A stretch of DNA of 64,000 bases from Thelephora terrestris. Lineage: Eukaryota > Basidiomycota > Agaricomycetes > Thelephorales > Thelephoraceae. Positions 1 to 64,000 of this stretch are shown here, piece after piece (the first letter of the stretch is position 1; each line of letters begins with the position of its first letter). Under the pieces are notes generated by a model. It was given only the letters and a program-made list of their open reading frames with translations, had not been told where the DNA came from and searched no databases. The position numbers and the translations under genes were made by a program. The stretch is taken from positions 3,038,001 to 3,102,000 of the forward strand of contig WIUZ02000002.1 in assembly GCA_015956445.1 (NCBI GenBank). Direction: 5' to 3'.

Positions 1-2275
1 GGTGTTGTACTATTGCGCGCGTTTCTTGTTTTGCCCTTCTGCACGAGTCATTGAATTAGACACAAACTGATGAAACGGACGAGACGTAGCGCCAATGTCG
101 ACACATGCTTTGTATATACGGTCGTTACACGTAACGATCCAAGCGTTTCCGCCTCATCGTCCATCCCACTATCGTGCGGGCAGAAGAGGTAATCGTTGAT
201 TACGTTCGTGAGCGATAGTGAGCCTCTATTTTGTGTCATAACATACGCTTTTGCGACATAGGGTGCTTCGGATTGAATGTTTATTGCCTGGGCGCGTGGA
301 ACTCATAGGGTCGGACCGAAAGTAAGCTCCGACGATAACCCTAAAAAGATGGAACAGCTTGTGGACGTTTTAATGTCGCCCAGCCCCCCAGCGGTACGGA
401 AGGATGAGAAGTGCAGCGGGGCATTCCGTCGACTCTTCCATGTGACGGGCTGCCATATGACCTCTCCAAGCGCAACCGCAGTATTTGGCCATTCCGAACC
501 GTGAGTACTTTTGAGGGGGAAGGGCGAGGTCGCAGTTTTCTTGTGCTCCCATTTTTTTTCATGTTACAAAACGAGGTGTGGGCCACAAGGAGTTTCTCCG
601 GAGGGGGCGATCGATTTCATTGCCTCGTCTGCCGACATGATAGTATGTTCATCGGCCTTGTGATCTCATTTAATCTTCAGCTCGTGTGACCGGAGTGGTT
701 GGCAAGCCGGGCCAATGATTGCTGTTCTGATTCTTTGCGGGTGGGGCCCTTCTTGCATCTCAGCCTCCCTGTTGCCCGATCAGCGCACCTATATGGAGTC
801 TGGATTCTGCATCTGCCGATCCTTTGTAGGGTCACGGGCTCGGTTTATGTCCGGTGACGGAGTTAGGAGAGAGGTCTGTAGTTGTCTGGGGATGGCCTGC
901 GGAAACGACCTTGGCTCATGATCAAAGAGTTTGCGTTACCGCGGCCGACGCCGAAGGGTGTTTTCACACACAGGGATGTTGATTGCACAACGAGGACGGA
1001 GATTTCGGACCGAATCGGCGGTTTGAAAGGGGCGAGAGGGCAAGGAACGAAGTGGGCGCCCTCCTCGGTGTTCACGGAAGACCTCCTCCCGATCGATGAT
1101 CTCCATCCCGAATTCGTGTGAAATGTGGCCTCGTTCGTCCCGCATTGATTTATAGGTTCGCAATCTCTGCAGGCGAAAGTACTGTAGTTGCACCCAATGA
1201 GGTTTTCACGAGCTCATGGACACGCTCTTCAACAACTCAAACCCGGTTTCCACCATCGCCGAGATACGATTGTGGCTGGCGCCAGGGTCTCGCTCGTAGG
1301 CTCGAGCGTTCTATGTTAGAAAAGAAGCAGATCGAGCTCCGTTGGCAGGAGTTGATATCCAAAGGCACTCAATTCACTTATAGAAGCCAACATACGCATC
1401 GTACATTCTCCAATATGGATCCACTCGGGTCGCGAATAAAGAGCTTCAATGATCCGATCTTACCCTGGGTCCAACATTCAAGCAGTGGCTGAAAGCTAAG
1501 ATGGCACATGGTCTTCAGAAACAAGGTAGCGCCTGAAGTACGAGATGCGATTACCGTACAGAAAGCCTCGAGGCTGAACGCGTTTTGACGTTTGAACGTT
1601 TGAGCCTTGACATAACATCCGGGGGATTCATAATCGATATTTCAATTCTACCCCAAGGGACGTCGAGGCGACCTCCGATGCGGGCCTGGCGCTACTCCGG
1701 GGAATCTCATCTATTCCCGCCGTCAGCCCGGTTCGCTGAAGTACTGATTACCCACTTTTAGTGTGTACGCTACGTAAAACGCTCTGCTCGAGTGTCTGAG
1801 CGCTACTCAAGGTGCGAATCGGAGGGTGCACGCAGTCGATGCAGCCTCGCCAAGGAAACCCATCTTCGCGTTGCAGTCCATCGTGGCGGCGCTCCTCCCA
1901 TCCTTCCCAAGTACTTTCAATCCCATTCGTGGAGCGCTTGAACCTTGGGCGCTCTATGGCAAAGCTAACCGCTCCACGTACTCCGTCTTTGTCCTATAAA
2001 AATAAAGTGTTCCGCGTGGTCCGCACCACGAAGGCCGCTCACATCGTCCCGCGATCGCACCCGTTCGACAACCGGAATCGTGGCTGAATCCACTGCAAAC
2101 CTCATGATCGCAAGCACCGCCGCCGCCCTTTGCCCGATCGGAGCAAGTCGTGTGGCGACCCCACGTTCCACACAGTATGTCCATCTCACCATTCTTGGGT
2201 ATGATTTTCTCGGGGGACGGGACGGACGGTTAGAAGAATGGTGGTTGGGGCATGTGACCCGTCCCGGGTGCTGTT
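1..2275. other. No recognisable gene
   Basis: This stretch holds only short, overlapping open frames on both strands. None gives a protein I recognise or a set of frames that splice together convincingly. The longest frame (124 codons, 1118-1492, plus) is rich in Arg and Ser and has no visible domain; its neighbours in the other frames are stop-ridden. It may be intergenic DNA, a decayed element or part of an unrecognised fast-evolving gene. Confidence 0.4.
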
Positions 2276-2310
2276 GGGGAGGGAGGGGGGGGAGGGGGGG
2301 AGGGGAGGGT
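2276..2310 (+). repeat. G-rich tract upstream of epoxide hydrolase
   Basis: An almost pure guanine run with single adenine interruptions lies about 110 bases before the start codon of the epoxide hydrolase gene. It has many more than four runs of three or more G on the plus strand, so it could fold as a G-quadruplex. Any regulatory effect is inference. Confidence 0.6.
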
Positions 2311-2418
2311 GAGATCATATAAATTCAAGAGCTTGATGCCGAAGACCAGGTTTCTCTCGAACGGCGTGGAACGACCCTCTATTGAATTCCCTCTATTGAG
2401 AAAACAAGGGCGTCGGCT

Positions 2419-3866
2419 ATGGACCCCTCGAGGCCGGAATCTTTCACTCACAAACGGTCACTTCTGGAAACCGGCAGGAGATACCATTATGTCGACGAGG
2501 TTCCTCACGCCTACGACCCACAGCGTGACTTGACCATCTTGTGCATTCACGGGTTCCCTGATCTCTGGTGAGCCTTTACTTATCGCTGCTCTTTGCGATA
2601 ATAACCACCCCTCCCATCTCGTTTTTTTTGTCGATCTTCGGTGCCTTATTTTGCAAGGGCCGGCTGGAAATATCAAATTGGACCTTGGGTCAGAGCCGGG
2701 TATCGCGTGGTGGCGCCCGATATGCTCGGGTACGGAGAAACCGATAAACCGTACGATCCGGAGGAGTACTCCTTGCGAAGGATCTCGGATGACCTGGCCT
2801 CCCTTTTGGACCTTATTCGGGTCCGTAAAGTGGTAAGTTCCTCGATCGGGGCGCGCGAGGGGGAACCCTCCGCCCGTGATGATTACAGAAGGGAGCGGGA
2901 AGGGAGCAGTGAACAATCGACTTTCTTAGATCGTGATCGGACATGATTGGGGATCGCACATCGCCGCGAGGTTCGCCCTGTGGTACCCTGAGCGGGTTAT
3001 GGCCGTGATACAGTGGGTGGTTGTTTGTTTTTGTGGGTGTGTGTCTAACCCCCTTTGTGTGTGGTAGCGTCAGTATAGGTTACTTCCCTCCGAGTCAAAC
3101 GTACGAACCGTTGGAAGAATTCATAAAGAAGTTCCCGATTTACAAATATCAACTTTACTTCGGAAGCCCAGCCTGCACCATGGAACTCGAGAGGAACGTG
3201 CGTATCGCCCTACATTTTGGAATTGAACGGCAGTAACGCTGACGGAACCCTTCAGATCCTGAACTTCTTCAAATATTCGTTCCACACGAACGTTTTCTCG
3301 GGGCCAGATGGTATTCCGGACAACTTTGGAGACGTGGTCACGGGGAGAACCTGCGCGAACACGAGAACGGGGAGGTACCTCCTAGACAGAAAGGTAAGAC
3401 CTCTGGGGGGGCGGGCAGTGGTCCCACGAAAACCCTCCCGCGTGTTACTAAACCGCAACAAAAAAAAAAGGAACTCCAATACATCGCGTTTCAAAACGAC
3501 TCCATGCGGGGTCCGACCAACTATTACCGCACGTGGGACATCCGGTTCAACGAGGAGAAAGGTTCGTGAACTCTTGGTTTTTTGTTTGTTTATTTCAACG
3601 GAACCGTTCGCAATCGGTCTCAGCCCCTCCTTTTCTTTCTCGCAGAGGGTGGTCTTCCGGAGACATACAGACCTGGCACGCCCGTTCTTTTCCTCAGAGG
3701 AGGCAAGGACGGGACGAGCACCAAGGCTGGGATGCGCGAAACTCGCAGGTTGTACCCCACGGCAAGAATCATCACATATGAGGATGCTGCACACTGGTTG
3801 ATGTTCGAGAAGAAAGAGGCGGTGACGAGGGATGTGTTAGACTGGTTGTGTGAAGTCGGGCTGTAG
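2419..3866 (+). CDS. Soluble epoxide hydrolase-like alpha/beta hydrolase
   Basis: Predicted 328-aa enzyme that opens epoxides to diols. Seven exons; introns at 2568-2657, 2833-2929, 3013-3067, 3198-3255, 3394-3470 and 3562-3645, and the exon sum divides by three. The oxyanion-hole motif HGFPDLW is near residue 45, followed by the typical GYRVVAPDMLGYG strand. The nucleophile elbow is GHDWGS, with Asp as nucleophile. Cap-domain tyrosines that activate the epoxide are visible in NYYRTW. The catalytic His lies in DAAHWLMFEKK near the C-terminus. The acid residue expected before that His probably lies in GGKDGTS. Length and motif order match the EPHX2/EphA class of fungal epoxide hydrolases rather than haloalkane dehalogenases, because the cap Tyr is kept. 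The natural substrate is unknown. No biosynthetic cluster surrounds it. Confidence 0.88.
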
Positions 3867-4282
3867 CTAAAATTAACTGTAACATATTCTATATTGAACA
3901 TACGTACTGTATCAAGTCTTTGTCGAGCTCAAAGTTTGCCCCCCCAGCCAAAGCTTCGCACGGGACACACAGCATTGAAATTTGGGAAATTGTATTCGCG
4001 TATGACGTGATTGGATTATTACAAAGCAGCGACAAGCGGAGCGAGGGCAGAGAGTGTGAAAAGTGAGGAAAGTAGGTGAGTAAACGGTGATGCGTGTGGT
4101 CAGGAATTAATGAAAAAAAAATGAACGAACGGAAACGAGAGGGGTGAAGTGAGATACGACGATAACACAGAAAGGATGGTTCGAGGGAGAGAAGGAGGAA
4201 CGAACGGGGTTTGTGGGGCGGAGAAAACGGATGTTCGGATGAAGCTCCATGCCCGTCGTTAACTTGTTCACCGAAGAACATT
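3867..4282. other. Intergenic, convergent gene ends
   Basis: The epoxide hydrolase (plus) and the KNR4 gene (minus) end towards each other here. The DNA is purine-rich on the plus strand and contains no gene I can support. It should hold both 3' untranslated regions. Confidence 0.5.
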
Positions 4283-6378
4283 TCATGAGGCCACAGAGTC
4301 TTTCTTCCGCTTTCCTCCCAAAACCTTCGCGATGCTGCTCTTGTCTTTCTTGTGCTTTACCTTCTTCGCCTTCTTGGAGTCCTTCTTGGAGTCTATCGAA
4401 GTTACCGACTTGACAGACTGGATCTCAACAAGGTCGTTATCCTCCTCCGTTTCTGGCGGGGCTTCCGGCGTAGCTTCCTCAGCTTTACCCTGCGTTCCTC
4501 CCCCACCGATTAGCCGAATGGTCGTATCCGGAGGTGCATCCTCTTCGTCACTTTCGGAGCCCTTCATCAACGGAGAGGGACCTGATGATGACTGCCCGGG
4601 TTCTGAGTGCTCGTGTTCGTGCAACTCGCCCGAGGGTCCGGGTGTTTGTAGAAGGACGCCCTCATCCGACAACAGGTCGACATCTCCAACATGATCGACA
4701 GATGACCTAGGAGACGACGGCTCCCCCTGATCTGGCAGAGGCACCAGCACAGCGTCCTCCGCGAACTCAGAGTTGGCCAACATCGGAGATGTGCATGAGG
4801 GTGGTGACCTGCTAGCGGTGACGACCTCCGCTTTGTGTTCAATTTCCTGCATCATCATGCCCTCTCCGGCTTCTAGATCTCGTTCCCTGTCACCGCGGGT
4901 ATATACTGAGTCAACAGGGACGATGTCGTGTTCCGTCGGTAAGTCCACTGGTAGAGGAGCGGGAGGTTTGGTGACAGAAATGGTGGGAATAGGAACGCCT
5001 TCGGCCGTGGCGTTCGTCTGGATTTCTTCCGATTCAGAGGTAAGCACGGGTATCGGTACCTCGGCGCCAGAACCGTGTCCAGTTGCAGAGTAGTCAAAGG
5101 TCGCCAGTGGAAGCTTCTCAGAGTACTGGAGTAGTTAGACCAGTCAGCCAACATTTGAAGAGGACGCATATGGACGCATTACCTTTGACTTTTCTTCGAC
5201 GGTCGCGTCAGGTATCAGACCCTGTTCGTGCCACTTGCGAAGACTCCGGTGTGCAAAAGCCTCCAGTGTGCTCCAGCCCCGATACTCCCCACTCAGTCGC
5301 ATTGAAGCAGGACCACCGTCTCCACCCCCATCACCTTGTCCCCTTCCCGAGCCATCATAGAAATAGCTCTCGTAACCAAGGTCATCCTCGCTGTCATCAC
5401 TTCCCATATGGACCCCTTGCCCCATCTCAAACCCATCTCCATTTTCCAGGTCATCGACGAAGCTAGCCAGCCACTTGCCCCACCCGCCTGGTCCGTCGCC
5501 CTTCCAGAGAACGACTTTCGTGTCAAAATCTCGGCCGAACACGATCACTTGACCAGCTGAGCCGTTTTCGCCAGGGTTCATATCAACTCCAAGGTAATTT
5601 CCCGCCTTGTCGCTGACGAGGGGAATCCAGCCACGTAGCGAATATTCTTTTCTCACGTACCCGGGGGGAATCGACTGCATGAGCTCCCGCAGTTGGGCAT
5701 TTGCTCCGGTATTCGGGTCCTCGTCCACATCCCTCCAAAATCTCCATTCGTCCAGAACATCTTCCAAAGGCAGCAACTGTAGGCCGAAAAACAATCCCTC
5801 CGAGCAACCAGCGGACGACTCGGGCTCTTGACCGTCTGCAAGTAGATACGACTCTCTCACAGTTGCGGGAAGCGCAAAGCCGAATTGCATTTCAATCTGT
5901 GCGAGATCTTCCGGGGTAATACCCCAGTTGAGAGTATCACCGAGTTCAGGGTATTCCTTGCCTAGCCAAGCACGCAATCGGGCCCATGTGTGAGACAGTG
6001 GCGGGTATGGGGTAGAAGGGGAGAGCGGGGTGTTGTGGAGTGGGAGTAGTGTTGATTGTCGGTGAGAACTGTAGAACGTTGGAACAAAGATAACATGAGC
6101 CCTGAGAAAGTGGGAACGGTAATGAGAACTAGGACGCGCCTCGCTGAAACATAACCGTAAGCTCCGCCTCTCCCAGGTGGGTATGAATACGTCGGTGGAG
6201 CAGTCGCGGAGTCGGGGTCGTTCAGGACTAGAGCGTCGCTGTTAAAAGCATCTGGGTGCGTCGCGGTGACTGGTGACGATACTGGAAGCGAAAACGCCTC
6301 GCTCGTTGATGATAATGCGCCGCCCCTTGACAGCTTGTCGCTTCGCGAGGAGGAAAACAGTGACACTAGCCAGCTCAT
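4283..6378 (-). CDS. KNR4: KNR4/SMI1-family cell-wall assembly regulator
   Basis: Predicted 663-aa protein. Exons 6191-6378, 5183-6143 and 4283-5125 (introns 6144-6190 and 5126-5182) sum to a multiple of three. The start MSWLVSLFSSS opens a low-complexity N-terminus. The conserved SMI1/KNR4 domain runs from about residue 115 to 310: it includes REYPELGDTLNWG-like sequence, the stretch LAQIEMQFGFALP, GLFFGLQLLPLEDV, GWIPLVSDKAGNYLGVD and GQVIVFGRDFDTK. The C-terminal third is acidic and Pro/Ser/Thr-rich and ends in a Lys-rich tail. In budding yeast Knr4 links cell-wall glucan synthesis to the Slt2 MAP kinase and calcineurin. The fungal family keeps this core between disordered arms, as here. 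The core is clear; the short first intron is the least certain part of the model. Confidence 0.9.
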
Positions 6379-8280
6379 CTTGAGTTGAGGTATATGGTAT
6401 CTTGAGCGGCGGTGTCTTGGCCGTAATCGTGCTTGTGTTGGGTGGCTCAACTATTGATAATTTAGGACTAAACCCCGCTAAGGGTGAGCACCGTCGAGGA
6501 GTCGAGAGGCCGAACAAAAAACAGGATCCGGGGTCGGTTTCGTCGTTTGGGACGGTGTTGAAGACACCTCTACGCCTGATCGTGCTACAGCAGTGTTTGT
6601 GGAGGGGACGCTGTGACATCAGAGGCGTGACGTGACCGACAACCATCTCAGTCGACCAGCCTTGTGCTCGTGCGAGGCAGGATCACTTTCTGGTCGATGT
6701 GAAACCTTTTGTAAGGCGCACACACACTCCAATTCAAGTAGGGTGCACTATGTGCGGGGAGATGTAAATCTGACTTCGGAGGCAATCTATACTAGCTTAG
6801 TTGACGGGGCTGGGCGAAAAGCTCGGGAACCGGGCGAACCCGTTCGTGCATATATAGAGTCGCTTGGCTTGAGCCGCAACTCATTGTCCGCCCTGAAGGA
6901 GTTGGCCCACATGATTACACCTGTAAGGCTCACCCAACTCGGCGCGTGAGCTGATGTCCAGCCAGTGTCTGAAACGCTTCTTTCGACGTAGTCTCATGTG
7001 GAGAGCGAATAACGAAAAGCCTTTATCGCTAAAGCTTACGCGAGTTCTTTTTCCCCCACGGACATCTTGATCTCGGGAGAATTGGTCAGTCTCCGGTTTT
7101 TATTCCGACACCGCACAACGATCCCAGTCAGCATCCAACACAATACCGGAAGGGCTTGTTGACGATTGGAACGAAGGACGTAAGCCGGCTGTAGGTGATA
7201 CAGGGTCCAGGCTGAGGATGGTGAAGCTGACACCAGGCACCTTTCATTTGTAAAGAGACCGGTCGGTTGCGAGTGATGCGATATGACGGCGGAGATCACA
7301 ATCCGCACTTACCCATCGTGTTGCTTTGGTCTCTTCCAGCCAAGCCTCGATTACATCACCTAGGGAGGGCAGATCTTCATATGATGTTCAGTGCATTCCA
7401 CGATGTCTTTCCATCTCATCACACAGGAACGGGTGACCTCGCGAAATGAAACAACGAGCTTCACGATGGGAGATGGCTAAACCGTGGTCGCGAATAAGGA
7501 TTGTATTATCGCAGGCAGTTTACTTGAAACGAGTGGGCGCTCCCGATGAATGGCGTCGAAATTCGGCTTCTGAAATGCAACGGCGAGAAAGTGGAATGGA
7601 GACGAGCCTAGCAACCACAGATACACGAAGCGCACAACTGCTAGAAGTGCTTGCAAAGAGAAAAAGAGTCGACCGTAGCCCGCTGGCTGAGTTATTATAA
7701 GGACCACCATCATGTGAACGACGGCTCAATGCATATATGGGGAACTGAAAGATAAAGAGGAAAGCACGTTGATTGGCTGGTGATCGACAAGTGCTGCACT
7801 TTTAGCACGATCAAATGCTGACCCTGGCCAGGTCCGGACCCGTGGCCATGTGGCTCGTCACCCTCGCCATTGCGCAAAACAGTGTCCCACCTGTGGCCGA
7901 AAGAAAACGTCCAGATAAAGTCCAAGACGTCGTAAGGATTGTGCGTGTAGCTCAGGGTGAAAATTCAAATCGAACGATAAATGAGGTTAGCAGTAGTTGG
8001 ACGCCTGGAAATGTCGGGCGCTTCCGTCGACAATCATTCTTCTTCCACGAGATGTCGTTGTCTCGCTTCCCTTCCCTCTGGTAGGGCATCAGCAGCAGCT
8101 CAGGCGACAACGACGTCCAGCGTACCCTGGTACTATTGTGCGCAGGGATCCCAACACACAACCCACATGAACTCTCTCTAATCCCCTAGCCGCACCCCGT
8201 TGTCCCGTCCGCTTGTTCGCCTCCGCCTACCAACAAATAAGTCTCCAACTCTGGCCACCCGTACGCGAGGACCTTCGTCA
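6379..8280. other. Long intergenic region upstream of LIM gene
   Basis: The KNR4 gene (minus) and the LIM gene (plus) diverge from this 1.9-kb stretch. It contains several TATA-like sites, for example near 6849 and 7730, and only short frames without recognisable protein features. It probably contains both promoters and a long leader of the LIM gene. An unannotated non-coding RNA cannot be excluded. Confidence 0.4.
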
Positions 8281-10975
8281 ATGGCTTCCCTCCTTCCACC
8301 ACCTACCCTTGCAGAAGGGAGGATATCCCAGGTCTTGCCCACTGTCAAATGCTCGGACTGCAGCAGGCCGGTGCCAATCCACGAACTGGGTGAACATGTC
8401 TGCCCTCCGCCTCCTTCGCCTTCAACTCCCGGACCATCTTTATCAAACCTCCTAGCCCAACGCGTCCAGGAAATGGTCTCTTCAACTTCAGCTCGCTCTA
8501 AACTCTCGAAGACACCACCTCCGAAAACGCCATCCCCCGCTCCGTCGCTCGCTTCTCGTCAGGCCGAGGTATCTGCCAGGAGGTCGCGCGCGTTGTCGGT
8601 CAGCTCTCGGAAAAAGAGTTCACCCAGTCCTGGACCTATATCCATCTCAATTCCACCGATGAAACCTGTTCCGACAGAGCCTCTGCCAAAGCCAAAGAGC
8701 CCTATCTCCCCACGAACCCCTGATTCTGTACCACCCCATCACATTCCTTTCCCGACATCTCGTTCAAACACCCCTAATATCTCGGTCAGCCCCTCGCAGA
8801 TCCGTGCACCGTCAGTCGCAAGCAATCGCAGCGCATCTTCCCACCCATCGATCGGTACCAGGGATCGAGGGCTGTCCAATGCATCCCAACTCAGACCATC
8901 CTTTGATTCTAATCGCTCCCGCAAATCTTCAAACGACACTACTAGCCCCAGCACCGGTAGACCACCTTATGATATCCCACGGACAATGACACCGTCTGAT
9001 AATTCCCGACCCAACGCCTCTTATAATCAGCCGCCCCCTATCCCGTCCTCTATTCCACCTTCTGTATATACCCCGAGCCTCCAACCCCCCGGATCCGACA
9101 TACACCGCATTCCTTCCCCTCAAAATAATTCCCGACCTCGGACCAATGGCCTCGTACCGTCATCTAGCACGCCACCGTTGATGATAACGGAGCAGCCAAT
9201 GTTCCGGCAGATGCCAGAACCCGATACCAAGATCGGCGGTGAAGCAGGTATGGCCGGCGTGGGGAGGAGAGGCTTCCATGCAGCTGCACGTGCTGCAATC
9301 TTTACGACACATACAATGCATCTGGTTGGAAGGCCCTCCCCTGGGTTCCTTGATATCCAGAAAGCGATTGGTACGTGTTCTTCTGATGCCCAATCACACA
9401 TTCCCAGGAGGCTGACTTATCGCAGGAACGCACACTCCTCCCTTATCTCCTTCGGGCAACTCGCCGAACTCTCCCTACTCTGCGCACTCTCCCATCGATA
9501 TCAACTCGGAATCTGAACGCTCTCTAACACCACGGAGCAACCCGTCAATCGCTTCGCCCACATTTCCACCTGCTACTCCTACGCTTTCCCAATTCCCGCC
9601 GGTCCAAGACAAACTTCCCGATGCAGACTACGGACTTCTGCACACACCGGTCGACGAAATTCGGTCGCCCCTCGCTCGCGACTCTGACCCTATTGCAACC
9701 GTTGTCAAGTTGGAGGACAACTCGAGGGACAAAGGGCCTAGGTCTTCTGATGGCTCTGCCTTTGGCGGTCTTGCTTACGCTGATTCGGAATCGGATTACG
9801 ACGACCTGTATGACGCGCCGAAAAAGGACCGGGTACAGTTCCCTGCTCTGTCACCTCGAACTTCCAGGTCATCTGGTTCCGCGTATTCGCCTCGGATACC
9901 AATACGGAGTCTCTCGGCCGCTTCATCTTCACACTCCGGATATGGTGCCAGGAGTACCGCAAGATCAGTTGGTGCTCTCGATAAGGCTATGGAGACACTG
10001 TTCGAAGATGCCCCTCTATCACCCACAACTAATGCGAGCTTCTCCCCACTTTCTCCCACGAGACCCATCTTTCCCACAGGAGCGGAAAACCACAGCTCGG
10101 TTAGGGATAGCTCGTCCAAGCCGCCCAAACTCCCTACACGCTCGCACACGAGTCCCACGATAGCCAAACACCGGGAGTTAGACGTCTTGAAACCCTCGAA
10201 GAGTGTTACGAGCAATTCGTCCGCCTCTTCAAACAGGTCGCGCAGGGTAAAACAGTGTGCGAGCTGTGACAAGATTGTCGACGACGGTCGGTGGATTCCG
10301 ATGGACGGCGGCAAGGTGCTTTGTGATAAATGCTGGAAGAACATGTATTTACCCAAGGTATGTGTACTAGCGTGCGGAAAACCCGACGGCTTGATCTGAT
10401 AACTGTCAATTTCAGTGTCGGCGTTGTGATCTTCCGATAGAGAAGCATGCGGTATCATCCTCTGACGGTCAGCTGAAAGGCAAATATCATCGTGATTGTT
10501 TCAACTGCCACAGTTGCCAAGTAAGCCCATTCGCCTTCGCACCTTCATCACCACTGACGATGATTGTTTACAGAAACCGTTCCCCGACAAGACGTTCTAC
10601 GTCCACGATGGTCAGCCTTACTGTGACTACCATTATCATGAAGTGAACGGTTCGTTATGTGCCGCCTCGTCGTGTGGGCAGCCTATCGAAGGACCGTGTG
10701 CGGTGGCGCACTCGGGTGCTAAATATCACCCAGAGCACTTCACCTGCGAGTTCCCTCGCTGTACGCTACCCCTCGATGAATACTACGAGGCCGACGGTAA
10801 GATGTTCTGTGAGCGACACGCAAGCATCGCTGAACAGGTGGCCCTCCACGAGGATAGTGACCAGGACAGCGATGAGGACGGTGCTGTCCTACGCCAGGAG
10901 ACTCCCAAGCTAACTACGATGGCGATGAAACGAACGACGAGGTTCATCGATATTGCCGGATTGGGAGTGCGATAA
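8281..10975 (+). CDS. LIM-domain protein (paxillin/PXL1-like)
   Basis: Predicted 842-aa protein; introns 9371-9425, 10358-10415 and 10521-10573, exon sum divisible by three. The N-terminus has a small Cys/His cluster (CSDCSRPVPIHELGEHVC, residues about 23-40). A long disordered Ser/Pro-rich region follows, to about residue 650. The C-terminus carries zinc-binding LIM modules: a partial one beginning CASCDKIVDDGRW, a complete one beginning CRRCDLPIEKHAV, and a third beginning CAASSCGQPIEG with its last ligands in FCERH. The tail is acidic. The layout (disordered arm then tandem LIM domains) resembles fungal Pxl1/paxillin-like scaffolds at sites of polarised growth and septation. It has no RhoGAP domain, which argues against Rga1. 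The ATG at 8281 is preferred; an in-frame upstream start at 8200 is possible. Confidence 0.82.
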
Positions 10976-11567
10976 TTTTGTTCTCATTCGTTTTCTTTCA
11001 TTCTTCGCGGAACTTTTGCCATGTGTAGTATACCCTTCTTTGCAACTTGCACATCTCTAGGCTTTTTTGTTCGAATCTCTTTGCGAAACCCCTTCCCACC
11101 TTTTGTTATCTGCATATTGCTCTACTTTGCGTCGTGGTTGGGAATATCCAACTATCAGTCGTCGTCCATTCGTATCCCTTCGTCCAACTGCTTGGATGTA
11201 AGCTTACTTTTTTAATCGGACAGCATATCTTCCCCGGACTATTTTCTCTCATTTTAATTCGGGTTTGGAATGGTCGGTAAGTTATTCGAGAGGGTTGTCG
11301 ATTCTGATCCATATTCAAGCGTTTCTCTGCCGCTCGTCATCTGTCGTTGTTTTACACCAGGAACTCTCCTTTAAATTTGAAGCTAATTAGGTCAAATATG
11401 CAATACGATACCCACACTCGTTACAATCTATTTGCGCTCAAGGTTAACCAGAGTGAAGGCCAGAGGCGTAGCGAGCGTGAGAATCCGATGGAGGGACGCG
11501 TCACGCCTCGAGACACCTGGTTATCTAAACCTTCGCCCCTCTACCATAAATCCCCGCGGCGACAACG
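10976..11567. other. Intergenic between LIM gene and PRE2
   Basis: The stretch is T-rich just after the LIM stop, as expected for a 3' untranslated region, and then becomes mixed sequence leading to the PRE2 start. I see no gene and no clear promoter motif. Confidence 0.4.
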
Positions 11568-12853
11568 ATGAATTCTTTGGTCCAGCGGTTCGATACGAAC
11601 AGTGCATCCTCGGAAATTAAACGGGCCAAGGCTATCATTGAGGAGGATGGCGATAATGTGTCAGAATTGATGTGGGGATCGTACGGAGGCTTTGGAAATC
11701 TTGCCACTGGGAACCCAAAGTTCAACATGCCTGCTGTCCCAGATGTGAGTCCGTCGCCTTGTATTCTTGGAAGCATATGCGTGGATTGAATGATTGATGT
11801 TTCACGTTGTATAGCCCAGCGCATTCCTGCGATTGCATACGGACGATCACGTTGACCCGTCGTGCAGAATCAAGATTCAGCACGGTACGACAACGCTTGC
11901 CTTTCGATTCAAGGGAGGGGTTATTGTTGCTGTTGACTCCCGAGCGACTGCTGGGAGCTATATCGGTGCGTGGAGGAGTCTAGAGGTTCTTTTAGATCGC
12001 TGACACCAGATCAGCTTCCGGTACCGTGAAGAAGGTTATTGAGATTAATCCGTACCTACTTGGGACGATGGCCGGCGGTGCCGGTGAGTACTTTTTTGTT
12101 AGCTACCTTGTGTTCTTCGAGCGCCGATTTGACGGTTCCGATGCTATTTAGCTGATTGCCAGTACTGGGAAACGTATCTTGGCATCCAGTGCCGACTTCA
12201 TGAGCTGAGAAACAAGGAGCGGATCTCTGTCGCTGCTGCGAGCAAGTATCTCAGTAACTTGGTTTATGGTTATAAAGGAATGGGGCTGAGTATGGTGCGT
12301 GACTGCCGTTGCTCGCGCATAGGAAATAATTTCACGAAATCCCAGGGTACGATGATCTGCGGTTGGGACAAGACCGTAGGTGATCCCACGGTGATACGGA
12401 GCCTCTCGCTAATGCATATGTTCACTTAGGGCCCACAAGTATACTATGTCGATTCCGATGGTACGAGGCTAAAAGGTGATCTGTTCTCCGTTGGATCAGG
12501 TAGCACGTTTGCATATGGTGTTCTGGACCAAGGATACCACTGGGATATCTCAGACGAAGACGCCCAGGAACTGGGGAGGAGGAGTATATATGCTGCTGGT
12601 CATCGTGATGCCTTCTCAGGTAACACGATCAACCTCTATCACATCAAAGAGGATGGTTGGACGTTCATCGGTACGATTCTCCTCAGGTTCCGTTGTGTAT
12701 ACCAGCTGACGTTAACACGGGATCGCAGCGAACTACGACGTCTCCAAGATGCATTACGACGGTCCTGGGGATGTTCCTGGGGCCCCTGGTCACGGGTATG
12801 GTTATGATATCCGGACTGCGGGCAAATCGTCTGCTGATCCTCCGTCCCCGTGA
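11568..12853 (+). CDS. PRE2: 20S proteasome subunit beta5 (chymotrypsin-like)
   Basis: Predicted 311-aa precursor. Seven exons; introns 11745-11814, 11966-12014, 12084-12151, 12295-12345, 12376-12429 and 12671-12728; exon sum divisible by three. The pro-peptide is cut before the catalytic Thr in [10 protein letters not shown]. The other active-site residues are visible: Asp in VDSRATAG and Lys in [12 protein letters not shown]. The run [19 protein letters not shown] and GMGLSMGTMICGW are nearly invariant in Pre2/PSMB5. The subunit provides the chymotrypsin-like activity of the core particle; the Thr becomes the N-terminal nucleophile after self-cleavage. The pro-peptide (about 75 residues) is long, as in yeast. 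The C-terminal tail is Gly/Pro-rich and longer than in animals. Confidence 0.97.
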
Positions 12854-13429
12854 TGACGACCCTCCGCGTATGTTGTGTTTGTAAAAGTACAGGTATGGGT
12901 AAAATGCCATACGTCCCATCACGAACCTTCTGTGGATGTAGACCTCTGGCGTATCATAAGATTCTCGCTCGTCAGCCTCGCGAAAGAAACAAGCTTCCCT
13001 GTATTCTGGTTACGTCTTAATGATAGCGACCGGGGTTGAACTTCCTGATTTCTACCCACCCTTGGCGAACACTTCTGTTGACATGGCGCGTTAGAAGAAT
13101 GAGCGAGTTGGAGGTGATTGGAAGCGCATATACCACTCGGCACGTAGGCTGGCCACGGTTTGGCTAGGTCACCCTATCGTACTCGTCGTTTGCCTATCGC
13201 AGGTCCTTGCCGGTCGTTCCAGCGAGCAAGCGGAGCGCCGAGCTGTAATCATAGTTCCGTCGTATCGAACGTCATAGAAGACGGAAGGTGGATTGCAGCC
13301 GGGTGATCATTTCCGGATTCCTCTCGTGATCGTCTCCCCTTACCTTCACCTCTTCTACTTCGCACCACCTGATGGTTCTTTGAGGGCCTCTTCCTGCCCA
13401 GCGATACGACTGTCATCTGTATCTTTACA
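12854..13429. other. Intergenic between PRE2 and the Sac phosphatase
   Basis: No supported gene. This stretch should include the PRE2 3' end and the promoter of the downstream phosphatase. Several short frames are present on both strands but none has a recognisable motif. Confidence 0.4.
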
Positions 13430-16400
13430 ATGAAGCGGTTTTTCAAGTTCACCGGGACCCCCAGTCCAAGGCCGGCGCCCGCCAAGTCAGAACCACCCAT
13501 GGCGCCTGTTCACCCAGGACCTTTTCCCAACAGGACTGGGCTTGATCCAATGTACACTGTACCGCCTGTTCACCATCCAATTCCTTATCAACACCTCGAA
13601 ATCTTAGTGTCAAGCAAAGGACTGTTGCTGAGACCGCACATACCGGGGTCCAGCCACACGGTATCTTACGTGAGGATAAGCTGGGGTTTGGCGGGAAACG
13701 TCGAACTCGTCGAAGATACGGCTTCGAAGGACCTGGAGCTGGATTGGTCGAAGGCGGCGGTGGTGTATGGTGTCTTGGGCTCACTTGATCTGTTCACCGG
13801 TATGTAACGTGCATCGATCATTGGTCACGCTATCAAGTTATGAGCGTTTTTCGTCTAAGCGTACGACTTTAGCTTCCTACCTGCTGGTCATTTCTTCGAG
13901 AATGGAGCTGGGAAATTGTGAGTTTGAGGAGTAAACTGCAGATTGCTTTCGTTGATCGTGCGCTCCATGGGTATAGTCCTGGAGAGAAGCCATCCGGTTT
14001 ATGCTATCAAAACTGTTCATGCCATACCCCTCAGTGAAGAGCGTGCAAGCGTTGCGGTAAACGCCCTCTTAGTGCGCAATACCCGCAACCTTCGGTCCTC
14101 GTTTCTCCCTCCGGTCGATGACGATCTTGAATCCCAGGACTCCCTGGTTCAACCCGAAGCTCCTGCTCGCGCGGTGAAATTTGCCGACGATGATCAAATC
14201 AAGGTGATGACACCCGTCGCAGCACTAGAGAACTTCGCAGATCCCCCGGATAATATATCGCCCTCGTCTTCCTCGGGACGCTCCTCTCCCAGCTCTCAGA
14301 TATCACAGACTGGACCGGTCGAACGAACTGTCGCCGGCCGTCTGGCATTCTGGAACAGGTTTAGCAGAAGGACCCAACCCCACGATCCCAGCGAGTCATA
14401 CCCCGTAGACGATCCGGAACCGTCACTGGACATTATCATGGCAGGTAGTCACCAAGAACCCACGGACGTACTTAGAAATATCATCGCCACTACTGCCCCC
14501 GCTCCTGGCACTCAGGAGGAGACACATAATCAACTCGAAGGGAAGATCGTCAGCGAAACCATAAGAGAGTTTTCGAAGGGTGGGATGTACTTCGCCTACA
14601 GCTTTGGTCAGCGTTTCGACATCTGCATCTCCTAAGCCCGCTGACTCTGTTACTGAGGGCAGATATCACCCGGTGTTTGCAACACAAACGGGATCAGGTC
14701 TGCAAGGCGAAGAGGCACGATGTCTTACTCGCAGACCTGAGAATATCTGAGAGTGGTCCGCAGTTTCCATCATCGAAGGACGGAATTGACCCACTCGCAG
14801 AGCCTTCACCCATGCTTCCCCTTTGGAGGAGGGTAGATAAGCAGTTTTGGTGGAACGAGTGGCTTTCAAAACCGCTTATCGACGCCGGGGTGCGGTCTTA
14901 TTTCGGCCGGATCCATCAGTTGACTTACCACTACGTATTGTTCAGCTAGATGGATACATCCTCCCCGTCATGCAGGGTTACTTCCAGATCGCCTCTTTCG
15001 ATGTCCCGCCGGTGAACGGCGAGCCGAACGAGCTGGCTTCGGTCGACTACATAGTCGTTTCCAGACGTTCCAGGGACCGAGCTGGCCTGAGGTATCAGAG
15101 AAGAGGTGTCGGTGAAGAGGGAAATGTCGCGAACTTCGTTGAGACTGAGAGTATTATGAGGGTTCAGGTTAGTCGGTCTTTATCGATTTATTCTGCTTGT
15201 CCCACTGAGTTCTATGTCGCAGCGGGAAGGCCTGACGAACGTTTTCAGTTATGTCCAGCTCAGGGGCTCGAGTATGTCGCGACTTTGCGATCTGATTCCA
15301 GCACTGACTTGTCATCACCTCAGTTCCACTTTACTGGACCCAATCGGGGTCTGGGCTCAAACCTCCGCCCCTACTCTCAACGGAACGGACACATGCGCAA
15401 CACGCAGAGGCCTTGCGTAAGCACTTTAACAAGATTGTATCACAATACGGCCCCCAGGTGAAATGCCTTTCTTTGGCTTATAACTTTATTTCCGCTCAAA
15501 TCGCACTTCTCAGTCGATCGTCAATCTTGCCGAGCTGGGCGGTAGAGAAGGAGTGCTCTCGCAGGCCTACAATCAACGAGCCACAGAGTTGAACTCACCG
15601 GATGTCAGGTACTTGAGGTGTCTATTTACGTTGACTCGTCTGATTTCTTTGCCGGCAGCTACTGTGATTATGATTTTCACGCGGAGACGAAGGGCATGAA
15701 GTGAGTGGCTCTATCTCTAACCTTACAGCTCGGCACCCACACACTCGCGCTCGCCTTAGATATGAGAACATTAGCAAGCTCGTTGCTAAGCAGGAAAAGA
15801 CGTTCGAGCGACAAGCGTAAGTGTCCTGTGGGTTCGACCCTGGAGAAAATTGATGCCCCGTGCAGATATCTGTGGATCTCCAACAACAATCTGATGTCCG
15901 AACAAAAAGGCGTCTTCAGGGTGAATTGCATCGACTGTTTGGATCGTACCAATGTCGTTCAGGTGCGTGATATACCAGGTCTGGTAATTCGGCGGTGATA
16001 ACGGCGGATGCGCAGTCCGCATTTGCTCGCTATGTCTTGAACCGACAGCTTGGAGCCTTGGCGTTGTACAACCCAGAGGAAACCCATCACGATTGTGATA
16101 CAGTGTTCAATGATGGTAGACATTGCTTGCCCACCGTAAGCTCACAGCTGATTCCGTGAAATAGTATGGGCAAACAATGGTGACGCCATTAGTCGTGCGT
16201 AGTACGTGGCCGTTACAACATTAGCATCTACGCGTGCTGATTAGTCTCAGTGCTGGAACCTCAGCACTGAAGGTTCGTTCCTTATTCTTTTCTTGCGTGC
16301 GGAGTTTGACTTGACTGTCCGCTATGTAGGGAGATTTCACTCGGTCAGCTGAGACCTAAACCAGATCGAACTTGAATTTACCCTCTCTGTGCCATAGGAC

Positions 16401-17675
16401 TGGTAGACGCGATCTCACGGGAATGTTGAACGACGGAGTCAACTCTCTGGCGAGGTGCTTTGCGGCTTCGTCTGATAGCCAATCCCAGTGCTGACATTGT
16501 TACGAACAGGATGTATACTTCTACGTTCAGTGATTGGTTTTCCCAAGCGGTCATCGACTACGTCCTCGGAAACCGTAACCTCTCGGTATTCTCCGAATTC
16601 TTGCTCAAACTCCAGTCCAGCGACCCTCGAGATCTTATCCGCTTGTCGCGCATACGCGCGGAAGCTATCGCCACTTCCGTGTCCCGCGTGCTGACCGAGG
16701 GTGAAAGCTTATTATGCGGGTGGACTGTAATCTCCCCGTCGGAACTGAGCCTCAAGTTTTCCGACAAGTTCGAGGAGAAGGTTCTCCTGCTGGTTGGTTT
16801 TCCACTATCTCTGGCGTTGTGAACAAAACTGAGCATTTTCCCAGACCCGCACTGCGATATACATTGTTGTAGGTGCCCACATATCTCTACAAAACCCATA
16901 GATGCTGAATAGAAGCAGAGCTACGATTACAACCTGGAGAAGGTTAAGTCATATACCCGCGTTCCTTTGAGAGACATCATCCAGATTACGAAAGGTAAAT
17001 TCGTCTTCGTGTCTTTATCAGCATGTATTGAGTGCGCCACAGGCGCATATATCCTGTCTCCGCTTGAAGAGGCGAGCAAAGACCCACTACAGAACGCGGG
17101 GTTTACGCTCTCGTGGAGCCGAGCGAAGCAAACTGCACGAATCACCTCATATTCGATGCGAAATAGCCTAGACTTGAGTAGATCACCGCCTCTCACCCCC
17201 ACGAAGCGTACAAGCTTCTCCTCGCCCCTTTCCACGGGTCCGCAAAGAAGGAACACGCTATCGGGCCTACTTTCTAGGGCTGCGGAACCCGCTCAGGCGG
17301 GTGACAAGGTTTTTGCCGCTTTCAAAGTTTTGCCGATCGACCCTACCCGGTCGAGGCGGGAGACCGGGAGCATCGTAGAGCCCGCAGACGATCTCAGCGG
17401 AGCGAAGGACTGCAAAGAAGCGGCTGACCTCATGGTGGAATCCATCGTCAATGCTTGTGAAGATGTCGGTGGGGGGCGTCAACCCAACTTTGTCGTAGAA
17501 GAACCCATCCTCAGGTGATTCTCGTTCTTCTGCTTCTGTTTCCCTCCCCCCCCCCCCTCCTCGTGCATCGTAACTGACTGATTGGAATAGTTTGACCGAG
17601 GCGAACCGGAATACGACGATGTACGCTAAGATGGAGTATGGGGTGAAGAGGTTACTTTGGTTGGGTGGATATTAA
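13430..17675 (+). CDS. Sac-domain phosphoinositide phosphatase with hSac2 module (INPP5F-like)
   Basis: Large multi-exon gene. The first introns are 13800-13872 and 13918-13976, and the last is near 17516-17590. The Sac N-lobe begins near residue 40 and contains GVLGSLDLFT followed by ASYLLVISSRMELGN and AIKTVHAIPLSEERA. A Ser/Pro/Asp-rich insert of roughly 120 residues then interrupts the fold before it resumes at KGGMYFAYSF. The core motifs YILPVMQGYFQIASFDV, VFSYVQLRGS and the catalytic P-loop VNCIDCLDRTNVVQ (CX5R) are intact. After the Sac domain, FEEKVLLL, VKSYTRVPLRDIIQITKG and LSWSRAKQTARI match the hSac2 homology region found in INPP5F/Sac2, which removes the 4-phosphate of phosphoinositides in endocytic membranes. 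There is no transmembrane pair as in Sac1 and no 5-phosphatase domain as in synaptojanin. Substrate specificity is inferred from the family. Confidence 0.85.
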
Positions 17676-18403
17676 TGGACGGCCCTGATGTAACTATCTA
17701 TCCCTTTGTATGACTCATGAAGTTCTTGGAGACTCTTTGGCGGGTCCAGAGAGGTGATTGTGTGGCTTCGACCAATATCGACGCCACCTGGATTCTGGCG
17801 AATTTTCGAATTGAATTCATACTTTTCGCCTCTCGTGGGTTCGTTGATCTGGTGCATTACCACCGGCGATCAGACATAAATCCGTGGAGGCAAGTTTCCT
17901 CCAGCCCCCATCTAAGTTGTGTCCATCCTCCGCGAGGTGCGTGCGACGAAATTTACCAAGCGGGCCCGGGAGACATATTGCTGCCTTCACTAACCATCAG
18001 CTCTTGCACACTGAATTACTCTCGTAGGTGTGTCAAAGGCGTTCGAAGACGCCAGGATTTCATCAATACAGTTGGTACTTAAAGCCCGCAAAAGAAGGAT
18101 ACAGTCGTAAAGCAATCGCATGGGCGACTGGGATCGTAACAGGTCGTAAAATGCGTAAATGACGAGATGATGGAAACAAAAGCACAAACACAAACACAAG
18201 AAAGGATAGGCAAGTCAAAAAGAATGAGTGCGTGACTGTAAAGATAAGATCGCAACGAGCACGAGGGACGTCCAGGTAGGCGACGGATAGGCGCAACTGA
18301 GGCAGTAGGTTTATGCTGAAGACGAATGGCAAGCATGAGTGGTATATGATGGTGCAAACCAGAGGGTGAGGAACAAGGATAGGGGAGGGAGCCAGGGGAC
18401 GTT
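17676..18403. other. Intergenic, convergent gene ends
   Basis: The Sac phosphatase gene (plus) and the four-TM protein gene (minus) converge here. Both 3' untranslated regions should lie in this stretch. I see no gene or strong repeat. Confidence 0.4.
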
Positions 18404-20202
18404 TTAGGTACGTGTCCGCGGGGAGACCCGACTCCCGTGCAGATCCTTGATGTCAAAAAACACCGAGAATCCGAACAAAACGCAAGTCAGACACCCAAAA
18501 GCAGTGGCTAGGTTATACCCATCGCACCTATTAGCATGAATCAGAGAGAAATAGTGGCCAAGAAAAAAGATGGACCCACCACCCATTGAATCCACCCGGC
18601 GGGCACCTCTGTCCCGCAAGGATAATCACAAACTCTCCTCCCCACAGGATAAGGCATACCACATCCGCCGCCATAGCCCATTTTAACCTCTTCCTAGCCT
18701 GCTTCCACCTTGCCTCCAATGCCAAACCCTCAAAGACGCTTCGTCTCTTCGGAGTTCTCAGTCGCCTAGCGTTGCCCCCGCTCGATCTCCCGCTGCTGGT
18801 ACCAAACCAACTCGAAAGGTCCTCGTCGTACTCTTCTTCCTCGTCCCTACCACGACGGCTACCCCCGAACATATTGGGATCGACAATGAGGTTGACCTGA
18901 ACGTCGCCACTTCCCCCCTTCTTGTTTTTCTTCTTATCTCCCTTGAAGCCTTTGTGTTTACTCCCGCCTGGCAGGTGTTGAACCGGTAGGACTGCCAAAC
19001 CTTCGGGACCCAATGGTCCCGTAAGCTTCGAATCTTTTTCCCGACCGAGGCAGCAATACGGGAAGATAAGGAAGAGGTAGGTGACAAGGAGGAAGGTAAC
19101 GATAGACAGCACATAGAGAAGATAGAAAGGCACTGTTCCTTGCGGCGGGGGGACTTTCTGCGGTTTGATTGCCTAAGGTCTGAAGTTAGCGATAGAACTG
19201 GTATTTCAGGTCGGGGGTAGTTACCACAGCAATGTAAATGAGGGAAACGGCCGCTCCTAGGGTCAACAATGCCTGTGAACATCGGGTCGCGAGTCGCTTC
19301 TTCGGTCCCTGGGTAATTAACTTCCCTCGACGGTCTGCACCCCCAACCAAGTTCTCATCATAGTCAGCACCCTTCTCCCCACCCTTTCTGATGAACTCCC
19401 GTTCAAGCATCCGAATCCGCTCTTGCTTGACCTCGGGGTCAAGTTGTTCAGCAAAAGGATCTCGCGCCTCATTCACCCAGGGTAGAACATTGCGGGAGTG
19501 ACTATCACGAGAGGGCGGAAGGGAGTAACCGAAATCGGAAAACGATTGCTTTTGAAACGAGTCGAAGGAGTTGTGTTTGTGGGCAGGATAAACGGGGTCA
19601 AAAGAAAAGGCGTTTTCGATATTGGGGACAGAGTGGTAAGCGCTCAGAGGAGGCCTCGTGGTTAGTCGATGATCGGAATACCAGTGCCTTGCGAACGATG
19701 GGAAGCGGCCGGTGTCTATTTCGGGTTCATGATCCTGGTAATTGAAAGGCCCATCGGAGAGAAGATGAGTGTCGTGATCCACGATTCTTGGAGCAGACCT
19801 CTCTGAAGAGGTATGAGGGTCATTCGAACGAGAGGGCAGCGACCGGGGCCGGTCTCGGGGAGAACCAGGGGCGGAAGTTGTGGTTGAGAGGGTACCACCA
19901 GGGGAAGCAAGCGATGGAGGAGGTAACGAATCCCTGCTCTGAACAACTGGTCTGATGCCCCGAGGTGACAGCGGATGAGGGTCGTTCGGCATGAAGTTGC
20001 ATTGGTTGTCGTAGGGTCGGGTGGCACGTCGGGGCAGGCTCATGGCATAGTCTGCGAGATCCAAAGCTTCAACCGAAACATCTGAGGGCTCTCTTCTGCG
20101 ATTACGGCTCGAAGGATTGGAGGAGCCCAGAGGGTCTGGTGACCAGGGCCGTCGAAACTTTGAAGGAGGTGGCGGTGAGTCGAGTCCTGTGTCCGAGTCC
20201 AT
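18404..20202 (-). CDS. Four-TM membrane protein of unknown function
   Basis: Predicted 563-aa protein; exons 19225-20202, 18583-19172 and 18404-18527, sum divisible by three. The first 300 residues are hydrophilic and Pro/Ser/Arg-rich, with no domain I recognise. Four hydrophobic helices follow: TLGAAVSLIYIAVA, then YLLYVLSIVTFLLVTYLFLI, then ADVVCLILWGGEFVIILAG, and last LATAFGCLTCVLFGFSVFFD. Between helices 2 and 3 lies a cytosol-like loop of about 140 residues with a Lys-rich patch and a glutamate run. This is a tetraspan layout but the Cys pattern of true tetraspanins is not evident. It shares an upstream region of about 260 bases with the divergent ATG15 gene. I do not recognise the family. 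Confidence 0.75.
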
Positions 20203-20463
20203 CGTGTACTTTTGGTGGCAGGATTAGATTGCGTCGATGACAGGGTACAAAAAAATCGACAACGATGGCCAGAACGTTGTCTTCGTCGCCAACGACGTTA
20301 GTGAAAACGTCGGGGTCGTTCCTGTCGCCGAAGTCGCCGCCGGAGAAAGTGAGAGAAATCCAAAAGAGAAACGCTACATCAACCGAGGCTGCGCTTTGTG
20401 ATCGCTGAGGAATGCGCACCGTAGCCGGTTCCCGCTGAACTTGACCAACGATTCTCGTGCCCG
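20203..20463. promoter_or_regulatory. Divergent intergenic region of the four-TM gene and ATG15
   Basis: The two start codons face away from each other across 261 bases, so promoter elements for both genes must be compact or shared. The stretch has repeated GTCG-type sequence (about 20265-20340). I could not pick out a clear TATA box. Confidence 0.45.
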
Positions 20464-21816
20464 ATGCGCTCTCTCTTATTTATCTCCTTACTTCTCTCTC
20501 TGCATTCGACGTTTGCGACTAATGAAGCCTTCAAGACCAGGTCCATCGATGTCTGGAGGGCGAGGAATTACACCGCCGTGAACGAAGTTCGGACGGTTTC
20601 GGCAATCCAGCAGAAGTGCCATGGCTTACAGTGGGACAGGCTTGCAGTCCTGGCCCCGGACATAACCGACCAATATACCCTCGGTCAACTAGCGAGGATG
20701 GCAGCAAATGCATATGCGTTACCGGGTGCTCCGAATTGGTGGGATTTGGACCCAGTGTGGACACCTGTGCGTGGTATTCTATCATCAACCCATAATACGA
20801 CACAGTCTTACACTTCGGTTCACAGTCGTTTCCAATAGGATGGGAGAACCCAATAGATGGCTTCCGCGGCCACGTTTTTGTCCATCCGGATAACTCTACC
20901 GTCGTCCTCTCGATCAAGGGTACCACACTCAACGGACCCACATCAAAGGCTGATAAACTGAACGACAACCTCATGTTCTCCTGCTGTTGTGCCCGAGTAG
21001 ACGTTACCTGGATATTCCGAACTGTGTGTGACTGCTATGCCAAACACTCCCGATGCGATAACACTTGCCTATCGGAATCATTGGTCAGAGAAAGTCTGTT
21101 CTATAACATCGGTGTTGTATGCTCTTCAAGCTTTTTGTTATCATTCTTGCGAGGTTGACATATTCTGACAGGACCTCATAAACAACATCACGACCCTCTT
21201 CCCCACCTCCGACATTTGGCTAGTCGGCCACTCGCTCGGAGGGGCGTTGGCCTCCCTTTTGGGTACGACCTACGGCTTACCTGCTGTCGCTTTCGAGTCT
21301 CCGGGCGAACTTCTCGCCTCAACTCGTCTTGGTATACCTATCCCACCAGAAATAGCCATCACCGGAAACTACACTCTCGCGCCTGTGACACACGTGTACC
21401 ACACTGCGGATCCGATCCCCCAGGGCAGATGCACCGGCCGAGCTTCTCCATGTGCACAAGCAGGATATGCTCTTGAAACGAGGTGTCATTTGGGTACGAG
21501 CATCGTGTACGATACTGTCGGAAGGCTCAAGTGGAGTGTCGATATCCGGACGCATCCGGTAAAGGAGTTGATCAATAGAATTTTGGACCAGGACATTTGG
21601 TGGGAATTTGGCAGGCACGTACCTAGAGCAAGAGCTGAGGAAGATTGCGTGGTAAGAGTCAATGCCAGCACGATTGGGAAGTGTTAACGTGTCCCCCGCG
21701 GTCAGGACTGCCCCACATGGGAGTTTGGTGAATATTTTCCTCCATCTGAGGACCCTCCGGCCGATAATACAACCTTCGTCGTGCAAGGTGAAGTTCTTGG
21801 TCGCCTGGATGATTGA
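20464..21816 (+). CDS. ATG15: Vacuolar lipase Atg15 (autophagic-body lipase)
   Basis: Predicted 393-aa class 3 lipase; introns 20767-20825, 21114-21171 and 21652-21705, exon sum divisible by three. The protein starts with a hydrophobic signal anchor (LLFISLLLSLHSTFA), as expected for entry through the ER and multivesicular body route. The nucleophile elbow is WLVGHSLGGALASLLG. The family marker GYALETRCHLG follows it, and several N-glycosylation sequons and Cys residues lie in the lumenal part. The C-terminus keeps the DCPTWEF motif. Atg15 degrades the membrane of autophagic bodies and multivesicular-body vesicles inside the vacuole. The second intron uses a GTTGTA donor, a weaker match than the others; the frame around it (FYNIGDLINN) fits Atg15 proteins. 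Confidence 0.92.
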
Positions 21817-22129
21817 ATCCACTCCTGATCATCGTCTGCACCTTTTAGATATCCTAGCATGAAGCCGAAACGGGCTCAACCTCCAGACAATTCCTTGGAT
21901 CGAACAAACCTCTTGCGGATCCCATAGACTACGCTTGCGTTGTACTAGTAATTGTAACCAACTTGAGTTATTTTTACGAGTCTCCGTGCGTGCTGCGTCC
22001 CCAGGTTTGCCAGACGCGGATCTCGTCAGCTTTCGCCCGTCAAACGGTCAATGCAATCGATCAATCTGGCATCGTGTTGCTCCGGCAACTCCATCCTCCA
22101 CTCGACTAGAAACTCGCCTGGAAATCTGA

Positions 22130-23345
22130 ATGCCTCCTGTTACCCCTTCCACACATGAATTAGAGACGCCTGAAGCCAACGTTTACTCTACTTCGATCCT
22201 TCTCGCCAATCTCTCATCGCCTTCGGACTACCACGTTCTCGAATCGGCGATTCGGAATGCAACGCGGAGCACGTCAGACCGTCTCGTTATCATCCTGTAC
22301 TCGTCGGCTTTTGTTGACGACCAGGACCCACGAGCGAAATGGTTCGAGATTCAGAGACTCTTGACCTGGACCTATGTCGAGGGTACGGCCGTGGCTCAGG
22401 ACATGGGTAAAGTTCTTATGGACATTGACGTCCTACTGCGTCCGCCAAGCGCACCAGCTGTGGAAAAAAACGCAGATGACGAAGAGCTGGTCAAGAAAGC
22501 GGATGCATTGTACGTGTTTAGGGATGGTAAGCCCCAGGTCCTCTTCGGAAGGTACTACTGTCGTCCTAACGCTTCGGACTGCAGAGTCGGACACGTTCTT
22601 GTGGTGGGTTTCGAGGACTTCTAACCCTGTCTTCATCTCCAAACCCGCATCTTGGAGCGCCCCACACATATCCCTTCCACCTCCACCTGACGCGAACGCA
22701 GTCTTACTCGTCGTCGCGCTGGGAGGGACTTTCGACCACCTTCACGCGGGGCACAAGATTCTGCTGAGCATGGCAGTATGGCTCTCTCGAAGGAAGGTTA
22801 TTGTCGGTGTTACAGGTTCAGTAACAAATCCTGGGCTCTGATCTGCCGTCACAATCGCTGACGTCGACGAACCTAAGATGAAAACTTGCTCGTGAACAAG
22901 GCTAACAAGCATGTCCTCGAATCATTAACACACCGGATCGACCGTGTGCGGTCTTTCCTCACTTCGTTCAAGCCCAGCCTAGAGTACGAAATCGTCCCAA
23001 TCCATGACGTCTACGGGCCACCGGATCCGGAGATCCAGGCGCTAGTGGTCAGCAAAGAGACCCTGAGCGGCGCCGCAGCGAGTCGGTTCATCTCATCCTC
23101 CCTCCCCTTCATCTATTCTGACTCGAAGTGTGCGTAAAGTTGATAGAAAACGTAAAGAGCTCGGTTTCCCGCCACTAGAGACTTTTGTGATCGACGTCAT
23201 CTCTGCAAACCACGTCGCGCTGGATAGCGATGACCCAGAGTTGTTGAAGAAGACAAAGCTGAGCAGCACTTTCATTAGAGAATGGATCGTCGACAGACAA
23301 CGACACGAAGAATTCCGGGTAGATTCACAATCCCGACCGGCGTAA
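22130..23345 (+). CDS. CAB4: Phosphopantetheine adenylyltransferase (CoA synthesis)
   Basis: Predicted 345-aa enzyme that transfers AMP to 4'-phosphopantetheine to give dephospho-CoA. Introns 22527-22584, 22816-22877 and 23082-23139; exon sum divisible by three. The nucleotidyltransferase motif ALGGTFDHLHAGHKILL (T/HxGH) is near residue 195 and is diagnostic. Downstream, KETLSGAAAIDRKR and SSTFIREW match the eukaryotic PPAT domain. The N-terminal half, about 185 residues, has no motif I recognise, as in other fungal Cab4 proteins that carry a long N-terminal extension. There is no dephospho-CoA kinase domain, so this is the monofunctional fungal form rather than the animal fused enzyme. Confidence 0.92.
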
Positions 23346-25126
23346 ACACCCATATCATCGGGAACGATTTCGACGACACTAGGCTCACCATACCACTGCG
23401 ACCCACAAAGAGGATGTGTACGGTAATGGATTTGCCTCACTGTACTGAAACAGGGGAGAGCGATGTAGGGGTTGCGCGTGTATGTACTTTAGATAGAAAC
23501 ACATCGGTTTCGTAGTAGATAGAGTCGCACTTGGCAGACTGCTATATCACACATATGGAGGCCCAGCGTTTGTCATTGACAACGCCATTCCGGACGTTTT
23601 CGTATACCTCGCAGATGCTCCAGTTCTGGACAGCGCGATGGAGTTCGTTGACTAGATTTGAAGACCTCCAGAAGAGGTTCACCCTCGGGGTTCTGCCTCG
23701 GCGGTCACAAACTCGAAGTTTTACTAGTACATTCCAGGGTAACGATCACAACTAGTTTATATTGTAAATAGGTCACGACATTTGACGTTGGTTACTGTAT
23801 CGCTTTTCTGGGAACCCCCACGGCAAACGGATAAAGTAACAAACATCGGTGGGACACGCCGAGAAAGCAGGAGGCAGACATGGAGTAGAAGAATAAAAAC
23901 CATAGTTCCCTACGCCGAATTGTGGTAATAGCAAATCTAGCTTTTTGTTTAGCTTGTCGATTTTGCATTCTAGACCGTCGAGGCGCTGTTGTACAAGGCA
24001 GGTGCCGCCCCCCAATCGTGCCAGAATAAACTCTTCGGATTGCACTCGGTCTTGAGCTGGGAATCAAAGATCTGATGAGCACGACGAAACCAGCCTCCGA
24101 CTCCAGCCCCCCAGTCATCTATGCTCCCGTAGGTAGCCCCCTATGGCAGGGGGGGTCCGGTTGAGCGGTAGCGCAGGTTGGCCTGCGATGACCCCGTGCC
24201 ATCGGGAATCCAATAAAGGAAGAACCGAGTCGACGCTCCTGGGGGCCAATAGTCAATAACTGGATACGAGCAACCAAAACCCGCAGAACGCACTGGAAGA
24301 TCGCGTGTGGCACGAGAACAGGCGACTTCGCGGAAGCTCAGGCCGTGTTTACTCCCCGTGTTGAGCAAGGCAGCGTTGCGTGAGACCTCGGTCCTGAGTC
24401 GACGACTCGCAGAGAGGAGGTGAGGATGAGGAGACCATGGTGAGTGCAGAGATGTGATAGACAGAAGACTCGATACGGAAAGCGTTTGAGAGGCGACGTT
24501 TGGTGAGGATTTCTACGCCCAAAACAGCGCAGTATTTATAGAAATCCAGAGGTGGGTGCCCCGCGACCATGGAAATAAAGGGATCGCTGAGTACATGGCT
24601 GTTCCTTTTGATCAACCGGAGAGAAAAGACAACGCCACGGTGCAGAGCCTCTGGAACAAGACATGTGCATGAGCGACAATCTTTTGTGGGATCGACGACA
24701 TGACCGTTGGAACGCAAGGACCTGCTTGCCCGGTGTCATGTCAATTGGGGTTAAGTGCAGGGCCTTCACCACGGTTGTGGTGTGTGGTGCATACCGAACC
24801 GTGCAGGAACATACCACTGAGTGACCGTGCCGTGCGGTTGTCCTTGATCGTTCCCCCATTCAGAGGTAGGCTTTGGCAACGGGCCATAGGCTCTATCTCT
24901 CTATCCTTAAGCTGGAAGGTCTCGTAGGCCGGAGTGGATCGTCTTCTACCGGATACTCGCTCTGTTCCCACCAATTCGTGAACTACACATACGCCGGGTT
25001 ACGCGGCTGCAAATGCTGGCACAGTGGCATATCTTGTCTGTCCTCTGGTTGGATATCGGAAGTATATCGGATAGTGGCGTCTAGAACGAATCGTCGACGC
25101 CCATATCTTCCTGCGCATGATAAGCG
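23346..25126. other. Long region without a supported gene, before the left NLR arm
   Basis: Short frames occur on both strands but I recognise none of them. The inverted-repeat arm begins near 25127, so the promoter of the first NLR-like gene lies partly in the arm and partly here. Confidence 0.4.
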
Positions 25127-25244
25127 CTTGCACGGGCGTGCCACGAGAGAATCACCGCCCATCTACAACGTGTTGGGGCTAGGGTTCTTCCTTACAGCCC
25201 CCTCGTCCCGTACCACTTTCCCGCAACCACCTCCAGCTTGTACG

Positions 25245-28200
25245 ATGGCCACAAACCCACAACAACCGAGAGAGCGGGACGGTGTTGTTACCACCTTAAA
25301 TGTGTTCATCGAAGCTTTCACTCTTGCGAAGGAGATCTCGAGCATCACACCCGCCAAGGCTGTTTTTGGCTCGGCCGCAGTAATCCTGACGACGATCAAA
25401 GTGCGTTGCTTCCTATTCCACGCGACAGCGAGCTTACGGCTCGCCTTTGTCATCCAGGAATTCTTCGCAAATCAGCAGGACTACATCGATCTCGGGCAGA
25501 ACTGCGTCGAGATCTGTTGTGTCCTGGACCGGGGAACGAAGGGGAAAGGAACTGAGCAGCTAAGCCAGCTTGTGCGAGATGCGATAAACCGGCTCGAAAC
25601 GTGGGTTGAACCAACGGTGCACGGGTTAGATAGTTGACTGATGATGCTCGCTATCTCAGAACTGTGGCGGAGATCGAGAGGAAGGTCAAGGAAGAGAGCA
25701 AGCGCAATGTAGCCCTTCGCCTTCTCCACGCGAAGAGCGACAAGGACAAGATCGCGGGCTGGGCGTCGGATCTCAACAAGATCCTCCAGATCTTCAACGT
25801 ACGCTGTGTCGCTCCCCCGCTTGCTTCGCTGACCATCGGTTTCCAGACTGAACTTGCAATCGATACCAATGTCGCGGTTTCTGGCACTTACAACATCGTT
25901 TCAGGCACTCACAATATTGTTTCTGGTACTCACAACATCGTTTCGGACACCCAAAATGTCGTTTCGGACACCCAAAATGTCGTTTCGGACACCCACAACG
26001 TCGTGTCCGACATCCGTCGGATAGTGGCAAAACAGCAAGAAGCGTCCGATGGTCAGGATCCACTGGTAAGCAACCGTGATATTCTTTTCGTCACTAGCTG
26101 ATATATACCCTTAACATTGCCTAGACTCACAGAAGGTTAGTTCCAATTTCATCACTAAGACACCCGGTGTTTAACGTTTGCATTTAGTGCACGCGGAGAA
26201 TCCCCCCCGCGACCCCCGAGGGCGTGTTTTGGACGCGATGAACTAATCGACAAAGTCGTCGGTCTCGCTGAAAACCTCGAACCGGTGGCGCTCGTAGGTG
26301 CCGGGGGGATTGGCAAGACGTCCATCGCGTTAAAGGTCCTCCATCACGATCGGATCAAGAAACGGTTTGGCGACAACCGTCGATTCATTCGCTGCGACAA
26401 GTTTCCAGCGTCTCTCCCCCACTTTCTCAATCGACTCTCAAAGGTCATCGGCGCGGGGATCGAAAACGCTGAGGATTTGACTCCCCTAGAACCGTTTCTG
26501 TCTTCGAAGGAGATGATCCTCTTTCTCGACAACGCCGAGTCGGTCCTTGACCCGCAAGGGACGGACGCGCGGGAAATTTACGAAACGGTGCAGGAGTTGA
26601 GTCGATTCAGCAACATCTGCCTTGGCATTACCTCCCGCATCACCACCGTTCCCCCACACATCAAGCGTCCGACTATCTCCACGTTATCAGCAGAGGCGGC
26701 GTGCGACATCTTTTACACCATCTACGAAAACGGTGGACGGTCCGAGGTGATTAGTGACCTCATCAGACAGCTGGACTTCCACGCGCTCTCGATCACGCTG
26801 CTCGCAACCACCGCATCTCACAACATGTGGGATTACACCCGGTTGGCCGAGGAGTGGAACGTCCAACGGGCGCAGGTGCTCCAGACGGATTACAATGAGA
26901 GCCTGGCAGCGACCATAGAACTCTCCCTTGCTTCGCCAACATTCCGCAAGCTTGGCCCCCACGCACGTGACCTCCTCGGAGTCGTCGCTTTCCTCCCGCA
27001 AGGCATCAACGAGAAAAACCTGGACTGGCTGTTTCCCACCATCCCTAATAGGAAGAACATATTCGACAAATTCTGCATCCTTTCTTTGACATCCCGAAGC
27101 AACAACTTCATCACTATGTTGGCGCCGATCAGAGACCATCTTCGTCCCCAAGACCCAAAACTATCCCCGCTCCTCTGCGCGACCAGGGATCACTACTTCA
27201 CCCGGTTGTCAGTCTTTGTTAAAACCGGGGAGCCTGGTTTTGAAGAAGCACAATGGATTTCGTCAGAGGACGTGAATGCTGAGCACTTGCTCGATGTCTT
27301 TACATCTATCGACACAAACTCGGACACTGTTTGGGTTGCCTTTATTGGATTTATGAGGCATCTGTATTGGCACAAAATCCGGCATACTGTGCTTGGGCCA
27401 AGAGTTGAAGGGCTTGCGGATGACCATCACTCCAAACCGAGATGTTTGATTCAGCTCGCTCGATTGTCTTACTCGCTTGGGAATTACTCGGAACAGAAGC
27501 GGCTTCTTTCCCAGGCCCTAAACCTCGTGAGGGAGCGGGAGGATGACCCTCAGGTTGCTTACGTGTTATACCTCCTGTCCGATGCAAATAAGGCACTAGG
27601 CCGCCACGAAGAAGGAATACAACAAACGAAGGAAGCATTGGCAATTTACGAACGGCTCGGTCACACAATCTACCAAGCAAGTTGTTGGGATGATCTTTCC
27701 CGGTTGTTCCGTTTGGAGGGACGACTCGACGAGGCAGAAGAAGCGGGATTACACGCGATTGATCTCCTCCCGGAGAAAGGCCAAGAATTCTATCTCTGTC
27801 AAACTCATCGAAGTCTCGGTTCAATATATGGTGCCAAGAGGGAGAAGGAGAAGGCAATTGACCATTTTGAGAAAGCCCTCGGAATCGCGTCTACTTTCGG
27901 ATGGCGTGATGAACTATTTTGGATTCATTACTCCCTCGCAGCTCTCTTCACAAATGAAGGCGAGTTCGACGAATCACATTCTCACATTGATCAAGCCAAG
28001 TCGCACGCAGCTGACGACGCACACAACCTCGGTCGCGCGATGGAGTTGAAGGCTTATATCTTCTGTCGACAGCGCCATCTTGATGATGCGCTCTCTGAAG
28101 CTTCGGGTGCTCTCGAGATCTACGAGAAGCTTGGGGCATCAACGGACATAGTGGATTGCAAAAATAGACTCAAGGAGATAGAACGAGCAATTGCCGGTGA

Positions 28201-28299
28201 GTTTCCGAACGTTGCACTGTTTCTTGTTCCGATTAAACAACATTCTCAGCGCGCGATGCGCCATCCAGTGGTCTAACAACTGCCTCTCCAAGTCACTGA
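25245..28299 (+). CDS. NLR-like STAND ATPase with TPR repeats, copy 1
   Basis: Predicted 908-aa protein; exons 25245-25400, 25458-25600, 25660-25798, 25847-26065, 26125-26135 (11-nt microexon), 26188-28196 and 28250-28299. Residues 1-146 are a helical N-terminal region rich in Ala and Val, typical of mushroom NLRs and possibly related to MLKL/HeLo-type helical bundles (inference). Residues about 157-201 are a heptapeptide array (units like NIVSGTH). A Pro/Arg linker leads to the nucleotide-binding domain: Walker A GAGGIGKTS near 260-268, Walker B ILFLDNAES near 333-341, sensor GITSR near 370, and HALSITLLA in place of the plant GLPLAL motif. The C-terminal third has about six TPR-like repeats, for example KEKAIDHFEKAL. 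Fungal NLRs sense non-self or stress and can trigger regulated cell death. The ligand here is unknown. Both copies keep an open frame. Confidence 0.85.
25877..26011 (+). repeat. 21-bp tandem array encoding heptapeptides (copy 1)
   Basis: About six and a half units of 21 bases, each starting near GTTTC(T/G)G. They encode VSGTYNI, VSGTHNI, VSGTHNI, VSDTQNV, VSDTQNV, VSDTHNV and VSD. Two adjacent units are identical at the DNA level. The unit is one amino-acid heptad, so expansion or loss of a unit keeps the frame and the helical register. Confidence 0.9.
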
Positions 28300-28681
28300 C
28301 CCCATTTCCTGTTCATGGACACAACATTCTCCATCCCCGTTTCTGTCCCTTGTTTTCCCCAATGCGATTTTCGATTGTATGGCCGACCCCCTGCACACAT
28401 TTCCCCCTGCTTTGTCGTTTCATAGCTTGCCTTCTGTAACGGCCAATTCTATGTCTTCCCCGCTGTATCTTGTTTGCTTTTTACGTTTGTGATTTAACTG
28501 CCTGTAATTTTTCGAGGATCTGGCTCTTTAACTTAATTATCAAAGGTTGATTTGTGTTTCGTGAATCCAGCCTTTGTGGATCCTCCTGCCGTCCATATCA
28601 AGATTCGACAAAGCCCTTGGTCAACATACACAAACAACACGTCCCTCTTGGCTTCATCGCCCCGTATCTTTTAATTAAACA

Positions 28682-29850
28682 ATGGCACCTCTACCATCTG
28701 CTAAACGACCTGCCTCCGAGACGTTCACTTCAACTTTCAATAAAACATTATATCAGGTGTGGCACTGCGTTTTTCCCGGACACTACCCAGACGAAGATAA
28801 TTCCTGGAATCTTGACATCTTTTGTAAAGCCAAAATTCTATCCCTCTCTTGCAAGCTCTGTCACCCAGACTGACGGGCTGTCCCCGAAGAAACTACATGT
28901 CAAGCAGCGGTCTACTCAGTTTTACCTTGTTGGTGTCGATGCCTCCATTGCGAATGCTTTCCGACGGATACTCATAGCTGAGGTAAGGTACGTCCACCCC
29001 ACTTCTCCGAACGGAATTTATTTATTTCCTCGTCGTATACCAGGTCTCGACAATTGCTATCAAACACGTATACGCCTGGGACAACACGTCCGTAATCCAA
29101 GACGAGGTCCTTGCTCAGCGAATCGGTTTGGTACCACTGGACGTGGATTCTTCGTACCTCGAATTTCAATCTGCCTTGCAAGACCAAGCAGCAGATCGCC
29201 ACACGCTTGTGTTCAGATTCGACGTCACATGTACGCGGAAACCTCAAGCTGCATCAGCTCGCAGAACGAAGAAAGCTGAACCTGAGCCAGGGGGGATCTA
29301 CAACCACTCGCTTGTCATGTCGGGAGACTTGAATTGGGAGCCTCAGGGCGAACAAAGCGAAGGGCTCGCATCCAATCCACCCCGTTCGACGAACGAAAAC
29401 ATTGTACTTGCCAAGTCGCGACCGGGCTAGGAAGTCCATGCGAAAAAGGGTGTCGGTACAGAACACGCATAGTGGAGTCCAGTTGGTCAGTATCTGCCGG
29501 TGTTTCCTGCGACATCTTACTAATTGTAACACCAGCTACCGCCACAAACCACCTCCTGCCCTTGGTGATACTCAACCCCGAAAAACCCGTCCTCCACAGC
29601 ACACATAGAAATTTCGGAAGCGTTTCTCTCCAGGCGTCATCGACGTTGATCCCGTCACGAAAGCGGTGAACGAGGAGAATCGGCGGAACGAGACCATGAG
29701 CAGGGAGGTTCTCCGACACAAGGAATTCAAAGGTTGCGTCGGGGTCAGGCGTACGAGAGCGCTTGCCATCAGATCTAGCAGTTCCAGTAGTCCTCGGTGG
29801 CTCCACGTCCTAGGGGTCTGCGTCTCTATCATAAGTGGGTGAAAGGATGG
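28682..29850 (+). pseudogene. RPC40: Decayed copy of RNA polymerase I/III subunit AC40
   Basis: The sequence encodes clear AC40/RPAC1 blocks: FPGHYPDEDNSWNLDIF, LVGVDASIANAFRRILIAEV, HVYAWDNTSVIQDEVLAQRI with GLVPLDVDSSYLEF, NENIVLAKSRPG, then WSPV and later FSPGVIDVDPVTKAV and NETMSREVLRHKEF. Two in-frame TAG codons interrupt it. The first (29428-29430) stands where family members have Gln in RPGQE, and the second (29470-29472) where they have Lys in HAKWSPV. The frame also changes between the exon ending about 29605 and the FSPGVID block, and the last third no longer matches the family. The N-terminal block is in a different frame from the middle block and no clean intron joins them. Because AC40 is essential, an intact copy should exist elsewhere. 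Introns are still visible, so this is a DNA-level duplicate, not a retrocopy. Confidence 0.82.
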
Positions 29851-31783
29851 ACGAGTTGAGAGGGATTTGTGGAAACTCCTTTCGACGTAGGAAAAATGAG
29901 CGACTATGGAGGCAATTCGCATTGGAGAACCCATTGGCCCTGATGCGCCCGAGGAGCCACCAGAGCGGCGTGGCGTAGGTCATACCAGGGGCCTTCGCTG
30001 GTCTTCGTCGCCAGAACCGCCTGCTAACTTATAAACATGCCACCGCTACGATCACGGATGTTGCCGATTGCCGAGCCCCGCCAGGTTCCGAAAAGACTTC
30101 CGACCATGTGGCCGTGTGGGACTCGCGCCGGGTGGAATTGGCGGACTACGTGGGCCCAGACGATATTCAATGAACGGTCACGCATGTCAAGTGGCTCGCC
30201 TCGGTGCGTGTCCACGATCCTTGTCGATCACAGCTCCTCTCGCTGTCCCGAAGTGCAGTATGCCTACTTGCAAGGAAGCGGACATCGCGGTCCCCATGTG
30301 CGTTTCCCGCATTTCCTTTAGGTCTCCTGGAATGTACATTGAGTGCCTCCTGAATTTCACCGGGTTACCGGGTGTTAGCGTCGCTACCGCTATCTAATAG
30401 ATCGCTACACCGGATGACCCGACTGCCGCTCAATTAACAAACTCATCGACAAGGAAATCACCCCCCTCCACCGCCATGACTCGTGGGCCTCGGCGCATCG
30501 CTTTTTAATGTGTTCCCCGCGTACTTATCGCATTCGCAAGTGAAAACATTCCACCTATTTCTCCATCAGCAAAGGCCATCGTATTCTTGATAACATCCAA
30601 CGTTTCAAATTTCACCTTCCACCTGCGTAGGTCATCCCACTGCCCCTTTCGTACGCTTCTAACTTACCTTCGGGATAGCATGCGTCGGCGTCGCCTTTAT
30701 TGATAGGACTGACCAGTGTCTTTCCTCCCTTGTCAACTCTTTGGTTCTACATGTTCTCGCCTATCCTCCGGCTTTTGGTCTGGGTGTGGAGCCTCCCGCA
30801 GCCCGCGTCATGGGATAGCCACCTCATGGCATCGAAGGGGGCGTCTTCACCATTCACATCGTCATCGCTTCCATACCGTCTTGCTATGTAGCGATCGCGT
30901 TCGTTCGGGGAAGCTACTAGTGCGATCGTGACCTGGGAAGCAGTGCACCCGCGCTTATCCCGATGGTGATTGCATTTGCGCGTTTCGTGCCCGCTCGAGC
31001 ATGACCGGTGACCCCCGGAATGCCCTCCCACAAGGTCTTGTGCGCGAACAAACAAGAGTCCTTCCTACGCGGTGACCGTCGGGGTGTACAAAATACCTAT
31101 CCGTCCTAGGCCCTGGCTCGAATATTAGGTCATGGAAATGGATTTGCCCCATCTGGACAGTGCTCGAACGACACCGGAAATACTGTCTCCGAACATGGAA
31201 AGTGACTTACGAAGCCTGAACAGGGCGAAGTCCCCGGTCACGACGTGGGAAAAACCCGGTTTCTCCGTTTTCTTCCACCCTACTCGTAAAAGTTGCTGTT
31301 GGCATCTCGTGTTACGCTTCGCGTATATTGCCATTCTTCATTAGCAGGCGAACTCGCTCGCCTACATCGACCCGATTCTGGGGCAAACTCTGAGTCCAGT
31401 TCTACGGCTCCTTCATTTCCCTCACATGTGTGCCGCCGGATCTATCCTCGAACATGTCGCGGTCTGGGAAACGCTACATTTATCACGAGGCTTTTGTTTG
31501 AAACCACCTCAAGCTCATCAGTGTCGCCCGAACCCTCTCTTAAACAAACTCTTCTGGACACATGGAATCAAACAACGAACTAGAGACGATCAGCAGCCAG
31601 CCTATGTCATCAACGGATTTAAATTCATGGCCCGGGTCTGTTGCACAAACCCGTGTGTATGACGCGGAACTTCGTCAATCAGTACTCAGTACTCAGTGCT
31701 TATAAGAGGTGGACTCCTTATTTTTTCTCCCCTCCTTACGCTAGCCCTCGAGATCCCCCCCTCCGGCCCAACAAATCTGACTC
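29851..31783. other. Region without a supported gene between RPC40 remnant and membrane protein gene
   Basis: The longest frame here, 109 codons at 30068-30397 plus, is Cys/Pro/Arg-rich and has no motif I recognise. Other frames are short. It may be further decayed DNA from the rearrangement that placed the RPC40 copy here, or simply intergenic sequence. Confidence 0.35.
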
Positions 31784-33082
31784 ATGTCTGACAACTCGCA
31801 AAATTTCTGGTCCAATGATTCGTATGCTCCACATATCTCATCCCGAATCCACTCAGATGAGAAGATGATTTTTGTCGGATACGTCTTGGGCTCAATATTC
31901 TACGGTATGCCGACCCACGCAACTGTGCTCAACCTCTCTCTCTGATCTGCCATTCAAGGGTTCGTCATAGTGCTGTTCTTCCGATGTCTGGGGACGTTGC
32001 TCAATCCCGTCGGTCGCACGAGAGGGGGCATCAAATGGGGATTCGTGGTCCACACTACGGTCATGCTCTTGGCTGTAACGGTGTACAATGGGGCCAACCT
32101 TAGCCTTCAATCCCTTTCCTACGTTGATAACCGAGAATATCCTGGTGACAATGGCGGTTTCCCTGGACCTTTTGCTTACGAGTTTGCCATCATAAATAAG
32201 CCAATCTCTTTCATTCCCTCCATCATGTTCATCTTGAATTTCTGGCTAGCCGATGGCCTCTTGGTAAGTCCTTTTCCAAATCCAGTCGCCCAGCTGCCTA
32301 ATATGCGCCTTTAGCTCTATCGCTGTTTTATCCTTTATGCCATGAACTACTGGGTCATCGTCTTCCCATGCTTGATGTACCTCGCCTCTTTGGGTACGTG
32401 CTCGACTCCTCCACAATCCGACGGTGACATCTTCGGTTAACGTGATTGGTACAGCGATGGGTATTGGTTTCGTCTACCTGGGCTCAGTGCCGCAAACCTT
32501 ACTCTTGGCGCGCTACTTCACCTTTGCCGACTTCGGGACGGCGTATTATTCGATGTCCCTTTCGCTCGATGTCCTCCTCACGCTCATGATCGTGGCAAGA
32601 ATCATCCTACATAGCAGGGGTTTCCGAAAGACCATGGGCTCCTTGGCAAACCCGGATAGATTGTACAAGACCGTTGTCACCATACTTGTCGAGTCTTGTG
32701 CCCTTTACACCGTCAGCTATCTGCTATTTCTTGGCCCGTGGGCGTCCAGTAGTCCCGTTTGTGATGTATTTTTCCCAATGCTCGCCGCAAACCAGGTCAG
32801 TGCTATTTTTACATTTCCCTGACGCTCCGTAGGACGTCGTTATCATCTAATCGTGGCAAACAGGTTATCGCACCATACCTCGTCATTCTGCGAGTTGCTA
32901 ACCGGAGCGCGTTGACGAGCGATACGATTGCCTCTGGGGTGACCGGCTCGCTTCATTTCGCAAGTCAAGCAAGTTCGACGGACAGTAGTGGGACCCTTCC
33001 TGCCGAATATTCGATGAGTTCGACGGAGATGGACGGAGAGGCTACTGACGAGGCTGGTGTCGGAGTTGCATACTGCGATTGA
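31784..33082 (+). CDS. Multi-pass membrane protein (basidiomycete-type, uncharacterised)
   Basis: Predicted 354-aa protein; introns 31905-31958, 32264-32314, 32394-32454 and 32796-32863, exon sum divisible by three. About seven hydrophobic helices are visible, among them MIFVGYVLGSIFYGFVIVLF, GFVVHTTVMLLAVTVY, FIPSIMFILNFWLADGLLL, VIVFPCLMYLASLAMGIGFV, TVVTILVESCALYTVSYLLF and PYLVILRVANRSAL. The tail after the last helix is Ser/Thr/Gly-rich and acidic. The layout (seven helices, short N-terminus, disordered C-terminus, NRSALTSDTIASG-like stretch after the last helix) is common among small membrane-protein families expanded in mushrooms. Their function is unknown. Receptor function is only a guess. 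Confidence 0.82.
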
Positions 33083-34675
33083 CCAGATTTCGGGATGATG
33101 GGACTCCCCCCCAAGGGTTGTTGTATGCTCGTTACCTCGTTGTAGTCGTGGCTTTCCGTCTTCTTTGCATTTTTACCGCTTTCATTAGATTCCGAAGAAT
33201 TCGTCGAGCGTTTTCTCCCCGGACTCCAAATCCTGATACTCGCCTTCGTATATTGGGTACCGTAGACATCGCATCTTTCCCATTCGTTTGTTCGTTTTTT
33301 TTTTGCACCATCTCGCGTTCGAGCCAAGTGGGTCCAACCTTTCGGAAGCCCTCAGTTTTGTGATTCCGAGTCCCCGAAGATGCCGATCCGGAGTCTCACC
33401 GGGTGCCTGATCGTTCCCCGTCGACAGCCTACAGGGCTTTCGCTGAAAGTTAAACCGACCAGGATGCATGACCCGATCCCCAACAGTATCAAGGAAATAT
33501 CGCTACGGGGTTTACTCCCTCTCCGATGTCATCATGTATGCTCCCGTCTTTCTTTCTCGCTTCCAGGAGGAGAGGTAGGAGGCAGCTAGCCTTGGTCCGC
33601 ATAGTGTCTGCAAGTGGGGCGAATTCGTTCCGCCGGCGGGGTACCCTGAAACTCAAAATTCATGTGCGAGGAGTTAATCAACACCTCAGGCCTCAGGTTC
33701 AGAGACAGTTGGAGTTGGTCGCGAAGGAGATCGCTCGGAGTAGGAAGAAGACGGTCCTTGACATGTCTGCCAGCTGTGTATTCCGGACCGAAGAAAGCCG
33801 GGGGCACGTTGGAGGGACGTGTCTGTCGGATTCTTGACATCTGCGAGACTGGCAGCATCGCCGCTCTTAGGAAGGAAATTCGTCGGAGTCCGCTAACTAT
33901 CCGCAGACCAGGGCTTCCCTGGTCACTGTTGGAGAGGCTGACTTCTGTGCTAGTAGTTGATACTTCTCTCGTCTGTATGTTTTTGCGTGTGTTATGGGGT
34001 CTCTAGTGAATGGTCATTGGGGGCCCGTAATTTCGCTTCCGCCCTCGAGCGGAGCGGCAGCCTGCCCTAAAGTGAATGGTGCACGAAAACGCATGCCCGA
34101 AGATTTTCCTCATCTTTTAACAACTACGCAGGCACAACTTCCACATGGGGGCTGGTCGTCTCTGCGAAGAGTGGTGGTCGAACTCTCATCGTTTGTGCCT
34201 CAGATGGACCGGCGCGCCTTTGGCTGCTTTTCCTGACCTGTTGGACTGTGCAGTCACCTAGCGTGCTTACATGTATTTCTGGTTTAGGATCTTTCAGAAC
34301 CGTAGCTTGGATCTCGAATATGAGTCTCCCATGTTGTACGCCCTTGACCGGTGGCCTATTGATCGTGTGTGAAGGAGGCCGAGAGCCAAATCGGCATTTC
34401 TCTTGAGTGATATTGAGCCGCAACCGAATTCCTAGCCCATCAAGTTCTTTCGGGATCTCGTCTATTCCTCCAAACGTTTGCCCCTTGAGTTTGGCGTTCA
34501 CCGCTTCCTGTGCAGGCCTGCGAACACAACGAGTGGTGTGACCAATCCTGGACCAAGCCGATGCTTACCACGCGCGCGTCTATGACTTAGACCCCGTTAA
34601 CCGCCACGATCGACTCGCACATTTCCCTCCGAGCCAGTTTCACGACCACGACGCGCCCCCATTCCACTTCCGCTC
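33083..34675. other. Region without a supported gene upstream of CHM7
   Basis: Several open frames of 80-125 codons overlap on both strands. The most protein-like is on the minus strand (34124-34501, see findings). None shows a known domain or splices to a neighbour in a way I can support. The last few hundred bases should contain the CHM7 promoter. Confidence 0.35.
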
Positions 34676-36294
34676 ATGTCCACTGGCATCAAGTACACGG
34701 ATCTCCACTCCCTACCGGCATACAACATATCTTCTACATCCCGACTCAAGTCCCTCTACTCCGATGTCTCTCGCCAGAAGCACTCAAATCCTACTTCGTA
34801 CCGGTCGACGGTCCACTGGTGGCGCGAAGTCCTGCAGGCGGTTGTATTGAAGCACTGGTTGCCACAATCCTCCGACACCTTGGTCCTCCACGCACTTCCT
34901 ACTCTAGCTGACTCGTTCCGATACGAAGGGGCGGGAAAGCCGCTCTGTCTGGCCACAGTGATCGTGAGTTCCGCGCGCCACAGTATTCTCGATCCCAAAC
35001 GCTAATGCGGACCTAGTAAAGTCTGAACTTCATGAAGAGAAAGCGTACATTCCCCTCAATCAGTTCTTGACCGCGACACAGTCGATATACGACCCTGGGT
35101 GGCTGCCGTATCGAATCGCAAGCTACGTCATTGGAAAGCCCCTTTTGTGGGCTCTTCAACAAACTGGCGCAGTGGGATCAGGTGATGTTATCGAGAGTGA
35201 TACACAGAGGTGGAAAAGGGTGAAGGGTGACTACGTCTTGCGAGATTTGGTCGAGTCCGCAGCCCAAGGCATCTTGGCCCACCAACGGACGAAAGAGAGC
35301 GGGGCGTACGCCGAAAAGCTCTACACCGTCGAATCCTTTAAGAGAGAGTTCTCGAGCGCTGCTCTCCCCGATGTCGTTCTTTCCGACCTGGATTTGAAGG
35401 TCTTGGTGAAACACTTGGAGCGTGATATGAGGGTCGTCGTTGTTGACGGGAAGGTGGCGACACAACCTCTTACACAACTGTCCTATACTAACGACAGCCT
35501 TTTAGGTGATCAAATTCGTTTATGAAGATACGGATAATCAAACGATTACTGCTGTCGATAGCGGCTTGTTGGAGCTCAAGAACGCTGTGCAGAATCTGAA
35601 TATTCAGATCGAATCGATACAAGCCCAGATAAAAGAGTAGGCTGAATTTGACTCAGTCGCGCTTACCGCTGACCCTCTCGTTAGGCGGACAGAGAAGGCG
35701 TCTTCTGCGTTGAAACAAAACCGTAAAGAGATTGCATTGGGTCATCTCAGGGCTAGGAAACAACTCGAAGACATGCTGGTCAAACGTTCCAAGGCTCTGG
35801 AAAACCTAGAGTCCACGCTCTGGACCGTCGAGCACGCCGCCGGAGATGTTGAGGTAATTCCACACCCTTGCTCGAACTCCTTTGACACGCAAGTTCTAAA
35901 CACTTTCTTGAAGCTCATGAAACTCTACGAATCTTCCACCGTAACCCTCCGCACGATCCTCTCCCACCCATCTCTCCAACGCAACAAGATCGACGAAACG
36001 ATGGACGCGTTACACAGCGCGACTGAGGATGCGAAGGACGTGGATTTGACGATTCGCTTGGCTGGCGAGGCGGAACAGGCGGCGACTATCGATGATGACG
36101 AGATCGAACGCGAGTTGCGCGCTTTGGTGCAAGACGCTGAGAACGAGAAGCTTGCGGCTCAGGAGCGGGCAGCGTTGGAAGACGTGAAGGAGCTTGAGGG
36201 AAGGCTTGGGGAGGTAAAGGTACCTGCGGACGTCCCGAGGGCGGTTGATGATCGGGAAAGAGATGCAGAGGTGGCAATGGGTGTTCGCGCTTAG
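34676..36294 (+). CDS. CHM7: ESCRT-III-related protein Chm7/CHMP7
   Basis: Predicted 466-aa protein; introns 34964-35021, 35454-35505, 35637-35684 and 35854-35913, exon sum divisible by three. The N-terminal half (about 1-230) is a degenerate winged-helix/ESCRT-II-like region with VHWWREVLQAVV and the conserved RWKRVKGDYVLRDLVES-like segment. The C-terminal half is a helical Snf7 domain: ELKNAVQNLNIQIESIQAQI, a basic helix ALKQNRKEIALGHLRARKQL, LENLESTLWTVEHAAGDVE and a charged tail with DDEIERELRALVQDAEN. Chm7/CHMP7 recruits ESCRT-III to the nuclear envelope for sealing and quality control. The distinctive combination of an ESCRT-II-like N-terminus and a Snf7 domain separates it from Snf7, Vps20 and the other small ESCRT-III subunits. 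The gene lies inside the inverted NLR pair. Confidence 0.88.
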
Positions 36295-36578
36295 AAGGTT
36301 CCCGGATATTCTGTAGCAACCATGGAAATCTACCGTCGTCTGCCACCACATACACACCTGTTGTGTCGATTGGGGAGCGCCTTGGGTGCCTCTGACGAAA
36401 CCTAACTAATTCTAAGCACATCGGACCTCACGATCCTGAAAAACCTCGGACGAGGTCCCAAATTCTTCTGATTATCAGATGTCCACCTGTAAGCAACAAA
36501 TATCTAATGGGGTCTGAATCTGACCATTTCGATCCCCCCCTCTCCTCTCAGGTAATAAGCCAGGCTATGGGGACGATC

Positions 36579-39500
36579 AATGAAGCCGAGTGGGACGCGT
36601 TGTTTGTGTATGTTGACAAAGGCTTTGTCGAAACTTGATACGGACGGCGGGAGGATCCACAAAAGCCGAATTCACGAAATCCCAAATTATTCATCGATAA
36701 GAATGCCAAAGAGCCAGATCCTCAACAAATTACAGGCAGTCGACAGCAAATGTAAAAAGCAGACAAGATATAATGGTAAAGACATAGAATTGGCCGTTAC
36801 AGAAGGCAAGCTATGAAACGACAAAGCAGGGGGAAAGGTGTGCAGGGGGTCTGCCGTACAATCGAAATCACATTGGGGAAAACAAGAGACAGGACGAGGA
36901 TAAAGGACGTTGTGTCCATGAACGGGAAATGGGGTCAGTGACTTGGACATGTAGCTGGTGGACCGCTGGATGGTACATCGCGCACTGAGAAGGTTGGTTA
37001 ATCGGAATAAGAAACAGTGCAACATTCAGAAGCTCACCGACAATTGTTTGTTGTATCTGCTCGAGAAAACCTTTGCAGCGCACTGTGTCCGTTGATGCCC
37101 CAAGCTTCTCGAAGATCCCAAGGGCACCCAAAGCTTCAGAGACTGCCTCTTCAAGCTGGTTTTCTCGATACAAAATATCAGCCTTCCACTCCATCGCGCG
37201 ACCGAGGTAGAGTGCGTTGTCAGCTGCATGCGACTTGGCTTGATCGATGTGAGAATGTGCTTCGTCGAACTCGTCTTCATTTGTGAAGAGACCTGCGAGG
37301 GAATAATGAATAAAAGATAGTTGATCGCGCCATCCGTAAGCAGACGCGAGTCGAAGAGCTTTCTCGAAATGGTCAATCGCCTTCTCCTTCTCCCTCTTGG
37401 CACCATATATTACTCCGAGATTTTGATGAGATTGACAGAGAAGGTATTCTTCTCCTTTCTCCGGGAGGAGTTCAATCGCGTGTAATCCCGCTTCTTCTGC
37501 GTCGTCAAGTTGTCCCTCCAAATGGAACAACCGGGAAAGGTCTTTCCAACAACTTGCTTGGAAACTTTCGTTACCGAGCCGTTCATAAATTACCAATGCT
37601 TCCTTTGTTTGTTGTATTCCTTCGTCGTGGAGGCCTAGTACCTGGTTTGCATTGGACAGGAGGAACAATGTGTAAGCAACCTGAGAGTCATCCCCCCGCT
37701 CCCTCGCAAGCTTCAAGGCCTGCGAAAGACTCCGCTTCTGTTCCGAAAAATTCCCAAGTGCATATGACAATAGTGAGAGCTGAATCAGACATGCCGGTTT
37801 GGAGTGATGGCCATCCACAAGCCCTTCGACTCTTGGCCCAAGCACAGTATGCCGGCATTTGTGCCAATGTAGATGCCTTAAAAAGCCAATGCAAGCACCC
37901 CAAACTGAATCCGAGCTCGTGTCGATGGATGTGAAGACATCGAGCAGGTGCTCAGCGTTCACGTCCTCTGAAACAACCCATCGCGCTTCTTCGAAACCAG
38001 GCTCCCCGGGATCAACAAAGACTGACAACCGGGTGAAGTAGTGATCCTTGGTTGTGCAGAGGAGTGGGGATAGCGATGGGTCTTGAGGACGAAGATGGTC
38101 TCTGATCGGCGCCAACATGGTGATGAAGTTGTTGCTTCGGGATGTCAAAGAAAGAACACAGAATTTGTTGAATATGTTCTTCCTATTAGGGATGGTGGGA
38201 AACAGCCAGTCCAGGTTTTTCTCGTTGATCCCTTGTGGGAGGAAAGCGACGACTCCGAGGAGGTCACGTGCGTGGGGGCCAAGGTCGCGGAATGTTGGCG
38301 AAGCAAGGGAGAGTTCGATGGCCGCTGCCAGGCTCTCGTTGTAATCCGTCTGGAGCACCTGCGCCCGTTGGACGTTCCACTCCTCGGCCAACCGGTTGTA
38401 ATCCCACAAGTTGTGAGACGCCGTGGTTGCGAGCAGCGTGATCGAAAGCGCATGGAAGTCTAGCTGTCTGATAAGGTCACTAATCACCTCGGACCGTCCA
38501 CCGTTTTCGTAGATGGTATAGAAGATGTCGCACGCCGCCTCTGCTGATAACGTGGAGATGGTCGGATGCTTGAAATGTGGGGGAACGGTGGTGATGCGGG
38601 AGGTGATGCCGAGGCAGATGTTGTTGAACCGACTCAACTCCTGCACCGTCTCGTAAATCTCCCGCGCGTCCGTCCCCTGCGGGTCAAGGACCGACTCGGC
38701 GTTGTCGAGAAACAGGATCATCTCCCTCGAGGACAGAAACGGCTCTAGGGGAGTCAAATCCTCAGGGTTTTCGATTCCTGCACCGATGACCTTCGAGAGT
38801 CGATTGAGAAAGTGGGGGAGAGACGCTGGAAACTTGTCGCAGCGAATGAATCGACGGTTGTCGCCAAACCGTTCCTTGATCCGATCGTGATGGAGGACCC
38901 TCAGCGCGATGGACGTCTTGCCAATCCCTCCGGCACCTATGAGCGCGACCGGTTCGAAGTTTCCAGCGAGATTGACAACTTTCTCGATTAGTTCATCCCG
39001 TCCAAAACACGCCCTTGGGGGTCGAGGGGGGGATTCTCCGCGTGCACTAGATGCAAACATTAAGCACCGGGTGCATCAGCAATGTAATTGAAACGAACCT
39101 TGCGTGAGCCTAGGAAAAGTTAAGGATATATTAGCTAGTGACAAACGGAACATATCAGTTGCTCACCGGTAGATTCTGACCATTGGACGCTTCTTGCTGT
39201 TTCGCTATGGTCTGGTGGATGTCGGAGAGGAGGTTATGAGATTTTGAAACGACATTTTGGGTTTCTAAAGCGACATTGTGGGTATCCAAAACAACGTTGT
39301 GAGTACCAGAAACGATGTTTTGAACGCCGGAAACGATGTTGTAAGTGCCGGAAACCGCGACATTGGTATCGATTGCAAGTTCAGTCTGAAAACAGATTGT
39401 CAGCGACGCAAGCAGGGGAGCGACACAACATACGTTGAAGATCTGGAGGATCTTGTTGATATCCGACGCCCAGCCCGCGATCTTGTCCTTGTCGCTCTTC

Positions 39501-40117
39501 GCGTGGAGAAGGCGAAGGGCTGCATTGCGCTTGCTCTCTTCCTTGACCTTCCTCTCGATCTCCGCCACAGTTCTAACATGGCGAGCATCATCAGTCAGCT
39601 ATCTAACCCGTGCACCGTTGGTTCAACCCACGTTTCGAGCCGGTTTATCGCATCCCGCACAAGCTGGCTGAGGTGTTCAGCTTCTTTCCCCTTCGTTCCT
39701 CGGTCCAGGACACAACAGATCTCGACGCAGTTCTGCCCGAGCTCGACGTAGTCCTGCTGATTTGCGAAGAATTCCTGGATGACAAAGGCGAGCCGTAAGC
39801 TCGCTGTCGCGTGGAATAGGAAGCAACGTACTTTAATCGTCGTCAGGATTACTGCGGCTGAGCCAAAAACAGCCTTGGCGGGTGTGATGCTCGAGATCTC
39901 CTTCGCAAGTGTGAAAGCTTCGATGAAGACATTCAAGGTCGTGACAACGCCGTCCCGCTCTTTTGGTTGTTGGGGGTTTGTGGCCATCGTCGAAGCTGGA
40001 GGTGGGTGCGAGAAAGTGGTACAGAACGAGGAAGCCGCGAGGAAGGAACCTACATAGCCCTAACACGTCGTAATACTAAATGGGCGGTGATTCTCTCATG
40101 GCACATCTCGTGCAAAC
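36579..40117 (-). repeat. Right arm of 3.5-kb inverted repeat
   Basis: Reverse-complement counterpart of 25127-28659. It carries the second NLR-like gene with identical exon lengths. Outside the gene it keeps recognisable similarity for about 360 bases beyond the stop (down to 36579) and about 130 bases before the start codon (up to about 40117). Outside these limits the flanks differ. Confidence 0.88.
36935..39987 (-). CDS. NLR-like STAND ATPase with TPR repeats, copy 2
   Basis: Predicted 908-aa protein, exactly as long as copy 1. Exons 39832-39987, 39632-39774, 39434-39572, 39167-39385, 39099-39109 (11 nt), 37038-39046 and 36935-36984; all seven exon lengths equal those of copy 1. Walker A GAGGIGKTS, Walker B ILFLDNAES, sensor GITSR and HALSITLLA are all intact. 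The heptapeptide linker has the same number of units but is more varied (NIVSGVQ, NVVLDTH, NVALETQ, NVVSKSH, NLLSDIH). Differences from copy 1 are mostly conservative in the N-terminal and nucleotide-binding regions and denser in the TPR part, for example around residues 600-760. That fits a conserved signalling module with a sensor part free to change. No stop or frameshift interrupts it, so it appears to be under selection or young. Confidence 0.85.
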
Positions 40118-40264
40118 ATAGCCCCTGCGATCCAATGATCGTGCAGACTCTGCGTTCCGTCGCTGTTCCAATGCCTCCTCCACTTCCACTTTATCCCGTC
40201 AAAGTTGCTCCCAGACCTCCAGACACTAACTTTTGCCCTCGCGGGTTGCAGTGCAAAAATGAGC

Positions 40265-40368
40265 TGCTCCCTGCCAGGTTCGAACTGGCGATCTTCGGAT
40301 TGCTCCTGGAAATCCAGGCTCACAGACTAAATATGAGACCGACGCTCTACCGACTGAGCCAAGGAAGC
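40265..40368 (-). tRNA. tRNA-Met(CAT), intron-containing
   Basis: The minus strand reads a complete cloverleaf. The acceptor 5' strand GCTTCCT pairs with AGGGAGC (one T-G wobble), followed by discriminator A. The D-arm is GCTCAGTCGGTAGAGC. The anticodon stem-loop TCGGTCTCATA is interrupted after the base 3' of the anticodon by an intron of about 31 bases and resumes ATCCGA. The T-arm is GCCAGTTCGAACCTGGC. The anticodon is CAT; the sequence resembles elongator rather than initiator tRNA-Met. Intron position 37/38 is the canonical site for nuclear tRNA splicing. Confidence 0.93.
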
Positions 40369-40557
40369 ATTATGGAGTGGTCCTTTATGACTTTATCATT
40401 TCGTTTATTGCGCCGTCGCATTCTCAACAATAACCCGAACCAAGTAGTGAAAAGCAAGAAATCAAGGAAACATGGTGAGGCTCCCAGGTGAGTTTAAGAC
40501 GCTTACGAGAACCAGTCCCAACGAGGATAAACCCAAAGGGGTGCCCAAAACCAGTTC

Positions 40558-41420
40558 TTAGTTAGCTACCATATCCGAAGTAACCGCTTCCACGTCATAG
40601 TTGTCTCTGAACGAATCAGATGTGGGACAGGTGTCTTCCCGGGGTTCCTTGCAGTTTGTTCCTCTTGCGCCAACATTATTATTACGCTTGGATCGAACGG
40701 CAGCGAGCCATTTTCTGGCGCGTTCTGCCGGGGTGCCGCTGAACCAAAGCGTGATCCATCCAAGGGCGAAAACGACCATCGTGACTGGCAGATGGTTAGA
40801 CAAGTATTATATGAGATAGGAGAACGGGGGATACCGTCGTATACGATGTCAAGCTGGATGCGGTCGACGTGAGCGGAGGCTCTCGGATGCTACCAATAAC
40901 CGCTCACCGTGTTTTGTTGCGGGTCAAGATGAACGCGCGCCTCGATGAAGTTGAAGACAATTGCTGGGTAAAGCACGCAAGCTTCGATTACATTCATTAT
41001 CAGTATACGGTGGGTCTCCAAACATGCTTGAGGGTCCGATTGATCTTCCGCTCGCGCATCATAGAAGGCCCGAAAAATGAGCACGACCGTAGCAAAGACA
41101 TTGGTTGAAGACGGGGTGGAGAATATTGCCAGGACGATTGCTTGGGTTCCACCGGAGAGTAAGGACTTAGATCTAGTCTGAGAGACTTTCAACACAACCA
41201 CGGCGAAGGTTGCTAGAAAAGTAGGTTATAACAGAGGGCCAACCACAGCATGCGGACTCACTGGCGGCGGCAATGAAGCTAAGAACGAAGATGAAAAGAT
41301 ATAAAACCCGTCTCCAAAGAAAATACTGTGGCTGAGGACCCTTGCCTCACAAATTCAGCATGTGGAAAATGAATCCAGGTGAAATACTCACTGCAGGAGT
41401 TCTGCCGCTGCGACCGCCAT
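40558..41420 (-). CDS. Small multi-pass membrane protein, unknown function
   Basis: Predicted 209-aa protein; exons 41392-41420, 41262-41311, 40908-41212, 40835-40853 (19 nt) and 40558-40784, sum divisible by three. Hydrophobic helices are seen in MAVAAAELLQRVLYLFIFVL, IVLAIFSTPSSTNVFATVVL, NVIEACVLYPAIVFNFIEA and TMVVFALGWITLWFSG. The C-terminus is hydrophilic. The frame continues hydrophobic upstream of the chosen Met (KLQLIYIVT), so the true start may be in an earlier exon and the protein longer. It resembles the general layout of small membrane proteins expanded in mushrooms but I do not recognise the family. It diverges from the phosphatase gene at 42039. Confidence 0.62.
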
Positions 41421-42038
41421 AGTCACGATGTAGATTAGTTGCAACTTCAAAAAGTATTTTCCCAATAATAGATGCGTAGATCTTCCGGGACGATACGTTC
41501 CTGAGCACAACTCGTGCACGACGGGAATTCATTCCACATCCGTACCGCTTCCGTCGAAGGTGCAACGAGCGGGAAGTGTAAACCATCTGCGAGGGTGGAG
41601 TGAACAACTTCTCTCCTCGTCCTTTTTATCCACCTTCGTAGTGAAACACCACAATTGGTATTCTGCAAACCAGGGCGAGAGTTCCCTTGAGTCCGCCCAC
41701 TCCAGCAACGAGACTGTTTCCAAATGGGGTAAAATTGGGAGTATGATTGAGTGTCCAAGTGAATGCATTCGCGTCGGTGGAAGGCTTTTACAAAAACCAA
41801 GAGATCGAAATGAAAGCGAGGACACATGTCTCCTAAGTGGATGTCCGGCGACAAGATAGCCAAAGGGCAACTTGGCCCTGTTCTCGGTTTTGAAGATTCA
41901 AGACAGCGGGGACCGAATTTAAGTTGCCGTTGTTGGATCACAAAAACCGGATGGTTGCAGCAGCGCCCAAATCGCGATCTATACCCAGCGCCAACATTCG
42001 AACCAAACAAGCCTCTGTCGGTGCCGCCTTTGAGACCT

Positions 42039-43082
42039 ATGAACCCCAAGTTAAACGAACCGCCGTTCGTCCAAGCAGAGGGCGTGATCAACATACGCGA
42101 CGCCGGCGGACAACCGTCCCACCTCCCTTCCCACACCGACCACATCGTCAAACCTCGTTACCTGTACCGCGCCGGCGAACCGTCGAGGATCACGCCGAAG
42201 GGAAAAACCCAGCTGAGAGATGAACTCGGCGTTAGGAAGGTTTTTGATCTGCGGAGCGACATGGAAGTCAAGGGATACAAAGCGGATTCGTTGATCATCG
42301 AAGGCGTCGGAGTCGTCAAGGCCCCGGTTTCGTCTGCGGAGGCTTACGATCCGTTTACTCTCGCGAAGAGGGTTCAGAGGTTCCGAGACGATCCGTTGGA
42401 GGTACAATACTCTCTCTCTAGTCGCAGGGAGGGGAACCTGACGCAGGTTGCTACCAGGCTTTCCTTTCTCTCTACATGGAGATCATCGAGAAGGGATCGG
42501 ACTCGGTTCATAAAATCTTGACCCACATTCGGGATCACCCAGACGAGCCTTGTTTGGTTCATTGCACAGGTTCGAGTCCACTCTAGATCACATTCAAAGG
42601 ACGGGCGTCTGACACAGCGACAGCCGGGAAGGACAGAACAGGAACAATCGTTGCCATAATCCACATGGTGCGCGCGCTCTGGGGCCTAATACTCGGTTCC
42701 AAAGATCTGACAATCGCACACTAGCTCCTGGGAGTCGAGGATGAAGAGATCGTCAAAGACTACACGCTCACGACGATTGGACTTGAACCCGCCCTGCCTG
42801 CCCTCGTTGAGAGATTCAAAGCGCACGACGTCTACCGCGACGACTGGGAGGGTACGATGAACATGAGTAGCTCGAAGTGAGTTCATAGAATGGTTGGCTT
42901 GGAACTCAATTGCTTATGAAGACACCCTACAAAGGCCCGAGTGGATAATCGCCTTCCTCGGTCAGTTCCGTGAGAAATACGGAACGGTTGAAGGCTACGT
43001 CAAGAACCAGGTCGGGCTATCCGACATAGATATTGAAAAGATCCGTGTGAACCTCTTGGTTCCAAAAGTTGTACCGAACTAG
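42039..43082 (+). CDS. Protein tyrosine phosphatase, Y_phosphatase3/LipA type
   Basis: Predicted protein of about 282 aa. Exons 42039-42401, 42428-42569, 42624-42667, 42725-42876 and 42935-43082 sum to a multiple of three if the first intron is only 26 bases; an alternative 56-base intron (42372-42427) also keeps the frame and gives 272 aa. The start GVINIRDAGG, then YLYRAGEPSRIT and KVFDLRSDMEV, mark the family. The active-site P-loop HCTAGKDRTG (CX5R) is split by the 42570-42623 intron between HCT and AGKDRTG. In bacteria and fungi this family dephosphorylates phosphotyrosine, and some members act on phosphoinositides. There is no secretion signal, so it is probably cytosolic. The substrate cannot be told from sequence. 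Confidence 0.85.
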
Positions 43083-43173
43083 TCCGACACGCGAATTTAG
43101 CAGAGTACGTGTTATAGATGTCCGTATGGATTTGGGTTTTGTGTATACCACAGATATAAAGGATATAATGTTT

Positions 43174-45209
43174 TCACTTATCCTCAGCCCCAAGGACCTC
43201 TTTCGCCGTCGCACTCTCTGGAACCTTCTCAGCTTCATCACGAATCATCTCAAGCTGTTTCCCAACATCGGTAGCCTTGTTTTCGACTTCCTGCTTCACG
43301 ATGCCATTGGCGCCGGACTTTTCTAAGCATTTACCCACCATCCCGATCCACTTGAGATGACCCTCAACACCTTCGCACTTGACGTTCTCGATGCCCATCA
43401 CCTGCACCGGTGCTAGACCGGCCACACCCCAAGATCCTTCGGCCAGCATCGTCGCCCGACTGAGGATAGCCAAGACGTAATCTTCCTCCGGTTCCACCCA
43501 CCCATTGACAAGCCTACCCGAGACTACGGATCGAACCTTCTTCCAGGATGCAACGTCTCGTGTCGATGTCGGTAGTCCAAACAGATAAGCGCTGTCGATT
43601 AAGTGTGTGGTTTGTGATGAAGGGAGGGAGGAAAGGTATTTGAGGGCTTCGAAGATGACGAGAGAGCCGAGGGAATAACCCGTCAAGGTAACAGGTCGAG
43701 TTCCAAGAACCCGCTGAGATAGCAGGATTCCTAGCACTCGGCCTGCCTTTACTGCTAATGCTTGGGCGTTGGACCAGGGATTGTCTTTATAGTTTAAATA
43801 AGTCAGTTTTCGGTCCCTCAGAAAGATGCCGTTCGTTTACCCACCAATGATCTTTCCTATTTGTAGATATGCCACAGGAGAAAGGGATGCAAACAAACTC
43901 GCGAGAACGGTTCGCCTGATGATCTCTTTCTTGATATAGCCTACCGCCTTATCCTTGAGAAGCGCAACCAGCGCATCTGAGAGCTCGAGCAAAGCGTCCA
44001 CCTCCCACTGCAGAGCGAACGTGTCTTGGCTCTCGTCAAAGAATTTCCACGGGTTAACCACATCATCCTTGACGTTCAGCCACCCGCTCACACAGAGCCG
44101 GATGGCTAGGGTATCTTTTGGCGGATAAACCGGGACAATCGCGAGATCATGCACGTCCTTCGTGTGTCTCCCGATCATTGTGGACGTCCGATGGGCCCCA
44201 TACGCCCCGAATAGGGAACCACAGACGACGGATGAACCAGCCAAGGCTGTTACCAGAATGCCTGCAGCAGTCCCCCCAAGGCCAACGGCTCCGAGAATGG
44301 CTGAAAACCCCGCTCCAACTAATGGAGCAGCTGGAACAAGATCGGTCAGGCGCTGAGAAAGGCTAAGGTGCGTGAGGACATCATACCCAAGCCTCCAGTC
44401 ACCCCAATCAAGACCCCACCCGCAACCGCACCAGCTGCCATGCCAGCCGTCCTCCAAGCAGCTCCAGCCTCAGCTTGCTGATCCTTTGCGGCGTCTGCCT
44501 CTTTCTGCGCCTTTTTCAGCACATCGTCGGGGTTCTTTAAGGTGTGAACGATTGCACTCTCGTCCACGGTACCGATACGTGGGAGGAATGCACGTGTGCG
44601 CGCGGAATAACCCTTCGCTGAGGCAATATGGATGAGGATGACCGCGGTCAAGATCTTATCCAACTCTGGCTTAGGTGGGAGAGCTGGGAGGGAGGACGTC
44701 GTGGTGTCGTTATCGTATTCGATCTTTGGACATTGCTCTACAACGGTTCGTCAGACAAGACCGGTTCAGGCTGGAGCCTGAGAGCAATCGGTACAAACCT
44801 GGATCTCTAACGGTTGTTGCAGTCCACAAGGTTTTCAATAAATCATTTGCCCAAGCGTCGATTTCAGGATTCTGTTTCTCGTATGCCCGTACGTAGTATA
44901 CTTGGCATATGTTCCTGTAATCTGCGAGGTGCCTATAGGCGTGCTCGAATACATTTGCAGTTGATTGCTCTTCCTGTGTATCTGGCCTACCGCAAACGGT
45001 ATCGCATGGGGCATTGTTGGAAAAGAGGTTCAGCGAGACCATAGTTAGATGTGGTTGTGGAGAGAAAGACTAGGATAGGCATACTTTGACGATGCAGTGG
45101 AGTGGGAGATGGCCAGGATCGAGCCACGGGCCGCGATCGCTGATCCGTTCTGGGCCAGCGCCTTCGGGTTCTTCAATTCCGAAAGGTAAAAACGGGCAAC
45201 TCTCGACAT
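43174..45209 (-). CDS. TMCO4/DUF726-family membrane-associated alpha/beta hydrolase
   Basis: Multi-exon gene beginning MSRVARFYLSELKNP. The N-terminal helical part contains DKILTAVILIHIASAKGYSA, the DUF726 region. A Gly/Ala-rich double hydrophobic stretch follows: AGMAAGAVAGGVLIGVTGG joins across a 56-base intron to LAAPLVGAGFSAILGAVG and TAAGILVTALAGSSVV. The C-terminal half is an alpha/beta-hydrolase with nucleophile elbow LTGYSLGSLVIFEALKYL and DSAYLFGLPTSTRDVASWKK, then VVSGRLVNGWVEPEEDYVL. This order (helices, glycine-rich membrane segment, hydrolase) is that of animal TMCO4 and fungal DUF726 proteins, including yeast Mil1, which binds the AP-1 adaptor at the trans-Golgi. The catalytic Ser is kept; the substrate is unknown. 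It converges with the phosphatase gene, 91 bases from stop to stop. Confidence 0.83.
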
Positions 45210-45359
45210 TAAATGGAGTTTACTGTATATTGCGGTACTGTACGTGTGATAAATAACATCGTGAGGAGTTCTAGTCCGTATGTCGAAAGCATAAGCGAAA
45301 AAGGCGGAAACGATGGATAGATGTCAGTGCTTAAGCTCAAGCAATTATGTGTTGAGTGT

Positions 45360-46789
45360 TTATGACGAGCTTCCCAGGGTGCCACCGAGTATTTTCTGGA
45401 GTGATGAGATGTCAGCCTGCGAACCAGCACAAAAACGTGGTGTTGGCACAGATAGCTAGACTTACCTGAAGTTCACTAGCGTCTACGGGACAACTGAAGG
45501 TGAACGAGTTTGAGATCGATGGGCTGACCGAGACGAGAATGATCCGTAGGGATAGCTTAGGGAGATGGTATCAGTCAACAGGTTGGAGAGTGTAAGGATC
45601 TAGCAGCTGACCTTGAGGTCGTACTTGACCGTCAGGTCCTGATTGGCTTGGCATTTATTTACGATGTCCTGCAGCACAGCCGTGCCAGAAGTGTCCGAGG
45701 TGTTGTAATTTAACGAGAAGGGGAAGGTGAAGTTCGTTTGGGTGTTGGACTTGATGTCGATGTTTTTTTGGACTCCACCCCCCACAGGGAAGTTGTCGAT
45801 TGGATAGGTGAGCTGTGAGTTATCGCCTTTAGCATTCGAGGCCCGGCAAACTGTGGACCTGCTTACATCCAACTCGACCTTATTTAAAGCTACGCTGAAG
45901 TAGTTGGGGTTGTCCACACTGTTGGGATATCAAGGTCAAGGTTCAGCCCATGTGTCGGCCAGACGCACGTTATGTTCACACCAAGATTGAAGGAAAGTTC
46001 GCCGTTTTGGAAGGTAAACTGGGGATAAACTCATGACACACACAGACGCAGATCTCTGTATGGGGCTTACAGATTGGGTGCCGTTCTGGACAGGACTGGC
46101 GATGGTGACATTAGGGGGCCTGACCCACTAGCGATGTCACGATGATCAGATCGGAGGAACCGGAGGTGAGCCCCTGGATGAAAGGACTTACCAAAGCGAG
46201 AGAAAGGAGAATGCTGATTATCAGAAACACAGTAGTCATGACTGTGCAACAGAAAAAGCGTCCACAGGTTCTGGCCCGGCTCCCCCTAGTCCATAGATTC
46301 TCATGTCCCTCAGCTTTCCAGCTCCTGAAACTTTTATGCCTGTATCAAGCGTCAAAGCTCGGCCGATGAGATGCGCAAAGGAGCAACTCACGAGTTGACG
46401 AGGTTCCCTCTGGGTCTCGCGTTAGCCATCTGATCATCGTGCTCATATGGCGCTGTTACCGCGAGATTCTCCTTGGACGGCGGGACCGGTGGTTCACCCT
46501 CCGGACTCGTGGTGCTTCCATCCACATCATCTGGATATCCTGTGGCCCCGGCGTACTGATTGTATCTCCCCTGCTCGTAGGTTTGGTGTGGTTGCTGGTC
46601 GTTGTAAGCATTGTAACCGCCATACGCATCGTACGGAGCATCATTGTAAGAGTCGTTGTATCGAGTATTGGAGTGACCGCCATACCCCTCGTCGAACTCG
46701 TTACGGTACTGCTGTTGTTGTTGAGGAGGGCCTCCGTACTGATTCTCGCTGTACGGATTACGAAGTTGTGAGTTTTTTCGGTATGCCAT
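45360..46789 (-). CDS. Single-TM protein with LEA-2-like domain
   Basis: The N-terminus is a hydrophilic tail rich in Tyr, Gln, Asn and Gly with a short glutamine run (MAYRKNSQLRNPYSENQ). It is followed by a basic patch and one membrane helix, MTTVFLIISILLSLALWV. The outside part starts RPPNVTIASPVQNGTQS and has the beta-strand pattern of the LEA-2/WHy fold: FNLGVNITVRNPNYFSVALN, GGGVQKNIDIKSNTQTNFTF, DIVNKCQANQDLTVKYDLK, and a final block containing SPSISNSFTFSCPVDASELQ. Membrane proteins of this build are common in fungi, often called NDR1/YLS3-like, and their role is not established. Exons are small, with at least five introns. The model around 45900-46200 is approximate. Confidence 0.72.
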
Positions 46790-47153
46790 CGGAGCTTGAT
46801 ACTAGAGGGCAACGATGAAAGAAGGGTGAGAGGGGAAGGTACGAGGGGGTGTGGGTATCGTTGCTCCAGGCAACTGCGCTCCAGTTTGATCGGCACAGCA
46901 CCGGAATCAAAGGCTCAGTGAGTCAGGCTGCCAGATGCTACCGCCGCAGCACTTGGTCCGTCCACTGACTGGGACCACGCGGGTCAGCAACCCAGCCGTT
47001 GCCCTTTCCGATGGATGTATTGTATATAGATTCGAAGAAATAGCATTTCCGGTGCAAAAATTACGTAGTGCCAAACTGTGTACAATAGAAAAGTGCAAGC
47101 CAGCCGTCGCGGAATAGGGATTCAGCATTCCAGCATTCCTAGAGCTTCGAGCT
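46790..47153. other. Intergenic between LEA-2-like and RING genes
   Basis: Both neighbours are on the minus strand, so this is the promoter of the LEA-2-like gene and the 3' end of the RING gene. I saw no gene. The sequence near 46930-47000 is GC-rich with some tRNA-like runs but does not fold into a cloverleaf. Confidence 0.4.
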
Positions 47154-48622
47154 TCAAGCACCGTTTGGTATGAAAGGCATCCTGTGACCTTGTCCAGCAT
47201 TTTGTCGGTTAGCAGCAGTATTTAGCTTCGAGACCGAAGAAGGAGCTATAAATCTCTGAGATGCGTTTGCTGGAGTCGCTGGAGCAGATCGTTGAAAGGG
47301 TAGGCCGCCGGGATGAACAAAGGGCGCGGGGACAGGAAGCACAGATGAAAAGGCAGAAACCGAAGGAGGGAGCATCGTAGACGGGCGCGGCGTCTCCTCG
47401 CGGCGACTTCTTGGAATTGGAGGGGGTGGCATGACCTTACGGTGTTTGTGTGTGTGATGGATGTGTGTATGATTATGACCATGGTGGTTCGAACGACGGG
47501 ATTGGTGGGGCGGGAGTGGTTGGCCTGTGCGGGAAATCTGCCGTGTTTGATCATTCGGGACCACTGCCTGTTGCCTTGACTGCGAGGATTCAGGCGGACT
47601 GTACGCATACTGCCTATCAACCAAGGTAAGCTCACGCCACGATAGTCTTGACGGACAGACTGTTTAAACCGGCTGGATCCTGGTCGCTCGTTCGGTGGAA
47701 CAGTACCGTTTTGGTAGCCATCATCCGAGCGTGAAAGGTCAGGTTCCTGGTGATCTGGGGGAAACGTCAACCGGTCTGGACGAACGGGGGTGCTCATCCT
47801 TCGCGGGCTCGAGAAAGATTGCCTGCTGGAAAACCGTTCATAAATCAGGGGAACACTTTTGATCCGACTGACCCGTGATAATCGAGCCTTTGTCGTTTTG
47901 TGGGCCTACTGGAATCCCCAGGGTCGCTAAAGCCGGTATATTCAAGTTGGCCGCGCATATATTCGTTCTCCTGTTGAAGCTGCTCGTTGATGCTGGAGAT
48001 TCTGTTGAGTAAATTTTTGGGATGTGCCTTCGTGACCCGCACCTGCGGAGAGAGACCAACTCCGCGCGCTCCTTCTTAAGCTGTTCGATGGTGGAACGCT
48101 GTTTGTAAATCTTTTCTCTGTAATATTTGAGGAGCGAGCCCATTGTTGCCTGCTGGAACTGGAAAAACACGATAAGTGACTTGAGCTTTTTCGATGAGAT
48201 TAGTCCAACACCTTGACCGAGTTTGCGAGTGAATCTATTGCATAAGGAAGCGACCTGAACCAGTCGCTTACTGGAGGTTCCATCTGTACCGGTCAAAAGC
48301 CGAATGTAAATCCACGAGATTTACACTCGTCACTGACCTCCCGCTGCAATGGAGCCAAATTGATTGGTCTGTCCCCACAATATGAGCAAATTTGATCCGC
48401 ATCTTCGAGACCATTGAGTGTGAGGGGAGGCCCAACAGCATGGAAGTTGTCGGTATACCCACTGAGATGATTATTGCACAAGATATGGCCACACTCGGTA
48501 ATCCAGAACGGGGCCAGAGGCGGCCCACCGTTGTCTGGAACGAATCTCAAGTGACATTTCGCACAAGTTACGGCCTCCCAGAAGTCATAGACAGAGTCGC
48601 CCGCAATTGATGATGAAGCCAT
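47154..48622 (-). CDS. RING-finger coiled-coil protein, ZIP3/RNF212/HEI10-like
   Basis: Starts MASSSIAGDSVYDFWEA. A compact RING follows: CAKCHLRF, then ITECGHILCNNHL and, across an intron, ADQICSYCG, giving the spacing C-x2-C, C-x-H-x2-C-x2-H and C-x2-C. Next come the conserved segment MEPPVSDWFRSLPYAIDSLA, a coiled coil (MGSLLKYYREKIYKQRSTIE, IEQLKKERAELVSL, SSINEQLQQENEYMRGQLE) and a long disordered Pro/Ser/Arg tail with a His-rich patch near HNHTHIHHTHKHRK. RING plus coiled coil plus disordered tail is the layout of SUMO or ubiquitin ligases that mark meiotic crossovers (Zip3, RNF212, HEI10). The assignment rests on layout and the RING subtype, not on a proven orthology. It diverges from the JmjC gene, 158 bases between start codons. 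The last exon boundaries (47600-47860) are approximate. Confidence 0.65.
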
Positions 48623-48780
48623 GGGTGGTCGAAGAAGGAAAGTGTTGATTTTGATCGGCACTATTTGTCGTGACGGGGGAAGGTGACTCTTGCCCCTCAT
48701 CGTCATCATCCCCATCCCCGTGACCCTCGTTTCCTGTCGTCGACGCACACGATAGAGCTAGATCTCGCAAAGGGCTCTAC
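48623..48780. promoter_or_regulatory. Compact divergent promoter, RING and JmjC genes
   Basis: Only 158 bases separate the two start codons, so the two genes must share a core regulatory region. The stretch contains a TCATCATC-type repeat (48690-48715, minus strand GATGATGA). No TATA box is evident. Confidence 0.55.
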
Positions 48781-51700
48781 ATGGATGACCCCACCGACCC
48801 CGCAGTCGCTATGATAACCACAAAAGACTGGACTCTCGAACGTCTCCTCGCGAATGGAGGAAGATTCCGGCCCGTCGACAGCATCTCAGCGAATTCTGGG
48901 ACCCCGGAGCAGATTGCGTCAATAATCAAGGATTACGAACAGCGAAATGCCCCGCTTGTGGTGCAGGACGTGCACCATCACCCTAATTGGCCCGAGTTCT
49001 TCACCCCACAATGGTTGGAAACCCACTACGGATCGCAAGGTACGTGTGCTCCAGGAATCTTCGTTCAACTATCGAACTCTCGCGTTTCAGTGGTTGAAGT
49101 TCGCAATGTACACGGCGAAAGACTAGATAGGGATTTAACAGTAACCGAACTCATAAACAGCTCGCGAAATGCTGCACCGTTTGCACATCAAGGAGGCACG
49201 CCATGCCACCTCACGCACCCATGAATCTTCACTGACGTGTTTTCCAGAACGCGAGCGCTTGTACGGCAAGGATATGCATTGCCCGTCTGAGTGGAGAGAC
49301 TGGGTCAAGTCCTCCGACGTCCTCCCCAGCGTGGTCGTACCAGGAGCCACCGGCGATGTTCTCCCAGAGACGGTGGAAACACTGATGAGCTATTTGGGGA
49401 TTTCCGACACATGTACGCACAACTTTCTTTGCACTGTCCAATTTCCCTCTCACCATGCCATTCCCCTAGTCACACCGTTGCATAAGGATCCCTGCGCGTC
49501 TTACGGGCAGAACATCATGTGTTACACCGAAGATGAAGGCCGTTCGTTCTGGTTCATGACCAACCCGTCCGACTGTAGCACTGTTGCAAGTCATTTTCAA
49601 AAGTTCGGTTATGAATTGGACTGGGAGGACCACGCTGCCACCCTCGAAGAGCTCACAAACGCCCCGTTTGACGTGTACATCTGGGAACAAAAATTGGGGG
49701 ATCTCGTTCTTATTCCACCACGGAGGTACGTGACTGGATCGCTTTGACCCTGATTTACACGTAACAACTGCTATAATTCAGTTTTCACCAAGTCGTCAAC
49801 GCGGGGGGGATAACGATCAAAACCTCTTGGTCACGAATGTCAATACGAAGTCTCGAGATTGCATTGTACCACGAATTACCGATGTACCAAAGGTGTGATG
49901 CTTCGGTTATATTTGGGTTCTCCATTAAAACAAAACCACCCAGAGTCTGTCGGTCCGAAACTTATCGCGTAAAGCGGACGATTTACGACACTCTTATCCA
50001 ACGAACCACTGCCTTGGAAACTTTGATCCAGGCTCCAGACTCTATGCATGCCTCTGTTAACCCGCTCTGTAAAGAGGTCGCCCGACTAATTGAACTTTTG
50101 GACGATGTGCTTGAACAGGAGTACTGCAGTCAACACCGCAGGCTGCCACAAGTGACAAACAGTTTCGCTCCTGACGGTCACGATCACGTATGCGACTTCT
50201 GTGGAGCGGATATATTCTTGTCCTTTTTCCAGTGCGAGTCGTGCTCTGCTAGAGATGATTCTGGAGGTCCGGTTTGTCTCTGCCCTACTTGTGTCGTTGA
50301 GGGTAGGACGTGCAAGTGCAAGAGTGTGAAACCAGTGCAAAGTGGCAGCTTCAGGGACCTTCTTCGAAATCGCAACAACGCCACGCTTAAACTTCACGGA
50401 GCTCGTGACGCTGGACTATATGAGGAAGAGCCTGAAGTTCTTTCTGACCAGTGAGTGACAGTGACCTCCGATGAATAGCCTAATCCTGATACCACCCCTC
50501 CCCCAGGCATCTCATCGACAGCGTAAAAACTACATTCCAAGCCGCTTGCCTCTTATTGGAAAGGAGGCGCGATATCTTGAACTCTCCAGTGCGTTTCGTT
50601 TCCCATAAAACCGGAAGCATATTTGACTGTTTATAGAAGATCACAAGGGTATGCACACTCGCTCGCAAAAACGTGAAGTCTCACGTCACGGATGGCTGGG
50701 CGATGATCATGTGCAAAGAATGCCATTCTGGGAAATGCTTCACCCACATCTTGGAAGCTGGAATACACTCAACCGAAGCCCTGATGACCGTCGAACTCGA
50801 CAAAACATACGGGAAATGGCATTCAATTCACACAAATCGACAGAAACACTACGATGATGCGGTTCCTCGTTTATTGTGGGCTGTGAAGAACGGCGACAAG
50901 ACTGAGATCGACCATCGGCTGGTGTATTTCGCGCGGACCTTCCAGACCCCTCGACCGCTGAACAAGTGGGTATCTCTCGGATTCTACGACAAAGTCTTAC
51001 CCGATCCTGAGGAAGTAAGCGACCACCTTTTCCACATTAGGTTCACTCTAAATGGTTACTCAGGTAGACCAACTAGACCCTATCACGGTAACAGACTCCG
51101 AAGGTGTCACTCCTCAGATCACGGAAGAGGCCCCGGTCCAACCCCGCCCTCTTCATCCGGACTCCCTCGTCGGACCCGCCACAGCAGAAGTCTCCTCGCG
51201 GAAGCGGAAACGCTCGTCAGGACCATCAGACTCAAATTCTGAATCTAATCCTGCCTCTCAGCAACCGGCGGGCGATCGGGCCAGTGAACGATCTCTGCAG
51301 GCGCCTCTGTCGTCCAAGAGGTGGGTAATAGACTGTGTCTTGATTACCACGTTACCCCCAGTACCGCGCAAGAAAGCTCCTCCAGAATCATCCCAGGGTA
51401 GGGGCAGTCGCTCACGGACGAAAGCCAAGAAGCGCGGTAGGAAGAATCAACGAGGGAAGCAACGAGAGGTCGTTTCGGCTTCTCGCTCCTTGGCGGACGG
51501 GTCGACGCGTTCTCGATCTCATTCTGTATCGTCCTTCCGACCCCCTCTGTTCGAGCCCGTGAGTTCAGATCCAACCTGAAACATCGTTTGTTAACCCTTA
51601 TTACAGGAGATGAGTCCTCTGCCTGACTCCTACTCGACCAAGGCCAAAAAACATGCCGTGAAGATGGAGCCGGAAGAGGCAGAAGATTCTGATGAGGAAC

Positions 51701-53976
51701 TCTATGTGGCATTCCCTCCGTACCGCCGCAAGAGGGCGGAAAACAAATCACTAGCATCTCCTGTGGATCTGCCGCCTTCATCGAGCTCCGAATCCTCGCC
51801 GCATCCAGAAAAGCTGCCCTACTACACCGTCGTCAACACCAAACGCAGACCGCCCGGGTCTGGAATCCGTTTCGCTCCCAACCAACGCCAAATTGCGAAA
51901 ACGCCAGCGGTGATATATAACCAATCACGGGTTCGTCAGCCGGTTGCTGGGCCTTCATATTTCACCACAAGGGTTGGTCCTCCAAAGCCCAAGCTGCCAG
52001 AACGATCTGCGCCGAAGCTTCGTCCTGCTGCGGAGGTTCCCCCTCCTCGACCCCCACCTCCCCACCCCGGATTGGCTGCCTTGGAAGCCAGAATGAATGC
52101 CTTTGTAGACGAAAACAAAAGGCTCAGAGATGAGCTTATGACTGCAAGGGGTGAGCTCACGGTCACCAGGAATGAACTCTCCGCCGCCCTCACACGCGTC
52201 GATACTGTGGAACGCGGCTTGTATGGGTTAGAGACGCTGGAAACGAAACTAGAAGAAATGAACGGTGACTATGAACGGCTCTCGAATTTGCTGAGCAGCG
52301 AGCACCTTTTTGACTCGGAGAGGTTCCGCTCGAATATCCAGGCTGTGGTCAAGAATAGCTTCGGTTACTATTGGCCATCGGCCAAGAACGATATGAGGGA
52401 ACAGGTTTGGAAGGAGCTCCTTCCAAAAGTGAAGGAATTCGTGGAGAAGAAGGTGGGCGAAGTTGCGGGCGAACTGGCGATGGTCAGGTCAGAGATGGCG
52501 AGACTCCAACAAAGGCCAACCACGGCCGGGAACGTCCAAAACGGAGACTCTGTGATGGCTGAGCTCAAGCAGGGCATCGAGCGTGTAGAGAAGACGCAAG
52601 AGGAATCGGAGGGGTCGGTTTCGAAGGTAGAAATGGCTCAAGGGTCTGAGAGGACCCGGCGCGGTTCTACTCCAAGCATCTCAACATCGGCACAGAAACC
52701 CATCGGAAACGGTACGCGATTTGGATCCTACTGAGTTGTTAGTTGGTTGCCTTAACTCTTAACAGTGCATCCCCCGCACTTGCCGCCGAAGCCTCCTTCT
52801 CCTTGGTTGGATATCCCTCAAGGTCCTCAGCGACGAGGTGCGCAGACGCCCCCAGCGGCGTCCGACCAGAACTCATACCCATTTCAACAGGGTCTAGATG
52901 ACGGGGTGAACCCGGTGCAAACCGGTCCTACCCAAGACCCACGTCGCAGGGCAATCTTATCTCTATCACCTCCTATTCTTGCACCAAATCCCACCGATTT
53001 GCTTCACCCAGGATCCGCTCTTTCCCAACCCACCTCCACCTCCACCCTCGCTCCACCTTCGGTTTTGGTGTCGCAAACGCCCACTCTTTCCCCGGCTCTT
53101 CGTGGGATGCATCCATCTCGTGTTTCTCAGTTAGGAACCAACGATGTTGCCGCCACTAATAGCATCGAACCCCCCGTTTCCGCCATTCTCACTCCCGAAC
53201 CCCAGCAAAGTCCCCTCACCCGTCCTGTGGCCATGTCCCTTTCCGAAAACGCTCCTTCGACCTTGGCTCGATTTCCTGCTGCGATGCACCCTGACCGAAT
53301 CGCTCTTCTCTCAGCCCACAATCGACCCTCGCCTGCTGTTTCTCCGATACGCTCACTTCCTATCACTTTCGATGACTCGCAGCCGCTCCCGCTCCCGGAG
53401 GAACTTTTGATCGAACGGTCGCCGTTGTTGCCAACATTCCCCTCCGGGATGGATGTATCAGCGCCACCGCCAAACGGACCCATCTTCTTCGACTCCGATC
53501 AGCCGCACACACCTACCACTGAAGTCCATAATGATCGAAATCAGACACCGAACCAGAGCAAGGCATATCAGAAACGAAAAGCCTACGAGGTCCCCCTCCT
53601 TCCTGCTCCTCCCAAAACATCAAAGATCCAGAAGTTTGAAACGCCTGGCGTATCTAGAATCAGTGCTTCAAGAGCTGCGCAACCCCAGGGTGGGTCGGGA
53701 GGGAGGAAGAAAAGGAGGGCGAGGAAGAAAAAGGCCAAGCCAGTCGTCGGACAACCTGGGCCGTCAGACCCGCACCGTGGAGTGAGTTCGATTGTGGCAG
53801 AGGACAGTCGGGGAGACCGGGACGTTGAAGATGTCAAAATCGAAGACGGTGAGATATATGTGTATGATGAGGGCGGGTCTGGAGAGGCCGATTACGACCC
53901 AGCACACCCATACGGAGTAGAATACACGTGGGGTCGAAGTGGCACCGCGGACGACACACACGAACCTTGGCTGTAG
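48781..53976 (+). CDS. JmjC-domain protein, putative histone demethylase
   Basis: Very large gene, about 1,500 codons and at least ten introns. The JmjC domain is in the first 350 residues: the iron ligands are His and Asp in PLHKDPCAS and the distal His in SFHQVVNAGG, with the 2-oxoglutarate-binding Lys probably in ITIKTSW. A Cys-rich zinc module, CDFCGADIFLSFFQCESC then VCLCPTCVVEGRTCKCKS, follows near residues 450-500. A second Cys pair in MCKECHSGKCF comes later. The remainder is low-complexity Ser/Pro/Arg/Lys sequence with a coiled coil (LEARMNAFVDENKRLRDEL and following). The combination of an N-terminal JmjC domain, a zinc module and a disordered tail suggests chromatin work. Which residue it acts on cannot be told from sequence. 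One intron (49196-49247) appears to be GC-AG. I join the JmjC half and the coiled-coil half as one gene because the intron at 51015-51063 joins them in frame. Confidence 0.8.
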
Positions 53977-55064
53977 GACGTGAGGGCTCTTCTGGAGTTC
54001 ATTTTTGGATATTCGGTTCTGGTTCTGGGCTTTGCTATCACCTAATTCTTCTATTCTTCTGTAATTGCAGATCGTTCGTGCTTTCTTGAAGCTTCTATTT
54101 CATGTTCTCTTGTTCCATGGTAGCAGACACCCTTTTGCACGCTTGCGGCCACAACTTCTTCACACCTTTTTTATTCGACACGCTTCCTAGTCAAGCTAAG
54201 AGTGAATTATGGACAGCTAGAATTCCATTCAGCCTTCCCGATGTCAACAGCAGCAGCTCCGACATGGCGAGACTCGCGATGAAGGTCATACAAGGACGAG
54301 TGCTTGGGGAGTCGACACACCCAGAACCAAGGTGATTGACCATTGCAGTAATCTAAAGGGCCGCAAACGGAGAACGCAGAAGGACGGGATGATTGAACAC
54401 TATGTACATACGCAAAAATGAAAGGAGCAAGGGCACGAAAAAAAAATACAATCGCGAATATGCACCCCGTTGGATGACCGTCGTTTAGTACGTTAGAGGT
54501 CGTTGAACCGATAGAGATGTGTCTGCCCGACGTGAGCACACGAGGGAATAAAAGTGGGAATATGAACCAAGGGAATTGCCACCTGAAAATCAGGTAGTTT
54601 GTGTTGAAGATAGGAACAAACCCAAAGCTCCAAAGAATACAAAAAGACGAAGGTCCGCATGGAGGTGACCGTATGAGACCATCAGCCCTTCCTTCCATGA
54701 TCTGGACCGAGAAGAGCGTGGAAGGAGAAAATTAACGAGATATAGATATAGGGTAGGAGAGCAACTTGACCGAAGCCCATGGGCAGGCTTCGCACACCGA
54801 GGCGAAGGTTTTCACCCAAGGCCATAAATAAGGAAAACGATAACGAGAACGATTGTAGAAGGGCACCGATCAGAGTGGCTCAGCACGAGCGCTCGTTGAA
54901 GCAAAGAAAGGCAATCATGACAAGGGAGGAAAAGAGAGATCGAAAGCAGTTGCGAAGGGAGGAGTGGATGCAATCAAGGAGAGGTCATAAACTATGTTCG
55001 TGCGATGAGGTATAACACAAGATCCGGAGGAGAAAGGAGCACAGAAGACGAGGAGGCAGGAACA
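53977..55064. other. Intergenic, convergent JmjC and casein kinase genes
   Basis: The JmjC gene (plus) and the casein kinase gene (minus) converge here, so both 3' ends lie in the stretch. Frames on both strands are short and I recognise none of them. Confidence 0.4.
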
Positions 55065-56997
55065 TCACGAACACTTGCACGTCAGGATCTTCCAAAGACT
55101 AAACTTTGGCGGCTCGTTCTCTTGCTGCTCCGAAATCCCTCCGTTCTGCAAACCAGCCGGACGATTCGCGGTGAGTGGCGGTGGCGCGTTTTGGATCGTC
55201 GAGACCATTGGTGATGCCCGGTCGTACGTTTGGTTGCCAACGTATGATTCCTCTCCGAAATCGTAGCCGTTCTGCTGGGTCTTTGCTCTGTTCGGCGTAA
55301 TCGAAACGTTGATCTGAGCGACACCCGATAGTGGCGTGAGCTGTCCGGGAGCACCCTGGTCGTTGTTCGGCATCAGCAGGGGGCCTGGGGATTGAGCCTT
55401 CTTGGATCCGTGGCGGACAAGAGCAGGGGACGGGGGAACCGGTGTACTTTGCGCGGGGACGTCGGTTCTTCGCGTTGGCTGAGTGTTTTGTACCTGTTGC
55501 AAGGTTTGACTGTTCTGTCCCACAGAAGACTCCCACCCTCTTCCTGCTGCAAGTTTGTCATTGAGCATACAGCGACTGCACCGACGAAAATAACAAGGCA
55601 TACCGTTCAGCAGATTCCAATCATAAACTTGATCATCAATATCACCGTTATTCTTCATCACCTTTGCAAACAGCTCTCGTAGAAAATCGTAATCGGGTGT
55701 CTCTTCGAATCCGAGCTTGCGCACGTAGTTCAGATAGATACCGAACTCCTCTGAAAGGGGTGGATACGTGTCGGTTGGAAGCCCTGTGAAACCTGACCTG
55801 AAACACAAACTTACCCGGGAAGCCTTCGCAGAGATCCTTGATCGTAGTTGTTTGCTTCTTCTCGCCAATCTTCTCATACTTCTGCTTATTTGTGGCGGCC
55901 TTCAAGCCTTGCCATGGCAAGCTGCCCCTCAGGAAATACATGAAAACGTGCCCCAACGATTCCAAATCGTCTCGGCGAGATTGTTCTGTGTGAACGGTGT
56001 CGGTTTCAAACGCCATGGATCAAAGATCGATGACCCTGACCTCGTCCCAGATGGGTGTTGATGCTCATGTAGCGTGCCGTCCCGCTCAAGCTCTTTCGTT
56101 CACGATAGGGAATGTGCTGCTTGGTTTTCGGGTCACGATACTGCTTGGCCATCCCGAAATCGACCATATGAATGACTTGATGGCATCAGCTGATGCTGAG
56201 GGCGACGTTTTTGAAGGGAGAACTTACTATTGCTACCCTTTGTCCCAGGCCGCCCAATCAGAAAGTTGTCGGGCTTGATATCACGATAGATCAGGTTCTT
56301 TTCGTGAATACTTTGCACCCTCGAGATCTATAGGAAAACGCGGTGGGGAGGGCGAGTGCAGAAAAATCACGTGAGCCGACAGAATCAAGAAGGGATGGGA
56401 AGCAGGAAACGTTGAAAACGGGGACCACGCGCACCATTTGCCTGGCAGCCATGCAGACGGTCTTGATGCTGAATTTTCTACTGCACATGTCGAAGAGATC
56501 TTCGAGACTAGGTCCCAAAAGGTCGATGACGAGGATGTTGTGCAAGCCTTCTTGACCAAAGTGGTAGATTTGTGGGATTCCGGCTATTATGTAGCAGAGC
56601 AAACGATGGGTCAGTTGTATGTGGAAACCAACGGGAGGGCGTATTGCACTGACGGCAGCCGGCGAGGATACGATACGAGCGACATTCGTCTCTCAGCTGG
56701 GGGGCCTCTGCCTTGCGAGGTTCCTGTTATAGAAGTTGTGTCAGAGCGTTGAATGGCGGCGCGAGCGAGCACAGAGGCGGATTTTGACTGACGAATTTGA
56801 TAGCGACGGTCTGTGAATTGAGGAGGTTCGTCCCTGTCGAAAAAAACAGGCTCAAGCTGGAGAAAAGGATGAGGAGGACAGAGGAGGGAGAACGGACCTT
56901 CGAAGATGACACCGAAGGAGCCCTCGCCGATCTTCCTGCCAACGCGGTAATGGCCGCCGACGAGATTGGGAGAGGCTGACTGGTGTTGGGAGGACAT
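55065..56997 (-). CDS. Casein kinase I, YCK-like with C-terminal cysteines
   Basis: Starts [20 protein letters not shown]. The glycine loop is [13 protein letters not shown], the catalytic Lys is in QTVAIKF, and the catalytic loop is [15 protein letters not shown] (YRD in place of HRD, as usual in CK1). DFG is followed by [38 protein letters not shown] and LPWQGLKA are hallmark CK1 sequences. After the kinase domain comes a Gln/Pro/Asn-rich tail ending TCKCS. Two terminal cysteines suggest palmitoylation, as in the plasma-membrane kinases Yck1/Yck2, rather than the nuclear Hrr25 type. Yck-type kinases control endocytosis, nutrient sensing and morphogenesis. Intron 56230-56300 and others are visible. 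The kinase assignment is certain; the membrane-anchored subtype is inferred from the tail. Confidence 0.92.
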
Positions 56998-57206
56998 GGT
57001 AGTCGCAGGAGAGGAAGGGGAGGGTGGTCAAGATGATACGACTCGAGCTCACCACCGACTGAGCGGCCTCAGGCTGACGGAGACAGACTGAGACTCAAGG
57101 TGCGACGCGCTCGGATTATCCCGATCCACGCGGCGCAGCTACTCAAAATTCTGCACGTAATCACCCAACACTTACAAACATACAGTTTTGTTTACAGACT
57201 ACACAG
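56998..57206. promoter_or_regulatory. Upstream region of the casein kinase gene, 3' end of the STE14 gene
   Basis: Casein kinase and methyltransferase genes both lie on the minus strand and are separated by 209 bases. This is the 3' region of the methyltransferase gene and the promoter and leader of the kinase gene. No distinct motif was found. Confidence 0.4.
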
Positions 57207-58019
57207 TCACAGCACACCTGGAATAAACTTGTACCTAACAACCCGGGCCCATTCTTCCCAGTCCTTTCCGAACTCCTTCCTCAACACCTGGTCCTCAACA
57301 TCCGCCCTACACATGAACACATATGTACCACGTGCGATCGCTAACGCCAGAACGATCACCAACTTCCTCGTCGTGTCTGCCCCAAGGTAATCATGCAACA
57401 CACTCCCCGGCGCAGTGGCCGTTAACAACACTCCCGCAAAGACGAACGGAACGGCGGTGTAGGACGGATGTCGGACGTACGAATACACTCCATGCGTCAC
57501 CAGCTTGTGGTCGGGAAGGATGGATAACTGGTAAGTAAAAAGCCTTCCAAGCGTCTGAAACGCGGCGAAACGAAGCGCGGAGAAGGAGATGATGAGTGTG
57601 AGTCCGGCAACTAGTTGTACGCCGAATCCCCGGGCGGCCACGGTGTGATGGACGGGTACGATCTCTGGGAATAGGTCGAGTGCGTGGAACGCGTCGAGTG
57701 TGTTCACAAACACAACCCATGTCGAGAAGATGTAAGGGAAGTAGGAGAGGCCGAATGTCGCGCTCGCTGCCTTCAAGTCGAATCGGGGGGATGCAGGTGA
57801 GTGTGGAACGTCTGGCTCAGCTGGACGGCTCTCTCCGTCAGAGGATGTCGATGGTTCGGTAAACTTCTTGCGAAGATCATTGGAGGGTATCGGCTGAGGA
57901 GGCACGGTGCACAGGCACACTCCAACCGCCGCGACGAAGTGAAGGACCGCCTTTGCGACCACCTTCGCTGAGAGGTACATGATAAGGATGAAGGGGAGGG
58001 TATTGTGAGTTGCCTGCAT
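57207..58019 (-). CDS. STE14: Isoprenylcysteine carboxyl methyltransferase (ICMT)
   Basis: Predicted 270-aa membrane enzyme without introns. It methylates the prenylated C-terminal cysteine of CaaX proteins, such as Ras and mating pheromones, at the ER. Hydrophobic helices include ILIMYLSAKVVAKAVLHFVA, FGLSYFPYIFSTWVVFVN and VPFVFAGVLLTATAPGS. The ICMT signature is LVTHGVYSYVRHPSYTAVPF, with the RHPSY motif. The C-terminal RADVEDQVLRKEFGKDWEEW holds the acidic residues that help position SAM. The family has about 230-290 aa. Mushrooms often carry several ICMT copies, because pheromone maturation needs them; whether this is the only one cannot be told from the window. Confidence 0.9.
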   Translation of the reverse strand: MQATHNTLPFILIMYLSAKVVAKAVLHFVAAVGVCLCTVPPQPIPSNDLRKKFTEPSTSSDGESRPAEPDVPHSPASPRFDLKAASATFGLSYFPYIFSTWVVFVNTLDAFHALDLFPEIVPVHHTVAARGFGVQLVAGLTLIISFSALRFAAFQTLGRLFTYQLSILPDHKLVTHGVYSYVRHPSYTAVPFVFAGVLLTATAPGSVLHDYLGADTTRKLVIVLALAIARGTYVFMCRADVEDQVLRKEFGKDWEEWARVVRYKFIPGVL

Positions 58020-60608
58020 CCTGAGAACCTTTTATAAGACTGACGGGCAAACCAGGCTACTAGGTTCCATGTACGTGTTTGATTGAACTTCCAGAGCGGT
58101 TCGCACGTTTACGACGACCCTTGTCTGTTTGTTATTTCGCCCTTTCCGCTGACCAAATCCATTACAAAAAATGACGCGGTAGTGTGAGAGAGAACTTACG
58201 CGGGGACATTGTGGCGGACAATCCGATGCCAAAAGTGATGCCTCGTTGGAGTTTGAGCGTGCAGACACGCGCGCCCAAGGCGTTCAGTACAAGCATCACC
58301 TTCGTTGACAAAAGACAGCGAAAATACATAAAACCACAACGGGAAAGTGCCGTGCTAAATTGGATAACATCACTTGGCGATGACACTAGGCTAGGCGGAA
58401 GGATCTGGATAGCCTGTGGATTCGAGAACTACCATGGCCTGGATGGTGATTTGCCACGGATGATGGCAAATCGTGCCTCTGCCGCTGCCGATAATCACGA
58501 GGAGTGCGGTATCCCCGAGGAGATCGATCAACCCCTCAGCAAGCAGGCGGAAGGAACAGAAAAGACGGGCAAGGTCCGAGGGGTGGCCACCAGTGACAGG
58601 GCGAGGTTTAGGTCGGCGCTCTAGTGAAAGACCCCGATCGACGCATTGCCGCTAGAGAACACCGGACGTGCACCGTGTCGGGAAAGTCCACGAAATCCCA
58701 AGTTGCTTGTCTACTAAGCGAGACGGAAGGCTTGGTGATTCCAGATCCAGATGAATAAGCCTGTGTGATGTCCCCGATTGGCAAGGGGCGTGGCCAATCT
58801 GTATGTAAAGATATTTTCTTTTGCCCCCGGTAGCGTCCACAATCCAACAAAAAAATATAGCGGCGGTGTCAAAAACCGAGGTATTGGCGGTGGAAGGTTA
58901 CGTTGGGTGACAGATTTACAGCGGCCGGGGGGCGTTGTGAATTGAGGAAAAACACTGGGACCGACAGAGTAACATTCACGGGCACGAGGATGAACGCGAT
59001 GGCGCTAGGGGCAGCGACAGGAAGTTCGAAAAAGATCGACACCGATGATCTAGCACGTTTCGCCGCTAGTGAGGCACGCGGCAGAACAAAATGTAGGAGA
59101 GACAGATGGAATGGTCCCAAACGCTCAAGAGCGGCAAAGTCCCTTACGTCGCGTGCTTACGATAGTCACCTGCCCTCCAAGTCGGAGGGTGACGCCCATC
59201 CTAGGATAAGCCATCTGCCTTCAGCGTTCTGCAGCTTCCATAAGATTTGCACCGCGGTTGAAGAGGTCTGATCACGTTTGGGACATACCAGCGGGGGCGG
59301 GTTTTGTAGCCGTGAACAAGAGGTGCAAATTGATCTAAAAAACCACACCATATTGCGTTAGGTCGTCAGCGTAACTGGATGGGACTGTCACTCGCGCGGA
59401 TTGTACCAATACCCAGCAGCCACAGTTCTTCGGGAAAATTCTACTCTCGAGCTGAGATAAGAAATGTCTTAGGAGGCGAGAGGTGGCGAGCACGCTTACC
59501 GAAAGGAGAGGCAAACAATAAAGGCGTCCCATCCCTAGAAGTTTAGCACAGGAGGACCCACGACGTCCGAGGCGGATGATTACGTCCCGCAGGGTCGCAG
59601 ACAAAGAGCGAATTGAATCAGCGAGAAAAGTTCCCGTCGACAGCGCGTTCAAACACAAGACAAGCAGCTTTGTGAAGTTATTTATACTTACCTCGAGGTC
59701 CCATGCGCGTGGTCAAATTTCAAAGGCTCACGTTGCGGAACCTCATGTACATGTCTGGGTTCTCGATCAGTTGTTTGGCCTTGTTTCTGTAATGATTATC
59801 GTGATTGACCAGGTTGCGCTCGAGGTTCGGCCCACCAAGGTCTTCTAAGTGCCTATGTCCAGGACGGCGCCCCTCGAATTTGTGCGTATGATCTTGGAGG
59901 ATTTGATCCCAAGCCTCGTAGGCATTACATCGAGACTCGACGCGCAATTTGTGTATTGACAAAAAGCACTGTCAAGTCTTGTAACTCTCGAAAACCTGAG
60001 GGTCCGTGAAGACTTCAAGCGACCTCAGGCTTCTCACCCCCTGGCAGATCTGCGAGGATTACTATGACCAGTCTCTCACCTTTATGCCCCTCGCTCGCGC
60101 AACGCAGCGCGTCAGCCCCTTAATAGGAGTTGGCACACCCAAACTGTCACTGCGCCAGTGGCTCCCTCCACGTCGCTAACAGGTTCATAATCTCGCATCT
60201 CGTCAGTCGGTAATAGAATCCTGTGTCACAGCAAGCTTCTGACAGTGACATCCATTCTACAGTGAGCGATGCCGATACCGTCCCACCCTCCTGGCTACTG
60301 GGCAATCGTCGAAATAGGAAGTAGTTCCGGAGAAGCTCTACCCTAACGCAAATGGTACAACATCCCCTGGTGATAGCGCTCCCCCGTGCAAGCATCGAAA
60401 TTGGCAACCCACTACCCAAAGGACGTGACGCGTGTGGCTCCCCCCTGGAAGCTGGATCCGTGGTCTTGTTATGGCGACATACCTGCACAACTCCCGGACA
60501 TGTAGATCACCCTTGAGGTGACCGCTGTCCAAACAGCGATCGAGGATTTTTAGTAGGCTGCGTGTGTCGGTCATGATCACAAGCCCGCGACAGTTGGCGT
60601 CAGATTGG
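58020..60608. other. Long region with no firm gene
   Basis: Apart from the small minus-strand frame at 59720-59962, no frame here shows a recognisable domain. A 146-codon plus-strand frame (58184-58624) has no recognisable domain and is taken as chance. No transposon or repeat structure was recognised. Confidence 0.4.
59720..59962 (-). CDS. Possible small hypothetical protein (80 aa)
   Basis: The frame starts at an ATG and ends at a stop after 80 codons. Its composition looks protein-like, with many charged residues, Asn and His, and few runs of Arg/Ser. The core reads CNAYEAWDQILQDHTHKFEG and RNLVNHDNHYRNKAKQLIEN. There is no domain I recognise and no clear promoter or splice partner, so it may be a short gene, an exon or chance. 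Confidence 0.3.
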   Translation of the reverse strand: MSIHKLRVESRCNAYEAWDQILQDHTHKFEGRRPGHRHLEDLGGPNLERNLVNHDNHYRNKAKQLIENPDMYMRFRNVSL

Positions 60609-60677
60609 ATCAAGAAATATCAAGAAATCAAGAATCAAGAAATACAATCAATACAATCAAGAAATCAAGAAATACAA
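60609..60677 (+). repeat. Simple repeat of TCAAGAAATA type
   Basis: A short A-rich degenerate tandem repeat of TCAAGAAAT and related units. It lies about 460 bases upstream of the peptidase-like gene. It looks like an imperfect microsatellite. Confidence 0.75.
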
Positions 60678-60715
60678 GGGAAGTACAACTTTCACACGGT
60701 AGACAAAACTTATCT

Positions 60716-60760
60716 CTGATTGGCTGGACAAACGTTAAACCTGATTGGCCGAACAACGTT
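60716..60760 (+). promoter_or_regulatory. Tandem CCAAT-box direct repeat
   Basis: Two copies of about 21 bases (CTGATTGGCTGGACAAACGTT and CTGATTGGCCGAACAACGTT) lie side by side at 60716-60736 and 60741-60760. Each holds GATTGG, the reverse complement of CCAAT. They lie about 375-420 bases before the start codon of the peptidase gene. This could be a Hap/NF-Y site pair. Confidence 0.5.
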
Positions 60761-61067
60761 CATGACTTCTGCACTTTTATTACTACTGTAGTCTTTATAT
60801 CAGATTCCTTATCACGGGTCGCGGCTAGTTGGATACAATACTAACTGAATCTCAGACTGATCATCATCTCAAGAACCATCGAGAAACTCTCCGAGATACA
60901 TATCACTTCTCTGAAGATATCGGATCACAATTGTCCCGCCCGACCACTGTTCGCCTGAACTTACTTCCGTTGTAAACCGCCGCTGGAACAGACCGTTGAT
61001 GCATGGTTGAGTTATCACACCCACTCGGCCGAAAGGACCAGATTAGATCATACTCTGAGGGTGAAAA

Positions 61068-61075
61068 TATATAAG
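61068..61075 (+). promoter_or_regulatory. TATA box of the peptidase-like gene
   Basis: The sequence TATATAAG lies 60 bases before the ATG at 61135, in the position and form of a fungal TATA box. The start context is CACCATGTC. Confidence 0.6.
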
Positions 61076-61134
61076 AGCACCCTAGCGGTTTATTGAGCCT
61101 GTACATCCCCCTGATCATCCCCCTCAAGGCCACC

Positions 61135-62117
61135 ATGTCCGCTGGAGGCTTCACCACTGGCGAGATCGATTTCATCGTTCCGAGCACCGGGCAGGCCACA
61201 AAGACCTGGTACAAGGTCTATGGCGACCTAGCAAACAGAAAAAACCGTCCCTTGGTAGCCCTCCACGGTGGTCCGGGGGTTGTTCACGATTACATGCTCT
61301 CCCTCTCCGATCTCTGGACAAAAAACGAGATCCCCGTCATCTTCTACGATCAAATCGGCGGTGGGGAGTCCACCCACCTCCCCGAAAAGAATGGTGACGG
61401 TGACTTCTGGAGCGTCAAGCTCTTCATCGCCGAACTCAACAACCTCCTCAAACACCTCAAAATTGATGAGGATTTCGATCTTCTGGGTAATTCGTGGGGA
61501 GCTATGTTGGCGGCAGAGTTCGCCACGACAAAACCAAAAGGTCTCAAGAACCTCGTCCTCGCCTCTGGTCCGGCATCGATGGAGCTCTTTATGGCCTCTC
61601 AGAAAGAGAAGCTCGCCAGACTCCCCCAGGAAATTCAAGACACCCTCAAGAAATACGAGGATGCTGGGACAACTGATGACCCTGAGTACAAGAAGGCTAT
61701 GATGCCCTTCTTGGTTGAGTATGTATGTAGATTGAAACCCCCTCCGGCGGAATTCATGGTATGCCTCGACTGGTTGGAGAAGGACCCGACGGTCTACTAT
61801 ACCATGTACGTACACCCTCCCTCCAAACGAAAACAGCGCAGGCGTTGATACCTATGCTTGAAAGGAACGGGCCATCCGAATTCCACATCATTGGGACTCT
61901 CAAAACCTGGTCAATCGTCGACCGCATCCCTGAAATCACATACAGGACACTGTTGACCAACGGAAGATATGACGAGGTCGACGACAACTGCCTTCAGCCC
62001 TTCTTCGATAAACTTCAGAAAGTGAAGTGGATTCAGTTTTCCGAATCTTCCCACTTGGCCCATTGGGAGGAGAGGGATCGCTACATGGAAGTCGTAGCGC
62101 ATTTCTTGGAGGTTTGA
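61135..62117 (+). CDS. Proline iminopeptidase-like alpha/beta hydrolase
   Basis: Predicted 307-aa enzyme; exons 61135-61805 and 61865-62117, sum divisible by three. The oxyanion motif LVALHGGPGVVHDYM (HGGPG) and nucleophile elbow LLGNSWGAMLAAEFA are classic for the S33 family. The strand IFYDQIGGGESTHLP lies between them. The acid Asp is in NGRYDEVDD and the catalytic His in SESSHLAHWEERDRY. The family releases N-terminal proline or cleaves amino-acid amides; many fungal members are L-amino-acid amidases or peptide processing enzymes in secondary metabolism. The start at 61135 is chosen for its context and family length; an upstream Met at 61093 would add 14 residues. It has no signal peptide. 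Confidence 0.88.
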
Positions 62118-62304
62118 ACCAAAGGCTATGGCGGAGGCCGCATGTATTTGTTTTGCAATTTTTGTCCGGGACATCTTGTATGCTGGAATGTAGACCCGTT
62201 CGCCATTCGGTGAGAGGATAAGTCGTGTGGCAGCGGGATTCGAAGGAATGGGCCGGAAGCAACCCGATGTCCGATCAGCTAATTACATTTTGCCTCCCAA
62301 GTCC

Positions 62305-64000
62305 ATGTCAGACGCGTCCACTGTTGCGACAGTGAAGACCATATCCAATGATGCGCTGACTACCGGACTTCCAAACTCAGCCCTCAGAACGCCGACACCT
62401 GTTAGCACGTCTACGGTATCTCAAAATGTGGTTCCAACCCAACCCTCGTTCGTCGGAAGCATAATCGGGGACAAGTACGTTCGAGCGTACAACTTTTGAA
62501 CTGCGACCGAACCGCTCACCAGCATGAACCTCGCATCCTTTGTGTAGCCCCTATTTTCAGGCTGGGTTTGGCCTCATGGTTAGTCGTAACTTTATGACCC
62601 AACCAGAAATTTATCCCCGGTATTATAGGGCCTCGGAGTCGTGCTAACAGGAGCACGCCAAGCCTTAATCTTTGGGCTAACCACTTTACGTCGCCGGATG
62701 CTAGTCTCGCTCGAGATAAGCAACAAAGACAAAGCTTACGACTGGTTCCTGGCTTGGATGGCGCACCAAACCCAAGTCCAAGCCCAAACCGCGGCCTCCT
62801 CCCGATCGATCCTCTCCCGCTCCGTCCCTTGGGTACGAAGCCACCAGCTAAGTGTGGAGACCGCTTTCGAGCAACGTAATAACGGGAGCTCGTCTGTGGT
62901 GTTTAACCTCGTCGCTGGACCAGGAACCCATTGGTTCAGGTACCAGCGAGCGTGGATGCAAGTCAAACGAGAACGCGAAACGCGGTCTATGCAAATGATG
63001 TCTGGACAGCCTTGGGAGACTGTGACCCTCACAACTCTCTCCAAAGACCGGAATCTGTTTTCCTCGCTGCTAAGTGAAGCCCGGGAACTCGCAATGAAGG
63101 GAAACGAGGGGAAGCTTGTCGTCATGACCGCTTGGGGGATCGAGTGGAGACCATTTGGATTGCCCAGGAGGAAGAGGCCCCTCAAGAGTGTCGTGTTGGA
63201 TGAGGGTGTATCAGAGAAGATAGAGAACGACGTCAGAGCGTTCTTGGATAGGCGGCAATGGTACGCTGACAGAGGTCGTAGCTATCGAGTTTTTCGCGGA
63301 ACTTCTTGATGCTGAACTTGGTTTTGTTCCAGGTATTCCCTACAGGCGAGGGTACCTTTTGCACGGTCCTCCGGGGTCGGGTAAATCCTCCTTCATACAA
63401 GCGCTGGCCGGGTCATTAGGATATGACATCTGTTTGCTCAACCTCTCCGAAAGAGGACTTGCAGACGACAAGCTCTTTCATCTCCTCTCAAACGCCCCAG
63501 AACGGAGCATAATCCTGATGGAGGACGTCGACGCGGCGTTTAACAAGCGGGTCCAAACCAGCGAAGACGGGTATGTGACCGGATATTCCTTTTAGCTCTG
63601 AAGTTGGATTGCTGGGGACTCATTATGGGTTTCTTGTTTCACACTAGGTACCAATCCTCTGTCACCTTTTCTGGTTTCCTCAATGCCCTGGACGGTGTCG
63701 CTTCGGGTGAGGAGAGGATAATTTTCCTCACGACGAACCACATCGAAAAGCTGGACCCTGCGCTCATTCGCCCGGGCCGAGTGGATCTCGCCTGCCTAAT
63801 CGACGACGCTTCCCCCTCTCAAGCCAAGCGTCTTTTCACCGGGTTCTACGACTCAGAACGAAACGCGGACCTGGAATCTTTGGGTGATGAATTAGAAAAT
63901 ACGGTGGATAGAGAGATGAAACAAGGGAGGAGAGTGAGCATGGCCGCCCTCCAGGGCACTTTCATCAGAAGCGAGCCTGAAGAAGCGGTGAGGGCGGCCA
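62305..64000 (+). CDS. BCS1: BCS1-like AAA ATPase, cut at window end
   Basis: Exons 62305-62474, 62548-62578, 62629-63274, 63333-63570 and 63648 onward. The N-terminus [14 protein letters not shown] leads into [20 protein letters not shown], then a hydrophobic segment and [20 protein letters not shown], as in BCS1. The BCS1 N-terminal domain is followed by the AAA core: Walker [13 protein letters not shown], Walker [14 protein letters not shown], and the second region of homology [23 protein letters not shown]1 translocates the folded Rieske iron-sulphur protein into complex III. Mushrooms carry many BCS1-like paralogues, so this may be a paralogue rather than the true assembly factor. The C-terminus lies beyond the window. 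The first residues before the membrane segment are variable and Ser/Thr-rich. Confidence 0.88.

Follow-up and report, generated by a model that had tools for sequence, protein, structure and literature searches.

The DNA analysed here is a window of 64 kb from the genome of the ectomycorrhizal basidiomycete Thelephora terrestris, in which self-BLAST found a single off-diagonal match: two segments in opposite orientation, arms A and B (Table 1), which are 88.4% identical over 3543 columns, separated by 7.9 kb and 15.0 kb across as a whole. The gene models built from the sequence give each arm one NLR gene of seven exons, with lengths of 156/143/139/219/11/2009/50 nt in both; the introns also have the same lengths apart from intron 4 (59 vs 57 nt), every intron is GT-AG and there are no internal stops. 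The homology extends beyond the genes by 117 (A) and 128 (B) bases before the start codon and by 358 (A) and 355 (B) bases after the stop. The motifs GAGGIGKT, MILFLDNAE and ITSR, which we take to be Walker A, Walker B and a sensor-like motif, are present in both proteins. The first-pass annotation had described two full-length STAND/TPR NLR-like genes lying tail to tail with the same coding and exon lengths, retained ATPase motifs, open frames, many differences and homology running about 130 bases upstream and 360 bases downstream of the genes, and our models and measurements agree with it in all of these respects.

Table 1. Features of the inverted NLR pair and its surroundings (window positions)
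Feature	Positions	Strand	Basis or remark
Upstream stretch of A	24889..25127	+	common to L009, L011, L012, L013; absent from arm B
Arm A	25128..28657	+	bounds set by match to arm B
NLR gene A, 908 aa	25245..28299	+	exons 25245-25400, 25458-25600, 25660-25798, 25847-26065, 26125-26135, 26188-28196, 28250-28299
N-terminal helix bundle of A, MLKL-like, residues 1-146 (exons 1-3)	25245..25798	+	predicted structure; homologue P0126
Linker exon (exon 4) of A, tandem repeat of 21 bp (7 residues)	25847..26065	+	length varies among copies
Walker A codons (GAGGIGKT) of A	26297..26320	+	sequence
Six TPRs of A, residues 640-886	27437..28179	+	diversifying selection at concave positions
RNA-polymerase-subunit-like fragment with stops	28769..29897	+	RNA_pol_L match 28920-29006, E 1e-4; also beside L009, L010
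Arm B	36580..40115	-	bounds set by match to arm A
NLR gene B, 908 aa	36935..39987	-	exons 39987-39832, 39774-39632, 39572-39434, 39385-39167, 39109-39099, 39046-37038, 36984-36935
Exon 4 of B, same linker type and length, different repeat units	39167..39385	-	sequence

Our model of gene A equals the public T. terrestris protein BJ322DRAFT_435798 (P0001) across all 908 residues. The public protein of arm B (BJ322DRAFT_436311, P0008) has 711 residues, with intron 1 retained, a different splice and an early end within the TPRs, most of which it lacks. It could thus be argued that one of the arms is a relic, or that arm B makes only this truncated product, and the shortness of the shared upstream DNA (just 128 bases) together with an intron-bearing tRNA-like gene at 40263-40369 may be read in the same way. 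We regard this as unlikely, since the 908-aa model of B has all its frames and splice sites intact and the codon changes private to B in the nucleotide-binding (NB) and winged-helix part comprise 0 nonsynonymous and 5 synonymous ones (3 and 8 for A). Intact frame, splice sites and constraint are the reasons why the 908-aa model, itself a prediction from sequence, is preferred for B. Substitution rates computed by domain give no sign of a dead copy either, dN/dS between A and B being 0.145 in the NB part and 0.39 over the gene as a whole. Both genes appear to be alive.

In structural predictions, A and B read as an MLKL-like helix bundle followed by a linker of 7-residue repeats, an NB-ARC-type switch and six TPRs. 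A homologue was modelled for the N-terminus, since the full-length fold search barely tests that region and the corresponding piece of arm A, being spliced, cannot be read contiguously from the window. The fold of the switch region matches ZAR1-type NB-ARC proteins (PDB 6j5t), and the C-terminal repeat sensor is recognised as TPR_12 (E 5.2e-16), with six helix pairs in the predicted model of A. With the full chain, the top Foldseek match was PDB 6mfv, a distant one (TM-score 0.28 by query length, 15% identity). Searches with bundle plus linker retrieved 42 proteins of 120-260 aa, and none of the nine examined proved to be a full effector protein standing by itself. An NLR fragment on another contig (L019, C8:837133-837650), 91% identical, with N-terminal exons and introns, was considered as a stand-alone bundle gene or signalling partner and dropped, because it starts in mid-exon and holds one stop.

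Several other features lie in and around the pair. The fragment downstream of A resembling an RNA polymerase subunit, presumably AC40, is an apparent pseudogene passenger; its copies beside A and L009 hold stops, for which reason the idea of a guarded protein or decoy was abandoned. RNA_pol_L-type matches occur on contig C1 as well. A Snf7 (ESCRT-III type) match is found in the 8-kb centre (35641-36291, plus strand, E 1.3e-8), and positions 34730-35062, part of this Snf7-type gene, recur on C8 with 93% identity, at a distance of about 2.3 kb from the L019 fragment. The tRNA-like gene mentioned above is on the minus strand, some 0.15 kb upstream of arm B; it is assigned to Ala(AGC) by ARAGORN, and its loop reads CAU by eye. 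Further on, two adjacent open frames (43174-44466, minus strand) match DUF726 with E 6.5e-35 and 6.9e-31.

The two genes belong to a very large family: the 40.6-Mb genome contains no fewer than 128 loci that share their nucleotide-binding domain. This number counts the loci scored among 216 first-look candidates and is therefore a lower bound. In 5 of the 128 the matched stretch contains a stop, and a few loci could be duplicates produced by the assembly. In 18 loci (16 on C2, one each on C5 and C45) the NB match is split near query residue 230-250, as if by an extra intron or insertion. Among 60 pairs of neighbours within 20 kb, 51 lie on the same strand, 6 are convergent (A and B being one of these) and 3 divergent, so that nine inverted pairs in all rule out the view that an inverted layout is unusual in itself.

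Twelve copies were modelled; the codon, conversion and tree tests used ten of them, L015, with an interrupted exon 4, and the distant L018 being left out. In comparisons with 12 public proteins, our models of A, L009, L012, L011 and L017 were equal to them over the compared length, public L016 was 7 residues shorter than our model, public L014 and L018 were 17 longer, and L010, L013 and L015 had no match above 97% among those 12. Relatives were examined in three alignments, A1 with 119 of the best 120 proteins out of 4670 (the truncated P0008 dropped), A2 with 51 and A3 with 43. No orthologous A/B pair was seen in T. ganbajun among the best 120 of these 4670 protein matches, where the listed T. 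ganbajun proteins are about 53-55% identical.

The copy that arm A matches best is L009 (L002/L009; C12:2970734-2974293), about 90 kb away, and not arm B; a further copy on the same contig, L010, lies at 2887659, and a related cluster occupies 0.70-0.92 Mb of C1. Over 3229 gap-free columns of the ten copies, A is 0.916 identical to L009, 0.891 to L010 and 0.881 to B, and B is 0.893 identical to L009 and 0.879 to L010. Trees that join A and B as sisters are rejected when the gene is taken as a whole (AU p 0.0093) and also for its TPR plus 3' part (0.0016). The match of A to L009 covers window positions 24889-29897, save for roughly 0.5 kb that is additional in L009, and includes the polymerase subunit piece, which is common to A, L009 and L010 and lies outside the A-B match. 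The 3.5-kb copied unit previously proposed thus stands as the limit of the A-B match and fails as a general description of what was copied.

These relations bear directly on the reading of the locus as a functional palindrome, i.e. a local inverted duplication whose arms would convert each other and whose 8-kb centre could flip. The 88.4% identity of the inverted arms and their equal exon lengths would be expected from it, sister arms survive in the N-terminal (AU p 0.26) and NB (0.42) parts when these are taken alone, and the run of variable sites shared by A and B reaches an uncorrected p of 0.01. Yet the arms of a gene-converting palindrome should be mutual closest relatives, and A is nearest to L009, sister arms being rejected over the whole gene; the block that A has in common with L009 and L010 exceeds the one it has in common with B; and the longest exact stretch between A and B measures 81 nt, ranking eighth among 45 pairs, behind L010-L013 (222 nt), armB-L009 (198) and L009-L010 (159). 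In the permutation test on the 45 pairs, the longest runs shared at variable sites likewise joined L010 to L013 (85 sites, within the TPRs and on different contigs) and arm B to L009 (78 sites), and for six pairs the observed run was reached in none of 2000 permutations. Uneven constraint along the gene makes such shared-run tests liberal, and for this reason only the extreme tracts were relied on. We conclude from these sequence comparisons that the copies exchange sequence, A and B showing no preference for each other, and that the convergent layout is incidental. The earlier suggestion of a copied palindrome with mutually converting arms is therefore not borne out by our data, and we hold the palindrome to be highly improbable.

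Selection is unevenly distributed along the protein. In the A-B comparison, dN/dS amounts to 0.158 for the bundle, 0.519 for the linker, 0.296 for residues ~471-640 and 0.676 for the TPRs, next to the low value of the NB part. For the ten copies the ratios of means are 0.41 (bundle), 0.14 (NB), 0.26 (471-639) and 0.65 (TPR), and dN exceeds dS in none of the 45 pairs for any of these four regions; these counts carry no correction for transition bias, and a one-ratio codon model (kappa 3.1) gives the TPRs 1.01. When a mixture with omega <=1 was compared with a free one, the TPRs yielded 2dlnL 143.0, with 39% of sites at a mean omega of 2.8; the corresponding 2dlnL values were 4.96 for NB, 4.7 for 471-639 and 8.0 for the bundle. 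Calibration by null simulations was confined to the TPRs, with a maximum of 14.1 (0 of 95 runs reached 143), and the bundle, with a maximum of 6.0 in 100 runs. The bundle thus has a small selection signal too, and 9 sites of 471-639 have a posterior above 0.95. The TPR signal persists without L013 (137.9) and falls to 17.2 with the four C12 copies alone. It should be kept in mind that the test combines FastTree branch lengths with a nonparametric omega mixture and is not codeml M7/M8.

The selected TPR sites cluster on one face. According to Magliery and Regan (PMC1261162), the concave TPR positions are 2, 5, 9, 12 and 13. Selected sites occupy 15 of the 30 concave positions as against 11 of the 204 others up to residue 873 (Fisher 3.4e-9), where the count stops, leaving out 4 of the 30 sites above 0.95; by helix, they make up 22 of 98 positions in helix A and 2 of 98 in helix B. 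When the numbering of the TPRs is shifted by -3, 14 of these 15 concave selected sites are retained, as expected for one helix face; the result therefore identifies the face and not the exact register. Positions 33 and 34 of the TPR, which the same paper considers, were not notable in our site placement. Among the 119 relatives (from the best 120 of 4670), variability within the TPR is greatest at eight positions, namely 6, 9, 13, 12, -1, 2, -2 and 5, and mean entropy is 2.76 bits at the five concave positions vs 1.39 elsewhere in the TPRs. Of the 30 groove positions, 15 differ between A and B themselves, as do 45 of the 204 remaining TPR positions and 26 of the 357 positions in the switch. 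Thus, what is likely the ligand-binding groove changes fast, while the switch region stays conserved.

Exon 4, encoding residues 147-219, is the sole exon with large differences in length. Projection of the arm A exons through the DNA alignment gave lengths of 114, 156, 177, 177, 198, 198, 219, 219, 240 and 261 nt in the ten close copies, always 9 above a multiple of 21, i.e. in 21-nt steps of a unit that reads approximately S-(G/D/N/E)-T-H-N-(I/V)-V. Outside these ten, exon 4 of L018 has 111 nt and that of L015 is interrupted; in the latter (C1:755000-764500) the projected exon-4 region spans 1017 nt and contains many stops, as if by an insertion in the linker. In the 65 of 119 relatives that have both anchor residues (again from the best 120 of 4670), linker lengths fall into all classes modulo 7 and many are short.

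Two structures can be envisaged for this linker. A beta roll or amyloid-like solenoid, through whose stacked beta structure the receptors would assemble, is brought to mind by the match of residues 150-209 of A to the Pfam family LbR_Ice_bind (PF21300, grass antifreeze beta roll), which at E 8.4e-11 is above the cut-off and recurs in 6 of 51 relatives, by a sequence match to PDB 3ult (E 8.1e-5) and by the amyloid-like motifs which are described as lying between the MLKL-like domain and the NACHT-TPR region in Fibularhizoctonia (PMC9815663). However, not a single strand is predicted in the linker of A, at low confidence (pLDDT <50 at 151-223); the model of a T. ganbajun homologue has one helix (116-188), the last helix of the bundle being carried on through its shorter linker; in each of four arrays tested the hydrophobic moment is larger at 102.9 degrees than at 154, a 51-degree term being as large and separating nothing; and the third repeat position is I, V or L in arrays of T. 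ganbajun and environmental relatives. We consider the beta structure quite improbable and favour a predicted coiled-coil stalk.

It is tempting to speculate further that the stalk is tunable in length, the 7-residue steps arising by slippage of the 21-bp minisatellite and by exchange between paralogues, and that the number of repeats would set which receptors are able to co-assemble or how easily they fire, with identity given by groove residues and stalk length together; we put this forward tentatively and with the odds clearly against it. On this reading the stalk would be the fungal equivalent, built into the receptor itself, of the RPW8/HR repeats of plants. If linker length does matter, fungal receptors, like the plant RPW8/HR proteins, took up variable repeats behind an MLKL-like bundle. 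In any case, the variable heptad stalk behind an MLKL-like bundle is the most unusual feature of this receptor family.

Taken together, the explanation that we find best, with a probability of about 0.7, is that A and B are intact members of a very large family of sensor-switch-executor NLRs that is diversifying its TPR groove, and that their inverted layout is incidental. Such copies would spread as DNA blocks and trade tracts by ectopic gene conversion. A ligand in the concave groove would release the nucleotide switch, the released protein would oligomerise, and the clustered N-terminal bundles would act on a membrane, killing or arresting the hyphal compartment. Because the selected groove differs at half of its positions, A and B should recognise different ligands, if the groove binds them as we infer. 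Any role in incompatibility or defence is conjectured from relatives. That these receptors serve self/non-self (heterokaryon) recognition, rather than the perception of bacteria, viruses or damage, is possible though doubtful: known incompatibility genes are found among fungal NLRs with selected repeat domains (PMC4986451), but a repertoire of this size does not, to our judgement, single out allorecognition.

The inverted arrangement that drew attention to the locus deserves no special weight; it is the receptor family that makes the locus interesting. With no fewer than 128 NLR loci of a single type and selection on the predicted groove, this mycorrhizal fungus offers a good system for asking what fungal NLRs detect, the groove residues being direct targets for mutation. 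Our literature search, which left most subscription journals outside, found nothing on a Thelephora terrestris NLR family or on variable heptad linkers in fungal NLRs.

Several known systems resemble these receptors in part. Similar in predicted build are the BaMLKL NOD-TPR receptors (Wojciechowski et al. 2022, PMC9815663), agaricomycete proteins in which a single chain combines TPRs and a nucleotide-binding switch with an MLKL-like bundle that has one more helix at its N-terminus; five Fibularhizoctonia proteins described there carry amyloid-like motifs at the place of the linker, whereas here a heptad array joins bundle and switch and differs between copies by whole repeats. In the STAND ATPase of PDB 6mfv, switch and TPR sensor follow each other in the same overall order, distant as the full-chain match is, and the fold of the switch is shared with ZAR1-type resistosome NLRs (PDB 6j5t), except that a TPR sensor replaces the LRR and that the oligomer is putative here. 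Positive selection at concave TPR positions of fungal NLRs is already known from Podospora anserina (Dyrka et al. 2014, PMC4986451), where almost identical repeats occur in varying numbers; by contrast, the present receptors have six diverged repeats (18% mean identity within arm A), whose exon measures 2003-2012 nt in each of the 12 modelled copies. Finally, plant RPW8/HR proteins also have a bundle with relatives in MLKL and HET-S that is immediately followed by short repeats in variable number; these repeats have 14 or 21 residues and form the C-terminus of small proteins acting with a separate NLR (Barragan et al. 2019, PMC6684095), whereas in Thelephora terrestris repeats of 7 residues lie inside the NLR itself, so that what we claim is a resemblance and not homology.
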